From: Gelidibacter gilvus
GTDB lineage: Bacteria > Bacteroidota > Bacteroidia > Flavobacteriales > Flavobacteriaceae
Reading direction: 5' to 3'
DNA: 64,000 nt
Assembly (NCBI RefSeq): GCF_004115975.1
Contig: NZ_SDDZ01000001.1
Span: 248,001 to 312,000, forward strand
Shown piece after piece: positions 1 to 64,000 of this stretch. Position numbers and translations under genes: made by a program. The stretch's first letter is position 1. Each line of letters begins with the position of its first letter. The notes beneath the pieces were generated by a model, which ran no database searches, was not told where the DNA came from, and worked only from the letters and a program-made list of their open reading frames with translations.

Positions 1-314
1 TTGAGATAGTTGACAAGATTATTAATTTTATTAAAAAACAATCCTTCGGCGGTATTGGCATGGGATTCATCAATCCATAAAATAACATCACCTCTAATAG
101 ATTTGACAACGGTCGCATTCAATTTGTTCCCAATGGCCGCCTTTTTAAAAGCATCCTCGGCGTGCTTATCAATTAAAGACTGTCTGAGCACATGCACCTC
201 TTCTGCACTAAAAAAATCTTCAACAAGTGCATACTTTTGGGCAACAATATCTTCAATAATCCTTTCGTATAAAGGATTCTCTACAAAAGCAATGTCTTGA
301 AAGATAGGATTCAT
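1..314 (-). CDS. 2OG-Fe(II) oxygenase, N-terminal part (cut by window edge)
   Basis: The reverse strand reads an open frame from ATG at 314 to the window edge, about 104 residues with no stop. An in-frame TAA lies a few codons upstream of this ATG, so the start is well fixed. The visible part includes YALVEDFFSAEEV near residue 30 and SIRGDVILWIDE near residue 78. These resemble the N-terminal region of bacterial SM-20/prolyl-4-hydroxylase-like 2-oxoglutarate and Fe(II)-dependent oxygenases. The HxD...H iron-binding residues would lie in the missing part, so activity cannot be judged. It is transcribed divergently from queD. Family assignment rests on remembered family pattern; the substrate is unknown. 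Confidence 0.7.
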   Translation of the reverse strand, partial: MNPIFQDIAFVENPLYERIIEDIVAQKYALVEDFFSAEEVHVLRQSLIDKHAEDAFKKAAIGNKLNATVVKSIRGDVILWIDESHANTAEGLFFNKINNLVNYL

Positions 315-407
315 CAAATACAGGAATTAAATGGGTGAAGTTCAAATGAATATAGGCGATAATCAGTCAAATGTAATCTAAAAAGAGATTCCTTTTTGCA
401 ATTTGAA

Positions 408-415
408 TATCTTTG
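408..415 (+). promoter_or_regulatory. Candidate Bacteroidota -7 box for queD
   Basis: TATCTTTG matches the TAnnTTTG -7 consensus used by the Bacteroidota primary sigma factor and lies 17 bp before the queD ATG. No convincing -33 TTG at the usual spacing was found, so this is a partial match only. Confidence 0.4.
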
Positions 416-432
416 CAGTAAATTAATGCTAT

Positions 433-882
433 ATGAGCAGAATTCGAATTACAAAGCAATTTTCTTTTGAAACCGGCCACGCCCTTTATGGCTATGATGG
501 CAAATGCAAAAATGTGCACGGACACAGTTATAAATTGTCAGTTACCGTTATTGGTAAGCCAATTAATGATGCTTCAAATGCTAAGTTTGGGATGGTCATT
601 GACTTTTCAGATTTGAAGACCATCGTAAAAGATGAAATTGTTGATGTCTTTGACCATGCTACCGTGTTCAATAAAAATACACCACATGTTGAGCTGGCAA
701 AAGAGTTAAAAGATAGAGGACACAGCGTGCTTTTGGTCGACTATCAACCTACCAGTGAAATGATGGTGATTGATTTTGCTGAAAAAATCAAAAAACATTT
801 ACCAGAGACAATTCAACTTCATTCCTTAAAACTTCAGGAAACTGACACGAGTTTTGCGGAATGGTACGCGAGTGATAATTAG
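433..882 (+). CDS. queD: 6-carboxy-5,6,7,8-tetrahydropterin synthase
   Basis: A 149-residue member of the 6-pyruvoyl-tetrahydropterin synthase family. In bacteria QueD converts 7,8-dihydroneopterin triphosphate to 6-carboxytetrahydropterin, an early step of preQ0/queuosine synthesis in the cytoplasm. Visible features are the zinc ligands His16 and the His29-x-His31 pair in KNVHGHSY, the catalytic Cys25 four residues before His29, and a conserved acidic stretch MVIDFSDLK. Length is normal for the family. It stands alone, between a divergent oxygenase gene and a repeat-bearing spacer, with no other queuosine genes beside it. A eukaryote-type PTPS role is possible but less likely in this lineage. 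Confidence 0.9.
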   Translation: MSRIRITKQFSFETGHALYGYDGKCKNVHGHSYKLSVTVIGKPINDASNAKFGMVIDFSDLKTIVKDEIVDVFDHATVFNKNTPHVELAKELKDRGHSVLLVDYQPTSEMMVIDFAEKIKKHLPETIQLHSLKLQETDTSFAEWYASDN

Positions 883-989
883 TGTTCAGTCTACAGTGGG
901 CAGTAGGCAGGAAATTTGTGCTTCTGAGAATATGATTTATGCACTTGCATTTGTGAAATAGATAGTGAATTATTTTATCACAACTTTTT

Positions 990-1034
990 ACGAAGAAATC
1001 CGTGAAAATCTGTGATCCCGATAGCAATCGGGAC
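990..1034. repeat. Flavobacterial intergenic repeat with a 7-bp palindrome
   Basis: The spacer between queD and lpxH contains AATCCGTGAAAATCTGTGAT followed by the perfect hairpin TCCCGAT-AGCA-ATCGGGA at 1016-1033. The first part matches sequence found again at about 30131-30160 and 30378-30408, so it is a dispersed repeat. The 285-bp spacer holds no other feature I can support. Confidence 0.6.
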
Positions 1035-1166
1035 ATATCAAATTTTTTTTTTGAAAGGTATCAACCCGATCCGTTTTTAAATCATGATATTAACTGCGTT
1101 TAACCTAAAGGGTTCCTGCTTTCCTGACTGAAGACCGGCAGGCGCAGGTATTTAAATAGTTGTTTA

Positions 1167-1919
1167 ATGAATATTCCAAAAGGAAAAAAAATATACTTTG
1201 CTTCTGACAACCATTTAGGAGCTCCTACAAAAGAAGAATCGTATCCAAGGGAAAAAAAGTTTGTGGCTTGGCTAGATGAAATCAAACATGATGCTGCCGT
1301 CATTTTTTTGCTTGGAGATCTGTTCGATTTTTGGTTTGAATACAAAACCGTCGTTCCAAAAGGATTTACAAGAACTTTAGGGAAACTTGCTGAAATAAGC
1401 GACTCTGGGATTCCTATCTACTATTTTGTGGGGAATCATGATTTATGGATGCATGGGTATTTTGAGGAAGAATTGAATATTGACGTCTTTCATAAACCAA
1501 AGGAATTTGTATTTAACGACAAAACATTCTTTATTGGGCATGGCGATGGTTTGGGACCTCACGACAAGGGCTACAAACGCATGAAAAAAGTGTTTACCAA
1601 TCCGTTTTTTAAGTGGTGCTTTAGATGGTTACATCCGGATTTAGGGGTTAAGCTTGCCCAATATATGTCCGTGAAAAACAAATTAATTTCTGGTGATGAT
1701 GATGCCAAATTTTTAGGTGAGGACAAAGAGTGGTTGGTTCAGTATTCCAAAAGAAAATTAGAGGAGAAACATCGCGATTATTTTGTTTTTGGACACAGAC
1801 ATCTTCCAATGGAGGTTAAATTAAATGACCACTCGGCCTACATTAATCTCGGAGATTGGATCCAATATTACACCTATGGCGTTTTTGATGGTGAAAAAAT
1901 GGAGCTAAAGACCTATTAA
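1167..1919 (+). CDS. lpxH: UDP-2,3-diacylglucosamine pyrophosphatase
   Basis: A 250-residue calcineurin-like metallophosphoesterase that hydrolyses UDP-2,3-diacylglucosamine to lipid X and UMP in lipid A synthesis at the inner membrane face. All metal-binding blocks are present: ASDNH (12-16), GDLFDFW (50-56), GNHD (89-92), GHGDGLG (124-130) and GHRH (209-212). The DNH variant replaces the commoner DxH. Length fits LpxH. The stop overlaps the convergent MFS gene by 4 bp. No other lpx genes are adjacent. Some Bacteroidota carry several LpxH-like paralogues, so assignment to LpxH itself is good but not absolute. Confidence 0.82.
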   Translation: MNIPKGKKIYFASDNHLGAPTKEESYPREKKFVAWLDEIKHDAAVIFLLGDLFDFWFEYKTVVPKGFTRTLGKLAEISDSGIPIYYFVGNHDLWMHGYFEEELNIDVFHKPKEFVFNDKTFFIGHGDGLGPHDKGYKRMKKVFTNPFFKWCFRWLHPDLGVKLAQYMSVKNKLISGDDDAKFLGEDKEWLVQYSKRKLEEKHRDYFVFGHRHLPMEVKLNDHSAYINLGDWIQYYTYGVFDGEKMELKTY

Positions 1920-3196
1920 GCTTCGTTTTCGTGCGCTTCTAAATCTTTACTTAAATCCAATTTTCTAAACGAAGGAGAGACAATTCCTGTAGTCACTACA
2001 GTCAATAAGGTCATTGTACCTCCAAAAACAACAGCGGTCACTGTTCCCATTAGCTTTGCAGTCAATCCGCTCTCAAAAGCACCAAGTTCATTGGAAGATC
2101 CCACAAACATGGAATTTACAGAGGCCACGCGTCCGCGCATGTGGTCAGGTGTTTTTAATTGCAAAATGGTTTGCCTGATGACCATCGAAACGCCGTCAGT
2201 AACCCCGCTAAAGAATAAGGCGGCAACAGATATCCAAAATATGGATGACAATCCAAATACAATGATACTTACCCCAAAACCAAAAATAGCCACCAATAGT
2301 TTCATCCCCGCATTTTTACTGATAGGAATATAGGCTGTAATCAGCATGGTTAAAAACGCACCCACTGCAGGGGCTGCTCTTAACACCCCAAAGCCTTCAG
2401 ATCCCACTTTTAGAATATCCTGTGCAAATATGGGCAAGAGAGCCACGGCGCCTCCAAAAAGCACGGCAACCATGTCTAAAGTCAAAGCTCCTAATATCGC
2501 TTTGGTTTTGAATACAAATTTGATACCTTCTTTAAGGCTGTCCATAATTGGCTCGCCAATTTTAGGATTCAAAATTGGTTTTTTAGAAATACGAAGTAAA
2601 TTGATGAGTGCCATTAATGCAAACCCCATGATCAAGCACATCGACCAATGGACACCAATCCAACTAATGCTAAAACCTGCCAGTGCGGGTCCAAGAACTG
2701 AAGCCATTTGCCAGGTTGAACTGCTCCATGTGGCTGCATTAGGGTATAGTTTTTTGGGCACAATTAAAGCAATCAATGAAAATACAGTCGGTCCAATAAA
2801 AGCCCTTACCAATCCGCCACAAAAAACCAAGAAGTAAATACTATACAAAATTTCATTAGTAGACCAGGTGCTTACGACTTTTGGCCATGTCAATAAAAAC
2901 AATCCAAAACTGATGACTGAAAATCCCAGGATGCATTTTATAAGGAGGCCTCTTTTTTCTTTTTGATCAACGATGTGTCCGGCAAAAAGCGCAATTCCTA
3001 CAGCTGGAATAATTTCCATCAGACCAATTAAACCAAGCGACCATGGATCTTTAGTTATGGAATATACTTCCCATTCAATAATAATAAACTGCATAGACCA
3101 TGCAAAAACCAGCGCAAAGCGTACCATTAAAAAAATATTGAATTCTTTAATCCGAAGTGCGGCGTAGGGGTCTTTTTTGATTGGTTTTTGTTCCAT
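1916..3196 (-). CDS. MFS transporter, MFS_3/EntS-like exporter family
   Basis: A 426-residue polytopic membrane protein with about twelve hydrophobic segments. It resembles the MFS_3 (DHA3) group, which includes enterobactin exporter EntS and macrolide efflux proteins. The loop after the second helix, AGHIVDQKEKRGLL, is the family version of the MFS motif A. The C-terminal loop has DHMRGRVASVNSMF, also typical. The likely role is proton-driven export of a small molecule across the inner membrane; the substrate cannot be read from sequence. The first 20 residues are charged and cytoplasmic. It is a single gene, convergent with lpxH. Confidence 0.85.
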   Translation of the reverse strand: MEQKPIKKDPYAALRIKEFNIFLMVRFALVFAWSMQFIIIEWEVYSITKDPWSLGLIGLMEIIPAVGIALFAGHIVDQKEKRGLLIKCILGFSVISFGLFLLTWPKVVSTWSTNEILYSIYFLVFCGGLVRAFIGPTVFSLIALIVPKKLYPNAATWSSSTWQMASVLGPALAGFSISWIGVHWSMCLIMGFALMALINLLRISKKPILNPKIGEPIMDSLKEGIKFVFKTKAILGALTLDMVAVLFGGAVALLPIFAQDILKVGSEGFGVLRAAPAVGAFLTMLITAYIPISKNAGMKLLVAIFGFGVSIIVFGLSSIFWISVAALFFSGVTDGVSMVIRQTILQLKTPDHMRGRVASVNSMFVGSSNELGAFESGLTAKLMGTVTAVVFGGTMTLLTVVTTGIVSPSFRKLDLSKDLEAHENEA

Positions 3197-3255
3197 AGAC
3201 TTCAGGCCTTTTAGAACAGTGATATGTTTGACTAAAAAGCGCTTAAATTTTACTA

Positions 3256-3263
3256 CAAATGTA
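3256..3263 (-). promoter_or_regulatory. Candidate -7 box for the MFS gene
   Basis: On the minus strand this reads TACATTTG, an exact TAnnTTTG match, about 60 bp upstream of the MFS start codon. The -33 element is not clear. Confidence 0.35.
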
Positions 3264-3337
3264 AAACAACGGGCGATGTTATTTTAGTTTTTTGTTTTCT
3301 AAAATAGTGGTGATTCTAATTATAACTTGCTGAAATC

Positions 3338-3368
3338 AGACCTACAAGGTTTAGAAAACCTTACAGGT
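3338..3368. repeat. AGACCT palindromic repeat, copy A (degenerate)
   Basis: An imperfect inverted repeat, AGACCTACAAGGTTT then AAAACCTTACAGGT, in the spacer between recJ and the MFS gene. It is a diverged version of the perfect copy at 17132-17164. Confidence 0.7.
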
Positions 3369-3392
3369 GGAACGAAAAATAGTATTGGCTGA

Positions 3393-5084
3393 TTAGGCTT
3401 TAATATCCCTTAATTTCAATTGCAGGCTAACCTGACCTTGCCAATGGTTTTCATCGATGGAATACACCGCTTTAAAAGGTTTTTTATCCGTGATCAAATC
3501 ATATTTATCCCCTAAGTTAAAACCAATGCCCACTATATTTGCCGAATTCCCTTGTCTGGCCGTAATTCTTAAATGTTTATCCTCGCCTCCAACACGTTTT
3601 CCATAACCTGTATCCTGTAAGTTTTCGGTCATGAAAACTGGTGCCATGTTCCCCGGTCCAAAAGGAGCAAATTGTTTTAGAATACGGTAAAATTTAGGCG
3701 TAATATCTTTGAAATCTATTTGAGTATCCACTCGGATTTCAGGAATCAATAAAGCTCTATCTATCGTTTTTGAAACCTCATCTTCAAAAGCTTGTTTAAA
3801 GGCTTCATAATTTTCTTCTTTGAGCGTCAAACCTGCGGCGTACTTATGTCCACCAAATTGTTCAATATGCACACTGCACGCTTCCAGAGCATTATATACG
3901 TCAAATCCAGATACAGATCGGGCTGAGGCCGCCAATCTATCCCCGCTTTTTGTAAAAACCAAAGTGGGTCTGTAATACGTTTCAATTAAGCGCGATGCCA
4001 CTATGCCAATAACACCTTTATGCCAAGAGTCTTGAAAAACGACTGAAGTGAAACGCTCCTGTTCTTCATATTCCACAATCTGCAGTAAAGCTTCTTGGGT
4101 AATTTGCTGATCGGCTTCTTTTCTATCGGTGTTGAACTGCTCAATTTGCAGGGCATACGCTTGGGCAAGTTCTTCATCTTCCTCCGTCAACAAAGCTACG
4201 GCGTGGTTCCCATGTTTCATACGTCCTGCAGCATTGATCCGTGGTGCTATTATGAAAACCACATCGGTAATGGTGAATTCGGTTTTTTTTGTTTGTGCGA
4301 TAATCGCTTTAATGCCTGCGCGAGGCTGCCCATTGATCACTTGTAAGCCGAAATAAGCAAGAGTTCTATTTTCACCAGTAATTGGTACAATATCGGCTCC
4401 AATAGCTGTAGCCACTAAATCGAGATATTCAGTTAAATCCTCAATGGACTTCCCGTCTCTGGACGCTAAAGCCTGGACCAATTTAAAACCAACCCCACAC
4501 CCACATAATTCGTCATAAGGATACGTACAATCTTCACGTTTTGGATCTAAAATGGCCACAGCATCTGGAAGTTCAAAACCAGGTCTATGATGGTCACAAA
4601 TAATAAAATCAATCCCTTTTTCTTTAGCGTAAGCAACTTTATCAATGGCTTTTATACCACAATCGAGGGCAATGATCAATGAAAAATCATTGTCATGGGC
4701 AAAATCTATTCCTTTTATTGAAACGCCATAACCTTCATCATAACGATCAGGAATATAAGTTGCAACACTATGTATTCTGGTTTTTAAATAAGAAGACATT
4801 AAAGCTACTGCCGTTGTTCCGTCCACATCATAATCCCCAAACACCAATATGTTTTCAGATGCAGCGATTGCCTTTTCAATACGCTCCACCGCTTTGTCCA
4901 TATCCTTCATTAAAAAAGGATCATGTAATTCATCAAGACTTGGCCTAAAAAATTGTTTGGCTTCTTCAAAAGTCTCAATACCACGCTGAAGCAATAAAGA
5001 AGCAATAGTCGGCTCCACCTGTAGGGCTTCGGACAACTGCTTAATTTTGGAAAGCTCTGGTTTTGGTTTTAAGGTCCAACGCAT
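3393..5084 (-). CDS. recJ: Single-stranded-DNA-specific exonuclease RecJ
   Basis: A 563-residue DHH-family 5'-3' single-strand exonuclease acting in recombination and mismatch or base excision repair. Motifs seen are FGDYDVDGT (82-90), ALDCG near 139, CDHHRPG (163-169), APRINAAGRM, the DHHA1-type HKGVIGIVASRL, and GGHKYAAG in the DHHA1 domain; a C-terminal OB-like region follows. I start it at the ATG at 5084 (MRWTLKPKP), the usual N-terminus in relatives. A TTG 36 bp upstream is in frame but would add an unusual extension. Its neighbours, an MFS exporter and an OsmC protein, are functionally unrelated. Confidence 0.93.
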   Translation of the reverse strand: MRWTLKPKPELSKIKQLSEALQVEPTIASLLLQRGIETFEEAKQFFRPSLDELHDPFLMKDMDKAVERIEKAIAASENILVFGDYDVDGTTAVALMSSYLKTRIHSVATYIPDRYDEGYGVSIKGIDFAHDNDFSLIIALDCGIKAIDKVAYAKEKGIDFIICDHHRPGFELPDAVAILDPKREDCTYPYDELCGCGVGFKLVQALASRDGKSIEDLTEYLDLVATAIGADIVPITGENRTLAYFGLQVINGQPRAGIKAIIAQTKKTEFTITDVVFIIAPRINAAGRMKHGNHAVALLTEEDEELAQAYALQIEQFNTDRKEADQQITQEALLQIVEYEEQERFTSVVFQDSWHKGVIGIVASRLIETYYRPTLVFTKSGDRLAASARSVSGFDVYNALEACSVHIEQFGGHKYAAGLTLKEENYEAFKQAFEDEVSKTIDRALLIPEIRVDTQIDFKDITPKFYRILKQFAPFGPGNMAPVFMTENLQDTGYGKRVGGEDKHLRITARQGNSANIVGIGFNLGDKYDLITDKKPFKAVYSIDENHWQGQVSLQLKLRDIKA

Positions 5085-5135
5085 TTTTTCGTTTCTGGTT
5101 TCAGGTTTAAAATGTTTCAAGTTTTAATTGATCTC

Positions 5136-5168
5136 AGACCTAGCAGGTTTTTAAAAGCTTTCAGGTCT
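5136..5168. repeat. AGACCT palindromic repeat, copy B
   Basis: A 33-nt imperfect inverted repeat, AGACCTAGCAGGTTTT with AGCTTTCAGGTCT, in the 94-bp spacer between recJ and the OsmC gene. It has the same outer arms and length as the perfect copy at 17132-17164. Confidence 0.75.
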
Positions 5169-5178
5169 AAGTTGAAAA

Positions 5179-5601
5179 CTATTTATTGTGATAATGGATC
5201 GATGTATTCACTTTTGCAAATCTTCTAAACATTTCCATGACGCCGCAATATTTTTCTATGGATAAATCGACCGCTTTCTTAATTTTACTTTCATCTAGGT
5301 TTTCGCCGTAAAAATGATATTCCACAGAAACCGTATGGTAATATTTTGGATGTTCTTCCGTCAATTGGCCATAAGTATCCATTCTAAAATCTGAAACTGT
5401 TACTTTCATCTTATTCAAAACCGAAACCACATCAAGTCCCGAGCATCCTGCAAGTGCAGAAAGCATCATGGCTTTTGGTCGCAATCCAGAATTATACCCA
5501 CCATTTTCTTCTGAAGTATCCATTAATAAGGTTTTTCCACTTGGATTATCAGATTCAAATTGTGAGTTCCCTTTCCAGTGCGTAATGACTTTATCTTCCA
5601 T
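5179..5601 (-). CDS. OsmC/Ohr family protein (YhfA-like)
   Basis: A 140-residue OsmC-fold protein. The first cysteine lies in LAGCSGLDV and the second in EKYCGVM, the positions of the peroxidatic and resolving cysteines of OsmC/Ohr thiol peroxidases. The GCSGLDVVSVL pattern is closer to the YhfA branch, whose physiological role is less clear than that of Ohr. A role in removing organic hydroperoxides is possible but inferred. It is a single gene downstream of the aspA region and upstream of recJ, with a palindromic repeat separating it from recJ. Confidence 0.85.
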   Translation of the reverse strand: MEDKVITHWKGNSQFESDNPSGKTLLMDTSEENGGYNSGLRPKAMMLSALAGCSGLDVVSVLNKMKVTVSDFRMDTYGQLTEEHPKYYHTVSVEYHFYGENLDESKIKKAVDLSIEKYCGVMEMFRRFAKVNTSIHYHNK

Positions 5602-5766
5602 TTTTTATCAATTTAAAATTAGGAAGCAGTCTAAAGTGAGAACAACTTCCAAGGTTATATTCTTTCATCCAAAAATACTATTAAATATCAAGATTATCCC
5701 TTTAGAATAAGGCAATAAATTTAACCTGAAAAAGAATATTGGAAAGTTTCCAAGACCATCATGCTG

Positions 5767-7185
5767 CTATTTTAGAGCTAATGCCGTGTATTCCGGATGC
5801 ATTAAGTTTATAGGACTAAGGATCATGTCTAATTCCTCCTCAGAAAGCAGCTTTTTTTCAAGAATAAGTTCACGTATGGATCTACCTGTTGCGATGGCCT
5901 CTCTCCCAATCAAATCTCCCATATGATGACCGATATAGGGACACAAGAATGTAATAAGCCCCACCGAATTGTACACCATTTCTTTAGTATGAACTTCATT
6001 TGCAGTGATTCCCAACACACATTTTTCGGCAAGTGCCACACAGGCGTTAGAGAGTAATTCTATCGATTCAAAAATACAATGCGCAATAACAGGCTCCATG
6101 ACGTTTAATTGCAATTGCCCAGCTTCTGCAGCAAAAGATATGGTCACATCATTCCCAATAACTTTAAAGCACACTTGATTGACCACTTCAGGAATAACTG
6201 GATTGATTTTGGCGGGCATGATAGAAGACCCTGCTTGCATTTCGGGTAGGTTTATTTCATGGAAACCACAACGCGGCCCTGATGACAATAATCGTAAGTC
6301 ATTGCATATTTTTGACAACTTAACTGCGGTTCTTTTTAATCCACCGGAAATCATCACGTAGTCTCCACAATCAAAAGAGGCTTCAATTAGGTCATCCGCC
6401 TCAACAAAACTAGCTTTAGTGAATTTTGCCAAATAGCCAACTGATAGTTTAGAAAATCCATTTGGGGAGTTTACTCGTGTGCCAATTGCAGTCCCACCTA
6501 GATTTACTGGCAAGATCACGTCTCTACACATTTTGAGCATTTTTGTTTCCTCTTTCAAATTTGTGGACCATGCCGAAAATTCATCCCCCAAAGACATTGG
6601 CACAGCATCTTGCAATTGCGTCCTGCCCATCTTCAATACCTTTTTGAACTCTGTCCCTTTTATGTCCAAACGTGTGGTAAGGATATTAATTTTTTCCAAA
6701 AGATGGTTCATATAGTAATATATTGCCACTCTAAGACCGGTAGGATAGGCACAATTGGTAGACTGCGATTTGTTGACATGATCATTTGGATTCAAAATAT
6801 CATAACGACCTTTCTCATAGCCGTTCATTACCAAAGCCACGTTTGCTATAACTTCATTGGCATTCATATTGACCGAAGTTCCTGCACCTCCCTGAAACAC
6901 ATCCGATGGAAAATATTTTGCGTAGGTCTTTAGATTGTCCAAAATTTCATCACAAGCATTGATGATCATATCTGCCTTTTCTGGTGACACGGTACCAATC
7001 TCCCTATTTGCACAGGCAGAAGCTTTTTTAGTAATAATCATCCCTTTTATAAATAAAGGATAATCTAGGATTTTTGATTGTGAAATCTTAAAATTATTGA
7101 TGGCGCGTTGTGTATGAATACCGTAATAAACATTGTCGTTAATTTCCAATTTACCAAGTAAGTCTTCTTCTATTCTGGTTTTCAT
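5767..7185 (-). CDS. aspA: Aspartate ammonia-lyase
   Basis: An aspartase/fumarase superfamily enzyme of about 472 residues that reversibly deaminates L-aspartate to fumarate and ammonia. The superfamily signature [11 protein letters not shown] is present near residue 315-325, as are [14 protein letters not shown] and [11 protein letters not shown], which favour aspartase over class II fumarase. The N-terminus [15 protein letters not shown] matches the RIEEDLLG start of known AspA proteins, so I chose the ATG at 7185; an in-frame ATG at 7203 would add six residues. It is monocistronic, with a 550-bp gene-poor spacer upstream. Fumarase remains a weaker alternative. Confidence 0.92.
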
Positions 7186-7203
7186 AGTATTGTGTTTTAT
7201 CAT

Positions 7204-7753
7204 CTATTTGATATCGTTTTCGCTTAAAAGCGCAATAATCTTTAACTTACTGATAATCAGGAAGTCAATTGTTTCTATATTTATTTAAAACACTGATTAA
7301 AAGCAGATTATATTCATTTTTTTAATCATATTTATAATGATGAAAAATAAATAAAACGCTAAAATTAATGAATTAAGCTCATTACGCAATGCTCGTTTTT
7401 AAAAGCAAATGAAGCCTGACAGAGTGAATTTTAGCATTCCTAATTTAGCAATAGTCAAACTGTTGATTTAGAAAATCAGACCGCCTATTATAAGATTTTG
7501 ACAATTGTCACGCGTTTTATAAGAGTAGATTTAGTGATAATGAAATGAAGACTTTAAACAATGATGGAACTGCACCTATTTATGGAAAGATAAAATCAAA
7601 ATAAGGATCATATATCTTAGTTATGAGGATGAATGAAACAGAAATTTCAGCAAATAATCTTGTGATTATAAATTTAAATTTGATTGATTTTTTGAAAGCC
7701 TCTCCAAAATAATTTCGAATACTCAGTTGCGGAGATGAAATTTCTATTGACTA
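7204..7753. other. Gene-poor spacer upstream of aspA
   Basis: About 550 bp without an intact gene. It is AT-rich with many stops in all frames. The only protein-like signal I see is the integrase-like fragment at 7515-7604, reported separately. No RNA gene or terminator is evident. Confidence 0.6.
7515..7604 (+). pseudogene. Possible remnant of a tyrosine recombinase N-terminal arm domain
   Basis: The plus strand encodes FYKSRFSDNE then LNNDGTAPIYGKIKSK before a stop. The pattern FY-x-x-SR...NxxGxAPIYxxI is typical of the N-terminal arm-DNA-binding domain of Bacteroidota tyrosine recombinases (phage or conjugative transposon integrases). Nothing else of an integrase follows, so if real this is a scar of a lost element. 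The match is short and judged by eye. Confidence 0.35.
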
Positions 7754-8344
7754 TTATTTCTGATCAGATTCTAGTTTCAGAATAGTATTTATTGATTTTT
7801 TCAACTCCGATACCACTTCCTCCTCAAACCAAGGATTCCGCGTCAACCAAAACCGATTGCGAGGCGATGGATGTGGCAAAGGAAAATAATTAGGCAAATA
7901 TTCCTGATAATCGGCAACGGTTTCGGTCAGGGTTTTCTTGGCGTTTTTCTTCAAATAGTATTTTTGGGCGTACATCCCAATTAAAAGTACCAATTCAACA
8001 TTCGGCATAAACTCCAGAAGCTGTTCGTGCCATTGTGGGGCGCACTCTGGTCGAGGTGGTAAATCGCCTCCTCTCCCTCTCCCTGGATAACAAAATCCCA
8101 TTGGCACAATTGCAAAATTATTCTCGTCGTAAAATTCTTCGGCGGTCACACCTAACCATTTCCGCAATTGTTTACCACTGGCATCGTCCCAAGGAATTCC
8201 AGAAGCGTGCACCTTGGTTCCTGGCGCTTGACCAATAATCACGATTTTAGAATGTGGGTGTGCAGTCACTACCGGTCTTGGTCCTAGTGGTAAATGAGCT
8301 TTACAGAGACTGCAATTTCTAATATTATGAAGTAAATCTTGCAT
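7754..8344 (-). CDS. Uracil-DNA glycosylase family protein
   Basis: A 196-residue protein of the uracil-DNA glycosylase superfamily. GQAPG (near residue 38-42) followed by GIPWDDASGKQLRKWLG matches the family 4/5-like catalytic loop region, and HPSPRNRFW near residue 155 matches the second conserved loop HPSP. The N-terminal CSLCKAHLPLG contains a CxxC pair, but the full set of four iron-sulfur cysteines of family 4 UDGs is not obvious (a further Cys occurs in GFCYPG and another in RPECAP). The likely role is removal of uracil or related bases from DNA. It lies 16 bp downstream of the disulfide reductase gene. Confidence 0.82.
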   Translation of the reverse strand: MQDLLHNIRNCSLCKAHLPLGPRPVVTAHPHSKIVIIGQAPGTKVHASGIPWDDASGKQLRKWLGVTAEEFYDENNFAIVPMGFCYPGRGRGGDLPPRPECAPQWHEQLLEFMPNVELVLLIGMYAQKYYLKKNAKKTLTETVADYQEYLPNYFPLPHPSPRNRFWLTRNPWFEEEVVSELKKSINTILKLESDQK

Positions 8345-8360
8345 TACAATTTTAGCTCTG

Positions 8361-9728
8361 TTATTTATTCTCCATCATCTTTTTAAAATCCATGCTATAC
8401 GAAGGATAGGTCAACATCATCCGTTTAAATTCCTTAACCGTCATTTTATTATAGATTGCAGTTGCAAAAACATTGATACTTTCGTTGGCTTTTGAGCTTA
8501 AAATATGAGCGCCCACAATTTCATCGGTTCGTTCATTGACTAAAATTGTGTAAGCATAGGTGTCTTCGTTTTCCTTTTTCGCATTAAACCAATTGCTGCA
8601 ATCACCTTGATAAATTTTAACGCTCTTATAACGCGCTTTGGCTTCTTCTTCACCATAACCAACTGAGGATAAATTTGGCGTAGTAAATACCGTTGAAGGC
8701 ACACAAGGCACATCTAAAGTCTTTGACTTCTCCTTAACCACATTGTTCCCCACAATATAACCTTGCAGACCAGAAAGCGGTGTCAGCGATGGAGATTTGT
8801 TGGAGACATCACCACAGGCATAAACCTTTGGGTGCGATTTGCTCTGTAAATGATCATTGACCACAATGCCATCCTTATCTGCTTCAATCCCTGCCTTCTC
8901 CAGGTCTAAGGTTTCTATGGCTGGAACCCTGCCTGTGGCATTAATCACTTTTCTAGATTTATGGGTCTTTGATTTTCCGTCAACTGAATACGATACTTTT
9001 AAATTCTTTTTCAATTTTTGGATCCCAGTGACATCGGCATTAAAAATAAACGCCACTCCTAAATTTTCCATTTTGGTGATTAATTTTTTTACCAAATAGT
9101 CATCGAATTTCGCAAGAGAGGTCTTGTCCCTTTCTAGAATAGTCACTTTACAACCCAAAGTTGCCAACATACAGGCAAACTCCATGGCGATATAACCAGA
9201 CCCAATAAAGGTGATGGACTTTGGAATTTTCTTAAAATTCAGAACATCTTCACTTAATTTCAGGAATTCCTTGCCTTCAATGTCGAGTTCCCTAGGAATA
9301 TTTCCGGTGGCAATAATAAAATGATCCGCAGAAACCACTTTGCCTTCCACCTCAACTTCAGTTTTACTAATGAAATTTGGCGATTGGTGATACAGTGAAA
9401 TTCCTAAATCTTTTAGCTTTTGTTCTGTATTTGGCGGAATCGGGTCAGAAAACGACCTTTTAAACTTTTGGACTTTCTTCCAATTCAGTTTTGGCAACTT
9501 TTCAACACCTCGTCCTCTTAAATTTCTACTTTGATAGACCAGATGTGAAAATTGAAGTAATATTTTTTTGGAATCGCAACCTCTATTGGCGCAGGTACCT
9601 CCAAATTCCCGATTATCAGCAATGGCAACACTCAGGTTGTGTTCCCTGCAAATCTCTGCAGCAGTTTGTCCAGCAATACCACTTCCAATGACAAAAACGT
9701 CGTAGTGTTTCTTTTTAGTGTTTTTCAT
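8361..9728 (-). CDS. FAD-dependent pyridine nucleotide-disulfide oxidoreductase
   Basis: A 455-residue class I flavoprotein disulfide reductase. It has an N-terminal FAD-binding GSGIAGQTAAE (15-25), the redox-active pair in GGTCANRGCDSKK (about 43-55; C-x4-C), a second Rossmann motif GSGYIAMEFA near 176, the ATGRVP loop and the YACGDV FAD motif. The C-terminal dimerisation domain lacks the HxxxxE catalytic dyad of glutathione and lipoamide reductases; the corresponding region reads LTYPSYSMDFKKMM. It resembles the mercuric-reductase-like or glutathione-reductase-like group of uncertain substrate. It is probably cotranscribed with the glycosylase gene downstream. Confidence 0.85.
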   Translation of the reverse strand: MKNTKKKHYDVFVIGSGIAGQTAAEICREHNLSVAIADNREFGGTCANRGCDSKKILLQFSHLVYQSRNLRGRGVEKLPKLNWKKVQKFKRSFSDPIPPNTEQKLKDLGISLYHQSPNFISKTEVEVEGKVVSADHFIIATGNIPRELDIEGKEFLKLSEDVLNFKKIPKSITFIGSGYIAMEFACMLATLGCKVTILERDKTSLAKFDDYLVKKLITKMENLGVAFIFNADVTGIQKLKKNLKVSYSVDGKSKTHKSRKVINATGRVPAIETLDLEKAGIEADKDGIVVNDHLQSKSHPKVYACGDVSNKSPSLTPLSGLQGYIVGNNVVKEKSKTLDVPCVPSTVFTTPNLSSVGYGEEEAKARYKSVKIYQGDCSNWFNAKKENEDTYAYTILVNERTDEIVGAHILSSKANESINVFATAIYNKMTVKEFKRMMLTYPSYSMDFKKMMENK

Positions 9729-9936
9729 AAGGATTAAGATACCGAAATTTCCGACAAATTATGTTAGGAAAAATCTAAAGTTTAGAAATAAAATCCAAAA
9801 TGTCCGATAAGGAATTAAGACCGATGCGCTGCTAGAACATAGAACAAAGACGTCAATGATCGATAATATCGGTGTTATTATTTAAAATCTACCTTAACTA
9901 TGTTTTGATCGTGGTCGTCCTAAAATTCAAAAAGAA

Positions 9937-10614
9937 TTACTCCTTTGGTTTGCCACCAACCACAATCACGATTTCGCCTTTGGGTGGCTTTGCAGTATAA
10001 TGTTCCAAGACTTCTTTTGCAGTACCTCTAATGGTCTCTTCATAAAGCTTGGTCATCTCCCTAGAAACGGAGACGGGACGGTCTTCACCAAAATACTCGC
10101 AAAAATGAGCCAAAGTTTTAATGAGTTTATGTGGACTCTCATAAAAAATTAAAGTTCGGGTTTCTTCAGCTAAAAGCAATAACCGCGTCTGTCTTCCTTT
10201 TTTGACGGGTAAAAATCCTTCAAACACAAACTTGTCATTGGGCATGCCGCTATTCACCAACGCTGGAACAAAAGCAGTCGCTCCAGGGAGACAATCCACC
10301 TCTATCTGATGCTCAATACAAGCACGTGTCAACAAAAATCCAGGATCAGAAATAGCTGGCGTTCCTGCATCACTAATTAAAGCAACCGTAGTACCAGATT
10401 TTATCTTCTGAACCAAAAGCTCCACCGTTTTGTGCTCGTTGTGCATGTGATGGGATTGGGAAGGCGTTGCAATTTCATAATGCTTTAAGAGTTTGCCGGA
10501 AGTGCGTGTGTCCTCTGCCAAAATTAAATCGACTTCTTTTAAAACCTCAACCGCCCTAAAAGTCATGTCCTTCAAATTGCCTATGGGCGTGGGAACGATG
10601 TATAATTTACTCAT
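9937..10614 (-). CDS. rsmI: 16S rRNA (cytidine(1402)-2'-O)-methyltransferase
   Basis: A 225-residue SAM-dependent tetrapyrrole-methylase-fold enzyme that 2'-O-methylates C1402 of 16S rRNA. Signature stretches are LYIVPTPIGNLKDMT at the N-terminus, LAEDTRTSGKLL near 33, SDAGTPAISDPG near 80, the PGATAF loop, and FEGFLP. The family's C-terminal extension is short here, as is common in Bacteroidota. The start ATG is 4 bp from the stop of the upstream gene at 10618-11361, suggesting one transcript. Confidence 0.93.
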   Translation of the reverse strand: MSKLYIVPTPIGNLKDMTFRAVEVLKEVDLILAEDTRTSGKLLKHYEIATPSQSHHMHNEHKTVELLVQKIKSGTTVALISDAGTPAISDPGFLLTRACIEHQIEVDCLPGATAFVPALVNSGMPNDKFVFEGFLPVKKGRQTRLLLLAEETRTLIFYESPHKLIKTLAHFCEYFGEDRPVSVSREMTKLYEETIRGTAKEVLEHYTAKPPKGEIVIVVGGKPKE

Positions 10615-10617
10615 TAA

Positions 10618-11361
10618 TTAATCAAACTTTCCTTCTATAATCTTCATAAATCGATCTTCAACATCTTCTTTCCCCAGCCAATTATTATAATCCGGTTTGA
10701 CAATGTTTTGGATTAAATTTATTGCTTCATCTAAAGAACTTGAGGTATTGATTTGAGAAAGCACACGATCATAATCTTCTCGTTGGCCATCAAAAAGATG
10801 TTTTATAAATGCTATTTTATCATTAAGGCCAATATTGATTCCGTTTTTAAGTTTGTCATTTAAGGATTTTTTCAACTTCTCATTTGAATTTGGAACAGGA
10901 TCAAAAACTGGCATGTTTTTAAAACCAGCAGTCAATTCCTCAAAATCGTCCTTATCTTCTAGTTCATCTTCTGGTATTTCAGGAAGTGATTGTTGGATAA
11001 ATGCATCTATTTGGTGTGTCTCATGGGGCATTTGAGCTACCATGTCCTTAATTTTCTCCATGACGGGCTCCATAATACCGTCATCTTCTACTTCGTCGAG
11101 GTTGACATAAATTTTGTCATCACGTTCAATATTATCACTTATTTTATTGTTAAAGGCCACATCCAACATCTCAAAGAATGACGAATCAACGCCAATAGTA
11201 GGCATATTTTGTTCTAAATTTTCATTGGCAAATTTCAAAACACTCAATTTTTCATATAGCAGCCCCACTTCACGGTGCATTTCCTTAACATTCTCCCTTC
11301 CTTTTAATTTTAGAATGCGATGTGCAATACTCATTAATTCAGACTCCAACTTCTTCTTCAT
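10618..11361 (-). CDS. Uncharacterised acidic protein, conserved in Flavobacteriia
   Basis: A 247-residue soluble protein whose function I do not recognise. It is charged, with an N-terminal helical region (KKKLESELMSIAHRILKLKG) that may form a coiled coil. A very acidic centre (EIPEDELEDKDDFEEL near 130-145) is followed by a C-terminal block, GLNDKIAFIKHLFDGQREDYDRV then NWLGKEDVEDRFMKIIEGKF. A similar C-terminal block occurs in many Bacteroidota hypothetical proteins, by my recollection. There is no signal peptide, membrane helix or catalytic motif. It is immediately upstream of rsmI (3-bp gap) and divergent from tdk, which suggests but does not show a translation-related role. Confidence 0.75.
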   Translation of the reverse strand: MKKKLESELMSIAHRILKLKGRENVKEMHREVGLLYEKLSVLKFANENLEQNMPTIGVDSSFFEMLDVAFNNKISDNIERDDKIYVNLDEVEDDGIMEPVMEKIKDMVAQMPHETHQIDAFIQQSLPEIPEDELEDKDDFEELTAGFKNMPVFDPVPNSNEKLKKSLNDKLKNGINIGLNDKIAFIKHLFDGQREDYDRVLSQINTSSSLDEAINLIQNIVKPDYNNWLGKEDVEDRFMKIIEGKFD

Positions 11362-11402
11362 AACTTTTAACTTTAATTCTAATTTATGCTTTTGATTTTT
11401 GG

Positions 11403-11410
11403 TAAATTTG
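11403..11410 (+). promoter_or_regulatory. Candidate -7 box for tdk
   Basis: TAAATTTG is an exact TAnnTTTG match 55 bp upstream of the tdk ATG, in the short divergent spacer. No well-spaced -33 element was identified. Confidence 0.35.
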
Positions 11411-11464
11411 CGCCACCTTTATATCAAACGAAGGTAGGCTTTGTTTTAGTGTTAAAATTACGAA

Positions 11465-12112
11465 ATGTTTCTTGAAAATACAGTAAATCCTAAAGAACAA
11501 TTTGGGTGGATTGAGGTTATTTGCGGCTCTATGTTCTCTGGTAAGACTGAAGAATTGATCAGGCGTCTTAAGCGCGCCCAATTTGCAAAACAAAAAGTTG
11601 AAATCTTCAAACCCACCGTTGATGTGCGTTATGATGAAGGCATGGTCATATCTCATGACGCCAATGAAATTCGCTCAACTCCGGTACCTGCAGCCGCTAA
11701 TATTCCCATTTTGGCTGACGGTTGTGATGTGGTCGGGATTGACGAAGCACAATTTTTTGACGATGAAATCATTCGGGTTTGTAATGACTTAGCCAATAAA
11801 GGTGTCAGAGTGATAGTTGCCGGATTGGATATGGATTTTAAAGGGAATCCGTTTGGTCCTATGCCATATTTAATGGCCACTGCCGAGTATGTTACTAAAG
11901 TCCACGCCATTTGCACACGTACAGGAAACTTAGCACAATACAGCTACAGAAAAGCCCAAAGTGATGCTTTGGTACTTTTAGGAGAGGTGGATGAATATGA
12001 ACCCTTGAGCCGTGGTGCTTTTTACAAAGCCATGTTAAATGACAAAATAAGAGGGATGAAGGTCAACGATGCCTTAGAACTCAATGAAAAATCGAAAAAT
12101 CCCAATGCCTAA
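11465..12112 (+). CDS. tdk: Thymidine kinase
   Basis: A 215-residue type II thymidine kinase that phosphorylates thymidine with ATP in nucleotide salvage. The P-loop GSMFSGKT lies at about 21-28, the Walker B-like DEAQFF near 94-99, and the lasso-region block LDMDFKGNPFGPM near 120. The zinc-binding cysteine pairs of the classical enzyme are missing: the first pair region reads AICTRTGNLAQ and the second YEPLSRGAFYK. This appears to be a lineage variant, not decay, since the frame is intact. It overlaps alr by 8 bp, so the two are translationally linked. Confidence 0.92.
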   Translation: MFLENTVNPKEQFGWIEVICGSMFSGKTEELIRRLKRAQFAKQKVEIFKPTVDVRYDEGMVISHDANEIRSTPVPAAANIPILADGCDVVGIDEAQFFDDEIIRVCNDLANKGVRVIVAGLDMDFKGNPFGPMPYLMATAEYVTKVHAICTRTGNLAQYSYRKAQSDALVLLGEVDEYEPLSRGAFYKAMLNDKIRGMKVNDALELNEKSKNPNA

Positions 12113-13211
12113 AACGCAAGAAACCACTCTCGAAATTGATCTTTCAGCCTTAAAGCATAATTTTCAATATCTCAAATCCAAACTCCAAAAAAACACCAAA
12201 TTTCTCGCCGTAGTTAAAGCATTTGCATACGGTCATGACGCTGATCAAATCGCGCTTCATCTGCAAAATTTGGATGTTGATTATTTTGCAGTGGCCTATA
12301 CCAATGAAGGCGTCGCGCTAAGAGATGCAGGTATTACAAAACCAATTTTGGTGTTGCATCCTTTGCCTGTTGGTTTTAGCACCATTATAGACAGATGTTT
12401 GGAACCCAGCATTTATAACAATAAAGTGCTCAATGCCTTCGTACAGATCGCTGCTGAAAAAAACCAAAAAGACTATCCCATACATTTAAAGTTTAATACC
12501 GGACTAAACCGATTGGGTTTTTCTGAAAACGAGGTGGAAGACATTTATTCAAAGCTAAACGCATCGAATGCCGTCAGCGTGAAATCGATTTTTTCTCATT
12601 TGGCAGCAAGTGAAGATCCATCCGAAAAGGAATTTATGATGCATCAAATAAATTCCTTTAAAAGCATATCAGAAAAATTTAAATCGTTTTTTGGTTATCA
12701 ACCTATGCTCCATATGTGCAATACTTCCGGAATATTGAACTATCCCGATGCCCAGTTTGATATGGTACGAAGTGGGATAGGTTTATATGGTTTTGGAAAT
12801 TCAGAAATGGAAAATAAATATTTTAAACCCATTGCTTCGCTTAAATCGGTTATTTCTCAAATACATGACATAGAAGAAGGCGAAACTGTAGGTTATAATC
12901 GCGCTTATAAAAGCAAGTCTTCTATGAGAACGGCAACAATTCCCATTGGCCATGCTGACGGAATTGGAAGACCCTACGGTAATGAAAAAGGATTTGTGAT
13001 CATTGCGGGGAAAAAAGCGTCGATTGTAGGAAATGTTTGCATGGACATGATTATGGTAAATATCACCGGAATAGCGTGCGAAGAAGGTGATGAAGTCATA
13101 ATATTTGACGCTTCAAACACCGCCGACGAATTGGCGCATTCTGCAAACACAATTTCTTACGAATTGATTACGGCAATTTCACAACGTGTCAAACGGACGA
13201 TCAAAAAATAA
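12105..13211 (+). CDS. alr: Alanine racemase
   Basis: A 368-residue PLP enzyme that interconverts L- and D-alanine for peptidoglycan synthesis. Seen are the PLP lysine in AVVKAFAYGHDA near residue 35, the barrel motif MVRSGIGLYGF, the C-terminal catalytic region with ETVGYNRAY, and the substrate-loop motif VGNVCMDMIMV. The usual VVKANAYGHG has Phe in place of Asn, a mild variant. I favour the ATG at 12105, which overlaps the tdk stop in ATGCCTAA; an in-frame ATG at 12084 would add seven residues. It is cotranscribed with tdk. Confidence 0.94.
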   Translation: MPKTQETTLEIDLSALKHNFQYLKSKLQKNTKFLAVVKAFAYGHDADQIALHLQNLDVDYFAVAYTNEGVALRDAGITKPILVLHPLPVGFSTIIDRCLEPSIYNNKVLNAFVQIAAEKNQKDYPIHLKFNTGLNRLGFSENEVEDIYSKLNASNAVSVKSIFSHLAASEDPSEKEFMMHQINSFKSISEKFKSFFGYQPMLHMCNTSGILNYPDAQFDMVRSGIGLYGFGNSEMENKYFKPIASLKSVISQIHDIEEGETVGYNRAYKSKSSMRTATIPIGHADGIGRPYGNEKGFVIIAGKKASIVGNVCMDMIMVNITGIACEEGDEVIIFDASNTADELAHSANTISYELITAISQRVKRTIKK

Positions 13212-13287
13212 ATTCCATCAGAAATTAAACAGTTGTATATTTTTCTTATTTTCGTTACTTAATAACTAACTTAATAATTCAATAATT

Positions 13288-13698
13288 ATGTGGAAAGAAT
13301 TTAAAGATTTTATCATGACGGGTAACGTCATAGATTTGGCCGTAGCAGTTTTACTTGCTGGAGCTGTTGGTTTGGTTGTCAATGGTTTTGTAAGTGACAT
13401 CATGATGCCTATTGTAGGTTATTTCTCTGGAGGTGTCGATTTTGCGGACATGTTCTATGCTTTAGATGGAAAAACTTATGAATCTTTAGCGGTTGCAACC
13501 GAAGCTGGCGCAGCAGTAATTGCTTATGGAAAATGGATCAACTCCATCATCAATTTATTGATTGTTGGTTTTGTATTATTCATGATCGTCAAAGCATATG
13601 CTAAAGTAAGAGCTAAAAAAGTAGAAGAGCCTGCAGCTCCTGCTGGACCAACTGAAATTGATTTATTGAAAGAAATCAGAGATGCTTTAAAAAAATAA
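13288..13698 (+). CDS. mscL: Large-conductance mechanosensitive channel
   Basis: A 136-residue pentameric inner-membrane channel that opens on membrane tension to release solutes on hypo-osmotic shock. The N-terminal amphipathic helix MWKEFKDFIMTGNVIDLAVAV, first with TGNVIDLAVAVLLAG, leads into TM1. TM2 is INSIINLLIVGFVLFMIVKAYA, and a C-terminal helix carries the family ending LLKEIRDALKK. Length is normal. It is followed by a strong intrinsic terminator, so it is likely a single-gene transcript or the end of the tdk-alr unit. Confidence 0.96.
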   Translation: MWKEFKDFIMTGNVIDLAVAVLLAGAVGLVVNGFVSDIMMPIVGYFSGGVDFADMFYALDGKTYESLAVATEAGAAVIAYGKWINSIINLLIVGFVLFMIVKAYAKVRAKKVEEPAAPAGPTEIDLLKEIRDALKK

Positions 13699-13724
13699 TT
13701 CCGCTACACCCATATTCTAACTTT

Positions 13725-13759
13725 AACCCGATTCACACAATGAATCGGGTTCTTTTTTT
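13725..13759 (+). terminator. Rho-independent terminator after mscL
   Basis: A perfect 11-bp stem, AACCCGATTCA paired with TGAATCGGGTT, has a 5-nt loop and is followed by C and seven T. Confidence 0.92.
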
Positions 13760-13821
13760 ATTAAATCTTCTTAAAACACATTGAATAAATGGTTACTTTA
13801 GCGACTTAAATTTTTTTAATT

Positions 13822-14811
13822 ATGAAAGTAGCTGTTGTTGGCGCCACAGGTATGGTTGGCGAAGTGCTGTTAAAAATCCTTGAAGAACGAAATTTTCCTT
13901 TTACGGAATTGATGCTCGTAGCATCAGAAAGGTCTGTTGGGAAAGAAATTACCTTTAAAAACGAAACTCACAAAGTTATAGGTTTGGCAGAGGCGGTCTC
14001 AAAAAGACCAGATATTGCCTTCTTTTCTGCAGGAGGAAATACGTCCTTAGAATGGGCTCCAAAATTTGAAGAAGTTGGCACTACGGTCATTGATAATTCT
14101 TCGGCCTGGCGAATGGATCCTTCAAAAAAATTGATCGTTCCAGAAATCAATGCCCATCAACTTACAAAAGACGATAAAATAATTGCCAATCCAAACTGTT
14201 CAACCACTCAGATGGTGATGGTCTTGGCACCACTCCACAAAAAATATAAAATCAAAAGAATCGTTGTTTCTACCTACCAATCCATTACGGGAACTGGTGT
14301 GAAAGCGGTAAAACAATTAGAGAATGAGTTGGCCGGGATTAAGGGCGAAATGGCCTATCCCTATCCAATAAATAAAAACGTTATTCCGCATTGCGACGTC
14401 TTTGAAGAAAACGGATACACCAAAGAAGAAATGAAATTGGTCAGGGAAACCCAAAAAATCCTAAACGACCGTTCTATCGCAGTCACTGCAACTGCCGTAA
14501 GAGTTCCTACTCAAGGTGGCCATAGCGAAGCGGTGAACATTGAATTTGAAAAGGATTTTGATGTTTCTGAAATTCGCAAACTGCTAAGCCAAACTTCTGG
14601 GGTTGTGGTTCAGGACAATCTTGATGTCAATACCTATCCAATGCCCATTTATGCCAATGGAAAAGACGATGTTTTTGTTGGACGCATCAGACGTGACGAA
14701 TCTCAACCAAACACTCTAAATCTATGGATCGTTAGTGACAACTTAAGAAAAGGGGCCGCAACAAATACCATTCAGATTGCGGAGTATTTGATTGATAAAA
14801 ATCTGATTTAA
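13822..14811 (+). CDS. asd: Aspartate-semialdehyde dehydrogenase
   Basis: A 329-residue NADPH-dependent enzyme that makes aspartate semialdehyde from aspartyl phosphate, the branch point to lysine/diaminopimelate, threonine and methionine. It has the N-terminal Rossmann loop GATGMVGE (7-14), FSAGG near 72, the catalytic cysteine in NPNCSTTQM near residue 127, and the substrate-binding GGHSEAVNIEF near 232. Length is typical. It is bounded by the mscL terminator upstream and its own terminator downstream, so it appears monocistronic. Confidence 0.96.
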   Translation: MKVAVVGATGMVGEVLLKILEERNFPFTELMLVASERSVGKEITFKNETHKVIGLAEAVSKRPDIAFFSAGGNTSLEWAPKFEEVGTTVIDNSSAWRMDPSKKLIVPEINAHQLTKDDKIIANPNCSTTQMVMVLAPLHKKYKIKRIVVSTYQSITGTGVKAVKQLENELAGIKGEMAYPYPINKNVIPHCDVFEENGYTKEEMKLVRETQKILNDRSIAVTATAVRVPTQGGHSEAVNIEFEKDFDVSEIRKLLSQTSGVVVQDNLDVNTYPMPIYANGKDDVFVGRIRRDESQPNTLNLWIVSDNLRKGAATNTIQIAEYLIDKNLI

Positions 14812-14870
14812 ACAGATAATTCATTAAATATAGAAAATTTGTCCATCGATAGATTTCTTAACATAATATT

Positions 14871-14906
14871 AAAAAAGCTCTTACATCCGATTGTAGGGGC
14901 TTTTTT
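14871..14906 (+). terminator. Rho-independent terminator after asd
   Basis: The stem GCTCTTACA/TGTAGGGGC (two G-U pairs) is extended by a flanking A6/T6 run and has a 6-nt loop. The run of T after the stem completes an intrinsic terminator between asd and the peptidase gene. Confidence 0.85.
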
Positions 14907-14933
14907 GTTTATTTTTGGAACACAACTTTTAAC

Positions 14934-17111
14934 ATGTTTACTTTTATGAGAAATTTAGCGCTTGCCATGGTAGTTTTAACAACGATTACCGCCTGTAAAA
15001 ACGAAAATGAACTTAAAAAATCCAATGTAATTGCCGTGACTTATCCTGAAACCAAAACGGTAGATACCGTTGACACTTATTTTGGAGAACAAGTAAAAGA
15101 TCCGTACCGCTGGCTCGAAGATGATAGAAGCGAAGAAACCGGCGCCTGGGTAAAAGCCCAAAATGAAGTAACTGCCAATTATTTAGAGCAAATCCCATAT
15201 CGCCAAGAACTAAAAGAGCGCTTGGAAGAAATTTGGAATTACGAAAAAGTAGGTGCTCCTTTCATCGAAGGTGATTATACCTATTATTATAAAAATGACG
15301 GTTTGCAAAACCAATCAGTTATTTACAGAAAGAAAACCGGAGAAGATAACGAAGAGGTCTTTTTAGATCCAAATACCTTCAGTAAAGACGGGACCATTTC
15401 TTTAGGTGGTCTTAATTTCTCCAAAAGCGGGAAACTTGCTGCCTATGCTATTTCTGAAGGTGGAAGTGATTGGCGAAAAGTTATCGTTATGGATGTCGAG
15501 TCCAAAAAGCAAATTGAAGACACAATTGTAGATGTCAAATTTAGTGGCATTTCATGGAAAAACAATGAAGGCTTCTACTATTCAAGCTATGACAAGCCAA
15601 AAGGAAGTGAGCTTTCAGCTAAAACAGACCAACATAAACTCTTTTATCACAAATTAGGAACGTCACAGAAACAAGACCAATTAATCTATGGTGGTACAGA
15701 AGCACAAAAACACCGTTATGTTAGTGGTAGTGTTACTGAAGACGGAAACTACCTATTCATCTACCCAAGAAACTCAACTTCTGGAACAAAATTATTAATG
15801 CAGGACTTATCAAAACCAAATAGCAAAATGATTACCATTTTGGATACTTCTGATAGTGATACTGGAGTCATTGAAAACGTTGGAAGTAAACTCTATTTAA
15901 TTACCAATAGAAATGCTCCCAACCAAAAGGTGGTTACTGTAGATGCTTCAAATCCGAATCCAGAAAACTGGAAGGATTTTATTCCTGAAACAGAAAATGT
16001 ATTACGTGCTTCTACCGGTAGTGGTTATGTATTTGCGAGCTATATGGTGGATGCGGTTTCTAAAGTAATGCAATACGACTATGATGGAAAACTGGTTAGG
16101 GAAATCAAACTCCCGGGCGTTGGAAGTGCTGGCGGTTTTGGAGGTAAGAAAGAAGATGCGATTGTTTACTATTCATTTTCCAATTATATCACCCCAAGTA
16201 CTATTTACACTTTAGATCCTAAAACTGGGAATTCTGAAGTTTATATTAAACCTGGAATTAAATTTAATGCTGACGATTTTGAAAGCAAACAAGTGTTTTA
16301 CACTTCAAAAGACGGCACGAAAGTACCAATGATTATTTCTTATAAAAAAGGCGTCGAACTAAACGGTAAAAACCCGACCATTCTATATAGTTACGGTGGA
16401 TTCAATATTTCAATGACACCTTCTTTCAGTATTGCCAACGCTGTTTGGATGGAACAAGGCGGTATTTATGCTGTGCCTAACATTCGTGGTGGTGGAGAAT
16501 ATGGTAAAAAATGGCATGATGCGGGTACCAAATTGGAAAAGCAGAATGTGTTTGACGATTTTATCGCTGCCGCAGAATACCTGATTGATAACAAATACAC
16601 ATCATCAGATTATTTAGCCATCAGAGGTGGTTCAAATGGCGGACTTTTAGTTGGCGCAGTCATGACGCAACGTCCAGATTTAGTAAAAGTAGCCATCCCT
16701 GCAGTTGGGGTTTTAGATATGTTGCGTTACCATACATTCACATCAGGAGCTGGGTGGGCGTATGATTATGGAACCTCTGAGGACAACAAGGAGATGTTTG
16801 ACTACCTAAAAGGCTATTCTCCTATCCATAACGTCAAAGAAGGCGTAGAATACCCTGCAACGATGATCACAACTGGAGATCATGATGACCGAGTGGTTCC
16901 TGCACATAGTTTTAAATTTGCTGCAGAATTGCAAAGTAAACAAACAGGTACCAATCCAACATTAATTAGAATTGAAACGGATGCCGGACATGGCGCTGGA
17001 ACTCCTGTGAGTAAAACGATAGAGCAATACGCCGATGTTTTCGGATTTACGCTTTATAATATGGGCTATAAAGTGCTTCCAAATAAAACCAAATCAAACA
17101 TAAAAGGATAA
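14934..17111 (+). CDS. Prolyl oligopeptidase family serine peptidase, lipoprotein
   Basis: A 725-residue S9A peptidase that cleaves short peptides after proline. The N-terminus has a hydrophobic stretch ending TTITAC, a lipobox, so the protein is probably lipid-anchored in the envelope; M5 is an alternative start. A seven-bladed propeller region (about 90-440) begins after the family motif DPYRWLEDD near 55. The hydrolase domain carries the nucleophile in [11 protein letters not shown] (Ser about 566), Asp in DHDDRVVP (about 651) and His in DAGHGAG (about 686). All three catalytic residues are present. It is separated from the downstream ABC gene by a perfect palindromic repeat. Confidence 0.94.
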
Positions 17112-17131
17112 CTAATTTAGAGTTGATTTTC

Positions 17132-17164
17132 AGACCTGTCAGGTTTTAAAAACCTGACAGGTCT
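17132..17164. repeat. AGACCT palindromic repeat, copy C (perfect)
   Basis: A perfect 33-nt inverted repeat: the 16-nt arm AGACCTGTCAGGTTTT, one A, then the exact reverse complement. It sits 20 bp after the peptidase stop and 15 bp before the ABC gene. It could act as a transcript-end hairpin, but no continuous T run follows. Confidence 0.9.
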
Positions 17165-17179
17165 CTTTATAAAATACAG

Positions 17180-18103
17180 ATGCTAAACGTCCAAAACATT
17201 ACCTTCTCTTACACTAAAAAAAGCGCAGATACTCCTGTGCTCAATAATCTTAACTTTTCAGTAAATAGAGGAGAACACGTTTCTATTATTGGAGAAAGTG
17301 GCTCAGGAAAATCGACACTATTAAAAGTGATTTATGGAGAATATGACTTAAATGAAGGTCAAATTTTCTGGGATGATACGGAAATCTTAGGCCCAAAATA
17401 CAATCTTGTGGTGGGCTATGATTTCATGAAAAATGTTGCCCAAGAATTTGACTTGATGCCATTCATAACAGTTGAAGAAAATATTGGCAAACATCTGTCC
17501 AATTTCTTTCCAAAAGAAAAAAAAGAACGCGTTCAGGAGCTTTTGGAAGTGGTCGAATTAGAAGACTTTGCTAAAACCAAAGTTAAGACTTTAAGTGGTG
17601 GACAAAAGCAACGCGTGGCTTTGGCAAGAGCTCTGGCTAATCAGCCGGAGATCATCTTATTAGACGAACCTTTTAGCCATATTGATAACTTTCATAAACA
17701 ATCCTTGCGCAGAAGCGTGTTTAACTATTTAAAAGAAAAAAATATCGCTTGCATTGTGGCTACTCATGATAGTGAAGACGTATTGGCTTATGCTGACAGA
17801 ATGATTGTCTTGCACGATTCGAAAATCATCGCTAACAAATCGCCTCAAGAACTTTACAAAAACCCACAAATACCTTTAACGGCATCATTTTTCGGCGAAT
17901 TTAATCTCATCAATGATCAAATCATCTACGCGCATCAACTTCAAAGGGTTGAAAAATCTGATTTAAAAATAAAGGTTTACCGCAATTATTTCAAAGGCCA
18001 TTATTATTTAATTGAGGGACGTACAGATGATGATATTATATTTTTTGAGAATGATTCTCCACTTGATTTGAATCAAGAAATCTGCCTAAAGGTTGCTAAA
18101 TAG
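17180..18103 (+). CDS. ABC transporter ATP-binding protein
   Basis: A 307-residue ABC ATPase. It shows Walker A GESGSGKST (about 38-46), a Q-loop region, the signature LSGGQKQR near 139, Walker B IILLDEP near 158, and the H-loop ATHD near 194. The C-terminal 70 residues form an accessory domain like the ones of PotA/ModC-type importers. No permease or binding protein gene is adjacent, so the partner and substrate are unknown; it could also act in signalling or lipoprotein release. It begins right after a palindromic repeat, and no terminator is obvious after it. Confidence 0.88.
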   Translation: MLNVQNITFSYTKKSADTPVLNNLNFSVNRGEHVSIIGESGSGKSTLLKVIYGEYDLNEGQIFWDDTEILGPKYNLVVGYDFMKNVAQEFDLMPFITVEENIGKHLSNFFPKEKKERVQELLEVVELEDFAKTKVKTLSGGQKQRVALARALANQPEIILLDEPFSHIDNFHKQSLRRSVFNYLKEKNIACIVATHDSEDVLAYADRMIVLHDSKIIANKSPQELYKNPQIPLTASFFGEFNLINDQIIYAHQLQRVEKSDLKIKVYRNYFKGHYYLIEGRTDDDIIFFENDSPLDLNQEICLKVAK

Positions 18104-18341
18104 AGATTGGTTAAAACTGATTCCTGTAAAAATATCTACTTGACTTTTAACTAAATCCGAAAAACTACAGGATTGAAATTGATTTTAAATGGTTGTCATC
18201 GGCCAACAAAGATATCAATGCATAAGACAACAGATGGACAAACAATTCGAAATAAGGGACGCCTAAAATATCCTATGGGATTAACAGAACTGGAGATTCG
18301 TAGAATAAGGCATTTTATAAGATAAATAGAGAGTGAGGTCT

Positions 18342-18803
18342 TTAAAATATGTTTTCAATCACAAACTTGCTATCCCGAAAAACAACGACATCTCCAATTC
18401 CTTTCCCCATCAACAGCAATCCCATAGGTGTATTTGGAGAAATTGCAAAGAACGATTGCGAGTTAGCTGTCATTTGACCTGCACTTATCGCCAAATAATA
18501 ATTAGCATTTGAAGTCATCACCACACTTCCTAAACCTACAATTTCAGAATGCTTTGTCACATCAATTTTAGACAAAGCTTCTTTAAGAATTTCTACTTCA
18601 GCTAATTGTTGACCAACTTTTTCACGTTCCAATTGTAACATCGCCCTGCCAGTTTCGTGTTTATCACCGGCACTACTTTTGGTCTCCGAAGTCAAGGATT
18701 CCTGAATCTCATTGATTTGAATTTGGATTTTTGAATAACGATCTTCAACAAAATTGACACATTGCGCATAAAGATGTTGCTTTATATGGGGATCATTTTT
18801 CAT
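18342..18803 (-). CDS. GreA/GreB-like C-terminal domain protein
   Basis: A 153-residue protein with an N-terminal helical region (about 1-75, Glu/Lys/Gln-rich, coiled-coil-like) and a C-terminal FKBP-like domain of the GreA/GreB type. VGLGSVVMTSNANYYLAISAG and FFAISPNTPMGLLLMGK are the matching strands. Gre factors bind RNA polymerase through this domain and rescue backtracked complexes. The acidic tip residues of a true Gre coiled coil are not clearly present, so cleavage activity is uncertain. Relatives are sometimes labelled 3-oxoacyl-ACP synthase, which the sequence does not support. It overlaps mtgA by 11 bp. Confidence 0.72.
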   Translation of the reverse strand: MKNDPHIKQHLYAQCVNFVEDRYSKIQIQINEIQESLTSETKSSAGDKHETGRAMLQLEREKVGQQLAEVEILKEALSKIDVTKHSEIVGLGSVVMTSNANYYLAISAGQMTANSQSFFAISPNTPMGLLLMGKGIGDVVVFRDSKFVIENIF

Positions 18804-19488
18804 CCTTCTTATTATAATTTAAAGCACCGTGAAAACTCATCTGTTTCATGACCCACAATTTGCGACCGGCAATATAGTTTGTTGGCGGATTGGCACGATA
18901 TTTTAGTGGACGGGGCAAAATAGCGGCAATGGCGGCAGCCTCGCTTTTGCTCAACTTTGAAGCCGATTTTTTAAACCAATATTGAGATGCTGCTTCAGCA
19001 CCATAAATTCCGTTACCCATTTCAATACTGTTTAAATAAACCTCCATAATGCGTTCCTTGGACCAAATCAATTCGATCCAAAACGTGACATAGGTTTCCA
19101 TTCCTTTTCTAGCCCAACTGCGCTGTGGCCATAGAAATACATTTTTTGCAACCTGTTGGCTGATGGTGCTCGCACCTCTTACTCGTTTCCCTTTTTGATT
19201 GTTATCAAAAGCCTTTTCAATGGCTTTCATGTCAAACCCCTTGTGCTTTAAAAAATTCTGGTCTTCACTGCAAATAACCGCCAATTGTAAATTTTTAGAA
19301 ATCTCCTCAATTGGCACCCAATCGTGTTTCCAAACGGTTTCTTTTTTGGCTTCTTTCTGTTCAAAATACCTAATGACCATCAAAGGTGTCGCCGGTACAG
19401 GCACCCATTTGAACACAACCACTCCAATTATTGGAATGACCAACAGCCATAAGACCAATTTGAAAAGAAATTTAAATACTTTTTTCAT
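18793..19488 (-). CDS. mtgA: Monofunctional biosynthetic peptidoglycan transglycosylase
   Basis: A 231-residue membrane-anchored GT51 glycosyltransferase that polymerises lipid II into glycan strands. One N-terminal transmembrane helix (about 5-27) precedes the catalytic domain. The catalytic Glu lies in CSEDQNFLKHKGFD near 75, followed by RGASTISQQVAKN near 109 and the third motif WSKERIMEVYLNSIEMGNG near 140. No transpeptidase domain follows, hence MtgA rather than a class A PBP. Its 3' end overlaps the GreA-like gene, so the two are cotranscribed. Confidence 0.94.
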   Translation of the reverse strand: MKKVFKFLFKLVLWLLVIPIIGVVVFKWVPVPATPLMVIRYFEQKEAKKETVWKHDWVPIEEISKNLQLAVICSEDQNFLKHKGFDMKAIEKAFDNNQKGKRVRGASTISQQVAKNVFLWPQRSWARKGMETYVTFWIELIWSKERIMEVYLNSIEMGNGIYGAEAASQYWFKKSASKLSKSEAAAIAAILPRPLKYRANPPTNYIAGRKLWVMKQMSFHGALNYNKKDEK

Positions 19489-19536
19489 GAATTATTCTAT
19501 TTAAAGCTACATACAGGTTGTTGGAAACTCAGCGAA

Positions 19537-20652
19537 TTAATCCACCAAATCAGCCAATTCCCTACCTACATGACTACCAATGGCAATCCCCATACCTCCA
19601 AGCCTTACGCCACAAAACACGCGATTGCTCAACTGTTTTATAATCGGTTGTTTTGTAACGCCTACACCCATGATGCCACTCCATCTGTGTTCGATTTCAA
19701 AAGACGTCTTGGGTAAAATTGTGGTTTTCAAAAGTTCTTCCAATTTATTTTGAATGATTTCGGTCTGTACCATTTCAGTGGTTTCTTCGGTTTTGAAATC
19801 GAGATTGCGACCGCCGCCCAATAAAATTCGCGAGTCAATATTACGAAAATAATAGAACCCTTTATCGAGATGGAATGTTCCTTTAATTTTTAAATTTTGA
19901 ATCGGTTTTGTGATTAAAACTTGTGCTCTAGCTGGTTTCACTTCAGCATCTATCAGTTTTGATGCGAATCCATTCGTACAAATTAGCAACTGATTCGTTT
20001 TAAATTCAAATTTATCTGTTTCGATTTGTACGTTTCCATTTAATTCTTTAAAACGCTCTACAGAAACTGCATTAAGGATTAGAATGCCTTTGCTTAACGC
20101 CAAATCGGTTAAGGATCGCATCATCTTTCCAGTGTCAATTTGACCTTCAAATGGTGTAAAACTAAGTTGTTTTTGAATGTTTTCAAAGTTGAAAGGATTG
20201 TCTTTGATTTGAAAAACATCATCCTTAAAATGTGGCTTTAGGAGTGCATTAACTTTATCCATATGAGACATGCAATAATCATAGCCTTCATGATCGTGTT
20301 GATCAAATAATTCATAGCCGCCATTCTGTTGGTAGTCGATGGCCTTATCAGATAATGTTTTGCGTAACAATGATAGACCTTTACTTCGTTTCTCTATCAG
20401 TTGGATTACTTCATCTTCAGAATGTGTATTGAGATCATCTAAAATCTCACTAAGACTTCCAAAACAAGCGAAGCCAGCATTTTTTGTGCTTGCTCCCTGT
20501 GGTAAATAGCCTCTCTCAAGAATGACAATAGTAGCTTTTGGAAACCGCTCCTTCAACCGTAAAGCGCAATTGAGCCCAACAATGCCGCTACCAATAATGG
20601 TGTAGTCAATATTGGAGAGGTAACTTTTTATTTCCCAATAGGAAAGGTTCAT
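19537..20652 (-). CDS. FAD-dependent oxidoreductase, D-amino acid oxidase (DAO) family
   Basis: A 371-residue flavoprotein with the N-terminal dinucleotide fold IIGSGIVGLNCALRLKE (about 18-34). A DAO-type substrate region and a C-terminal GIMGVGVTKQPIIKQL, then VRLGGMGIAIGSHVGRELA, match the FAD-closing motif of glycine/D-amino acid oxidases. The YYFRNIDSRILLGGGRN stretch is also typical. The likely activity is oxidation of an amine or amino acid using FAD; substrate unknown. It lies 48 bp upstream of mtgA on the same strand and may share its transcript. Confidence 0.85.
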   Translation of the reverse strand: MNLSYWEIKSYLSNIDYTIIGSGIVGLNCALRLKERFPKATIVILERGYLPQGASTKNAGFACFGSLSEILDDLNTHSEDEVIQLIEKRSKGLSLLRKTLSDKAIDYQQNGGYELFDQHDHEGYDYCMSHMDKVNALLKPHFKDDVFQIKDNPFNFENIQKQLSFTPFEGQIDTGKMMRSLTDLALSKGILILNAVSVERFKELNGNVQIETDKFEFKTNQLLICTNGFASKLIDAEVKPARAQVLITKPIQNLKIKGTFHLDKGFYYFRNIDSRILLGGGRNLDFKTEETTEMVQTEIIQNKLEELLKTTILPKTSFEIEHRWSGIMGVGVTKQPIIKQLSNRVFCGVRLGGMGIAIGSHVGRELADLVD

Positions 20653-20758
20653 TTTTATCTGGTTTTGGGGTATAAAAGTAAGAATTATAAACTCGTCCTA
20701 TAAAAATCATTATGGTTTTTAAATACGGATTCCCGTTATATAAAAATGATATAGGCAT

Positions 20759-20786
20759 AAAAAAACTCCGAAATTTCTTTCGGAGT
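20759..20786 (-). terminator. Rho-independent terminator after accC
   Basis: Read on the minus strand: the 9-bp stem ACTCCGAAA/TTTCGGAGT has a 4-nt loop and is followed by seven T, just after the accC stop codon. Confidence 0.9.
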
Positions 20787-20794
20787 CTGTATTG

Positions 20795-22147
20795 TTAGTC
20801 TTCAACTGGAGCTTCCATTTTAAAGCTTTCCATAAATTTAGTGGTATAATTACCAGCCAAATAATCTGGATGATCCATCAATTGTCGATGGAATGGAATT
20901 GTAGTCTTAATACCTTCTATTACGAATTCGTCCAAAGCACGTTTCATCTTACTGATGGCCTCATCACGTGTTTGCGCAGTGGTGATCAACTTAGCAATCA
21001 TAGAATCATAATTTGGTGGAATCGTATAGCCTGAGTACACATGTGTATCCAAACGCACACCGTGACCACCTGGGGCGTGAAGCGTAGTTATTTTTCCTGG
21101 GGAAGGTCTAAAATCATTATATGGATCTTCCGCATTGATTCGACATTCAATAGAATGTAATTTTGGTGTATAGTTTTTACCGGAAATCGGTACTCCTGCA
21201 GCCACAAGAATCTGTTCTCTGATCAAGTCAAAATCAATCACTTGCTCAGTGATAGGATGCTCCACCTGAATACGGGTATTCATCTCCATAAAATAGAAAT
21301 TTCGATGTTTGTCTACCAAAAATTCTATTGTTCCTGCACCTTCATACTTAATGTATTCTGCAGCTCTAACTGCTGCCAATCCCATTTCATTTCGAAGTTC
21401 ATCAGTCATAAATGGTGATGGGGTTTCTTCAGTCAGTTTTTGGTGACGACGTTGAATTGAACAATCACGTTCTGATAAATGACAGGCTCTTCCTGTAGAA
21501 TCCCCAACAATTTGTATTTCGATATGTCGTGGTTCTTCAATAAGTTTTTCGAGGTACATCGCATCATTACCAAAAGCAGCTCTCGCCTCATGACGTGCAG
21601 AATCCCAAGCATCTTTAAGTTTTTCCAATTTCCAAACGGCACGCATCCCTTTTCCGCCACCGCCTGCTGTGGCCTTTATCATAACAGGAAAGCCCATTTC
21701 AATTGACAGTTTTTCGGTTTGCTCGTAGGATTCCAAGATGCCATCACTTCCTGGCACACAAGGAACACCCGCTTTTTTCATGGTCGCTTTGGCAGAAGCC
21801 TTATCGCCCATTTTCTCGATCATTTCTGGAGAAGCGCCAATAAACTTTATATTGTGCTCTTCGCATATTCTCGAAAACTTAGCGTTTTCCGACAAAAATC
21901 CGTAACCAGGATGAATGGCGTCAGCGTTAGTAATCTCTGCTGCCGCAATAATATTGGACATTTTTAGATACGACTCACTACTTGGTGGTGGTCCGATACA
22001 TACCGCTTCATCCGCAAATTTGACGTGCAAACTTTCGGCATCTGCAGTAGAATAAACAGCCACTGTTTTAATGCCCATTTCCTTACAGGTTCTGATAACG
22101 CGCAATGCTATTTCACCTCTATTGGCTATTAATATTTTTTTAAACAT
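20795..22147 (-). CDS. accC: Acetyl-CoA carboxylase, biotin carboxylase subunit
   Basis: A 450-residue ATP-grasp enzyme that carboxylates biotin on AccB in the first step of fatty acid synthesis. It has the N-terminal [15 protein letters not shown], the [10 protein letters not shown] motif, the glycine-rich ATP loop [12 protein letters not shown] near 158, [12 protein letters not shown], and the active-site [16 protein letters not shown] near 285. Full length for the family. It lies 86 bp downstream of accB on the same strand and ends at a clear terminator. The carboxyltransferase genes accA and accD are not in the window. Confidence 0.97.
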
Positions 22148-22233
22148 AACATTTCAAATTAAAAATTTCAAATTCCAATCACCAAATTCCAAGTATTGGA
22201 TTTTGAGATTTGTCTATTGGAATTTTCATTTGG

Positions 22234-22710
22234 TTATGATGGATCTACTAAGAATAATGGTTGATCAAATTCAACCGGAGAAGAATCGTCAACTAATATT
22301 TTAATAATTTTCCCTGAAACTTCAGATTCAATTTCGTTGAATAATTTCATGGCTTCAATCACGCACAAGACATCACCCTCTTTAATGGTTTTACCTACTT
22401 CAACAAACATTGGTTTGTCTGGAGAAGGCTTGCGATAAAACGTTCCAATAATTGGCGATTTAATGGTAATAAACTTTGAATTTTCATCAACAGCAGGAGC
22501 TGCAATTGCTTGCGGTGCAACCTGTGGTGCCTGAGCTTGTGCAACAGGAGCTGGACCCATTGGAATTTGTTGCACATAAGTTGTGGATTCTCCTCTATCT
22601 TCACTACCTGTTTTAATGGTAATTTTGATATCATCCATCTCCAATTTAACCTCACTTGCGCCAGATTTGGCAACAAACTTGATTAAGTTTTGAATTTCTT
22701 TTATATCCAT
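22234..22710 (-). CDS. accB: Biotin carboxyl carrier protein of acetyl-CoA carboxylase
   Basis: A 158-residue BCCP. The N-terminal 45 residues form the conserved dimerisation region, followed by an Ala/Pro/Gln-rich flexible linker (about 50-75). The biotinyl domain has the biotin-accepting lysine at about 122 in VIEAMKLFNEIES. It carries the carboxyl group between AccC and the carboxyltransferase. It lies 36 bp downstream of fabH, so fabH-accB-accC form an operon for starting and feeding fatty acid synthesis. Confidence 0.97.
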   Translation of the reverse strand: MDIKEIQNLIKFVAKSGASEVKLEMDDIKITIKTGSEDRGESTTYVQQIPMGPAPVAQAQAPQVAPQAIAAPAVDENSKFITIKSPIIGTFYRKPSPDKPMFVEVGKTIKEGDVLCVIEAMKLFNEIESEVSGKIIKILVDDSSPVEFDQPLFLVDPS

Positions 22711-22746
22711 AATAATTAGAATTTAAATATTTAAAGATTAGTTAGT

Positions 22747-23742
22747 TTATGAATTATAAGCCCAGGTAAGGTACACTGAACCCCAAGTAAAGCCGCCTCC
22801 GAAGGCCACAAATATCAATTTGTCGCCTTTTTTTAGTTGCTTTTCGTAGTCAAATAAGAGCAAGGGTAGCGTCGCAGATGTCGTATTTCCATATTTATGA
22901 ATATTCACCATTACTTTACTATCATCAAGCTCTATTCTGTTTGCCGTGGCATCAATAATGCGTTTATTTGCTTGATGCGGCACCAACCAAGCAATATCAT
23001 CTTTTTGTAGATTGTTTCTGACCAATATTTTTTCGGTCACGTCAGCCATATTAAAAACAGCTTTCTTAAAAACCATCTTCCCTTCTTGAAAAATATAGTG
23101 TTTTCCTTCGGCTATCGCTTCTGGTGTTGAGGGATAAGAAGAACCTCCATAGGTAGCCTGCAGGAATTCCCTTCCATCTCCATCACTTCTCAAAAGCTCA
23201 TCCTGAAGACCAAAACCTTCTGTATTGGGTTCAAAAAGCGCAGCACCTGCACCATCTCCAAAAATAATACATGTGGCTCTATCTTTATAATTAATCATTG
23301 ATGAGTTCTTATCCGCACCTATCAATAGGACTTTTGTATATTTCCCGGATTCAATATAACGAGCAGCTACAGACATTCCATATAAAAAACTAGAACATGC
23401 CGCTTCCAAATCAAATGAAAATGCATTTATAGCGCCAATTTGCGTAGCTGTATAGGCCGCCGTAGCAGCAGCCTTCATGTCTGGTGTGGCCGTAGCAACA
23501 ATCACCAATTCTATTTCTTCCGGATTTAAACCTTTTTTATCTATGAGATCTTGAGCGGCTTTAATGGCTAAATAAGAAGTGCCTTTACCGTCTTCTTTGA
23601 GGATTCTTCGCTCTTTGATTCCTGTTCTACTGGTTATCCATTCATCATTCGTATCGACTAGGGTTTCCAAAATTTGGTTTGTCAACACATATTCAGGTAC
23701 ATATCCTCCTATGGCAGTAATTGCTGCAGTGATTCTACTCAT
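22747..23742 (-). CDS. fabH: 3-oxoacyl-[ACP] synthase III
   Basis: A 331-residue ketosynthase that condenses acyl-CoA with malonyl-ACP to start fatty acid chains. The catalytic triad is visible: Cys116 in LEAACSSFLYG, His in WLVPHQANKRI near 253, and Asn in HKYGNTTSA near 283. The C-terminal GGGFTWGSVYLTW is characteristic of FabH. Its place in the rpmF-fabH-accB-accC block marks it as the housekeeping enzyme and not the DarB-type ketosynthase of dialkylresorcinol synthesis. Confidence 0.96.
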   Translation of the reverse strand: MSRITAAITAIGGYVPEYVLTNQILETLVDTNDEWITSRTGIKERRILKEDGKGTSYLAIKAAQDLIDKKGLNPEEIELVIVATATPDMKAAATAAYTATQIGAINAFSFDLEAACSSFLYGMSVAARYIESGKYTKVLLIGADKNSSMINYKDRATCIIFGDGAGAALFEPNTEGFGLQDELLRSDGDGREFLQATYGGSSYPSTPEAIAEGKHYIFQEGKMVFKKAVFNMADVTEKILVRNNLQKDDIAWLVPHQANKRIIDATANRIELDDSKVMVNIHKYGNTTSATLPLLLFDYEKQLKKGDKLIFVAFGGGFTWGSVYLTWAYNS

Positions 23743-23875
23743 CGTTTTGATTTAGAAATGACCCAAAATTTGACTAAAATCAGCCAAAAGCAGTAAATTA
23801 TAGATGAATTTACTAATTATTTAGTCAAATATGATGCAAATTAAGTTGTTTTTAAGACTTTCAAAAATTAAACAT

Positions 23876-23907
23876 AAAAAAAACGCCCAAGTGTGAGCGT
23901 TTTTTTG
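23876..23907 (-). terminator. Terminator between rpmF and fabH
   Basis: The stem AAACGC...GCGTTT is flanked by A and T runs on both sides, with one internal mismatch and a short loop. It lies 17 bp after the rpmF stop and would work in either direction. Confidence 0.75.
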
Positions 23908-23923
23908 TATGCATGCATAGTAG

Positions 23924-24127
23924 TTATGCTAAATTTTCCTCTTTCTCAGAGTTGTCTATAAGCACTTGACCTCTGTAGTATAGTTTTCCTTCATGCCAAT
24001 GAGCTCTATGGAATAAGTGTGCTTCCCCTGTAGTAGGACACGTTGCAATTGTAGGAACAACTGCTTTATAATGTGTTCTTCTTTTATCTCTTCTGGTTTT
24101 AGAAATTTTTCTTTTAGGATGTGCCAT
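23924..24127 (-). CDS. rpmF: 50S ribosomal protein L32
   Basis: A 67-residue basic ribosomal protein. The start [19 protein letters not shown] is the classic L32 N-terminus, followed by [15 protein letters not shown]. Only one of the usual zinc-binding cysteines is present, so this is a zinc-free (C-) form. It lies 11 bp downstream of the yceD-family gene, the typical rpmF partner. A hairpin terminator follows. Confidence 0.97.
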
Positions 24128-24138
24128 TTTATATCGTA

Positions 24139-24690
24139 TTATTTATCCGTTAATAGTTTTTTTAATGTATTCCAACGAGGATCAATCTCCTCTGATTCTT
24201 CTTTTTCTTCTATGTCTTTTGGACTTAGTTCTTCTAATTTTGTAAGTATTTCTGATTTTAAGGTACCATCTTCTATTCCTGGATGGATGCGTTTTATCGG
24301 CATTGCCAAAATAATCAATTCATAAATGTACTGAGCCACATTGAGCTCAAATTCACCATGTGGAATGATTAAAATATTTTCATCTTCGTCATTGTACTCA
24401 TCTCCAAAGTTTACAACCAAATTAAAATCATCGTCAATCGTTTGGTCGTAAGGCTCATTAGTGGTATCGCAATTAACATTTACCGTACCTGATGCTTCAA
24501 AATCCAATTCTAAGAGTGTTGCTTTCTTTTCAAAAAGCAAATTCACTTTCACATTGGCATCATTAAATTCATCATACCCAAAATCTTCAAAGAACTTTTT
24601 ATCAATTTGATAATCAAAATGGTGCTTCCCTAATTTTAATCCTACAAATTGTATGTCATACTCTTTAAAGGGCTTCATGGTCGCATTCAT
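24139..24690 (-). CDS. YceD/DUF177 family protein
   Basis: A 183-residue (or 179 from the second ATG at 24678) DUF177 protein. Relatives sit next to rpmF across bacteria and have been linked to 23S rRNA accumulation. Seen are the conserved centre [17 protein letters not shown] (only one of the usual two cysteines) and an acidic C-terminus with [11 protein letters not shown], the family's typical end. A -7 box at 24701-24708 would put transcription start only a few bases from the first ATG, which favours the second ATG as start. It is cotranscribed with rpmF. Confidence 0.9.
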
Positions 24691-24700
24691 TTTGAGGGTG

Positions 24701-24708
24701 CAAATATA
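24701..24708 (-). promoter_or_regulatory. Candidate -7 box for the yceD-rpmF unit
   Basis: On the minus strand this reads TATATTTG, an exact TAnnTTTG match just upstream of the DUF177 gene, after pdxA. Confidence 0.45.
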
Positions 24709-24750
24709 GAAAATATTTCTTATTAGAAAAAAGCTATTAACAAAAAATGT

Positions 24751-25797
24751 TTACATCTTTTTTGTAGCCTTCTTTAGAGGATTTTTAGTGAGCTTTTTAT
24801 ATTCCTTTCTATTCTTATAAATCTGAATAGCAGTAAAAACCGCTGCTTTGAATGAACTTTCATCCGCTGTTCCCTTACCCGCGATTTCAAATGCAGTTCC
24901 GTGATCTGGAGAGGTTCGTATCTTGGTTAAACCTGCGGTATAATTAACACCTTCACCAAAAGTGATAGTCTTGAAAGGAATCAGCCCTTGATCGTGATAG
25001 GACGCAATAATAGCATCAAAATTTAAATAGTTTTTAGAACCAAAGAAACTATCCGCAGAATAAGGTCCGTAGACCAATTTACCTTTTTCCCTTATTTTCA
25101 GAAGCGTAGGTTTTAAGATTTCCTCATCTTCTTTTCCAATAACACCATTATCTCCGGCGTGGGGATTAATTCCCAAAACCGCAATTTTTGGTCTATTGAC
25201 TCTAAAATCCTTGACTAAAGATTCATAAATAGTCTGGACTTTTTCTTCAATAAGTTTTGCAGTGATATGTTCCGGCACATCTTTAACCGGCACATGATCT
25301 GTAAGTAAACCCACCTTAAGCTTATCAGTAACCATAAACATCAGACTGTTCCCACCAAGTTCCTTAGCTAAATAATCTGTATGGCCTGGGAAATTAAAAC
25401 TTTCCGATTGGATGGTCAATTTATTGATAGGCGCTGTTACCAATACATCAATATCATCGTTTTTTAAAGCTTCAGTGGCTTTTTCCAACGATTTAAAAGC
25501 ATATTCTCCTGCTTTTAAATCCTCTTCTCCAAAAGCTATTTCAATAGTTTCTTTCCAAACATTCAAAACATTCACCTTTGCTTCAATCACCTGACTCAAG
25601 TCATTTATACCGTGAAAATTAATGCCACTGTCGAAATGTTTTTTAAAAAAGGACATGGTTTTTATAGATGCAAAAATTATAGGGGTACAAAACTCAAGCA
25701 TTCTGGAATCCTCAAAAGTCTTCAAGATGATTTCAGCACCAATGCCATTCAAATCACCTATGGAAATCCCTACTCTAATTTGCTCTTCTTTTTTCAT
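24751..25797 (-). CDS. pdxA: 4-hydroxythreonine-4-phosphate dehydrogenase
   Basis: A 348-residue NAD-dependent enzyme of pyridoxal 5'-phosphate synthesis (DXP-dependent route). Motifs include GISIGDLNGIGAEI at the N-terminus, the substrate and metal-binding His in FPGHTDYLA near 138, LGINPHAGDNG near 208, and ASYHDQGLIPFK near 262 with the metal-binding His. RTSPDHGTAFEIAG near 288 is the C-terminal signature. A Lys-rich tail ends the protein. It is on the same strand as yceD-rpmF but with its own spacer; convergent genes are absent and ribE is divergent. Confidence 0.96.
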   Translation of the reverse strand: MKKEEQIRVGISIGDLNGIGAEIILKTFEDSRMLEFCTPIIFASIKTMSFFKKHFDSGINFHGINDLSQVIEAKVNVLNVWKETIEIAFGEEDLKAGEYAFKSLEKATEALKNDDIDVLVTAPINKLTIQSESFNFPGHTDYLAKELGGNSLMFMVTDKLKVGLLTDHVPVKDVPEHITAKLIEEKVQTIYESLVKDFRVNRPKIAVLGINPHAGDNGVIGKEDEEILKPTLLKIREKGKLVYGPYSADSFFGSKNYLNFDAIIASYHDQGLIPFKTITFGEGVNYTAGLTKIRTSPDHGTAFEIAGKGTADESSFKAAVFTAIQIYKNRKEYKKLTKNPLKKATKKM

Positions 25798-25881
25798 CCT
25801 AATTTTAATTATCTTGTACGATGCGCTTAAATGGAACAGTTTTCTAAATAGAAGATGATCCTCAATTTCTTAATAAAGCCT

Positions 25882-25889
25882 TATCTTTG
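25882..25889 (+). promoter_or_regulatory. Candidate -7 box for ribE
   Basis: TATCTTTG is an exact TAnnTTTG match 44 bp upstream of the ribE ATG. The spacer is too short for an FMN riboswitch, and none was seen. Confidence 0.45.
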
Positions 25890-25932
25890 TAAGCCATTAT
25901 ACAAATGCAAATTTAACTAATTATTCGACAAT

Positions 25933-26523
25933 ATGTTTACTGGAATCATTGAAGATTTAGGCGTGATCACAAATTTGGAACATGATCATGATAATCTTGA
26001 CATCACCTTAAAGAGTAATTTCACTTCTGAATTAAAAGTTGACCAAAGTGTAGCCCATAATGGCGTATGCTTAACGGTAACTTCTTTAAATGGCTCGTTG
26101 TATACAGTTACAGCAATTAGAGAAACACTCAACAAAACCAATTTGGGCGGATTGAAAATTGATGATCAGGTGAACTTGGAGCGTGCCATGAAGCTTGGCG
26201 ACAGATTAGACGGTCATATTGTACAAGGCCATGTGGACCAAACGGCCACTTGCAAATCTATTGAATTTCAAAATGGAAGTTGGTTATTCACTTTTGAATA
26301 CGATGCATCCTTAAATAACATTACCATTGAAAAAGGGTCTATTACAGTAAATGGTGTGAGCTTAACGGTAGTAAACAGTCAGAAAAATGAATTTAGCGTC
26401 GCTATTATCCCTTATACCTACGAACACACAACATTTAAGTTTTTAGAAAAAAACAGTCTCGTGAACTTAGAATTTGATGTTCTTGGGAAATATATTAAAC
26501 GACTTTATGAACTGAAAATCTAA
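25933..26523 (+). CDS. ribE: Riboflavin synthase alpha subunit
   Basis: A 196-residue trimeric enzyme that dismutates two molecules of 6,7-dimethyl-8-ribityllumazine to riboflavin. It has the internal duplication of the family: MFTGIIEDLG opens the first half, and GDRLDGHIVQGHVDQTAT near 94-111 opens the second. VAHNGVCLTV and ITVNGVSLTVV are the paired motifs. Length is normal. No other rib genes are nearby. Its stop overlaps by 4 bp the 3' end of a small convergent gene. Confidence 0.96.
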   Translation: MFTGIIEDLGVITNLEHDHDNLDITLKSNFTSELKVDQSVAHNGVCLTVTSLNGSLYTVTAIRETLNKTNLGGLKIDDQVNLERAMKLGDRLDGHIVQGHVDQTATCKSIEFQNGSWLFTFEYDASLNNITIEKGSITVNGVSLTVVNSQKNEFSVAIIPYTYEHTTFKFLEKNSLVNLEFDVLGKYIKRLYELKI

Positions 26524-26750
26524 GCTTGAGTATGCTTTTTTGAATACTTCACAATTATATAAATTCCATATATAAGCGCAGCAACGAATAAAACAATCAA
26601 TCCATCATCAATTGGCAAACCTGGAGGTGGAGTCGCACCTTGTGGAGGCGGAGGGCCTGAACCCCCACCAGCACTATTTTGAGCTACGCCCGGAATACTG
26701 ATTAATATCAATAAGATAATAGCGGTAGTTTTCAAGTTAGGTTTGATCAT
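26520..26750 (-). CDS. Small membrane protein with PID-CTERM-like C-terminus
   Basis: A 76-residue protein from ATG at 26750; an upstream in-frame ATG at 26798 would add 16 hydrophobic residues and seems less likely. It has an N-terminal signal peptide (LKTTAIILLILISIPGVAQ), a short Gly/Pro-rich segment with GPPPPQGATPPPGLPID, one hydrophobic helix (LIVLFVAALIYGIYIIV) and a basic tail KYSKKH. The PPGLPID-helix-basic layout resembles the PID-CTERM sorting signal described in Flavobacteriia, but here almost nothing lies between signal peptide and CTERM. Function unknown. It overlaps ribE tail to tail. Confidence 0.65.
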   Translation of the reverse strand: MIKPNLKTTAIILLILISIPGVAQNSAGGGSGPPPPQGATPPPGLPIDDGLIVLFVAALIYGIYIIVKYSKKHTQA

Positions 26751-26798
26751 TATGTTGTAAATGTATAAAAAAAAGTGAATTAACAAAATAAAAAACAA

Positions 26799-27103
26799 AA
26801 AAAAACATCCATGAAATGCAAGTTTCCTCGATAAAGTGCATGGCGTTTTTCTTAAATTGCTATTAATTCACTATACCAAATATATCTATTTTTAGCATAC
26901 GCCTTCAGATACATAAAAAATTTATTTAAAAATAGCTACAATTTATAACGCAAACAATTATCAGTTCGTATTTTAGTCAGAATGCAGAAAACATCCGACA
27001 AAAGTAATTGAGGGCTTATTTTGGAAGTCAGCGCATTAATCTATGTCCAAGAATCTCTTCAGGGTGAGAATCAAATTCACAAGTTTTTAAAAATTATGAT
27101 TGA
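26799..27103. other. Intergenic spacer, no feature seen
   Basis: About 305 bp (350 bp if the small protein starts at 26750) of AT-rich sequence between the small PID-CTERM-like gene and the end of the flavoprotein gene. I see no open reading frame, hairpin terminator or repeat worth calling. Confidence 0.6.
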
Positions 27104-28351
27104 CTATTCTTTCGACACCCTTTTGTTCAATTGGATAACATTGGCTAATGTTTTGATCAATCTATCGTGATTCTTTACAAACGGATTGGTTTCATCCCAA
27201 ACATAACCCGCCAAAACCGCACAGATCTGTTTTTTAATATCGGGATTGTCTGTTCCTTCAAAAAAGATGGTCTGTAAATTCCCCGTGTACCATTCCTTAA
27301 CATAGGAAGCAAATACTGAAACCCCCTTTTTCATATACTCAGCATACTCCTTTTCCCAGTCGACAGATTCATTTTGCAATTCTTTGGTGATTAATTTTGC
27401 AGCTTTTAATCCCGATTCCGTGGCAAAAGTAACTCCGGATGAAAATACAGGATCCAAAAACTCTGCGCTATTTCCTGTTAAGGCATAACCTTTCCCATAA
27501 AGTTGGGTCACGGATTTAGAATAATTCTGAATGATTTTAGGTTCAAATAGAAAATCAACATCTTTAAATCGTTCATAATAATAGGACGACTCTTTTAGCA
27601 TTTCAGAAAGTCGCTCTTCGGGTGTGCCTTCAAAACTGTTGATGAAATCCGTTTTTCCTACAAACCCAATACTTGTATTGCCATTGCTGAATGGAATGAC
27701 CCAAAACCAAGTATCAGTATCGAGTACATCGAAAGTTATAAATGTACCTTCCGTCCCAGCTGGGCGTTCAAGCTCTTTAACATGACTGAATATAGAGGAA
27801 TGTTCGGGAATTGATGATGGTTTGTCAAGATTTAATAGTCTCGGCAAGACCCGTCCGTAACCACTGGAGTCAATAATAAACTTTGCATGAACTTCAAATG
27901 TTTCATCATTTTCAGTTTTTACCGTGGTTTGCGATGACCCATTTTTATTGAACTCTACCGAAATGACTTCTTGTTTAAAGGCGATGTCTACCCCTTTTCT
28001 TTTCAATTCTTCTGTAAGTGCATAATCAAAATCAGCTCTTGGGGCTTGCCAAGTCCAATCATATCCTTGCGTATACTTTTCACTAAAATCAAACTCGCAA
28101 ATAGTGTCGCCCTTTATAAATCTTGCACCGCTTTTAACTTCAAAGTTTTGGGCAATCAAGCAGTCCAATAAATCGACCTCTTCAAAATGGTCCATACATC
28201 TCGGCAATAAACTTTCACCAATCACAAAACGAGGGAAAACACTCTTTTCAATCACTTTAACATTGACACCATGCTTGTTTAAATAAGCGGCGGCAACGCA
28301 ACCTGAAGGTCCTGCACCGATAATCAAAACATCAACCTTAACATCCTTCAT
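27104..28351 (-). CDS. Halogenase-like FAD-dependent monooxygenase/oxidoreductase
   Basis: A 415-residue flavoprotein of the tryptophan-halogenase/geranylgeranyl-reductase superfamily. It has the FAD motif IIGAGPSGCVAAAYL (about 10-24), VIGESLLPRC near 44, and a WFWVIPF stretch near 205 resembling the WxWxIP halogenase signature, here with Phe in the middle position. GYALTGNSAEFLDPVFSSGV near 294 is the second FAD-contact motif. Such enzymes occur in flexirubin-type clusters and could hydroxylate or halogenate the aryl ring; which cannot be told by sequence alone. It is divergent from the ammonia-lyase gene across a 106-bp spacer with two opposed promoter-like boxes. Confidence 0.85.
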   Translation of the reverse strand: MKDVKVDVLIIGAGPSGCVAAAYLNKHGVNVKVIEKSVFPRFVIGESLLPRCMDHFEEVDLLDCLIAQNFEVKSGARFIKGDTICEFDFSEKYTQGYDWTWQAPRADFDYALTEELKRKGVDIAFKQEVISVEFNKNGSSQTTVKTENDETFEVHAKFIIDSSGYGRVLPRLLNLDKPSSIPEHSSIFSHVKELERPAGTEGTFITFDVLDTDTWFWVIPFSNGNTSIGFVGKTDFINSFEGTPEERLSEMLKESSYYYERFKDVDFLFEPKIIQNYSKSVTQLYGKGYALTGNSAEFLDPVFSSGVTFATESGLKAAKLITKELQNESVDWEKEYAEYMKKGVSVFASYVKEWYTGNLQTIFFEGTDNPDIKKQICAVLAGYVWDETNPFVKNHDRLIKTLANVIQLNKRVSKE

Positions 28352-28382
28352 AGAGCAAATGGATTTAAACGATTTATTATTT

Positions 28383-28403
28383 TACATTTGTAGCACAAAA
28401 ATA
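28383..28403. promoter_or_regulatory. Divergent -7 boxes for the lyase and flavoprotein genes
   Basis: TACATTTG at 28383-28390 on the plus strand faces TATTTTTG at 28396-28403 on the minus strand. Both match TAnnTTTG. They sit in the 106-bp spacer between the divergent flavoprotein and ammonia-lyase genes, so the two promoters would overlap and could be regulated together. Confidence 0.5.
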
Positions 28404-28457
28404 ACCACTTTACTTCTGGATATTGAACTATTTAAAAACATTGTGAACCCAATCTGA

Positions 28458-29978
28458 ATGTTAGTACTTAATGGAACCTTAGGAATCAAAGATTTTCAAA
28501 AAATTTTATTTGGTAATCTATCGATTCAAATCGAAGATAATGTTGTTGAAAAGGTCGAAGAGAGCTTCGAATTTTTAAAGACATTTTCAGAAAATAAGAT
28601 TATTTACGGTGTCAACACGGGCTTTGGTCCGATGGCGCAGTATAAAATTGAAGATTCAGAGCGCAAACAGCTTCAGTATAACCTCATCAGAAGCCATGCT
28701 TCGGGAACTGGAAATCTAATTCCGCCATTGTATGTCAAAGCAGCCATGTTGGCGCGACTGAACACCCTGTGTTTAGGGAATTCAGGGGTACACAAATCGG
28801 TTATAGAACTGATGGTCCAATTGATCAATAAAGATATCACTCCGGTTATTTATGAACATGGCGGCGTTGGTGCCAGTGGCGATTTGGTACAATTAGCTCA
28901 CTTGGCTTTGGTGATGATTGGTGAAGGTGAGGTCCTTTATAAAGGTGAAAAACATCCGACAGAATTTGCCTTCAAAAAAGAAAACTTACAACCCATTTCC
29001 GTAGAACTTCGTGAAGGCATTGCTCTTATGAATGGTACTTCAGTGATGACGGGTATCGGCATTGTAAATACTATTTACACGCGCAAGCTTTTAAATTGGA
29101 TGATTAAGGCGTCTTCAGCCATTAATGAAATTGTGAGCGCCTATGACGACCACCTTTCTTTTGAATTGAACCAATCAAAAAAACATAGAGGACAACGTGA
29201 GATTGCAAAACTCATGCGTGACCATTTAAAGGATAGCAGCTTAATTAAAAAACGCGAACACCATTTATATAATGACGTCAAAAATGTAGCGTTCTTTGAA
29301 GATAAGGTCCAGGAATATTATTCTTTACGCTGCGTGCCACAAATTTTAGGTCCCGTTTTGGATACACTAAATACGGTAGAAGCGATTTTAATCGAAGAAG
29401 TCAATTCTGCAAACGACAATCCAATAATTGATGTGAAAAATCAAAATGTATACCATGGCGGGAATTTTCATGGGGATTATGTGTCCTTAGAAATGGACAA
29501 GCTAAAATTGGTAGTGACTAAAACGTCTATGTTAGCAGAGGGCCAATTAAATTACCTGCTCAATCCAAATCTCAATAGAATTTTGCCACCATTTGTCAAT
29601 CTGGGAAAACTCGGATTGAATTTTGGAATGCAAGGCGTTCAATTTACAGCGACCTCAACTACGGCGGAGAATCAAATGCTATCCAATCCAATGTATGTGC
29701 ACAGTATTCCTAACAATAATGACAACCAGGACATTGTTAGCATGGGTACCAACGCCGCTTTAATTACAAAAAAAGTGATTGAAAACGCATTCGAGGTACT
29801 CGCTATTGAGTTGATCACCATTACACAAGCCATTGAATACTTGAACGTAAAAGATAAAGTATCCACAAAAACAAAGCAGCTGTATGATGATATTCGTGCC
29901 ATTGTTCCAATATTTAAGGAGGATGTGGTGATGTATCCTTATGTGAATGCGGTGAAGAATTTTCTTATTGATCAATGA
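28458..29978 (+). CDS. Aromatic amino acid ammonia-lyase, probably tyrosine ammonia-lyase
   Basis: A 506-residue HAL/PAL/TAL enzyme. The Ala139-Ser140-Gly141 tripeptide in GGVGASGDLVQ forms the MIO cofactor; the catalytic Tyr50 lies in IIYGVNTGFGPM. GVQFTATSTTAENQML and YVHSIPNNNDNQDIV near the C-terminus match, from memory, the characterised tyrosine ammonia-lyase of Flavobacterium johnsoniae, as does LIRSHASGTG (76-85). Because histidine lyases also carry SH at that site, substrate cannot be set from this motif alone. It would supply 4-coumarate as starter of the aryl polyene. It is divergent from a flavoprotein gene and separated by repeats from the plus-strand biosynthetic series. Confidence 0.9.
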   Translation: MLVLNGTLGIKDFQKILFGNLSIQIEDNVVEKVEESFEFLKTFSENKIIYGVNTGFGPMAQYKIEDSERKQLQYNLIRSHASGTGNLIPPLYVKAAMLARLNTLCLGNSGVHKSVIELMVQLINKDITPVIYEHGGVGASGDLVQLAHLALVMIGEGEVLYKGEKHPTEFAFKKENLQPISVELREGIALMNGTSVMTGIGIVNTIYTRKLLNWMIKASSAINEIVSAYDDHLSFELNQSKKHRGQREIAKLMRDHLKDSSLIKKREHHLYNDVKNVAFFEDKVQEYYSLRCVPQILGPVLDTLNTVEAILIEEVNSANDNPIIDVKNQNVYHGGNFHGDYVSLEMDKLKLVVTKTSMLAEGQLNYLLNPNLNRILPPFVNLGKLGLNFGMQGVQFTATSTTAENQMLSNPMYVHSIPNNNDNQDIVSMGTNAALITKKVIENAFEVLAIELITITQAIEYLNVKDKVSTKTKQLYDDIRAIVPIFKEDVVMYPYVNAVKNFLIDQ

Positions 29979-30019
29979 GAATAAGGTGTCCCGTGGATGT
30001 CGGAGTCATCTAAAAGGTG

Positions 30020-30326
30020 TCCCGCGGATTGCACAGATCGGGGCAGAGGTAATCTTCAAAAAAAACAACTTTATCGTTTAAGAGGAAAGGAACAATAAAA
30101 TAATTCCAATAAATTTTACAAACCAACTCAGAAACGATCCGTGAAAATCTGCGTGATCAGCGGGAAAAAAAATTAATTCCCGCAGATGTCGCTGATCGGC
30201 GCAGAGGAGATCTACTAAAAATTACTTTATTGATTAAGAGAAAAGAAAACTAAAAAATGAAATCAATAAGTTTTACAAACCAACTCAGAAACAATCCGCG
30301 TGATTAACGGGAGATAAAAAATTAAA
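30020..30326. repeat. Imperfect tandem duplication, about 158-bp period
   Basis: Unit 1 begins TCCCGCGGATTGCACAGATC at 30020, and unit 2 begins TCCCGCAGATGTCGCTGATC at 30178. Both continue through a variable AT-rich centre to the shared TTTTACAAACCAACTCAGAA and a final ATCCG...GCGGGA or ATCCG...ACGGGA. Each unit is itself an inverted arrangement (TCCCGC...GCGGGA). Confidence 0.8.
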
Positions 30327-30377
30327 AAGACAATCCTCAAAACCTTTCCCACATATTCCGTAGATTAGGATCGAAAT

Positions 30378-30408
30378 GATCCGCGAAAATCTGCGCGATC
30401 TGCGGGAG
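30378..30408. repeat. Partial copy of the GATCCGCGAAAATCTGCG repeat
   Basis: GATCCGCGAAAATCTGCG followed by CGATCTGCGGGAG matches the ends of the tandem units at 30131-30165. It lies immediately upstream of the ketoreductase gene, 14 bp before its ATG. Confidence 0.65.
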
Positions 30409-30421
30409 AAAAAAACAATCA

Positions 30422-31162
30422 ATGTCCAAACAGCACAAATACGCACTAATCACCGGAGGTTCCAGAGGCATCGGAAAAGCCATCTGTATCCAACTTGCCA
30501 AAGATTCAGAATATCATATTCTCATCAATTATAACAGTAATAAAGAAGCTGCACTCCAAACCTTAACTGAAGTGGAAGCTGTTGGCGGTTCTGGTCAAAT
30601 CATCCAATTTGATGTTTCCAATATTGAAAACGTTCAGAATGCTTTAAATACTTGGCAAGAACAACAATCTGATGCGATTATTGAGGTTTTGGTAAATAAT
30701 GCCGGGATTACAAAAGACGGACTTTTTATGTGGATGAAACCTCAGGAATGGAACGACGTCATCAACATCAGTCTCAACGGATTCTTCAATGTGACCAACC
30801 ATTTAATAGAAAAGATGTTATTAAACCGTTACGGTCGCATCATTAATATGGTGTCCATTTCTGGACTGAAAGGTGTTTCTGGGCAGACCAATTATTCGGC
30901 TGCAAAAGGTGCTGTTATTGCCGCTACAAAATCATTGGCTCAAGAAGTTGCCAAACGCAATGTTACGGTGAATGCTGTAGCTCCTGGTTTTATCAAAACT
31001 GACATGACGGAAGATCTAGATGAAGCAAGTCTTAAAAAGATGATCCCCGCCAATAGGTTTGGGAATCCTGAAGAAGTAGCACATTTGGTCGCCTTCTTGG
31101 CATCAAAAAAAGCATCCTATATAACTGGAGAAGTCATCGGTATAACTGGTGGCGTGCACTAA
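30422..31162 (+). CDS. 3-oxoacyl-[ACP] reductase (FabG-like) of the pigment cluster
   Basis: A 246-residue short-chain dehydrogenase. It has the NADPH-binding GGSRGIGKA (13-21), NNAGITKDG near 94, the active-site Ser in MVSISGL near 146, and YSAAKGA (Tyr and Lys) near 158. The usual FabG ending EVIGITGGVH is kept. In aryl polyene clusters a FabG-type reductase reduces the beta-keto group in each extension round. It is the first gene of the long plus-strand biosynthetic series and begins right after a repeat array. A housekeeping FabG role cannot be ruled out, but the context argues for the cluster. Confidence 0.9.
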   Translation: MSKQHKYALITGGSRGIGKAICIQLAKDSEYHILINYNSNKEAALQTLTEVEAVGGSGQIIQFDVSNIENVQNALNTWQEQQSDAIIEVLVNNAGITKDGLFMWMKPQEWNDVINISLNGFFNVTNHLIEKMLLNRYGRIINMVSISGLKGVSGQTNYSAAKGAVIAATKSLAQEVAKRNVTVNAVAPGFIKTDMTEDLDEASLKKMIPANRFGNPEEVAHLVAFLASKKASYITGEVIGITGGVH

Positions 31163-31252
31163 AGCACTTGGCAATCTCTGAACCGAAAAATTCATGTAAA
31201 TTTGATGCTATAATAATGCGCTTAAATCAAAAGCTTAAACTTCACAATTACA

Positions 31253-32128
31253 ATGGCAGAGTGGGATGGTAAATCGAGGGGGACTGTTTTCGGTTTTAAG
31301 GTCTTTGTGTTTTTTATAAAGAACTTCGGGATTAACCCCGCCTACGCATTAATGCATCTTCCTGTGCCCTACTTCTGTTTATTTTCGGGTAAAAACGTCA
31401 GAGGTTTACGGTTGTATTTTAGAAAGAGATTGGGCTATTCTCGTTTTAAAACCATGATCAGCATCTACAAAACGTACTATACATTTGGTCAGACCTTAGT
31501 TGATAAAATAGCCATCTCATCTGGTTTAAGAAGTGATTATACCTACGAATTTAACGGAGAAGTCAAAATTTCTGAAGTGTTGGAAATGAATAAAGGTGGC
31601 ATTTTAATCAGTGCGCACATTGGAAATTTTGAGTTGGCGCAATACTTCTTCAAGGAACGACTAGCCAAAGATTCCATAAGTATTGTCATCACGGATCAAG
31701 ACCATGAAGATATTAAAGACTATTTAGGGCAGTTCGTTAAAAAAGAGACGCATTTTATAGTGGTCAAAGACGATTTATCCCATATTTTTGAAATCAATGC
31801 GGCATTGGCGCAAAACAGAATCATTTGTATTGCCGGAGATCGTTATTTGGACAACACGAAATGTTTGGAGGAAACACTTTTAGGAAAGAAAGCAAAATTT
31901 CCATTGGGTCCTTTTTATTTGGCAAACCGTTTAAATGTGCCTGTATTATTTGTGTATGTGATGCGCGAACCAAAACGTCATTACCATTTATATGCGCAGT
32001 GGGTTGATTACAAACAAGGCGACATAAATAACCTATTAAAAAAATATACCGAAAGCGTAGAACAAATGGTCCATAAATATCCGTTGCAGTGGTTCAATTT
32101 TTATGATTTTTGGGAGGACAAAAAATGA
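31253..32128 (+). CDS. Lipid A acyltransferase-like (LpxL/HtrB family) acyltransferase
   Basis: A 291-residue membrane-associated acyltransferase. The HxxxxE motif is seen in SAHIGNFELAQ near 121-131, and GDRYLD near 196 and YPLQWFNFYDFWE at the C-terminus fit the LpxL/HtrB family. In aryl polyene and flexirubin loci such enzymes are thought to transfer an acyl or polyene chain to a lipid or resorcinol partner. There is no lpx gene nearby, which supports a cluster role over late lipid A acylation. Its stop overlaps the next start in ATGA. Confidence 0.85.
   Translation: MAEWDGKSRGTVFGFKVFVFFIKNFGINPAYALMHLPVPYFCLFSGKNVRGLRLYFRKRLGYSRFKTMISIYKTYYTFGQTLVDKIAISSGLRSDYTYEFNGEVKISEVLEMNKGGILISAHIGNFELAQYFFKERLAKDSISIVITDQDHEDIKDYLGQFVKKETHFIVVKDDLSHIFEINAALAQNRIICIAGDRYLDNTKCLEETLLGKKAKFPLGPFYLANRLNVPVLFVYVMREPKRHYHLYAQWVDYKQGDINNLLKKYTESVEQMVHKYPLQWFNFYDFWEDKK
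32112..32117 (+). promoter_or_regulatory. Shine-Dalgarno-like GGGAGG deciding a start
   Basis: GGGAGG lies 7 nt upstream of the ATG at 32125. Strong ribosome binding sites are rare in this lineage. This supports the ATG at 32125 over the in-frame TTG at 32110. Confidence 0.6.
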
Positions 32129-32568
32129 AAGCATTAGAAATTCCTATTACCGATCTCGATAGTATTAAAAAACTGATTCCACATCGTGAACCGATGATTA
32201 TGGTCGATTCGTTGTTGGAATTCAATGATGGAGAAGCACTCGTTGGCTTTACTATTTTAAAAGATAATATTTTTCTGAACAATGATGAATTTTCAGAAAC
32301 AGGATTGATTGAACACATGGCGCAAGCAGCCGCCTTATATATCGGATTCAAAAATCACACAAAAGAGCAAAGTGCAAAAGAAGGATTCATCGCTTCCATA
32401 AAAAAACTAAATATCCAAATGCTACCAAAAGTAGATCAAGTGATAACAACCGAGGTCTCCATTATTCACGAAATTATGCACATGTCCACGGTTAAACTTT
32501 CTACCTTTAGCAATGGTATTGAAATTGCCAACGCCCAAATGAACACCGTTCTCAAAGAAGACGAATGA
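32125..32568 (+). CDS. Beta-hydroxyacyl-ACP dehydratase, hotdog fold (cluster)
   Basis: A 147-residue hotdog-fold protein. LIPHREPMIMVDSLLEF near 13-29 is the FabZ-type PHRxPxxxVD motif with the catalytic His, and TGLIEHMAQAAALYIGF near 56-72 contains the Glu helix (EHMAQ). It probably dehydrates 3-hydroxyacyl-ACP to the enoyl form, building the conjugated polyene. Start chosen at the ATG 7 nt after a GGGAGG and overlapping the previous stop as ATGA. A second dehydratase of this type is at 39809. Both ends overlap neighbours, so translational coupling is likely. Confidence 0.85.
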   Translation: MKALEIPITDLDSIKKLIPHREPMIMVDSLLEFNDGEALVGFTILKDNIFLNNDEFSETGLIEHMAQAAALYIGFKNHTKEQSAKEGFIASIKKLNIQMLPKVDQVITTEVSIIHEIMHMSTVKLSTFSNGIEIANAQMNTVLKEDE

Positions 32569-33011
32569 AAAAGTCAAAACAAGAAAACTCCACATTAAAA
32601 TTTTCCCATCAAATCAGAGTACGATTTAATGAAGTTGATTCAATGCACGTTGTTTGGCATGGGAATTATGTGAAATATTTCGAAGATGGACGTGAAGCTT
32701 TCGGAAGGGCATTTGATTTATCTTATTTAGATGCCAAAAAACACGGTTTTGCAATTCCGATTGTAAAAATGTCCTTAGAATACAAATTACCTTTGCGCTA
32801 TGGCGAAGTAGCCACCATTGAAACTATCTATTTAAATTCACGAGCTGCAAAAATCGTGTTCTCCTATCGCATAAAAAACGAAAACGGTCAAACGGTTTGC
32901 ACTGGCGAAACCACTCAAGTTTTCACCAATTCTGAAGTTGGAGACATGTCATTAAATCTGCCTGAATTTTATAAAGACTGGAAACAAAAACACGGATTAC
33001 TGTATGACTAA
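32565..33011 (+). CDS. Acyl-CoA/acyl-ACP thioesterase, 4HBT family
   Basis: A 148-residue hotdog thioesterase. HQIRVRFNEVDSMHVVWHGNY (first VRFNEVDSMHVVWHGNY) is the 4-hydroxybenzoyl-CoA thioesterase signature, with the catalytic Asp in EVDSM and the WHGNYVKYFEDGREAF helix. It could release the finished polyene from ACP or edit stalled chains; which is not visible. It overlaps the upstream dehydratase by 4 bp (ATGA) and the downstream ketosynthase by 8 bp. Confidence 0.87.
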   Translation: MKKSKQENSTLKFSHQIRVRFNEVDSMHVVWHGNYVKYFEDGREAFGRAFDLSYLDAKKHGFAIPIVKMSLEYKLPLRYGEVATIETIYLNSRAAKIVFSYRIKNENGQTVCTGETTQVFTNSEVGDMSLNLPEFYKDWKQKHGLLYD

Positions 33012-34149
33012 GTGTTATTTGTCATATCATAATATCACCTCGTCATTGGGATTTGACACGATTACCGTTTTCAATCATCTCAAAAACAAGAAAAGTGGAA
33101 TCCAACTCGTGGAAGATTCCACCCGATTTTACAAACCGTTTTATGGTGCTGTAATTCCAACCGAAACATTAGACTCCGCATTTAAAACCTTAAAAACTCT
33201 AACTGAATTCACCCATTTAGAAAAAATGCTGATATTATCGCTTTCTAAGACGATAAAAGCGTCGGGCATTGAAATCAATAATCGCGTCGGACTCATTATT
33301 TCTACCACCAAGGGAAATATTGATGTTTTAGAAGATCAAAATCACTTTCCAAAAGAACGTGCTTATTTGGGGCAATTAGGGCAAATCATCAAAGATTATT
33401 TCAATTTTAAAAATGATGCTCTTGTAATTTCCAATGCTTGTGTTTCTGGTATTTTATCCGTTGCGATCGCAAAACGTTACCTCAAAGAAGGTATTTATGA
33501 CCACATCTTTATCGTCGCTGGAGACTTGATTTCTGATTTTGTGCTTTCGGGTTTCAACTCGTTTCACGCTATGAGTGACGCTCATTGCCGTCCTTATGAT
33601 CAAGATCGTACAGGGATTAATTTAGGTGAAGCGGCTGTCAGTGTTTTAGTAACTTCAGACAAAAATCATCTATCTGATGATGCCGTAGAAATCTTGGGAG
33701 AAGGGAGTTGCAATGATGCCAATCACATTTCCGGACCCTCACGCACTGGCGAAGGCTTGTTCAGAAGCATCACGACGGCATTGAAAGAAGCACATATCAC
33801 CCCAAATGAAATCGATTATCTTTCATCTCACGGCACTGCAACATTATTTAATGACGAAATGGAAGCCATTGCTATTGATAGATTAGGATTAAACCATACG
33901 CCATTAAATAGTTTAAAAGGCTATTTTGGGCATACATTGGGCGCATCTGGTTTGTTGGAAACCATTATCGGGATGCAATCTTTACATCAAAACACCTTAA
34001 TTGCTTCCGCAGGATTTAAAACTTTAGGCGTTTCAAAACCGCTCCATATTATTACAGAAACAACACCAAAAAAATTACAAACATTTTTAAAAACCGCATC
34101 TGGATTTGGAGGTTGCAATACTGCTGTCCTTTTCAGAAAAGTATCCTAA
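33004..34149 (+). CDS. Beta-ketoacyl-ACP synthase with intact catalytic triad (cluster KS 1)
   Basis: A 381-residue ketosynthase. All three catalytic residues are present: Cys about 146 in SNACVSGILSV, His about 276 in SSHGTATLFND, and His about 309 in GYFGHTLGASG. It is somewhat shorter than FabF (about 410). In aryl polyene systems more than one KS takes part, one as a condensing heterodimer with a chain-length-factor-like partner. It overlaps the thioesterase gene by 8 bp and is followed 6 bp later by the methyltransferase. Confidence 0.9.
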   Translation: MTKCYLSYHNITSSLGFDTITVFNHLKNKKSGIQLVEDSTRFYKPFYGAVIPTETLDSAFKTLKTLTEFTHLEKMLILSLSKTIKASGIEINNRVGLIISTTKGNIDVLEDQNHFPKERAYLGQLGQIIKDYFNFKNDALVISNACVSGILSVAIAKRYLKEGIYDHIFIVAGDLISDFVLSGFNSFHAMSDAHCRPYDQDRTGINLGEAAVSVLVTSDKNHLSDDAVEILGEGSCNDANHISGPSRTGEGLFRSITTALKEAHITPNEIDYLSSHGTATLFNDEMEAIAIDRLGLNHTPLNSLKGYFGHTLGASGLLETIIGMQSLHQNTLIASAGFKTLGVSKPLHIITETTPKKLQTFLKTASGFGGCNTAVLFRKVS

Positions 34150-34155
34150 TAATTT

Positions 34156-35217
34156 ATGACAAAAAAAACAATTAGAGCCGCAGATGCCTTATTGGAAGCA
34201 CAAAAAATAGCTTTCGCACCTTTTATATTTCAATCGTCAGTAACTTTAAAAAAATTAGGGGTATTTGACCTGATTTTTGATAGTCGCGACCAAGGAGGCA
34301 TTACCATTGATGATCTTTCTGAAAAACTATCTATCAGTCGCTACGGACTTGGGGTACTTCTCGAACTTTCCGAAAGTGCGGATATCGTTTATAAATCTGA
34401 AAATGGCACCTTCGAACTTACGAAAACCGGCTACTTTCTAAATTATAATAAAGCGGTCAATGTCAACCTCAACTTTACACATGATGTGTGCTATAAAGGT
34501 CTTTTCCATTTAGATAAAGCTATTGAAACTGGCAAACCTTCTGGATTAAAAGAGTTGGGACCATGGGATACTATTTATGAAGGGCTTTCGCAATTAACAC
34601 CTCAAGAGCAACAATCGTGGTTTGAATTTGACCATTATTATTCAGACGGCATTTTTGAAGAAGCTTTAGAACGCGTTTTCAAAAATCAGCCAAAACTCTT
34701 GTTTGACATCGGTGGAAATACCGGAAAGTTTGCATTGCAATGTTTTAATTATGACGAAGAAATCGAGGTTAAAATCATCGATCTACCCGGACAATTAAAT
34801 AAAGCCTTAAAAAACATTCAAAATGCGGGATTTGAAAATCGCATCAGCGGACAGGAAATTAATTGGCTAAAACCCAATCCGAAAATCCCTGCAGGTGCTG
34901 ATGTGATTTGGATGAGTCAGTTTTTGGATTGTTTTTCAGAAGATGAAATCCTTAAGATTTTATCCACTTGTGTCTCTTCAATGAATGATAGCACAGAATT
35001 GATTATCATTGAAACATTTACAGATCGTCAAGAATTCCCCATGTCAAAATTCATTTTGGAAGCCACATCGCTATATTTTACGGTAATGGCCAATGGCAAC
35101 AGCAAAATGTATCCGTCTACGGTATTTGAAAGTTTGATACAAAAAGCGGGGTTGACTATTACTGAAGATTTAAAACTCGGAGAATATCACACGATGTTTG
35201 TTTGTAAAAAAGAATAA
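34156..35217 (+). CDS. SAM-dependent methyltransferase (O-methyltransferase-like)
   Basis: A 353-residue class I methyltransferase. The N-terminal part (about 1-110) is a winged-helix dimerisation region of the plant-type O-methyltransferase kind (LSEKLSISRYGLGVLLELSE). The SAM-binding motif LLFDIGGNTGKFALQCF is near 177-193, and DVIWMSQFLDCFSEDEI is the later helix. It may methylate the aryl ring or hydroxyl of the pigment head group. Aryl polyene clusters commonly carry a methyltransferase. It is tightly packed between KS 1 and a KS-like gene. Confidence 0.85.
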   Translation: MTKKTIRAADALLEAQKIAFAPFIFQSSVTLKKLGVFDLIFDSRDQGGITIDDLSEKLSISRYGLGVLLELSESADIVYKSENGTFELTKTGYFLNYNKAVNVNLNFTHDVCYKGLFHLDKAIETGKPSGLKELGPWDTIYEGLSQLTPQEQQSWFEFDHYYSDGIFEEALERVFKNQPKLLFDIGGNTGKFALQCFNYDEEIEVKIIDLPGQLNKALKNIQNAGFENRISGQEINWLKPNPKIPAGADVIWMSQFLDCFSEDEILKILSTCVSSMNDSTELIIIETFTDRQEFPMSKFILEATSLYFTVMANGNSKMYPSTVFESLIQKAGLTITEDLKLGEYHTMFVCKKE

Positions 35218-35222
35218 GGTTT

Positions 35223-35849
35223 TTGGATAAAACATACCATATATCGTCCTATTGCCAGATTAAAAACAGCAGGATTTCGCTTGATGGAAAGCTTCTATTT
35301 TCGAGTTCCATTCAGGAATTTCAACCATTTATTAAAAGTGCAGCACAGCATCTGAACACCAAGTATCCGAAATTCTACAAAATGGACAATTTGAGTAAAC
35401 TGGCATTTTTGGCGGCTGATATCCTATTAAAAAATGCAGAATTGGATTCAAATACAGAGCATAATATCGCTATCGTTTTGTCCAACAAAGCATCCAGTCT
35501 TGATACTGATAGAACCTATCAAGCGTCCATAAGTGATACAGAAAACTTCTTTCCGAGTCCCTCAGTATTTGTATATACCTTACCCAATATTTGTATTGGC
35601 GAAATAAGCATCAAACATCAACTACATTCTGAGAATTGTTTTTTTATCTTTGACAGCTTTAATGCTGATCATTTATGGATCAATGCCCAAAGTCTTTTAA
35701 AGCAACAAAAAGCAGAGAAAGTCTTGTGCGGTTGGGTTGATTTTGATGATAAAAACTACGAAGCTTTCTTATATTTGGTAGAAGAAAATGGTATTATTGC
35801 ACATAATCCAAATGAAATTAAGAGATTATTTAAAACATGGCAGACTTAA
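35223..35849 (+). CDS. Short ketosynthase-like protein without catalytic Cys
   Basis: A 208-residue protein that looks like the N-terminal half of a ketosynthase (thiolase fold). The SPSVFVYTLPNICIGEISIKH stretch (residues about 113-133; core FVYTLPNICIGEI) and the AEKVLCGWVDF strand match this half. At the expected position of the active-site Cys the sequence reads FDSFNAD, and no HGTxT or GHT motif exists, so it cannot condense. The start is a TTG at 35223; there is no ATG at a plausible place. It overlaps the ACP gene by 13 bp. It may be a structural partner of a KS; a decayed KS is less likely because the frame and overlaps are intact. Confidence 0.7.
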   Translation: MDKTYHISSYCQIKNSRISLDGKLLFSSSIQEFQPFIKSAAQHLNTKYPKFYKMDNLSKLAFLAADILLKNAELDSNTEHNIAIVLSNKASSLDTDRTYQASISDTENFFPSPSVFVYTLPNICIGEISIKHQLHSENCFFIFDSFNADHLWINAQSLLKQQKAEKVLCGWVDFDDKNYEAFLYLVEENGIIAHNPNEIKRLFKTWQT

Positions 35850-36094
35850 GACAGGAATTAAAAGAGAAGATTATAGAGCAATTGAATCTGGAAGAGTTTA
35901 CCGTTGCCGATATTGCAGATGATGATGCACTTTTTGGCGATGGATTAGGATTGGATTCCATTGATGCATTAGAACTTATTGTGATGTTGGATAAAGATTA
36001 CGGCATCCAATTGACGGACCCAAAAGAAGGGAAAGAAATTTTTAAATCCATTGCTATTCTGGCAGATTATATTACGGATAACAGAGCCAAATAA
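35837..36094 (+). CDS. Acyl carrier protein of the pigment cluster
   Basis: An 85-residue ACP. The phosphopantetheine attachment site is Ser41 in GDGLGLDSIDALEL. The surrounding sequence is acidic, as expected. It carries starter and growing polyene chain between the cluster ketosynthases, reductase and dehydratases. Only one ACP gene is visible in this locus, while many aryl polyene clusters have two. It overlaps the upstream KS-like gene by 13 bp and lies 8 bp before KS 2. Confidence 0.95.
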   Translation: MADLRQELKEKIIEQLNLEEFTVADIADDDALFGDGLGLDSIDALELIVMLDKDYGIQLTDPKEGKEIFKSIAILADYITDNRAK

Positions 36095-36102
36095 TAATAA
36101 AT

Positions 36103-37293
36103 ATGGGCGTTGCAATTACCGGAATGGGTATAATTTCTGCAATAGGTCATTCTGTTGAAGAAAATAAGACGTCTCTATTGGCATCAAAAACGGGTATTGG
36201 AGATCTCCAACATATCCAAACCATCCATTCTCAAGCGATAAGAGTAGGCGAAGTTTCCCTTTCCAACGCAGAATTAACAAGGCAACTACAACTTCCTGAT
36301 GTTCATAACTACACCAGAACTGGATTGTTAGGACTTTTAGCTGCAACAGCGGCACTTGAAAATGCAAACATTTATGATTGCTCAACATATAGAACCGGAT
36401 TTATTTCCTCCACAACTGTGGGAGGGATGGATATGACCGAAAAATATATCAAGCAATTTGCCACGGATGCGGCAACTCAAAAATATATAGAGACGCATCA
36501 TGCCGGTGATTCTACCCAAAAAATAGCTGATACTCTCGGAATTAACGGATTGGTCACCACCATCAGCACAGCCTGTTCTTCAGCAGCCAACGCCATAATG
36601 CTGGGGGCGCGTTTAATAAAAGCTGGGAAATTAGATCGCGTTCTTGTTGGCGGCACAGATGCGCTCTCAAAATTTACCATCAACGGATTCAAAACCTTGA
36701 TGATCCAATCAGACAGTCTCTGTGCGCCTTTTGACCAGCATAGAAAAGGATTAAATTTGGGAGAAGCCGCAGCTTATTTGGTTTTGGAATCTGACGCAGT
36801 GGTTCAAAAAGATAAAAAGAACGTCCTTGCTTACCTTTCTGGTTATGGCAATGCCAATGATGCCTTTCATCAAACAGCATCTTCTGATAATGGCGAAGGA
36901 GCGTTTTTAGCGATGCAAAAAGCATTAGAAATAGCAAAATTGAATCCCAATCAAATCGATTATGTCAATGCTCACGGCACCGCAACGCCCAACAACGATC
37001 TTTCAGAAAGTAGGGCGCTCCAACGTGTATTTGGAAAAAAGCTACCTGATTTCAGTTCTACAAAATCCTTTACAGGTCACACTTTGGCGGCTGCCGGTGC
37101 AGTAGAAGCGGTGTTTTCTATCTTAACACTTCAAGAACAGTACATCTTTCCTAATCTTAACTTTAAAACACCAATGCCAGAAACGGGACTCAAACCCATA
37201 ACTTCAGGAGTTAAAAAAGAGATCCAACATGTCTTATCCAATTCCTTTGGATTTGGTGGCAATTGCTCCACGCTTATTTTATCAAAAGCATGA
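36103..37293 (+). CDS. Beta-ketoacyl-ACP synthase with intact catalytic triad (cluster KS 2)
   Basis: A 396-residue FabF-like ketosynthase. Catalytic residues are all present: Cys about 157 in STACSSAANAIML, His about 290 in NAHGTATPNND, and His about 326 in FTGHTLAAAG. The ending NSFGFGGNCSTLIL is typical of FabB/FabF. It lies directly before a KS-like protein that has lost these residues, with an ATGA overlap, the arrangement of a KS/chain-length-factor pair. It probably performs the iterative decarboxylative condensations of the polyene. Confidence 0.93.
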   Translation: MGVAITGMGIISAIGHSVEENKTSLLASKTGIGDLQHIQTIHSQAIRVGEVSLSNAELTRQLQLPDVHNYTRTGLLGLLAATAALENANIYDCSTYRTGFISSTTVGGMDMTEKYIKQFATDAATQKYIETHHAGDSTQKIADTLGINGLVTTISTACSSAANAIMLGARLIKAGKLDRVLVGGTDALSKFTINGFKTLMIQSDSLCAPFDQHRKGLNLGEAAAYLVLESDAVVQKDKKNVLAYLSGYGNANDAFHQTASSDNGEGAFLAMQKALEIAKLNPNQIDYVNAHGTATPNNDLSESRALQRVFGKKLPDFSSTKSFTGHTLAAAGAVEAVFSILTLQEQYIFPNLNFKTPMPETGLKPITSGVKKEIQHVLSNSFGFGGNCSTLILSKA

Positions 37294-38309
37294 AAAAAGT
37301 CTACATCAATAGCGCCGTAACTATTTCAGCTCAGGACACTTTTGAATCAGACGGGTTTTTGAATGCGGTTAAAAAACTATCAGGAAAAACCGTCGCTGCC
37401 CGTTATCCAAATTATAAAGATTATATCGCTCCAGCCAACTTAAGACGTATGGCTGAAGCGGTTAAAATGGGTGTTACTGCTGCAAGTAAAGCTTTAAAAG
37501 ATGCTAAAATAACCCAACCCGACGCTATTATTACAGGAACAGGAATGGGTTGTATTGATGATACTGAGAAGTTTCTGAACGCCATCATTTCAAACGACGA
37601 ACAATTTTTAACACCTACTTCTTTTATCCAATCCACTCATAATACCGTGGGTGCACAAATTGCTTTGGGTCTAGAATGTAAGGCTTACAATAATACTTAC
37701 AGTCATGCATCCGTGTCATTTGAATGGGCATTAATAGATGCACAATTACGCTTGCAACAAGAAGAATCAGAAAACGTACTTGTTGGTGGTTACGAGGAGT
37801 TGGGCAAGGAAATCATCACTTATAGGAGAATGATGGAAGATGTTGACGGTTTAGGAATTCAAGTTCCTTTTGGCGAAGGTGCATCGTTTTTTGTTGTGTC
37901 TTCAGAGAAAACAGAACATAGTGTAGAACTGATTGAAATAGGGGTTTATAGCACCATTTCAACCGAATCAATTCAGGACAGTTTAAAACAGTTTTTAGCA
38001 AAAAATGACCTTGATCTTTCCGATATTGACGTTTTCGTAAGTGGCAGAAACGGCGATGGTTTTGATATCTATTACGACTTAACCGCCGAACTTTTCGAAA
38101 ATATTACTCAACTCCAATACAAACATCTCAGTGGCGAATTTTACACAGCCTCCGCTTTTGGGTTGTGGACTGCTTATTCAATTCTCTCACGTCAAGAGAT
38201 ACCAGAAGCAATAATTTTTAAAGGAGAAATCAAATCTGATAGCCATATTATTTTGCTTTACAATCAATTTAAAGGTCGAGATCACAGCTTTATCCTTTTG
38301 AAACGATGA
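37290..38309 (+). CDS. Ketosynthase-like protein lacking the catalytic triad (CLF-like)
   Basis: A 339-residue thiolase-fold protein related to ketosynthases. GTGMGCIDDTEKFL and TPTSFIQSTHNTVGAQIAL are recognisable KS strands. The active-site Cys position reads SHASVSFEWAL and the HGTxT and GHT histidines are absent (FVSGRNGDGFD and YKHLSGEFYTA occur in their place). This is the pattern of a chain length factor. It starts at ATG 37290, overlapping the KS 2 stop as ATGA; an in-frame upstream start at 37263 is less likely. Translational coupling to KS 2 supports a heterodimer. Confidence 0.85.
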   Translation: MKKVYINSAVTISAQDTFESDGFLNAVKKLSGKTVAARYPNYKDYIAPANLRRMAEAVKMGVTAASKALKDAKITQPDAIITGTGMGCIDDTEKFLNAIISNDEQFLTPTSFIQSTHNTVGAQIALGLECKAYNNTYSHASVSFEWALIDAQLRLQQEESENVLVGGYEELGKEIITYRRMMEDVDGLGIQVPFGEGASFFVVSSEKTEHSVELIEIGVYSTISTESIQDSLKQFLAKNDLDLSDIDVFVSGRNGDGFDIYYDLTAELFENITQLQYKHLSGEFYTASAFGLWTAYSILSRQEIPEAIIFKGEIKSDSHIILLYNQFKGRDHSFILLKR

Positions 38310-39073
38310 GAAACTTCAGAATTCTAATTGTCATTACAATCATCTTGTTTTTGATTTTGGCAATCGCCGATACTATTGTTGGCATTGCATTATGGTGGTA
38401 TGGTTTACTCTTTATCTTATGGTTTTTGATGATGGCTATAGGATCATTCTCCATGAGCTGGAAATTCTATTTAAACCCAATCACTTCTCATAAAGTCCTT
38501 AGGGACAAAAAAATCGCACTTACTTTTGACGACGGTCCAAATCCGGATTTTACTTTAAAGGTGCTGCAGATTCTGAAAGATTACAATGCAAAAGCAACTT
38601 TTTTCTGCATCGGTCAACATATTGAAACATATCCTGAAATTTTAAAAGCAATCGCCGTTGATGGTCATGACATCGGTAACCATTCATTTTCCCACGACTT
38701 GATGATCGATTTTAATTCCACAGAAAGATGGCTACAAGAAATCAAACAAACTGACAATAGCATCCATAAGATCACTGGTAAAAAAGCCACGCTCTTTAGA
38801 CCTCCTTTTGGAGTGACCACGCCAAAATTGGCGCGGGCATTAAAAGTCACTGAACATAAAGTCATCGGTTGGAACATTCGTTCTTTTGATACTGTTATCA
38901 GTAATCCGCAGAAGATTCTCAAGCGCATTACAAAACGCGTGCATCCCGGAGCAATTATTCTGCTTCACGACAAACAGACAAATGTTTTGTTAGTTTTGGA
39001 ACATTTATTGCAATTCCTAAAAGAACACGAGTATCAAGCCGTGACCATAAATGAACTTCTCCATGACAATTAA
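38306..39073 (+). CDS. Polysaccharide deacetylase (NodB) family protein
   Basis: A 255-residue carbohydrate esterase family 4 protein. Two N-terminal hydrophobic segments (about 5-25 and 28-48) anchor it in the membrane. The catalytic domain has LTFDDGPNPDF near 72-82 (metal-binding DD), HDIGNHSFSHD near 118 (metal-binding His pair), RPPFGVTTP near 169, and ILLHD near 219. All expected metal ligands appear present. Such genes recur in flexirubin-type clusters, though their part in pigment synthesis is unclear. ATGA overlap with the CLF-like gene upstream. Confidence 0.88.
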   Translation: MRNFRILIVITIILFLILAIADTIVGIALWWYGLLFILWFLMMAIGSFSMSWKFYLNPITSHKVLRDKKIALTFDDGPNPDFTLKVLQILKDYNAKATFFCIGQHIETYPEILKAIAVDGHDIGNHSFSHDLMIDFNSTERWLQEIKQTDNSIHKITGKKATLFRPPFGVTTPKLARALKVTEHKVIGWNIRSFDTVISNPQKILKRITKRVHPGAIILLHDKQTNVLLVLEHLLQFLKEHEYQAVTINELLHDN

Positions 39074-39698
39074 TAATCACATCCTCATTTTAGCGTTTAT
39101 CGTTACATCTGTTTTCAACGGGATTTCACAAACAAAACTTTCGGCATCAGAACAAACGGAATTCAAAGCGAAAGTTCAAAAGACCGCTCAAAATACAGAA
39201 ACCATCGTCAGCGATTTTGTGCAAACCAAACATATTTCCGTTTTAGATAATGCAATCACTTCCGAAGGAAAATTGGTATTTAAAGCCCCAGATTTAGTGA
39301 AATGGGAGTATCTTAAACCTTATCAAAACATTGCGATTTTTAAAGATGATCAACTGCTTGTTAATAATGAAGGAAAAAGACAAAACATCGATTTGGGAGC
39401 CAATAAAATGTTCAGAAGTCTAAATTCGTTGATTGTTAACAGTATTAAAGGTGACATGTTTGACGAGACGCAGTTTGATTTGGAATATTTCAAATTTGAT
39501 CAGGGTTATTTGGTGAAGTTTGTTCCGAAAGATAAACGCCTAAGAAAATTCATTGCTTCGTTTGAACTTAAGTTTTCGGGTACAACTTCAGAAGTAGATG
39601 AAGTCAAATTGATTGAACCTAATGATGATTATACATTGATTACCTTTCAAAATAGAAAAGTAAATACGACGGTTCCTGAGAATGCTTTTAAGAATTGA
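39063..39698 (+). CDS. LolA-like outer-membrane lipoprotein carrier
   Basis: A 211-residue periplasmic protein. The N-terminal signal peptide is INNHILILAFIVTSVFNGIS; cleavage is probably near SQT. The mature part has the LolA fold pattern: VSDFVQTKHISVLDN, GKLVFKAPDLVKWEY near 65-80 and YQNIAIFKDDQLLVNNE. Aryl polyene clusters carry a LolA-like carrier thought to ferry the lipid product across the periplasm. The ATG at 39051 is an alternative start four residues upstream. It overlaps the deacetylase gene and is followed by a palindromic repeat in a 110-bp spacer. Confidence 0.85.
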   Translation: MTINNHILILAFIVTSVFNGISQTKLSASEQTEFKAKVQKTAQNTETIVSDFVQTKHISVLDNAITSEGKLVFKAPDLVKWEYLKPYQNIAIFKDDQLLVNNEGKRQNIDLGANKMFRSLNSLIVNSIKGDMFDETQFDLEYFKFDQGYLVKFVPKDKRLRKFIASFELKFSGTTSEVDEVKLIEPNDDYTLITFQNRKVNTTVPENAFKN

Positions 39699-39718
39699 GT
39701 GAAGAATGGGGCACCTAT

Positions 39719-39783
39719 TCTCGTAGAGGCGCGAAGACGAAGAGGAAATCAACGTTTCAAAAACTCTGCGAGAGAAAAAATCC
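39719..39783. repeat. Inverted repeat inside the biosynthetic series
   Basis: TCTCGTAGAG at 39719-39728 pairs with CTCTGCGAGA at 39774-39783 (one G-U type mismatch). The spacing sequence AGACGAAGAGGAAATCAACG resembles the TCTCGCAGAGRCGCAGAG-type intergenic repeat common in Flavobacteriia. It occupies the only sizeable gap within the plus-strand series up to this point. Confidence 0.65.
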
Positions 39784-39808
39784 GAGAGAAAACCTATGAA
39801 AACCAATT

Positions 39809-40180
39809 ATGCTGCTACAAAAATTCTATAAAATCAAAACTTCTGAATCTCATGAGGACAATTCCTTTGAGACCATTATTGACCTCCAAAAAGAGCATCC
39901 TATTTATAACGGTCATTTTCCAAATTTCCCAGTAACTCCAGGAGTCGCCATGTTGCAGATTATTAAAGAACTTACTGAAAAGCAGCTTCAACAAGATTTG
40001 TTTTTGAAATCGGCATCCAATGTCAAATTTTTATCATTGGTGGATCCAAATAAAAACTCGATCTTAAAATTCAGCATCACTTTAGAGGAAGATCTTCAAA
40101 ATGTCAAGGTAAAAAACACCACTTCTTTTACAGACGGAACGCCAGTATTGAAATGTTATATTACCTTTGACAAACGCTAA
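39809..40180 (+). CDS. 3-hydroxyacyl-ACP dehydratase-like hotdog protein
   Basis: A 123-residue single hotdog-domain protein. HPIYNGHFPNFPVTPGVAML near 30-49 is the FabA/FabZ central motif with the catalytic His in NGHFP and the PGV turn. The usual Glu/Asp helix reads MLQIIKEL, so the acidic catalytic residue typical of FabZ is not evident. It may be a dehydratase partner of the one at 32125 or bind acyl-ACP without dehydrating. It is separated by a palindromic repeat from the LolA-like gene and by 15 bp from the glycosyltransferase. Confidence 0.82.
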   Translation: MLLQKFYKIKTSESHEDNSFETIIDLQKEHPIYNGHFPNFPVTPGVAMLQIIKELTEKQLQQDLFLKSASNVKFLSLVDPNKNSILKFSITLEEDLQNVKVKNTTSFTDGTPVLKCYITFDKR

Positions 40181-40195
40181 TTACGTCTCAAATTT

Positions 40196-41395
40196 ATGAC
40201 GCTCCCTGAAATCCAATCTCAAATAAAATCTTTACGCTGTTGTGTGGTCTTGCCCACTTACAACAACGAGAGGACTTTAGAACGGGTTTTAAACGGTGTT
40301 TTACAATACACCAAGGACATCATTGTCGTCAATGATGGATCAAATGATAGCACACGAGAAATTTTATTAAATTACCCACAAATAATCCAACTCCATCAGC
40401 CTCAAAACGTTGGAAAAGGAAATGCCCTGAAAACTGGTTTTAAACATGCCGTTAATTTAGGTTTTTTTTACGCCATAACCTTAGACACTGACGGTCAGCA
40501 TTTTCCATCAGATATTCCTAATTTTATTGAAGCACTTGAGGCATCCGAAAACAAAAACATTCTGATTATTGGGGATCGCAACATGAACACTGCCGATGTC
40601 TTGGCAAGAAGTGCCAAAGGCAATCGGGTGTCCACCTATTGGATGAAAGCCGCGACAGGACTTAAACTTCAGGATTCACAATCCGGTTTTCGTCTGTATC
40701 CTATCAAGGAAATGACCTCCATCAAATTCATGAATGCCACCAAAAAATTTGAATTTGAAATTGAAGTCATCGTCAAATCCTATTGGGCAGGTATTGATGT
40801 TATACACGTACCCATCAAAATACTTTATGACTTAGAGGAGCGGGTCTCACACTTCCGACCTTTTATGGATATTGCACGCATGGTCGTCCTTTATATTTGG
40901 TTTCTACTTGTTAGATTGTTTTATATTACGCCTCGTAATTTTTTTAGAAAACTAAAAAAAAAAGGTCTAAAACGATTTTTTTTTGAAGACTTTCTAAGAA
41001 ATCAGGATTCTCCCAAAAAGAAAGCACTATCTATAGCTTTGGGTGTTTTTCTCGGCTTGTCCCCACTTTGGGGATTTCATACCGTTATCGTCATTTTCTT
41101 GGCTATTTTACTCAAGCTCAACAAGCTTATTGCATTCGCTTTTTCTAATATCAGTTTTCCTCCATTTATTCCTTTTGTACTTTTATTGAGCTTGCAAACC
41201 GGAAATTGGGTATTGGGCATCGAATCCCATTACACGTTGGAAGGCATTCGAGAAAATTTTGACTTGATGCTCCATTTGGAAGCCTATCTTGTTGGCAGTT
41301 TGGTGCTTTCCACATCCTCTGCCTTGGTTTTTGGCCTTTTAGGCTATGTGTTTTTTTTAATAATTGACAGTAAAAAAGTGTTGACACATGGCTAA
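40196..41395 (+). CDS. Family 2 glycosyltransferase with DUF2062 membrane domain
   Basis: A 399-residue two-domain protein. The first 240 residues are a GT2 domain: VVLPTYNNERTLERVL near 17, IIVVNDGSNDST near 42, TLDTDGQHFPSDI near 95 (the DxD site), and SQSGFRLYP near 160. The rest (about 275-395) is a DUF2062 membrane domain with LGVFLGLSPLWGFHTV and three to four hydrophobic helices. Such fusions are found in aryl polyene and flexirubin loci and may attach a sugar to a lipid carrier or the pigment. It overlaps the exporter gene by 8 bp. Confidence 0.9.
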   Translation: MTLPEIQSQIKSLRCCVVLPTYNNERTLERVLNGVLQYTKDIIVVNDGSNDSTREILLNYPQIIQLHQPQNVGKGNALKTGFKHAVNLGFFYAITLDTDGQHFPSDIPNFIEALEASENKNILIIGDRNMNTADVLARSAKGNRVSTYWMKAATGLKLQDSQSGFRLYPIKEMTSIKFMNATKKFEFEIEVIVKSYWAGIDVIHVPIKILYDLEERVSHFRPFMDIARMVVLYIWFLLVRLFYITPRNFFRKLKKKGLKRFFFEDFLRNQDSPKKKALSIALGVFLGLSPLWGFHTVIVIFLAILLKLNKLIAFAFSNISFPPFIPFVLLLSLQTGNWVLGIESHYTLEGIRENFDLMLHLEAYLVGSLVLSTSSALVFGLLGYVFFLIIDSKKVLTHG

Positions 41396-43865
41396 CTTTT
41401 TCTACACTTTATATAACAAGATCCAAAGGCACAAAACGGTTTTTGGAGTGACGTTGATTATAATTTTCGGACTTTTGATTTGGACTGCTTCCACCATTAA
41501 ATTTGATGAAGACATCTCCAAATTAATTCCGAGCAATTCAGAAAACGAACAATTACAAAAAGTCTTAAAAACCGCTCAATTTGCCGATAAAATTATCGTA
41601 CATATTGAAAAAGGGAACAGCGTTACTACAGATGATTTAACGGACTATGCCTCCCAGCTTTTAGATTCTCTTTCTACCCACTCCAGCGAGTTTATAAAAG
41701 ACATTCAAGGAAAAATTGAAGACGAAACCATTTTTAAAACCATGGATTTCGTTTATAACAATGTCCCGTTATTTTTAAATACTAAGGATTATAGCAACAT
41801 TTCAAATAAATTAGAACCCGATTCCATTGCAAAAATCACAGAGAACAATTACAAAACCTTGATTTCACCTTCTGGAATTGTTTCGAAACAAACCATTATA
41901 AAAGATCCGCTGGGCATCTCATTGATGGCTTTAAAACATTTACAGCAATTGGGAATTTCAGATGATTTCACCCTAAAAGATGGTTTTTTGGTCAGCAAAG
42001 ATGAACGTCATTTGCTCCTATTTATAACGCCTGCATATCCCAGTAATAACACCACGGATAATGCGAAGTTTTCCGAACATCTCTATAGGTTCCAAGACGA
42101 TTTGAATACCGTTTTTAAACACAAAGCACAAAGTTCCTATTTTGGAGGAACGCTGATTGCGGTCGCCAACGCCCAACAGATTAAAAGCGACATTCAGATT
42201 ACCGTAACCATTGCCATGGTTTTACTAATGACGCTTTTTATTGTGTTCTATAAAAAATTGACCATCCCAATTATTCTATTTGTGCCGACCCTTTTTGGCG
42301 GACTTTTAGCCATCACCGTTTTATCAGTGATCCGATCTGAAATCTCTGCAATTTCGTTGGGAATTGGTGCCGTACTTTTAGGCGTTACATTGGATTACTC
42401 GTTGCACATCCTGACCCACATCAGAAATAACGAAACGGTAAAAGAGCTTTTTGACAGTGTTTCAAAACCGATTTTAATGAGCAGTTTAACAACAGCATTG
42501 GCATTTCTATGTTTGCTGTTTGTCAATTCCCCAGCGCTTCAAGATTTAGGCGTTTTTGCAGCCATCAGTGTTATGGGGGCATCTGTTTTTGCTTTGGTGT
42601 TTATTCCTCAAGTTTATAAAGGAAAATCTGCCCCGAATGCGAAACGTTCTATCGTTGATAAAATAGCTTCGTACGACTTTCACAAAAATAAAATCCTCAT
42701 TGGAAGCATTGCCGTCCTTCTCATAATAAGTGCCTTTAGCTATCAACGCGTGACTTTTAACCAAGATATTTCCAATCTGAATTTTCAACCGGAAACCATT
42801 AAATCTGCGGAAGCGAAGTTGGACACCTTGATCAACATTTCATCGAAATCATTGTACTTGATCGCTTTTGGAACCAACGAGCAAAAGGTTTTGGAAACCA
42901 ACGATGAAATTTTCAATCAACTTCAAAATCTAGAGATAGAAGACCAAATCTTAAGTTATAATTCTGTTGGCGCTTTGGTTGGTTCAGACAAAAAACAACA
43001 AGAATCCATCCAGTTTTGGAATCAGTTTTGGACTGCAGAACTAAAAACGCAAATCCAATCTGAATTAATTGAAAACGGAAATAAATTCGGGTTTAAACCA
43101 ACCACATTTGAGGAATTTTACGCACTTCTAGATCACCACTTTCAACCTTTATCAATTGATGATTATAGAAAAATTAATGTGATCCCGATCTCTGATTTTA
43201 TTGCTAAGGATGAAGATTTCATGACCATAACCTCGGTAGTTAATGTGGAAAACGATCATATTGAAGAGATTAAAAACACCTTCAAGAATTATGATAACAC
43301 TTTAGTTATTGACCGACAAGCCATCAACGAAACGATGTTGGGTCATCTTAAAAACGATTTTAATAAGCTGTTGGTGTATTGCGTCATTGTAGTTGTTCTA
43401 TTGCTGCTCATTTTTTATCAAAACATCAGATTAACCTTGGTTACGGTCATTCCAATTATCATCACATGGTTTGTAACTATCGGTATTATGGGACTTTTTC
43501 ATTTAGAATTCAATATTTTCAACATCATCATTTCCAGCTTTATTTTCGGATTGGGAGTGGATTACAGTATTTTTATGACCAATGGGATGAGGTCAGGAAA
43601 ATCATCCATGACCACTCATAAAACCTCCATCATTCTGTCCGTTTTAACCACGATCTTGGGCGTTGGTGTATTGATTTTTGCAAAGCATCCAGCATTACAT
43701 TCTTTAGCAACCATTTCTATCATTGGAATTCTTGCAGCCATGTTTATTTCGTTTGTATTGCAGCCGATATTGTATCAGTTTTTAATCTCGAAAGAATCTC
43801 ACGTGGAAAAATCTCCCGCAGATTTCGCAGACCCGCCTGACGGTCGGTCAGATAGGAATTTATAG
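41388..43865 (+). CDS. RND/MMPL-family exporter of the pigment cluster
   Basis: An 825-residue inner-membrane transporter of the MMPL/HAE type. It has TM1 near 18-37, a large periplasmic loop (about 40-265), a five-helix bundle (about 270-410), then the same arrangement repeated: TM7 near 440, a second loop, and a helix bundle (about 665-800). SLGIGAVLLGVTLDYSLHIL and FGLGVDYSIFM are the paired GxxxDY helices. It probably moves the lipid-linked product to the LolA-like carrier. The last 20 or so residues are encoded by an intergenic-type repeat, so the natural C-terminus may have been changed. Confidence 0.9.
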   Translation: MANFFYTLYNKIQRHKTVFGVTLIIIFGLLIWTASTIKFDEDISKLIPSNSENEQLQKVLKTAQFADKIIVHIEKGNSVTTDDLTDYASQLLDSLSTHSSEFIKDIQGKIEDETIFKTMDFVYNNVPLFLNTKDYSNISNKLEPDSIAKITENNYKTLISPSGIVSKQTIIKDPLGISLMALKHLQQLGISDDFTLKDGFLVSKDERHLLLFITPAYPSNNTTDNAKFSEHLYRFQDDLNTVFKHKAQSSYFGGTLIAVANAQQIKSDIQITVTIAMVLLMTLFIVFYKKLTIPIILFVPTLFGGLLAITVLSVIRSEISAISLGIGAVLLGVTLDYSLHILTHIRNNETVKELFDSVSKPILMSSLTTALAFLCLLFVNSPALQDLGVFAAISVMGASVFALVFIPQVYKGKSAPNAKRSIVDKIASYDFHKNKILIGSIAVLLIISAFSYQRVTFNQDISNLNFQPETIKSAEAKLDTLINISSKSLYLIAFGTNEQKVLETNDEIFNQLQNLEIEDQILSYNSVGALVGSDKKQQESIQFWNQFWTAELKTQIQSELIENGNKFGFKPTTFEEFYALLDHHFQPLSIDDYRKINVIPISDFIAKDEDFMTITSVVNVENDHIEEIKNTFKNYDNTLVIDRQAINETMLGHLKNDFNKLLVYCVIVVVLLLLIFYQNIRLTLVTVIPIIITWFVTIGIMGLFHLEFNIFNIIISSFIFGLGVDYSIFMTNGMRSGKSSMTTHKTSIILSVLTTILGVGVLIFAKHPALHSLATISIIGILAAMFISFVLQPILYQFLISKESHVEKSPADFADPPDGRSDRNL

Positions 43866-43881
43866 AAAAACATCAGCGGGA
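43814..43881. repeat. TCCCGC...GCGGGA repeat overlapping the exporter 3' end
   Basis: TCCCGCAGATTTCGCAGA at 43814 and ATCAGCGGGA ending at 43881 form an inverted frame. Nested inside is a hairpin CTGAC-GGTCG-GTCAG at 43837-43851. The exporter stop codon (43863-43865) is inside the repeat. The outer sequence matches the repeat family at 30020-30326. Confidence 0.8.
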
Positions 43882-43928
43882 AATAATCCGAAAAACTTTA
43901 AGTAATTTGTCAACCAAAAGCCTTCATT

Positions 43929-44813
43929 ATGGGAACCATTAAAACATCACCAATTACCAGAGTAAAATCCATAAGTAAGGAAGACTTTATTGAACACTAT
44001 TTCAAGCCACAAAAGCCTGTTCTAATTGAAAACCTCGCTAAAGATTGGCCCGCTTATGAGAAATGGAACTTGGATTATATCCAAAGTTTAGCTGGAGATC
44101 AAATTGTTCCTTTGTATAATAATGAGCCGACCAAAGGCCGTCAGAACTCAGTTGTTCCGGCTGAAAAAATGAAACTTTACGATTATATCGAAATCCTCAA
44201 ATCACAACCTACAGATTTGCGGATGTTCTTTTATAATGTGTTACAAAAAATGCCACAATTACTGAACGATTTCAGCTATCCTGATATCGGGCTACAATTT
44301 TTTAAAAAATTACCCGTGATGTTCTTTGGAGGTAAAGGCTCTAAGGTTTTGGCACATTATGATATGGATTTGGCGGATTTGGTACATTTTCATTTTCACG
44401 GCCACAAACAGGTCACTCTTTTTGCTCCAGATCAAGCGAAACATCTTTATAAAGTTCCATTTACCGTTCATAATCTGGAAACGATTGATATGGACCATCC
44501 TGATTTTGAAAAATATCCTGCTTTACAATTGGCAGAAGGGATTTCTGTACAAATGAAACATGGCGACGCTTTGTACATGCCAAGTGGCTATTGGCATTAT
44601 ATCACTTATCTAGATGGTGGATTTTCCATCACCTTACGTGCGTTTCCAAGAAAAATAGGCCGTTTGGCAAAGCTATTTTCAAATATTGTTTTTATGCGGA
44701 CTTTTGAAAATGTCATGCGCCGTACCATGGGTCAAGGATGGGTAGATTACAAAGAAAACCAGATGGTGAAACGCATGAACAACAATTACAAAAAAAAGTA
44801 TCCAGATGCATAA
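43929..44813 (+). CDS. JmjC/cupin-8 family protein
   Basis: A 294-residue cupin-like protein of the JmjC/cupin_8 family, whose members are often Fe(II)/2-oxoglutarate hydroxylases. VLIENLAKDWPAYEKWN near 35-51 is the family start. The iron site reads AHYDMDLADLVHFHFHGHKQV near 140-160 (HxD), with a later YMPSGYWHYI near 220 as the distal His. It may oxidise the product or a protein. It lies 63 bp after the exporter, across the repeat, and overlaps the next gene by 8 bp, so it is part of the same transcript. Confidence 0.82.
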   Translation: MGTIKTSPITRVKSISKEDFIEHYFKPQKPVLIENLAKDWPAYEKWNLDYIQSLAGDQIVPLYNNEPTKGRQNSVVPAEKMKLYDYIEILKSQPTDLRMFFYNVLQKMPQLLNDFSYPDIGLQFFKKLPVMFFGGKGSKVLAHYDMDLADLVHFHFHGHKQVTLFAPDQAKHLYKVPFTVHNLETIDMDHPDFEKYPALQLAEGISVQMKHGDALYMPSGYWHYITYLDGGFSITLRAFPRKIGRLAKLFSNIVFMRTFENVMRRTMGQGWVDYKENQMVKRMNNNYKKKYPDA

Positions 44814-46485
44814 CAAGCATCACATAATACATTTCTTTATTAGTAGCTTACTTTTTTTGGTACTCAGTTCGTGTGGTGTTAAAAAATCGCTTAATACCCT
44901 CCCAGACGTTAGTGGCTATAATGCTAATATTCCTGAGCGCACAAAAATCAATGACTCCACTTTTTTTGTTGGAAATAATTTTCTGACCAAAAACAAACAA
45001 GGCCTTTGGGAACTTTATGTGGAAGGCGATCCGTTAGAACGTGGTCTCATTTCTGGACGTTTATCTGAAGAGTTGATCTATAAACAAGAGGCTGTGTTTT
45101 TGAATAAAATAGAAAGTTTGGTGCCTTCAGAAGGCCAACAAAAATTCCTCAGAAAGTTTTTGTCCTGGTACAACCGTAAAATGTACAAACATGTGCCAGA
45201 GGAATTTCAATCGGAGTTGTATGGGATTTCACGTTATATGTCAGATGATTATGATGCCATTGCTACGCCTTATCTGAGAGCTTTATATCTCCATGGCGCG
45301 CATGATATTGCCCATGCCCTAAAAGATCTTGCATTAGTAGGATGTACGTCTTTTGCGGCTTGGGATGAAAAAACGGAGGACGGCGGACTTTTAATCGGTA
45401 GAAACTTCGACTTTTATGCTGGCGATGATTTTGCAGAAAACAAAGTGGTCTCGTTCATCAATCCGGATGAGGGATACAAATTCATGTCTATCTCCTGGAG
45501 CGGATTTATAGGCGTCGTTTCGGGCATGAATGAAAAAGGTTTGACCGTAACCATCAACGCAGGAAAATCTAAAATTCCTTGGATTGCAAAAACACCAATT
45601 TCCATCTTGACAAGAGAAATTTTGCAATATGCCTCCACTATTGAGGAAGCTATTGCAATAGCCAAAAAACGTGAGGTTTTTGTTTCAGAAGCCATTATGG
45701 TGAGCAGCGCCAAAGACCGTAAAGCGGTTTTGATAGAAGTTTCGCCCAAGGATTTTGGAGTTTATGATGTAGATAATTCAGATGAATTAATTTGTTCCAA
45801 CCATTTTCAAAGTGATACTTATAAAAAGGATCGTCGCAATAAAAAAACCATTCAAAATAGCCATTCGCAATACCGATATGATCGGATGGCACAATTACTT
45901 TCAGAAAAGGAAAAAATCAATCCTGAGAAAGCGGTCTCAATATTAAGAAACACAGATGGTTTAGACGATGAAGCTATTGGCTATGGCAATGAAAAAGCCT
46001 TGAATCAACTTTTGGCACATCATGGCATTGTTTTTAAACCTGAAGAATTAAAAGTATGGGTTTCCGCTAATCCTTATCAATTGGGCGAATTTGTAGCTTA
46101 TGATTTGAATACAGTGTTTAGCGACCGACAAGGAAATCCTTCGGCAGTGACATTATCCAATCCAAACCTGAACATTCCAAAAGATCCGTTTCTGAATACG
46201 GAAACCTATAAAAATTATGAAATGTATCGGATTTTGGAAGCCAAAGTGGAACATGCCCTGAATCATAAAGAAAAGCTTGACGACAGCACGCTTCAGAAAT
46301 TATCACAATTAAATCCGAAGTATTGGAAAGCCTATTATCTTGCAGGACTTTATTTTTACAATCATAAAGAGTATCAGAAAGCGTTCAAAAGTTTTGAAGT
46401 AGCTTCCAACAAAGAAATAGCAACCCGGTTGGAAGCAGATAAAGTGGCCAAATATCTTAAAAAATCCAAAAGAAAATCACGATGA
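44806..46485 (+). CDS. C45-type acyltransferase/hydrolase lipoprotein
   Basis: A 559-residue lipoprotein of the acyl-CoA:6-aminopenicillanic acid acyltransferase-like (C45, Ntn-hydrolase) group. The signal peptide ends LVLSSC, a lipobox. The probable nucleophile is Cys about 179 in ALVGCTSFAAW, followed by GGLLIGRNFDFY, the standard strand pair after the nucleophile. No propeptide cleavage can be seen directly. The C-terminus (about 505-550) has TPR-like helices (YWKAYYLAGLYFYNHKEY). It may transfer or remove an acyl chain on the pigment in the periplasm. It overlaps both neighbours. Confidence 0.83.
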   Translation: MHNKHHIIHFFISSLLFLVLSSCGVKKSLNTLPDVSGYNANIPERTKINDSTFFVGNNFLTKNKQGLWELYVEGDPLERGLISGRLSEELIYKQEAVFLNKIESLVPSEGQQKFLRKFLSWYNRKMYKHVPEEFQSELYGISRYMSDDYDAIATPYLRALYLHGAHDIAHALKDLALVGCTSFAAWDEKTEDGGLLIGRNFDFYAGDDFAENKVVSFINPDEGYKFMSISWSGFIGVVSGMNEKGLTVTINAGKSKIPWIAKTPISILTREILQYASTIEEAIAIAKKREVFVSEAIMVSSAKDRKAVLIEVSPKDFGVYDVDNSDELICSNHFQSDTYKKDRRNKKTIQNSHSQYRYDRMAQLLSEKEKINPEKAVSILRNTDGLDDEAIGYGNEKALNQLLAHHGIVFKPEELKVWVSANPYQLGEFVAYDLNTVFSDRQGNPSAVTLSNPNLNIPKDPFLNTETYKNYEMYRILEAKVEHALNHKEKLDDSTLQKLSQLNPKYWKAYYLAGLYFYNHKEYQKAFKSFEVASNKEIATRLEADKVAKYLKKSKRKSR

Positions 46486-47771
46486 TTCCTGAAATAGAAA
46501 CCAAATCTGCAGTAGAAATTAAAACTTTTCAGGAAGCAAAACTCAAAATTGCCCTGAAGTATCTTTCCGAGAATTCTCCATTTTACAAGCGTCATTTTGA
46601 AAAACATCAGATCTCAGTTTCAAAGATACAAACCCTTGAGGATCTGACAGAAATTCCCGTGACCACCAAAGATGATATCCAACAATTTAATGACGATTTC
46701 ATCTGCGTTTCAAAATCTAAGATCATTGATTATGTAACAACTTCCGGAACTTTGGGAGATCCTGTAACTTTCGCGCTAACCGATGCCGATTTGGAGCGTT
46801 TGGCTTACAACGAAGCCATTTCTTTCGCCTGCGCGGGTGTCACATCAAGTGATGTATTACAATTAATGACCACCATTGACCGTCGTTTTATGGCAGGTTT
46901 GGCTTATTTTTTAGGCGTCAGAAAGCTAGGCGCAGGCATTATAAGAGTTGGTGCGGGAATTCCTGAATTGCAATGGGATTCCATTATAAAATTCAAACCC
47001 ACCTACCTCATCGTTGTGCCTTCGTTTTTGTTGAAACTGATTAAATACGCCGAACAACATGATATCGATTTAAATACGTCCGGTATAAAAGGCGCCATTT
47101 GCATTGGAGAAAGTTTCAGGAACGACGATTTCACCCTAAATACCTTAGGCGAAAAAATTACAGAGCATTGGCAAATTGATTTGTTTTCGACTTACGCCTC
47201 CACTGAAATGAGCACGGCCTTTACCGAATGCAAAGCACAACAAGGTGGGCATCTCCATCCTGAGCTTATCATTGCAGAACTTTTAGATGATCATGATCAA
47301 CCCGTAAAAGATGGGGAAATTGGTGAACTCACCATCACCACTTTAGGCATTGAAGCCATGCCACTCTTACGTTTTAAAACAGGTGATATGATGAAAGCAC
47401 ATAACCAACCCTGTTCCTGCGGAAGAACGACGCTGCGTTTGGGACCAATTGCCGGGAGAAAAAAGCAGATGATTAAATATAAAGGCACCACCTTATATCC
47501 GCCAGCGATGCAAAATATTCTCAATAATTTCAACGCCTTGGAGTGTTTTGTTATTGAAATCAGCCATAATACCATTGGAACTGATGAAATCTTGATCAGA
47601 ATTGCATCAAACTCGCCTTCTGATGAATTATTGAACCAAATAAAAGATCATTTTCGAGCCAAACTACGGGTTACTCCCAAGATCGAATGGTCTGATAAAG
47701 AAGTGATCGATGCCTTACGTTTTCCTAAATTAAGTCGAAAACCCATTCTCGTTATTGATAAACGAAAATAA
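46482..47771 (+). CDS. PaaK-like adenylate-forming ligase (aryl-CoA/ACP ligase)
   Basis: A 429-residue adenylating enzyme of the phenylacetate-CoA ligase family. It shows the phosphate-binding YVTTSGTLGDPVTF near 85, STYASTEMSTAF near 236, LLRFKTGDM near 298, CSCGRTTLRLGPIAGRKKQM near 309, and the C-terminal lysine region KYKGTTLYPPAMQ. In this context the likely substrate is 4-coumarate made by the ammonia-lyase, activated and loaded on the cluster ACP or CoA. It overlaps the C45 gene by 4 bp. Confidence 0.88.
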   Translation: MIPEIETKSAVEIKTFQEAKLKIALKYLSENSPFYKRHFEKHQISVSKIQTLEDLTEIPVTTKDDIQQFNDDFICVSKSKIIDYVTTSGTLGDPVTFALTDADLERLAYNEAISFACAGVTSSDVLQLMTTIDRRFMAGLAYFLGVRKLGAGIIRVGAGIPELQWDSIIKFKPTYLIVVPSFLLKLIKYAEQHDIDLNTSGIKGAICIGESFRNDDFTLNTLGEKITEHWQIDLFSTYASTEMSTAFTECKAQQGGHLHPELIIAELLDDHDQPVKDGEIGELTITTLGIEAMPLLRFKTGDMMKAHNQPCSCGRTTLRLGPIAGRKKQMIKYKGTTLYPPAMQNILNNFNALECFVIEISHNTIGTDEILIRIASNSPSDELLNQIKDHFRAKLRVTPKIEWSDKEVIDALRFPKLSRKPILVIDKRK

Positions 47772-47792
47772 TGGCCTATTTTTAACCTGACC

Positions 47793-48635
47793 ATGACAGA
47801 AAAAAACAGCATTCTAAAAAGACCTCACAAAAAGCCAATCCTCTGGGATGCTTTTTTCAAGGCAACGGATACCCAAAAACCTTTGGTCATATTTTGTCAT
47901 GGTTATAAAGGTTTTAAAGATTGGGGCGCTTGGGATTTAGTGGCAGAAGCGTTTTCGGAAGCGGATTTATTTTTCGTAAAATTCAATTTTTCGAATAATG
48001 GCGGTACGATGGATCAACCCATTGATTTTCCAGATTTAGAAGCTTTTGCAGAAAACAACTATTCAAAGGAACTGGAAGATTTGGATGCGCTCATCAAATT
48101 TTTGCATTCCACATCCAACCCTTATCAAGCTGAAATCAATCCCAACAAGCTCATTGTTATCGGACATTCACGAGGTGGCGGTATTGCGACCATAAAAGCA
48201 TCAGAAGACCAAAGGATTACGAAGTTGATTACTTGGGCAAGTGTCAGCGATTTCGGAAGGAGAACCGCCACTTCAAGCGAACTTGAACAATGGAAAAAAG
48301 ATGGCGTGAAATACGTGCTGAACGGAAGGACCAAACAACAATTACCACACAATTATCAGTTTTATGAAGATTTCAAAGCGAATGAAACACGCTTAAACAT
48401 TGAACAAGCCGTTAAAAAGCTGAACATTCCGCATCTCATTATCCATTCAAAAGATGATCCTTCCGTACACTACACTGAAGCTGAAGAGTTACATTCCTGG
48501 AATCCTAAAAGCATCCTATTTCCAATAGAAAATAGTGATCATGTCTTTGGCGCATCACATCCTTGGTTGAAAGGCGATCTTCCAAAACCTTTGAAAACTG
48601 TTATCCAAAAAAGCATTGCTTTCATTAATAAATAA
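47793..48635 (+). CDS. Alpha/beta hydrolase
   Basis: A 280-residue alpha/beta-hydrolase-fold protein similar to dienelactone hydrolase or acyl-aminoacyl-peptidase-like lipases. LVIFCHGYKGFKDWGAWD is the oxyanion-hole region near 29-46. The nucleophile elbow is IGHSRGGG near 122-129 (Ser about 125). The acid is probably Asp in HSKDDPSVH near 226, and the His is in SDHVFGASHP near 254. The substrate is unknown. It is 21 bp after the ligase gene, on the same strand, and probably the last gene of the series; the 138-bp spacer after it shows no clear terminator. Confidence 0.87.
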   Translation: MTEKNSILKRPHKKPILWDAFFKATDTQKPLVIFCHGYKGFKDWGAWDLVAEAFSEADLFFVKFNFSNNGGTMDQPIDFPDLEAFAENNYSKELEDLDALIKFLHSTSNPYQAEINPNKLIVIGHSRGGGIATIKASEDQRITKLITWASVSDFGRRTATSSELEQWKKDGVKYVLNGRTKQQLPHNYQFYEDFKANETRLNIEQAVKKLNIPHLIIHSKDDPSVHYTEAEELHSWNPKSILFPIENSDHVFGASHPWLKGDLPKPLKTVIQKSIAFINK

Positions 48636-48773
48636 GAGTTCATTTACAAACAATGCAGTTAAAGATATTTTCGAATGGGTACGCCCATGTTTGAAACATT
48701 TGATAATATGCACACAATACTGAATTGTCAACACTTTTGGTAAGTCCCTCTAATTAAGAACAATACAATTTCG

Positions 48774-51700
48774 ATGAGAAAAAATATTATTATAGCCCTT
48801 TTGATTCTTACCCTTTCGGCTTGTGCCACTTATAAGCCACAGTCTATAATTCCCGAAAAAGAAGCCTCAACCTCAAAAGAACCCGTACACACATTTTTTG
48901 TTGTTGGCGGCTTAGGAACTGCAGAAGCGGACTCCAATCCTGAGATTCAAGATCTTCTAAAGTCATATTTGGATAAAGCCAACAAGAAAAGCACCTTGCT
49001 TTATACGGGTGATTATATTCCGAAAAAAGCAGACAAAAACGAAAAGGAATCTTTTATAAAAGCACAAATTGATCTCGCCAAGGGTTTTAAGGGCAATACT
49101 GTTTTCATTCCTGGACATCATGAATGGAGCAGCAACAACACCAAAGAAATTGAATGGGTCGAAGATTATTTAAAAGATAATAATATCAAAAATTTTGAAG
49201 TGCAGCCTACAAATGTCTGTCCTTTAGAATATGTTGAAGTCAATGAAACCCTAGATATTCTTTATGTCGATTCCAATTGGTTTGAGACGAATTGGGACCA
49301 TGTTGAAGGCATGAATAAAAAGTGTCCTGACATTAATACCAAACGTAGATTCAACGAAGAATTTGAGAGCTATATTAAAGACTCTAGAGGAAAGAACTTA
49401 TTGATAGTGATGCATCATCCTATTTTTAGCAATGGTAAATATGCAGGGAACAGAACTTTTTTAGAAAGCATTACACCACTGCCAATAGTTGGAAATATCG
49501 TTAATGAAGTTATTGATTTAGGAGGTTTTTCAAAGCAACGACTCAAATCTCATCGTTATAATTATTTACGTACCGTGATCAGTTCCTTAGTTCAGGATAA
49601 TGACAGGGTGACCATTGTGTCCGGGCACGAAGAAAGTTTGCAATACTTAGCCAGTAATAACATTCGTCAAATTATTAGTGGATCATTAGGTTCTCGTACT
49701 GGAACTAAACTTTCTAAGGGAAAGATTGTCAATATTGGCGGTTCTTTAAATTTTGAAGGGCAGTTTACTTATGGTGAAAACGGCTTTGCAATTATCAACT
49801 ATTATGAAGATGGCACTTCGGATGTGAATTTTCTCACAGAAAAAGACACCTACGCTTTTGACCTTAATACCAAGTTTCCAGAAACAAAAGAAGAATATCC
49901 AATTCCGACATTTTCAGAACACACAAAAACATTGGCCATTACTAACGATAAAGATAAACTTGATAAATCAGGATTTTATAAATTTATTTGGGGTGATCGA
50001 TACCGTTCTTATTTTGGAACACCTGTCACGGCAAATATTGCCATCTTGGACACTTTAAATTCAGGTTTAAAAATAACCAAACAAGGCGGTGGGCACCAGT
50101 CTTTTTCTGCACGTCTTGAAGATGCAGAAGGTAAGGAATATGCCATGAGAGGACTTGAAAAGGATGCTTTAAAGTTCCTTAGGTTTAAAGTTCCGGGAAT
50201 TGCCTATGTAGAAGAAGATTTTAAAGGCACCTTTGCTGAAACCGTTGTTTATGACTTTTTCAGCACCACCCATCCCTATATGCAATTGGTCATTGATCCG
50301 ATAGCAAAATCGGCAGGTGTCAATCACGCCAATACGCAATTATACTATTTACCAAAACAACCAGGTTTTAAATTCTTAGGACCTGATTATGGCGACCAGC
50401 TCTATTTTATTGAAGAACGCCCAATGATGGAACAAAAAGATTATGAGGGCTACAATCGGGCAAATCCTGAAGAAAAAGGAGAAGCTGTCAAATTTGAAAG
50501 CACCACTGATGTTCTTGAAAAACTGAATAGAAGCGAGAAATATAGCATTGATCAACGCGCCTACATCCGCGCCCGATTATTTGATATGCTTATTGGCGAT
50601 TGGGACCGTCATCAAGACCAATGGCGCTGGATACAATATGAAGTCAGTGAAGATGACATACGATTTATTCCTATCCCTCGAGACAGAGATGCCGCCTTTT
50701 CCAAATTTGATGGCGTTGCCATTCCCATTATCAAAATGCTCATGCCCGACGTGAGGTTTTGGCAATCTTACGACACGGATATAAAGAATGTGAAATGGTT
50801 TAACGCCGAAGGCAATAATCTGGACATCGCATTTTTGAATAAACACGATGCATCGGTTTGGGTGGAAGAAGCCAAAATAATCCAATCAAATGTTACCGAT
50901 GAGATTATTGACCAAGCTTTTACACGATTGCCAACTGAAGTTCAGGATGAAGCTTCTGATGACATCAAACGCAAACTCAAAGGCCGATTGAAAAACCTTG
51001 ATGGTATTGCCAAACGATATGGTGACCGGATGCAGCAAATTGTGGTCATCCATGGCACCCATAAAGATGATAAAATAGAAGTGACGCGTCTTCCACAGGG
51101 CAAAACCAAAGTGGTGCTCAAACGCTTAAAAACTGATGCTCCAAATCCAATTTTCTTTGAACGTACGTTTGATAGAAAAGACACAAAAGAACTCTGGATT
51201 TATGGGTTAAATGATGACGATAAATTTGAAGTTTCCGGAGAAGGTGATCGTGAAATTATGGTGCGCTTGGTTGGTGGTCATGGAGACGATGTATTTGAGA
51301 TCAGCAATCGTAAAAACCTGAAAGTTTATGATTGGAAACATGAAGAAGCTAAGTTTACAGATAAAACTCCTTCAAAACAATTCACCCAACTTTATGAAAC
51401 CAACACTTATATTTACCGCGAATTTAAGGAGAATAGTAACGTATTCTTTCCAAATTTAGGCTTTAAAACAGATGAAGGTGCGTTCTTCGGATTGAAAGAC
51501 ACCTACACCAACCACGGTTTTAACGGTGAGGATTTTAGATATAAGCATACACTATCAGCCAATTATTTTTTCAATTTCGGTGCTGTAGAAGCCAACTATT
51601 ATGGCGTCTATGCCAACATCATTCCTAACTGGAATTTTGAAATGGTTGGGTATTATGCCAGTGCCCAATTTGCTAACAACTTTTTTGGTTATGGTAATGA

Positions 51701-52457
51701 CACCACCTATGATGAAGATGTGGTAGGCAAGGATTTTAATAGAGCGCGCATAAAACAAATTAAATTAAGAAGCGGGATTGCTTATCGAAGCATCCATTTA
51801 CATGCACTTTTTGAAAACTATAGTGTTGAGGAAGATCCAAATCGATTCTTTAATACCAGTAATTTTGGCGAGGACGTCTTTGAAACTCAAAATTACATAG
51901 GTGCCGAAGCTGATTTACTCTATGAAAATGCCGATGCTTTGGACTTTCCAACCCGTGGACTTTATTTTAAAGCGGTATTAGGCTATAAGAAAAATTTGAA
52001 ATTAGATAATAATCAATTTGGTTACGCCGTTTTTAAACTCGGTTTTGACCGTAAATTGATTCCCTCGGGGGACTTAGTATTGGGCTCAAAAGCAGAGATA
52101 AGAACCAATTTTGGAGACGACTATTTATTTTATCATGCTCAGTCTATAGGTGGCGACACCGGATTACGAGGCTACAGAAATGATCGTTTTGCTGGAAAAT
52201 CGTCATTTTATCAGAGCACCGATCTTAAATGGCGTTTAAAAGAATTCGTCACGGCTTTAACTCCAATCACCTTGGGGATTTTTGGTGGTTTTGATTATGG
52301 CCGTGTTTGGGTGTCCGACGACATGTCAAATACGTGGCATAACTCTTATGGTGGCGGATTTTGGTTAGGTAGTTTAAATGCACTATCTGTAAACGCAGGG
52401 TATTTCGTATCTGATGAAGATGCCATCATCCAAATAGGCCTCGGTTTTGGATTTTAA
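48774..52457 (+). CDS. Metallophosphoesterase-beta-barrel fusion lipoprotein
   Basis: A 1227-residue envelope protein. The signal ends TLSAC (lipobox). Residues about 35-340 resemble a metallophosphoesterase: FFVVGGLG, PGHHEWSS, VMHHPIFSNG and VSGHEES. A middle region (about 590-650) has LIGDWDRHQDQWRW and PRDRDAAF, reminiscent of kinase-like folds. The last 330 residues alternate aromatic beta strands and include GGDTGLRGYRNDRF near 1127, like the RGY/F motif of Omp85 barrels, ending in an aromatic Phe. The likely site is the outer membrane. It could act on phosphate esters at the surface; function unknown. It is monocistronic by spacing. Confidence 0.75.
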   Translation: MRKNIIIALLILTLSACATYKPQSIIPEKEASTSKEPVHTFFVVGGLGTAEADSNPEIQDLLKSYLDKANKKSTLLYTGDYIPKKADKNEKESFIKAQIDLAKGFKGNTVFIPGHHEWSSNNTKEIEWVEDYLKDNNIKNFEVQPTNVCPLEYVEVNETLDILYVDSNWFETNWDHVEGMNKKCPDINTKRRFNEEFESYIKDSRGKNLLIVMHHPIFSNGKYAGNRTFLESITPLPIVGNIVNEVIDLGGFSKQRLKSHRYNYLRTVISSLVQDNDRVTIVSGHEESLQYLASNNIRQIISGSLGSRTGTKLSKGKIVNIGGSLNFEGQFTYGENGFAIINYYEDGTSDVNFLTEKDTYAFDLNTKFPETKEEYPIPTFSEHTKTLAITNDKDKLDKSGFYKFIWGDRYRSYFGTPVTANIAILDTLNSGLKITKQGGGHQSFSARLEDAEGKEYAMRGLEKDALKFLRFKVPGIAYVEEDFKGTFAETVVYDFFSTTHPYMQLVIDPIAKSAGVNHANTQLYYLPKQPGFKFLGPDYGDQLYFIEERPMMEQKDYEGYNRANPEEKGEAVKFESTTDVLEKLNRSEKYSIDQRAYIRARLFDMLIGDWDRHQDQWRWIQYEVSEDDIRFIPIPRDRDAAFSKFDGVAIPIIKMLMPDVRFWQSYDTDIKNVKWFNAEGNNLDIAFLNKHDASVWVEEAKIIQSNVTDEIIDQAFTRLPTEVQDEASDDIKRKLKGRLKNLDGIAKRYGDRMQQIVVIHGTHKDDKIEVTRLPQGKTKVVLKRLKTDAPNPIFFERTFDRKDTKELWIYGLNDDDKFEVSGEGDREIMVRLVGGHGDDVFEISNRKNLKVYDWKHEEAKFTDKTPSKQFTQLYETNTYIYREFKENSNVFFPNLGFKTDEGAFFGLKDTYTNHGFNGEDFRYKHTLSANYFFNFGAVEANYYGVYANIIPNWNFEMVGYYASAQFANNFFGYGNDTTYDEDVVGKDFNRARIKQIKLRSGIAYRSIHLHALFENYSVEEDPNRFFNTSNFGEDVFETQNYIGAEADLLYENADALDFPTRGLYFKAVLGYKKNLKLDNNQFGYAVFKLGFDRKLIPSGDLVLGSKAEIRTNFGDDYLFYHAQSIGGDTGLRGYRNDRFAGKSSFYQSTDLKWRLKEFVTALTPITLGIFGGFDYGRVWVSDDMSNTWHNSYGGGFWLGSLNALSVNAGYFVSDEDAIIQIGLGFGF

Positions 52458-52482
52458 TTAATCAGTAAAAATATCGGTTGCC

Positions 52483-54306
52483 ATGAGTTTTGAGATCATC
52501 CTTGTATTTATCATTCTTGGAGTAACCATTCTGCTCTTTGCAACAGAAGCATTGCCTATAGATAAGATTGCATTCCTTATTATCGTAGCACTTGTTTTAA
52601 CTGGTCTAACCTCTCCTGAAGAGGCAATCAGTGGTTTTTCCAGCTCCGCCACCATCACCATCTTGATGCTCATGATTTTGGCAATAGGTCTCGAAGACAA
52701 TGGTGTTATTGATCTTTTGACGCAGTCCATCAAGAAATTAAAAATTCTACCAATGGTATTGATGGTTCCGGCGTTCATGCTTATCTCGGCATCCATTTCA
52801 GCATTCATTAGTACCACGGCAGTTGTCGTCATTTTTATTAAGATTATTGCGCAACTTTCTGAGAAGTATAATTTCTCTGCTCCAAAATTATTAATGCCCA
52901 TTTCTTTTGCTGGTATTTTAGGTGGAAGCTGTACGTTAATGGGAACTTCCACAAACCTGTTGGTAAATTCTGTGGCCCAAAAGTTAGGAGCAGAACAGTT
53001 TTCGTTTTTTGAATTTACGGTATACGGTGTTATTTTATTAGCTGTTGGCATTGTGTTCATGACCATTGCAAGCCGATGGTTACCAAAAACCAATAACAAT
53101 GAACTCACCGATACTTTCGTTGACAACACGTTTATGTTCACGTTGACCGTAAAACCAGAATCAAAACTTATTGGCACTGCTTTATCAGATGCTAAATTTT
53201 ATAAAAACCCAGATATCCGTGTATTAAGACTTATCCGTAATGATATTGTCAACAATGCCCCTGGACCTAATACAACACTACGCGTTGATGATAAGTTGGT
53301 CGTTTTAAGTGATGTCAAAGCGTATGCTTCCATCTCAAAAGATGATTTCAGGCTTACCGCTGAAAGTGAATTGTATTTTCCGGAGGATATGGATGCAGGT
53401 CTTGAAAACGAAAGTAAAAAAATCAGATACAGCTTTGTGGAATTATTGATTCTTCCAGGATCTGAATTTATTGACAAATCGTTCTCCGAAATTAAAAACT
53501 TACTTTTTAATGTGGCGAGGCCTTTGGGAATTCAAAACAGAAGACAATTTGAAAAAGGAATGCGTCTCAACCTTCCTAAAATCATAAAAAACAACAACTT
53601 ACAAGCTGGAGACAAACTACTTTTGAAGGCAAAAGAAGATGAAATCAAACATCTGTATTCCATAGACAATACCATAGTGCTAAGACATCATGAAGAAGAT
53701 TACAAGATTAATCCTTACAAAAGAACGATAAGTCTCTTAGCCCTGGTAATGGTTGTAGGTTTGGCGGCAAGTGGTGTGTTAACCATCTTATCAAGTGCAT
53801 TGTCTGGCGTTGCGTTGCTTCTCATAACAAACTGCATCAACTTATCAAAGATTTATAAAAAGGTAAACTGGCAAATCATTTTTTTATTGGCAGGCATGAT
53901 TCCATTAGGGATTGCCATGCACAACTCCAAGACAGATATGTGGATCTCAGAGGTTTTACTGAATTTGCTTACGGGTCAGAACAACATTATTATTTTAGGT
54001 GTCCTGTTTGGAATTACCATGATCATGAGCGGTTTTATATCCAACAACGCCACTGCGGTCATCATCACACCTATAGCCATAACTCTGGCTGCTGGGTTAG
54101 ATTTACCTGCCAAACCGTTTATTCTTGCGGTCATGTTTGCCGCCAATTTTAGTTTCTTCACACCTATGGGGTACCAAACTAACACATTAATTTACGGAAC
54201 TGGCGCTTATAAGTTCAGGCATTTCTTGATCATTGGAGGATTATTGTCCATTATCTTGTTGGTTGTGGGCACGCTTCTGTTATCCACAATGCTTAACGGC
54301 CACTAA
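52483..54306 (+). CDS. SLC13/DASS-type permease with RCK_C domains
   Basis: A 607-residue membrane transporter of the divalent anion:sodium symporter (SLC13) or ArsB-like type. Eleven or so hydrophobic segments are interrupted by a cytoplasmic stretch (about 200-400) holding two TrkA-C (RCK_C) domains, as in DFRVLRLIRN and DKLLLKAKEDEI. The N-terminal half has FSSSATITILMLM and STNLLVNS; the C-terminal half has SNNATAVIITPIAITLA and NFSFFTPMGYQTN. These are family motifs for sodium and anion binding. Substrate could be sulfate, phosphate or a dicarboxylate. It begins 25 bp after the metallophosphoesterase gene, so a shared transcript is possible. Confidence 0.9.
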   Translation: MSFEIILVFIILGVTILLFATEALPIDKIAFLIIVALVLTGLTSPEEAISGFSSSATITILMLMILAIGLEDNGVIDLLTQSIKKLKILPMVLMVPAFMLISASISAFISTTAVVVIFIKIIAQLSEKYNFSAPKLLMPISFAGILGGSCTLMGTSTNLLVNSVAQKLGAEQFSFFEFTVYGVILLAVGIVFMTIASRWLPKTNNNELTDTFVDNTFMFTLTVKPESKLIGTALSDAKFYKNPDIRVLRLIRNDIVNNAPGPNTTLRVDDKLVVLSDVKAYASISKDDFRLTAESELYFPEDMDAGLENESKKIRYSFVELLILPGSEFIDKSFSEIKNLLFNVARPLGIQNRRQFEKGMRLNLPKIIKNNNLQAGDKLLLKAKEDEIKHLYSIDNTIVLRHHEEDYKINPYKRTISLLALVMVVGLAASGVLTILSSALSGVALLLITNCINLSKIYKKVNWQIIFLLAGMIPLGIAMHNSKTDMWISEVLLNLLTGQNNIIILGVLFGITMIMSGFISNNATAVIITPIAITLAAGLDLPAKPFILAVMFAANFSFFTPMGYQTNTLIYGTGAYKFRHFLIIGGLLSIILLVVGTLLLSTMLNGH

Positions 54307-54445
54307 TTTCAACTTTTTAGTGTCTTTATTTTGCGATTTATTAAAACTACCCCGCTTTAATATCCTTATTCAGTAAAAATTTCAATTTCATAATCGTATT
54401 AGAGCTAGCTTTAGTAATTTTAGATGTTCAAACAAATTTAAATAC

Positions 54446-57025
54446 ATGTCAAAGCAACCAAAATTAACGCGTTTTAATCAAAGCGTCTTATCAAAATATC
54501 AAATCTATAATGGTATTTTCATGACCTTGCCATTTGATGCCGTCACAAAAACCGGTGTTTTATTGCCATTGTTTCATGAGACCTGCCGTAAAGGCTTTAG
54601 TGATGGTATGGATCCTACCTCTATAGTCAATTCATTTTTTGAAAAATACCAAGCCCGACGCAGTCCAGAAAGCCAAATCAACTTACTGTTTCGTTTTATC
54701 CAATATATTGAACGTCAAGTCGTATTGTTTGACGCCATAGAAGATGCGGCATTCCCGATAGTCAATAATATGGATGGGATTGGTACTTTAAGAAGTTTGA
54801 AAGAAAGCGTCTCTGCAGAAAACAAAATGGAATTGCTCCGAAAATATCTGAAGGAATTTAAGGTCCGTATTGTATTGACCGCTCACCCTACGCAATTCTA
54901 CCCAGGCTCCGTTTTAGGTATTATTACGGATCTGACCGAAGCCATTAAGGAAAACGATTTGCTTCGCATCAACGATTTGCTTGCACAATTAGGGAAAACA
55001 CCATTTTTTAAACATGAAAAACCAACTCCTTATGATGAAGCCGTCAGCTTAATCTGGTATTTGGAAAATGTTTTTTATAAATCCTTTGGGGACATTTTCG
55101 ACTATATCCAACAGAATATATTTGATGGAAATAAAATTGACAATAACATCATCAATATTGGTTTCTGGCCAGGCGGAGATCGCGATGGAAATCCCTTTGT
55201 GACGCCTGAAATCACTCTCAAAGTGGCAGAGCGTTTAAAAGAAACCATAATTAAAAACTATTATCGCGACGTTAGAAGACTGAAAAGAAAACTCACTTTT
55301 AGAGGTACTGAAGAGCGTATGTCGCTCCTAGAAAATGAACTGTATGAATTGATGATTGGCAATCCTTCTGAATTGACCTTAGACGATTTAAAAACGGAAT
55401 TAAATTCGATAAAAGACATAATCATCCAAAAACACCAATCGCTGTATGTTTCTGAAATCAACAGTTTACTCAATAAAATCCATCTTTTCGGATTTCATTT
55501 TTCAACGTTGGATATCCGACAGGACAGCCGTGCGCACGAAAAAGTGTTTATCGATTTAGTGAAAACCTTATTAAAAAGTGGCAGTACCATTTTTCCGAAA
55601 AATTATTTTGAACTTTCACCATCAGAACAAGTGCAAGTACTCTCAAAAGTTGAGGGCAAAATTGATTTCTCCTTGATAAAAGATGACGAAACGCTAAAAA
55701 CCTTGCAAATCATTGAAGCTATTAAAACCATTCAGGAAAAAAATGGCGAACAGGCTTGCAACAGATATATCATCAGTAACAACCAAAGCACGCTGCATGT
55801 CATGCATTTGTTTGCGATGTTAAAACTCGTAGCGTTTCAAGATCAAATGACCGTTGATATTGGTCCTCTTTTTGAAACCATCACCGATTTGGAAAACGCT
55901 CATTTGGTCATGGAGGAGCTGTATACAAATCCTGCATACAGTGCACATCTAAAATCAAGAAACAACAAACAGACCATCATGCTTGGGTTTAGTGATGGTA
56001 CCAAAGATGGTGGCTATTTGATGGCCAATTGGGCCATTTATAAAGCGAAAGAGCGCCTCACCGAAATTTCACGTAAGTATGAAGTGACCGTTATTTTCTT
56101 TGATGGCCGTGGTGGTCCTCCCGCACGTGGTGGTGGAAAAACACATAATTTCTATGCGTCATTAGGACCAACTATTGAAGACAAAGAAGTACAATTGACC
56201 ATTCAAGGGCAGACCATTAGTTCTAATTTTGGCACTTTAGATTCGTCACAGTATAATTTGGAGCAGTTGATCAGTTCTGGTATTTATAATAGCTTGATTG
56301 ATAGCGATTTACGTATGTTACCAGAAAACAGGGAAGTCATGGGCAATCTGGCCACTTTGAGTTATAAAGCTTACGCCGATTTTAAGGCACATCCAAAATT
56401 CATTTCTTATTTAGAGAATATGAGTACCTTAAAATACTATTCCAAAACCAATATTGGAAGTAGGCCAACAAAACGTGGCAAATCTGAAGGACTTGTTTTT
56501 GAAGATTTAAGGGCCATTCCGTTTGTTGGATCTTGGAGCCAACTTAAACAAAACGTCCCAGGATTCTTTGGGGTAGGAACAGCTTTAAAATATTATGAAG
56601 ACGCCAATGAATTTGAAAAAGTACAGCATCTGTTTAAAACATCAAGTTTCTTCAAAACATTGATTGAAAACAGCATGATGTCCTTGTCAAAATCCTTCTT
56701 TGATCTGACCAAATACATGTCTGACGATCCTGAATATGGTCCATTTTGGAACATCATTCATGATGAGTACGTCATCACAAAACGTTTGATCCTTAAACTG
56801 ACAGGCTTTACTGAATTGATGCAGGAAGAGCCTTCCGGTAAAGCATCCATTAGCATAAGGGAATCTATTGTGTTACCGCTTTTAACCATTCAGCAATTCG
56901 CCTTAAAGAAAATTCAGGAATTGGAGAAGGAATCGCCACGGGATGAAGCGCAAATCAAAGTTTACGAAAAAATCGTGATGCGTTCTTTGTTTGGAAATAT
57001 TAATGCGAGCAGGAATTCGGCCTAA
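54446..57025 (+). CDS. ppc: Phosphoenolpyruvate carboxylase
   Basis: An 859-residue enzyme that forms oxaloacetate from PEP and bicarbonate, replenishing the TCA cycle. The catalytic His is in VLTAHPTQF (about 146). Other motifs are FWPGGDRDGNPFVTPE near 230, RGGPPARGGGKTH near 556 (catalytic loop), TNIGSRPTKRG near 671, and FVGSWSQLKQNVPGFFG near 691. The C-terminus ends NASRNSA; the family usually ends RNTG, and the change is small. Length is typical for Bacteroidota. It is monocistronic, followed by a 600-bp regulatory spacer. Confidence 0.95.
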   Translation: MSKQPKLTRFNQSVLSKYQIYNGIFMTLPFDAVTKTGVLLPLFHETCRKGFSDGMDPTSIVNSFFEKYQARRSPESQINLLFRFIQYIERQVVLFDAIEDAAFPIVNNMDGIGTLRSLKESVSAENKMELLRKYLKEFKVRIVLTAHPTQFYPGSVLGIITDLTEAIKENDLLRINDLLAQLGKTPFFKHEKPTPYDEAVSLIWYLENVFYKSFGDIFDYIQQNIFDGNKIDNNIINIGFWPGGDRDGNPFVTPEITLKVAERLKETIIKNYYRDVRRLKRKLTFRGTEERMSLLENELYELMIGNPSELTLDDLKTELNSIKDIIIQKHQSLYVSEINSLLNKIHLFGFHFSTLDIRQDSRAHEKVFIDLVKTLLKSGSTIFPKNYFELSPSEQVQVLSKVEGKIDFSLIKDDETLKTLQIIEAIKTIQEKNGEQACNRYIISNNQSTLHVMHLFAMLKLVAFQDQMTVDIGPLFETITDLENAHLVMEELYTNPAYSAHLKSRNNKQTIMLGFSDGTKDGGYLMANWAIYKAKERLTEISRKYEVTVIFFDGRGGPPARGGGKTHNFYASLGPTIEDKEVQLTIQGQTISSNFGTLDSSQYNLEQLISSGIYNSLIDSDLRMLPENREVMGNLATLSYKAYADFKAHPKFISYLENMSTLKYYSKTNIGSRPTKRGKSEGLVFEDLRAIPFVGSWSQLKQNVPGFFGVGTALKYYEDANEFEKVQHLFKTSSFFKTLIENSMMSLSKSFFDLTKYMSDDPEYGPFWNIIHDEYVITKRLILKLTGFTELMQEEPSGKASISIRESIVLPLLTIQQFALKKIQELEKESPRDEAQIKVYEKIVMRSLFGNINASRNSA

Positions 57026-57094
57026 AGATTTGAGTTCATACTTCGAAATTATTTCTAAAGAGAGGTAATCAGGCAATTTTAACAGCAAAGGTTT

Positions 57095-57129
57095 GTAAAT
57101 TATTTACAATCAAGTCTTTGTTCTTGATT
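57095..57129. other. Two adjoining palindromes downstream of ppc
   Basis: GTAAATTATTTAC at 57095-57107 is a perfect 13-nt palindrome. It abuts AATCAAG-8 nt-CTTGATT at 57108-57129. There is no T run after them, so they are not classic terminators; they may be binding sites or a ppc transcript end. Confidence 0.5.
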
Positions 57130-57248
57130 CTACAAGCGCAGCGGTCTTGATACTTTATAAGAAAACAATGAATATAAAAAACATATTTAAACATTCTTCG
57201 CGAAAATATTAGGTTTTGAAATAATAAATTTTGACTTTTGACGAATAA

Positions 57249-57311
57249 ATGAACAAACAAAACTTAAATATTATTTCTATTATTCGCGTTGTGATTATTT
57301 CACAACGATGA
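57249..57311 (+). CDS. Leader peptide 1 of the ilv operon attenuator
   Basis: A 20-residue reading frame with TGA stop. The core NLNIISIIRVVIIS contains six Ile (all ATT), two Val and one Leu, the products of the downstream pathway. It is followed by an intrinsic terminator 33 nt after the stop. A hairpin CGTTGTGA/TCACAACG (57287-57307) lies inside the coding sequence. The stop codon (57309-57311) lies within the 5' arm of the proposed antiterminator. No Shine-Dalgarno precedes it, which is normal here. It is too short for homology; the evidence is composition and position. Confidence 0.85.
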   Translation: MNKQNLNIISIIRVVIISQR

Positions 57312-57357
57312 GGAATGGTATCTAAAGTTTAAATATAAAACGTAAAGCCTTCCTCAT
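57308..57357 (+). promoter_or_regulatory. Antiterminator 1 of the ilv attenuator
   Basis: ATGAGGAA (57308-57315) pairs perfectly with TTCCTCAT (57350-57357); with a bulged T, the next GG pairs with CC at 57348-57349. This pairing removes the 5' arm of terminator 1. A ribosome that finishes leader 1 would cover the first arm and let the terminator form. A ribosome stalled on early Ile codons would leave it free. Confidence 0.75.
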
Positions 57358-57375
57358 AATTGGAAGGCTTTTTTT
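57344..57375 (+). terminator. Attenuator terminator 1
   Basis: The stem AAAGCCTTCC/GGAAGGCTTT of 10 bp has an 8-nt loop and ends in a run of seven T (57369-57375). It lies after leader peptide 1 and more than 260 bp before ilvE. Confidence 0.93.
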
Positions 57376-57381
57376 GTACCT

Positions 57382-57432
57382 ATGAATCAGATTATTGTCA
57401 TTATTAGCGTGATTATTATTAGCTCGAGTTAG
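57382..57432 (+). CDS. Leader peptide 2 of the ilv operon attenuator
   Basis: A 16-residue reading frame, MNQIIVIISVIIISSS, with TAG stop. Seven Ile (all ATT) and two Val make up more than half of it. Its ATG lies only 7 nt after the T run of terminator 1, so it is transcribed only when terminator 1 is passed. The stop codon abuts the 5' arm of the second antiterminator. A weaker hairpin ATTAGC-TCGA-GTTAGT (57418-57433) may act as the protector stem. Confidence 0.85.
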   Translation: MNQIIVIISVIIISSS

Positions 57433-57470
57433 TTGATACAGTATGCTATTTCCATAAAAGCCTGTATCAA
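57433..57470 (+). promoter_or_regulatory. Antiterminator 2 of the ilv attenuator
   Basis: TTGATACAG (57433-57441) is the exact reverse complement of CTGTATCAA (57462-57470), which is most of the 5' arm of terminator 2. The pairing can extend with wobble pairs into the TAG stop of leader 2. It is mutually exclusive with terminator 2. Confidence 0.78.
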
Positions 57471-57489
57471 TTGAGATACAGGCTTTTTT
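57456..57489 (+). terminator. Attenuator terminator 2
   Basis: GCCTGTATC/GATACAGGC is a perfect 9-bp stem, extended to 13 bp by A/T pairs, with a 6-nt loop and six T (57484-57489). It lies 23 nt after leader 2. Confidence 0.93.
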
Positions 57490-57644
57490 AATTGAAAAGT
57501 TTAGCATATTGAACGTCATAAATAAACCAACCTAAAAAATTGATTATCAATATTTTTGGTGTCAAAGATAAACGCTGAGTTTAGTCTTAAATCGTAAATT
57601 CAAAACCTTGAAACAATCTTAATATTGTAATTTTAAAACTTTAA

Positions 57645-58550
57645 ATGATTATGAACGCGTATTCCAACAACCAAACTATTATTTACCACAACGGTGAATT
57701 TTTAAAACCTGAAGCCGCCACAGGTAGTTTATACAGCCAAACTTTGCATTATGGCAATGGCGTTTTTGAAGGGATTAGATCTTACGAAACTCCTAAAGGC
57801 GCCAAAATTTTCAAAGCTAAAGAACACTACAAACGATTAAAATACGGCGCTGAAGTCATGGGGATTCCTTTCAACTATACTGTTGAAGAGCTTACAGCAA
57901 TCACCTACGATCTTTTAAAAAGAAACAATCTCGAAGATGCCTATATCCGCCCTTTAATTACTACCGGCGCTAATATGGGCTTATATACTTCAAAGGAATC
58001 TATCTTGACCATGCAGTGTTGGGAATGGGGGAAATTAATGGGCGACAAATTATTGCGTGTGATGACGTCCTCTTTTGAACGTCCAAATCCAAAATCCTGT
58101 TTTGTTGAAGCAAAAGTAACCGGGCATTATATTAACTCCATTTTATCCACCAACGAAGCTAAAGACGCAGGTTTTGATGAAGCCTTGTTATTGGATATGC
58201 ATGGCAATGTCGCAGAATGTTCAGGAGCAAACATCTTTATGGAAAAAAACGGAAAGTTATATACACCTAAAAAAGGGAGTATCATGGCAGGAATTACACG
58301 TTCTACCATCTTAGAAATTTGCCAAGAAGAAGGTATTCCAGTTGAAGAAAAGCATTTCAAATTGGACGAGTTGAAACAAGCAGACAGTTCATTTTTTACG
58401 GGAACGGCAGCAGAAGTTGTTGGACTCAAATCTTTAGATGAGTATGAGTTTCCATTACGATGGACAGATTCATTAGGATTTAAATTAATGCAGTTGTACC
58501 AACAAGAAGTTTTAGGACAACGAAAAAATAAATTTTCAAAAGCACTATGA
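57645..58550 (+). CDS. ilvE: Branched-chain amino acid aminotransferase
   Basis: A 301-residue fold-type IV PLP aminotransferase that makes Ile, Leu and Val from their 2-oxo acids. [18 protein letters not shown] near 31-48 is the N-terminal signature. The PLP lysine is in [13 protein letters not shown] near 158. [18 protein letters not shown] near 187 and [13 protein letters not shown] near 212 follow. ATG at 57651 is an alternative start. It is the first gene of the ilv operon, under the tandem attenuators, and overlaps ilvD by 4 bp (ATGA). Confidence 0.95.
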
Positions 58551-60226
58551 GTAATCTAAATAAATACAGTAAAACAGTCACCCAAGATCCAACACAACCC
58601 GCAGCACAAGCCATGTTGCACGCCATTGGTTTGACTACCGAGGACTTTTTCAAACCCATGATTGGCATTGCCAGCACTGGTTATGAAGGGAATCCGTGTA
58701 ATATGCACCTTAACGATTTGGCTAAATTGGTAAAAGAAGGCACAAAAAATGAAGATATCATCGGTTTGATATTCAATACGATTGGTGTGAGCGATGGCAT
58801 TTCAATGGGAACGCCAGGCATGCGCTACTCGCTTCCTTCTCGTGATATCATTGCAGATTCCATGGAAACTGTTGTTCAAGCCATGAGTTATGATGGGTTG
58901 GTAACTGTAGTGGGTTGCGATAAAAATATGCCGGGTGCGTTAATGGCGATGATTCGCTTGAACCGTCCAAGTATTTTAGTGTATGGTGGTACCATCGATT
59001 CAGGTTGTCATAATGGAAAAAAATTAGATATCGTTTCCGCATTTGAAGCTTGGGGCAGTAAAGTTGCAGGCACCATGTCAGAAACCGAATACCAAACTAT
59101 TGTTGAAAAAGCATGTCCAGGAGCTGGTGCTTGTGGAGGAATGTACACTGCAAATACGATGGCTTCGGCTATTGAAGCATTGGGGATGACGTTACCTTAT
59201 AACTCTTCAAACCCTGCACTCAGCAAAGACAAACAACAAGAATCCGTTAAGGCGGGTGAAGCCATGCGACTCTTATTGGAAAAAGACATCAAGCCATCAG
59301 ACATCATTACCAGAAAATCCCTGGAGAATGCGGTGAGGTTGGTGACTATTCTTGGAGGTTCTACCAATGCAGTACTCCATTTTTTAGCGATTGCAAGAGC
59401 CGCCCAAATAGATTTTACGCTTAAGGATTTTCAAAACATAAGTGACAACACGCCATTTTTAGCCGATTTAAAACCAAGCGGAAAATATCTTATGGAAGAT
59501 GTACACGCTGTTGGTGGCATCCCCGCGGTTTTAAAATATCTCCTTAAAAAAGGGATGCTTCATGGCGACTGTATGACGGTTACTGGAAAAACAATGGCAG
59601 AAAACCTTTTGGATGTAGCCGATTTAAAAGAAGGTCAAGACGTGATCATGCCTATAGAAAATCCGATTAAAATTTCTGGCCATTTACGCATGCTCTATGG
59701 CAATTTAGCTACAGAGGGAAGTGTGGCTAAAATAACAGGAAAGGAAGGCTTACGTTTTGTTGGAAAAGCAAAAGTTTTTGAAGGAGAATATGCCTCTAAT
59801 GATGGTATTAGAGATGGAAAGGTAGAAAAAGGCGATGTTGTCGTTATTCGCTATGAAGGACCAAAAGGTGGCCCTGGAATGCCGGAAATGCTAAAACCAA
59901 CCGCAGCCATTATTGGTGCAGGATTAGGTCAAGATGTGGCATTGATTACAGACGGTCGTTTTTCAGGAGGTACCCATGGTTTTGTGGTAGGACATATCAC
60001 TCCAGAAGCGCAAGAAGGCGGTGCAATTGCTTTGGTAAAAGATGGCGATTTGATAACCATTGATGCCGAAACCAATACCATTACTTTAGAAGTATCAGAA
60101 GAAGAACTTCAAAACAGACGTTCAAAATGGCAAGCCCCTGCTTTAAAATTTGAGCGAGGCGTTCTATATAAATATGCCAGAACAGTTTCATCGGCATCTA
60201 AAGGATGTGTAACGGATGAGTTCTAA
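58547..60226 (+). CDS. ilvD: Dihydroxy-acid dehydratase
   Basis: A 559-residue iron-sulfur enzyme that dehydrates 2,3-dihydroxy-isovalerate and 2,3-dihydroxy-3-methylvalerate, the third common step of Val/Ile/Leu synthesis. Cluster cysteines are in [15 protein letters not shown] near 123 and in [18 protein letters not shown] near 190; the other family cysteine is PCNMHLND near 48. [17 protein letters not shown] near 475 is the C-terminal signature. Length is typical. It overlaps ilvE and is followed 45 bp later by ilvB, with a 20-nt palindrome between. Confidence 0.97.
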
Positions 60227-60230
60227 ACAA

Positions 60231-60250
60231 ATTCCTGCGCAGGCAGGAAT
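60231..60250. repeat. 20-nt palindrome between ilvD and ilvB
   Basis: ATTCCTGC-GCAG-GCAGGAAT is a perfect inverted repeat in the 45-bp ilvD-ilvB spacer. It belongs to a TTCCTGCGCAGGCAGGAA-type repeat that I recall from other flavobacterial genomes. No T run follows, so it should not terminate. Confidence 0.75.
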
Positions 60251-60271
60251 CTTATTAATTGAAGTAAGATT

Positions 60272-62008
60272 ATGAAAGACACAGAAACATTAAATAAAGA
60301 AGAAAAAACCACTACTACCACAATGCGAATCTCAGGTAGCGAAGCGATCATCAGATGTCTGATTGCTGAAGGTGTGGACATTCTTTACGGATATCCAGGT
60401 GGTGCAATCATGCCTGTATATGATGAACTTTATAAATTTAGAGATCAAATACACCATGTACTTACACGTCACGAACAAGGCGCTACTCATGCGGCCCAAG
60501 GTTATGCACGTATTTCAGGAAAAGTTGGGGTGGCGATAGCTACTTCTGGACCTGGGGCTACAAATCTCATTACAGGCATTGCAGATGCACAAATAGATTC
60601 TACACCTATGGTGTGCATTACAGGTCAGGTGGCTTCACATTTATTGGGAAGCGATGCCTTTCAGGAAACGGATATTATTGGTATTTCTACCCCGGTAACG
60701 AAATGGAACCACCAAATCAGCAAAGCTTCACAAATTCCGGAAGTGATTGCCAAAGCATTTTATCTCGCCAGAAGTGGGCGTCCAGGACCGGTATTGATCG
60801 ATATTACCAAGGATGCTCAGTTTGAAGAGTTCGATTTTTCCTATGAAAAATGCAAAGGCGTCAGAAGTTACAATCCTGTTCCAAAAACTGATATTGACGA
60901 TGTGAAAGCTGCTGCGCTTTTGATAAACTCAGCTAAGAAACCGTTTATCGTTTGGGGACAAGGCGTTATTTTAAGTGAAGCCGAAAAAGAATTGATCGCC
61001 GTTATTGAAAAAGCAGGCATTCCATCGGCATGGACCATTCTTGGTGCTTCAGCAGTTCCAACAGCGCATCCTTTAAATGTTGGGATGGTAGGCATGCATG
61101 GAAATTATGCACCCAATGTGTTGACCAATGATTGTGATGTTTTAATTGCCATAGGCATGCGTTTTGACGATCGCGTTACGGGAAAACTGGAATCTTATGC
61201 AACACAGGCTAAAATAATTCACTTTGAAATTGATCCTTCTGAGATTGATAAAAACGTAAAAACAGATGTGTCGGTTTTAGGTGATGCCAAAGAAAGTTTA
61301 TCACAATTGTTACCATTATTAAAACCAAATTCACATACAGAATGGCATCAAAAATTTAAAGATTTGTATGCTATAGAATACGAAAAAGTCATCAAGGATG
61401 ACCTCTATCCTACAAAAGAAGGCTTGACCATGGGTGAAGTTCTCAAGGAAATCAATATTCAAACCAAAGGAAATGCCGCTATTGTTTCTGACGTTGGTCA
61501 ACACCAAATGATCGCCTGCCGATATGCTGAATTCACAACTACCAGAAGTAATATCACCTCTGGCGGATTGGGAACAATGGGATTTGCACTTCCTGCAGCC
61601 ATAGGGGCGAAAATGTCGGCACCAGAGCGTGATGTGGTAGCAATTATTGGCGATGGTGGTTACCAAATGACCATTCAGGAATTGGGCACCATTTTTCAAC
61701 AAAAAGTGCCCGTGAAAATTGTAGTGTTAAACAATGAGTTCTTAGGAATGGTACGCCAATGGCAACAACTGTTTTTCGAAAAACGATACGCTTCCACCGA
61801 AATGACCAATCCAGATTTTGTAGCTATTGCAAAAGGATATTATATCGATGCGCAAAAAGTAACCAAAAGAGAAGATCTAAAAAAGGCCGTTGCTGAGATG
61901 ATGGCTTGTGAAGGACCGTACTTTTTAGAAGTACGCGTAGAAAAAGAAGGCAATGTTTTCCCTATGATTCCAACAGGTGCAAGCGTTTCAGATATCCGTT
62001 TGGAATAA
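60272..62008 (+). CDS. ilvB: Acetolactate synthase, large (catalytic) subunit
   Basis: A 578-residue thiamine diphosphate enzyme that condenses pyruvate with pyruvate or 2-oxobutyrate. GVDILYGYPGGAIMPVYD near 34, the catalytic Glu in TRHEQGATHAAQGYAR near 63, GRPGPVLIDITKD near 168, and the ThDP motif IIGDGGYQMTIQELGTI near 460 with NNEFLGMVRQWQ near 488. FAD-binding residues of the anabolic type appear kept (FDDRVTGKL near 293). It works with the IlvN subunit encoded next. The first 20 residues are a Glu/Thr-rich tail, a little longer than usual. Confidence 0.97.
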   Translation: MKDTETLNKEEKTTTTTMRISGSEAIIRCLIAEGVDILYGYPGGAIMPVYDELYKFRDQIHHVLTRHEQGATHAAQGYARISGKVGVAIATSGPGATNLITGIADAQIDSTPMVCITGQVASHLLGSDAFQETDIIGISTPVTKWNHQISKASQIPEVIAKAFYLARSGRPGPVLIDITKDAQFEEFDFSYEKCKGVRSYNPVPKTDIDDVKAAALLINSAKKPFIVWGQGVILSEAEKELIAVIEKAGIPSAWTILGASAVPTAHPLNVGMVGMHGNYAPNVLTNDCDVLIAIGMRFDDRVTGKLESYATQAKIIHFEIDPSEIDKNVKTDVSVLGDAKESLSQLLPLLKPNSHTEWHQKFKDLYAIEYEKVIKDDLYPTKEGLTMGEVLKEINIQTKGNAAIVSDVGQHQMIACRYAEFTTTRSNITSGGLGTMGFALPAAIGAKMSAPERDVVAIIGDGGYQMTIQELGTIFQQKVPVKIVVLNNEFLGMVRQWQQLFFEKRYASTEMTNPDFVAIAKGYYIDAQKVTKREDLKKAVAEMMACEGPYFLEVRVEKEGNVFPMIPTGASVSDIRLE

Positions 62009-62122
62009 AGAAAACGCTGGAAGCATCAAAACTGGAGGATTAAGACATCTAATAGATAAAAAGAGCATAGAAAATAGAGTATCGAATAAACAAATAGAGG
62101 ATTATATCCAATAGAGGGAGAA

Positions 62123-62155
62123 GTCTAGTATCTATATTCTAATATCTATAATCTC
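62123..62155. repeat. TCTATATCTAAT-type repeat between ilvB and ilvN
   Basis: The 168-bp spacer inside the operon contains TCTAGTATCTATATTCTAAT continuing to ATCTATAATCT, a run of TCTA(A/G)TATCTA units, with looser versions before it (ATCTAATAGATAAAAAG). No gene or terminator is visible in this spacer. Confidence 0.6.
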
Positions 62156-62176
62156 AAAAAAAAACATCTTAAAAAA

Positions 62177-62704
62177 ATGAATGAAACTAATTTATATACC
62201 GTTTCCATTTACACGGAAAATAACATCGGATTATTAAATCGGATCTCGGCAATTTTTCAACGTCGCCACATCAATATTGAGAGCATCAACTCCTCAGTTT
62301 CTGAGATTGAAAATGTATCCAAGTGGACCATCGTTGTGAAGCTCTCGGAAGAGCGCATGAAAAAAGTCATCGGTCAGATAGAAAAACAAGTGGAGGTGAT
62401 CAAAGCGTATTACCATACAGAGGAGGAGACCATCTATCAAGAGTCTTGCCTGTTTAAAATCAAATCGCATTTACTTTTTGACGAACCACAAATTCAAAAT
62501 ATCATCAAAGAAAGTAACGCCCGTATTGTGACCGTTAACAGAGATTTTTTCGTCATTGAAAAGTCTGGGCGTAAAGAGGAATTAGAATTATTACACCGTG
62601 AATTAAGTGTTTTTGGAATCATGCAGTTTACCCGTTCAGGACGAATTGCGGTGACCAAGGACGAAATGAAAATATCAAAAATGCTCGAAGCATTTCAACA
62701 TTAA
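62177..62704 (+). CDS. ilvN: Acetolactate synthase, small (regulatory) subunit
   Basis: A 175-residue regulatory subunit. The N-terminal ACT domain reads [21 protein letters not shown] near 7-27, with [21 protein letters not shown] following; it senses valine and activates IlvB. A C-terminal domain (about 85-175) ends [16 protein letters not shown]. Length is close to the usual 165. It lies 168 bp after ilvB, an unusually long gap for this pair, filled by repeat-like sequence, and 13 bp before ilvC. Confidence 0.95.
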
Positions 62705-62717
62705 AAATCAAAATAAA

Positions 62718-64000
62718 ATGTCAAATTATTTCAACACATTACCGTTAAGACTACAATTGGAGCAATTAGGAAAATGCCGATTTATGGAGGCTTCAGAATT
62801 TGAAGACGGCATCAATGCGCTAAAAGGAAAGAAAATAGTTATTGTAGGCTGTGGCGCCCAAGGTTTAAACCAAGGTTTGAACATGCGCGATTCAGGTCTG
62901 AACATTACCTATGCTTTACGTGACGCCGCTATTAAAGAGAAACGTGCGTCTTATAAAAATGCAACCTCCAACGGATTTACCGCAGGTACTTATGAGGAGT
63001 TGATCCCAACGGCGGATTTAGTCTTGAATTTAACGCCGGACAAGCAACATACCGATGTTGTTAAAACCGTGATGCCATTAATGAAAAAAGGCGCAACATT
63101 AAGCTATTCCCACGGATTCAATATTGTAGAAGAAGGCACAAAAATCCGTAAAGATCTTACCGTTATTATGGTGGCTCCAAAATGTCCTGGGACCGAGGTC
63201 CGTGAAGAGTATAAGCGTGGTTTTGGTGTGCCAACACTAATTGCGGTGCATCCAGAAAATGATCCAGAACAAAAAGGTTTGGAACAGGCAAAAGCTTATG
63301 CCGTTGCAACTGGAGGCGATAGAGCAGGCGTTTTGGAATCTTCATTTATTGCTGAAGTAAAAAGTGATTTAATGGGCGAACAGACCATTCTTTGTGGGGT
63401 TCTTCAAACCGGTTCTATCCTTGCGTTCGACAAAATGGTTGAGGAAGGTGTCAATGCCAACTATGCTGCAAAATTGATTCAGTTAGGTTGGGAGACCATC
63501 ACTGAAGCTTTGAAACATGGCGGGATTACCAATATGATGGATCGCTTATCAAATCCGGCAAAAATTAAAGCCTTTGAAATGGCAGAAGAATTAAAGACCA
63601 TTCTAAAGCCATTGTTTGAAAAACACATGGACGATATCATTTCTGGACATTTCTCAAAAACGATGATGGAAGATTGGGCCAATGATGATGTCAATCTTTT
63701 AAAATGGCGTGCTGCAACTGGAGAAACTGCTTTTGAAAAAACAGAACTGACCGCAGATCATATTTCAGAACAAACCTATTTTGATCATGGCGTGCTGATG
63801 ATAGCTTTCGTTAAAGCAGGAGTAGAATTAGCCTTTGATACGATGGTAAGTGCCGGTATTATTGAAGATTCAGCCTATTACGAATCCTTGCACGAATTGC
63901 CGTTGATTGCCAATACCATCGCAAGAAAAAAATTGTTCGAAATGAACCGTGTTATTTCTGATACGGCAGAATATGGTTGTTATTTATTTGACCATGCCGC
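62718..64000 (+). CDS. ilvC: Ketol-acid reductoisomerase, class II (cut by window edge)
   Basis: The first 427 residues of a KARI, open to the window edge. It converts acetolactate to 2,3-dihydroxyisovalerate with NADPH and magnesium. The start [20 protein letters not shown] (20 residues) matches the long class II form seen in E. coli and Bacteroidota. [20 protein letters not shown] near 41-60 is the cofactor site, [12 protein letters not shown] near 69 the phosphate-binding loop, [10 protein letters not shown] near 134 and [16 protein letters not shown] near 156 follow. Acidic metal ligands lie in [16 protein letters not shown] near 213. About 65 residues remain outside the window. Confidence 0.95.

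Follow-up and report, generated by a model that had tools for sequence, protein, structure and literature searches.

The ilvGMEDA and ilvBN operons of enterobacteria are controlled by leader-peptide attenuators, each built as a single unit. Both attenuators are named in the parts of PMC1183508 available to us. In the family studied here, amino acid operons of Flavobacterium psychrophilum were reported, in work with an experimental transcript map, to show 'strong clues' of leader-peptide attenuation (PMC9723704). This case concerns the same family and the same class of operon, but attenuation is reported there as clues, and the text examined describes no tandem unit. Two leader frames on one RNA, each acting on elongation, are described for Salmonella mgtCBR, which its authors called a singular example in 2012 (PMC3641672, consulted in part). 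The locus described here resembles ilvGMEDA and ilvBN in its branched-chain-codon leader, in the presence of strands 1 to 4, in a terminator before the first gene and in the pathway served. It differs from them in having two units where they have one, and in a first ATG placed about 4 nt after the position at which the RNA is predicted to begin.

The window (the whole 64,000-nucleotide stretch of DNA analysed) holds two complete attenuation units in series before ilvE, all features below being on the forward strand. They occupy the 619-nt spacer between a ppc-like gene ending at 57025 (sole NCBIfam match ppc, with a score under that model's cut-off) and ilvE (57645-58550), the first gene of ilvE-ilvD-ilvB-ilvN-ilvC(-ilvA). 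The order ilvE-ilvD-ilvB-ilvN-ilvC is seen directly, ilvA follows just past the window end, and ilvN scores above the cut-off of TIGR00119 and below that of NF008864. The nearest named records to the IlvD of the window come from Winogradskyella psychrotolerans (93% identity) and Lacinutrix venerupis (92%), which points to the Flavobacteriaceae.

The first unit, A, opens with leader peptide 1 (MNKQNLNIISIIRVVIISQR, 57249-57311, stop TGA), recognized by its sequence and by homologues in relatives. Strand 1 (ATATTATTTC, 57268-57277) pairs in the alignment with GGAATGGTAT of strand 2, and strand 2 itself (ATGAGGAATGG) spans 57308-57318. Between them lies a leader hairpin (CGTTGTGATTATTTCACAACG, 57287-57307) with changes on both sides of its stem, a candidate RNA polymerase pause hairpin. 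The antiterminator joins ATGAGGAA in strand 2 to TTCCTCAT at 57350-57357, and the terminator with its T run (strands 3 and 4, 57344-57375) has a stem at 57344-57371 of the form CCTTCC..GGAAGG (type A). The second unit, B, repeats this plan. Leader peptide 2 (MNQIIVIISVIIISSS, 57382-57432, stop TAG), likewise recognized by sequence and homologues, is followed by strand 2 (TTAGTTGATACAG, 57429-57441), which starts at the stop codon; strand 1 (TATTAGCT, 57417-57424) pairs with AGTTGATA at 57431-57438 according to short-piece folding and covariation. All 13 positions of strand 2 pair with CTGTATCAATTGA at 57462-57474, and the terminator with its T run (strands 3 and 4, 57456-57489) has a stem at 57456-57487 of the form CTGTATC..GATACAG (type B). 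In the window, the antiterminator thus has 8 pairs in unit A and 13 in unit B.

The coordinates that the first-pass annotation gave for both leaders and both terminators agree with the sequence and the unit scan, and the ATG of leader 2 does start 7 nt past the T run of terminator 1, which ends at 57375. Its description of the leaders as rich in Ile and Val, with Leu in the first only, is borne out by the codon counts: 6 Ile, 2 Val and 1 Leu in leader 1, and 7 Ile and 2 Val in leader 2. Both stop codons (57309-57311 and 57430-57432) fall within strand 2 of their unit, so that a ribosome at the stop would cover strand 2, taking the footprint size from general knowledge.

Upstream of leader 1 is a candidate promoter, P1 (57209-57240), composed of TTAGG at 57209-57213 (about -33) and GACTTTTG at 57233-57240. 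The flavobacterial -7 box is given as TAnnTTTG, at -12 to -5, in the text seen of PMC9723704, and GACTTTTG fits five of its six fixed letters; a sigma-70-type promoter scan of 56900-57800 gave zero matches beyond chance. This places the predicted RNA start near 57245, about 4 nt 5' of the leader 1 ATG, and leader 1 probably begins almost at the 5' end of the RNA. By eye, similar boxes precede leaders in relatives, and in several genomes with a B unit only, TAATATTG or a like sequence ends 3-5 nt 5' of the leader ATG, so that the leader would start at or beside the first base. Leaderless mRNAs make up only 5.5% in F. psychrophilum, and the group is described as lacking Shine-Dalgarno sequences (both PMC9723704, consulted in part).

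Both units are preserved among close relatives. Seven of the eight other same-genus genomes have an ilvE orthologue, the exception being G002, where the match is distant. Each of the seven carries both units, with 10 to 125 nt between stem 1 and leader 2 across these genomes. By eye, the upstream gene changes among relatives while both units are retained. Family-wide, two unit types recur, defined by the type A and type B terminators. A pattern census of 117 genomes gave 15 with both, 15 with A only, 19 with B only and 68 with neither. Covariance models, built from 26 A units and 34 B units, have their only strong sense-strand match in the own genome at this locus: model R2 returned 5e-24 here and 0.01 at its next match, and model R1 returned 3e-18 here and 4e-5 at its next match, which is this same site read in antisense. 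Among the matches listed, A followed by B was found in 19 of 199 family genomes (both E < 1e-6), and A precedes B in all 19 that carry the pair; this is a hand tally of listings that reach E of about 1e-3 and 5e-3, of which only matches below 1e-6 were used.

Alignment of the census units (A1, 26 of 30 A units, with G200, G037, G031 and G151 omitted as poorly alignable; A2, 33 of 34 B units plus G136, with G103 omitted for its differing strand 3) shows that the leader frames and stems are conserved and that compensatory changes occur in both units, as the comparison of relatives proposed in the first-pass annotation had called for. In each unit a short frame with Ile/Val codons is kept in relatives, an intrinsic terminator lies between leader and first gene, and the 2:3 antiterminator and the 3:4 terminator are mutually exclusive. 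In unit B, the 1:2 stem, which overlaps the control codons, varies between genomes, with AACUC:GAGUU and GUCCC:GGGAU both occurring; across 34 sequences 91.9% of cells are paired and 36 cells are changed on both sides, a level of covariation reached by 0 of 500 shuffles. The 2:3 antiterminator is paired in 237 of 238 cells and unpaired in one, with 19 departing cells that still pair, as G-U wobbles, through changes in strand 2. The 3:4 terminator is 99.2% paired with 15 both-side cells (0/500 shuffles).

For unit A, covariation exceeding all 500 shuffles was found in the leader hairpin (20 both-side-changed cells) and in the 3:4 terminator (3 such cells). Its 1:2 stem is paired in 86.7% of cells, against 39-64% when the strands are slid, with covariation no greater than in shuffles among the 26 sequences. 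The 2:3 pairing holds in 145 of 156 cells (92.9%), although a one-column slide still pairs 76%, and covariation is again no greater than in shuffles in this alignment, where strand 3 is invariant. Each unit appears to have the features of a classical leader-peptide attenuator that sequence can show, save for the 1:2 stem of unit A, where pairing comes without covariation. The terminator stem letters are unchanged across most of the family (CCTTCC in 26/26 and CTGTATC in 34/34 aligned units), a constancy of the stems at 57344-57371 and 57456-57487 that would seem to exceed what pairing alone needs; the patterns used in collection asked for nearly those letters, and the invariance of strand 3 therefore stems partly from the selection of sequences. 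By eye, variants do occur. In unit A of a Tenacibaculum locus (L155), strands 2, 3 and 4 are jointly altered to GGAAGC/GCTTCC/GGAAGC, locus L178 has the strand pair GGAATGG/CCATTCC with a matching strand 4, and unit B of G103 has a compensated terminator (CTATATC with GATATAG) whose new strand 3 is poorly fitted by strand 2.

Chance controls likewise set the two units apart from background. The fold of the whole unit A half has a z of -6.7 and that of the unit B half -5.6, with 0 of 200 shuffles as stable in either case. The pre-terminator part is also unusually stable in unit A (z -4.1, 0/200), but that of unit B has no extra stability relative to shuffles (z -0.9, 35/200). Strand 1 of unit A pairs differently when its short piece is folded alone, and the strand 1 pairing of unit B is seen in a short-piece fold but is replaced by another in a longer one. 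A simple terminator scan of 56900-57800 gives terminator 1 only; terminator 2 comes from folding and the unit scan. An extra helix around terminator 2 (TATGCTA/TAGCATA) was dropped, as by eye it is not kept in G001 and G008. A named Rfam leader family was also rejected for the region, with zero matches at the curated score: a scan of 56900-57800 for a T-box or any other family gave 18 matches at E of 5 or less, none of which reached the gathering score, the best being Phe_leader at 30.9 of 55 bits.

In the unit scan, a unit was defined as a frame starting with ATG or GTG, 10-35 codons long, that has six or more I, L or V in nine residues and a terminator-like hairpin 8-110 nt past the stop. 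It was applied to 133 family regions upstream of ilvD (or ilvE), comprising 127 of 154 ilvD-matching family genomes with at least 300 nt upstream and six same-genus genomes; G016, which has no upstream sequence, and G139 are outside this set. A unit was found in 66 regions and two in series in 20, compared with no single or tandem unit in 1,330 order-1 Markov sequences, and one unit in four and two in none of the same 133 regions read antisense. The count of 20 overlooks four tandem regions of the 133, namely G109, G128 and G225 (detected by census and covariance models) and G125 (by the models). On both strands of the 64-kb window, the scan returned the two units and one weak match in ilvB.

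Tandem units are found beyond this genome. The unit scan of 80 named loci, most of them titled as Bacteroidota, found two units in eight and one in 41. An A-B pair is present in Gaetbulibacter (L153) and Lutibacter (L180), and Tenacibaculum L155 combines an A variant with B. The two units of an Aquimarina locus (L161) have very similar leaders, which suggests that this pair arose by duplication. By eye, the pairs in two Chryseobacterium loci (L187 and L197) and in a Cyclobacteriaceae MAG (L177) have stems unlike A and B, and L178, also among the tandem loci, is titled Ignavibacteriae. In G139 (L268, G139:C40:15151-15548), three Ile units stand in series before an ilvE-like frame, which in the assembly carries an internal stop codon; the last two units are nearly identical (MTTYTNSIIISIIIRSTE and MPTYTNSIIISIIIRSIE), with stems that differ from the family B stem. 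Given the pairs with other stems and the three-unit genome, the serial design probably arose more than once. When the 14 tandem rows are labelled on a FastTree tree of 110 IlvD proteins, the label requires 12 changes, and the serial state therefore seems to have been often gained and lost, with the label 'none' taking in loci where the unit scan may have failed. Serial same-amino-acid attenuation may even be a recurrent Bacteroidota design, with several origins because multiplied gates would keep leak low and make induction steep in operons controlled mainly by attenuation, a generalization that we offer tentatively and hold at somewhat less than an even chance.

The observed anatomy, conservation and recurrence of the units, together with covariation in part of their stems, are in our judgement very probably to be read as two ribosome-mediated transcription attenuators acting in series on one RNA. 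The RNA would begin near 57245 and leader 1 would be translated immediately. With ample charged tRNA-Ile and tRNA-Val, the ribosome would reach the stop codon and cover strand 2, and terminator 1 would form; a ribosome stalled on Ile/Val codons would instead cover strand 1, leaving strand 2 to pair with strand 3 and the polymerase to continue. Leader 2 would be made only after the first gate is passed, and a second ribosome would then repeat the test on a frame that reads mainly Ile and whose stop codon adjoins strand 2. Total read-through would equal that of one gate multiplied by that of the other; the leak in times of plenty would then be two small numbers multiplied together, and the relative sensitivity the sum of both. 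A sharper response or a lower leak from the series, as the first-pass annotation suggested, is at this stage an expectation from arithmetic. Translation, stalling, the order of events and the gain in sharpness are predicted.

Certain observations count against this serial-gate model. By the scan, 67 of the 133 family regions have no unit, and the device is therefore dispensable. In Streptomyces coelicolor, codon changes in an attenuator-like ilvB leader were without effect, according to the portion of PMC1262725 seen. The lack of covariation beyond shuffles in stems 1:2 and 2:3 of unit A, the ordinary stability of unit B before its terminator, the 12 changes on the IlvD tree and the collection of both alignments by terminator letters weigh on the same side. 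A promoter downstream of the gates, considered below, may also bypass them.

The codon content of the leaders leaves room for a refinement that is compatible with serial gating, namely that the units read different signals, A responding to Ile, Val and sometimes Leu and B mainly to Ile. The operon would then follow a logical AND, in which a shortage of Val alone could not open it. Leader 2 does lack Val codons in three of eight genus members (G001, G005 and G007), and among 22 tandem pairs Leu is missing from leader 2 in 14 and from leader 1 in five. However, leader 2 of the window itself has two Val codons, mean Val counts are similar in the two leaders (2.0 and 1.8), and the position at which a ribosome stalls outweighs the codon count. 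We regard this division of signals as possible but unlikely.

A second reading, also compatible with serial gating, places the main ilv promoter 3' of both gates and leaves the attenuators to tune a minor transcript. It would be served by a family-conserved element, C (57509-57583), with boxes TTGAACGTCATA at 57509-57520, TTGATTATCAA at 57540-57550 and TGAGTTTA at 57576-57583. Box 1 (TTGRAYATSRTA, one mismatch allowed) occurs in 90 of 133 family genomes compared with 55 of 2,660 single-letter shuffles, and the full set of three in 51 of the 133 genomes compared with 0 of 2,660 shuffles, the patterns having been chosen from the same sequences in which they were later counted. A palindrome in the element was considered as an RNA hairpin; by eye, its arms are matched in some genomes and unmatched in others. 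As a conserved element lies downstream of 57489, some ilv transcripts may begin in this region, which resembles a regulated second promoter whose transcripts would avoid both attenuators. Box 1 is about equally common in regions without units (42/67) and with them (48/66), and 83 of 133 family genomes, versus 195 of 2,660 shuffles, have a TAnnTT[TC]G box in the 100 nt before the gene. From terminator 2 to ilvE, the window contains a single TAnnTT[TC]G match, TATTTTTG (57551-57558), a candidate -7 box of the second promoter; TAATTTTA (57628-57635) is a second, weaker candidate. Within the genus, however, the box is found in the window only, none of the seven relatives having one in its last 155 nt, so that element C may mark a second promoter but draws weak support from this genus. 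Both units are, moreover, under selection, which calls for a transcript that matters to pass through them. A main promoter downstream of the gates therefore appears rather improbable to us.

That only one unit regulates, the other being a relic of duplication or a plain ppc terminator, draws some plausibility from the many relatives with a single type (15 A-only and 19 B-only in the census, beside 15 with both), from the lack of a separate ppc terminator in the simple scan of 56900-57800, and from the duplications suggested by Aquimarina L161 and G139. Such a relic would sit poorly with the retention of both units in 7/7 same-genus genomes with an ilvE orthologue, with compensatory changes in each unit type and, by eye, with the persistence of the units where the upstream gene differs, and we consider this reading quite improbable. 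The rnTrpL RNA of Sinorhizobium acts in trans. The peptide peTrpL does so too (PMC7298713, seen in part), but a comparable role for terminated leader RNAs or peptides here is very improbable. In its favour, strand 3 is identical in 26/26 and 34/34 aligned units, though the patterns favoured those letters; against it, the two pairing partners of strand 3 are sufficient reason for that identity, and strand 3 differs in L155, L178, G103 and G139.

Leaders for other amino acids were also encountered. In the own genome (L249), a single His leader (MTFIQSHHHHHHICTQAN) with hairpin and T run has its ATG 214 nt upstream of a hisG match (by eye). Asn-rich leaders (for example MKNNNNNNNFNNPKF) followed by a CCTTCC..GGAAGG-type terminator lie upstream of a gatA-like gene in L269 (about 208-318), L270, L271 and L274. 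Four of the five secondary family matches examined (G219, G043, G117 and G201) have such an Asn leader, and the fifth, G109, has a His leader before a hisG-like gene. The G219 gene matches TIGR00132 gatA best, at 437 bits against a cut-off of 481, and the other gatA-like genes were called by eye; the Asn leaders are candidates for an Asn-codon attenuator of tRNA amidotransferase. In L273 (about 369-506), a Trp leader (MYTTLNHTWWWNFSKQTS) with terminator is separated from trpE by a small gene, which we take to resemble GIY-YIG nucleases. Before the leu operon, the 5.3 kb examined showed no convincing leader frame. A box resembling [AT]G[GC]TAT occurs, by eye, a few nt past the leader stop in A, B, the L273 trp unit and the G139 units, whose stems differ, and is possibly a polymerase pause site.

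Returning to the serial-gate reading, the closest tandem case found, in the literature seen in part, is Salmonella mgtCBR. There the two frames respond to two different signals, ATP and proline, with additive effects and no intrinsic terminator (PMC3641672, in the sections consulted), whereas this locus has two intrinsic terminators, the same amino acids and a biosynthetic operon; by codon counts alone, both frames here are Ile-rich with some Val and so do not divide different signals between them in the manner of mgtCBR. The tandem riboswitches of Bacillus clausii metE also place two terminators in one leader, but the RNA itself senses the signals and no leader peptide is involved (PMC3641672, same sections). 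No tandem attenuator for Ile/Val or for other amino acid biosynthesis was found in the accessible parts of the open-licence literature. Each unit is thus of a known kind, and the doubled same-amino-acid version appears new within these sources. The parts seen of PMC1183508 hold that the sensitivity of attenuation rises with many control codons and a synchronised start, and serial gates would be another route to sensitivity. Genomes with one, two and three units exist, which allows a direct measurement of how the number of gates affects leak and steepness. The units also form a large collection of attenuators that can be aligned, from bacteria in which Shine-Dalgarno sequences are described as lacking.
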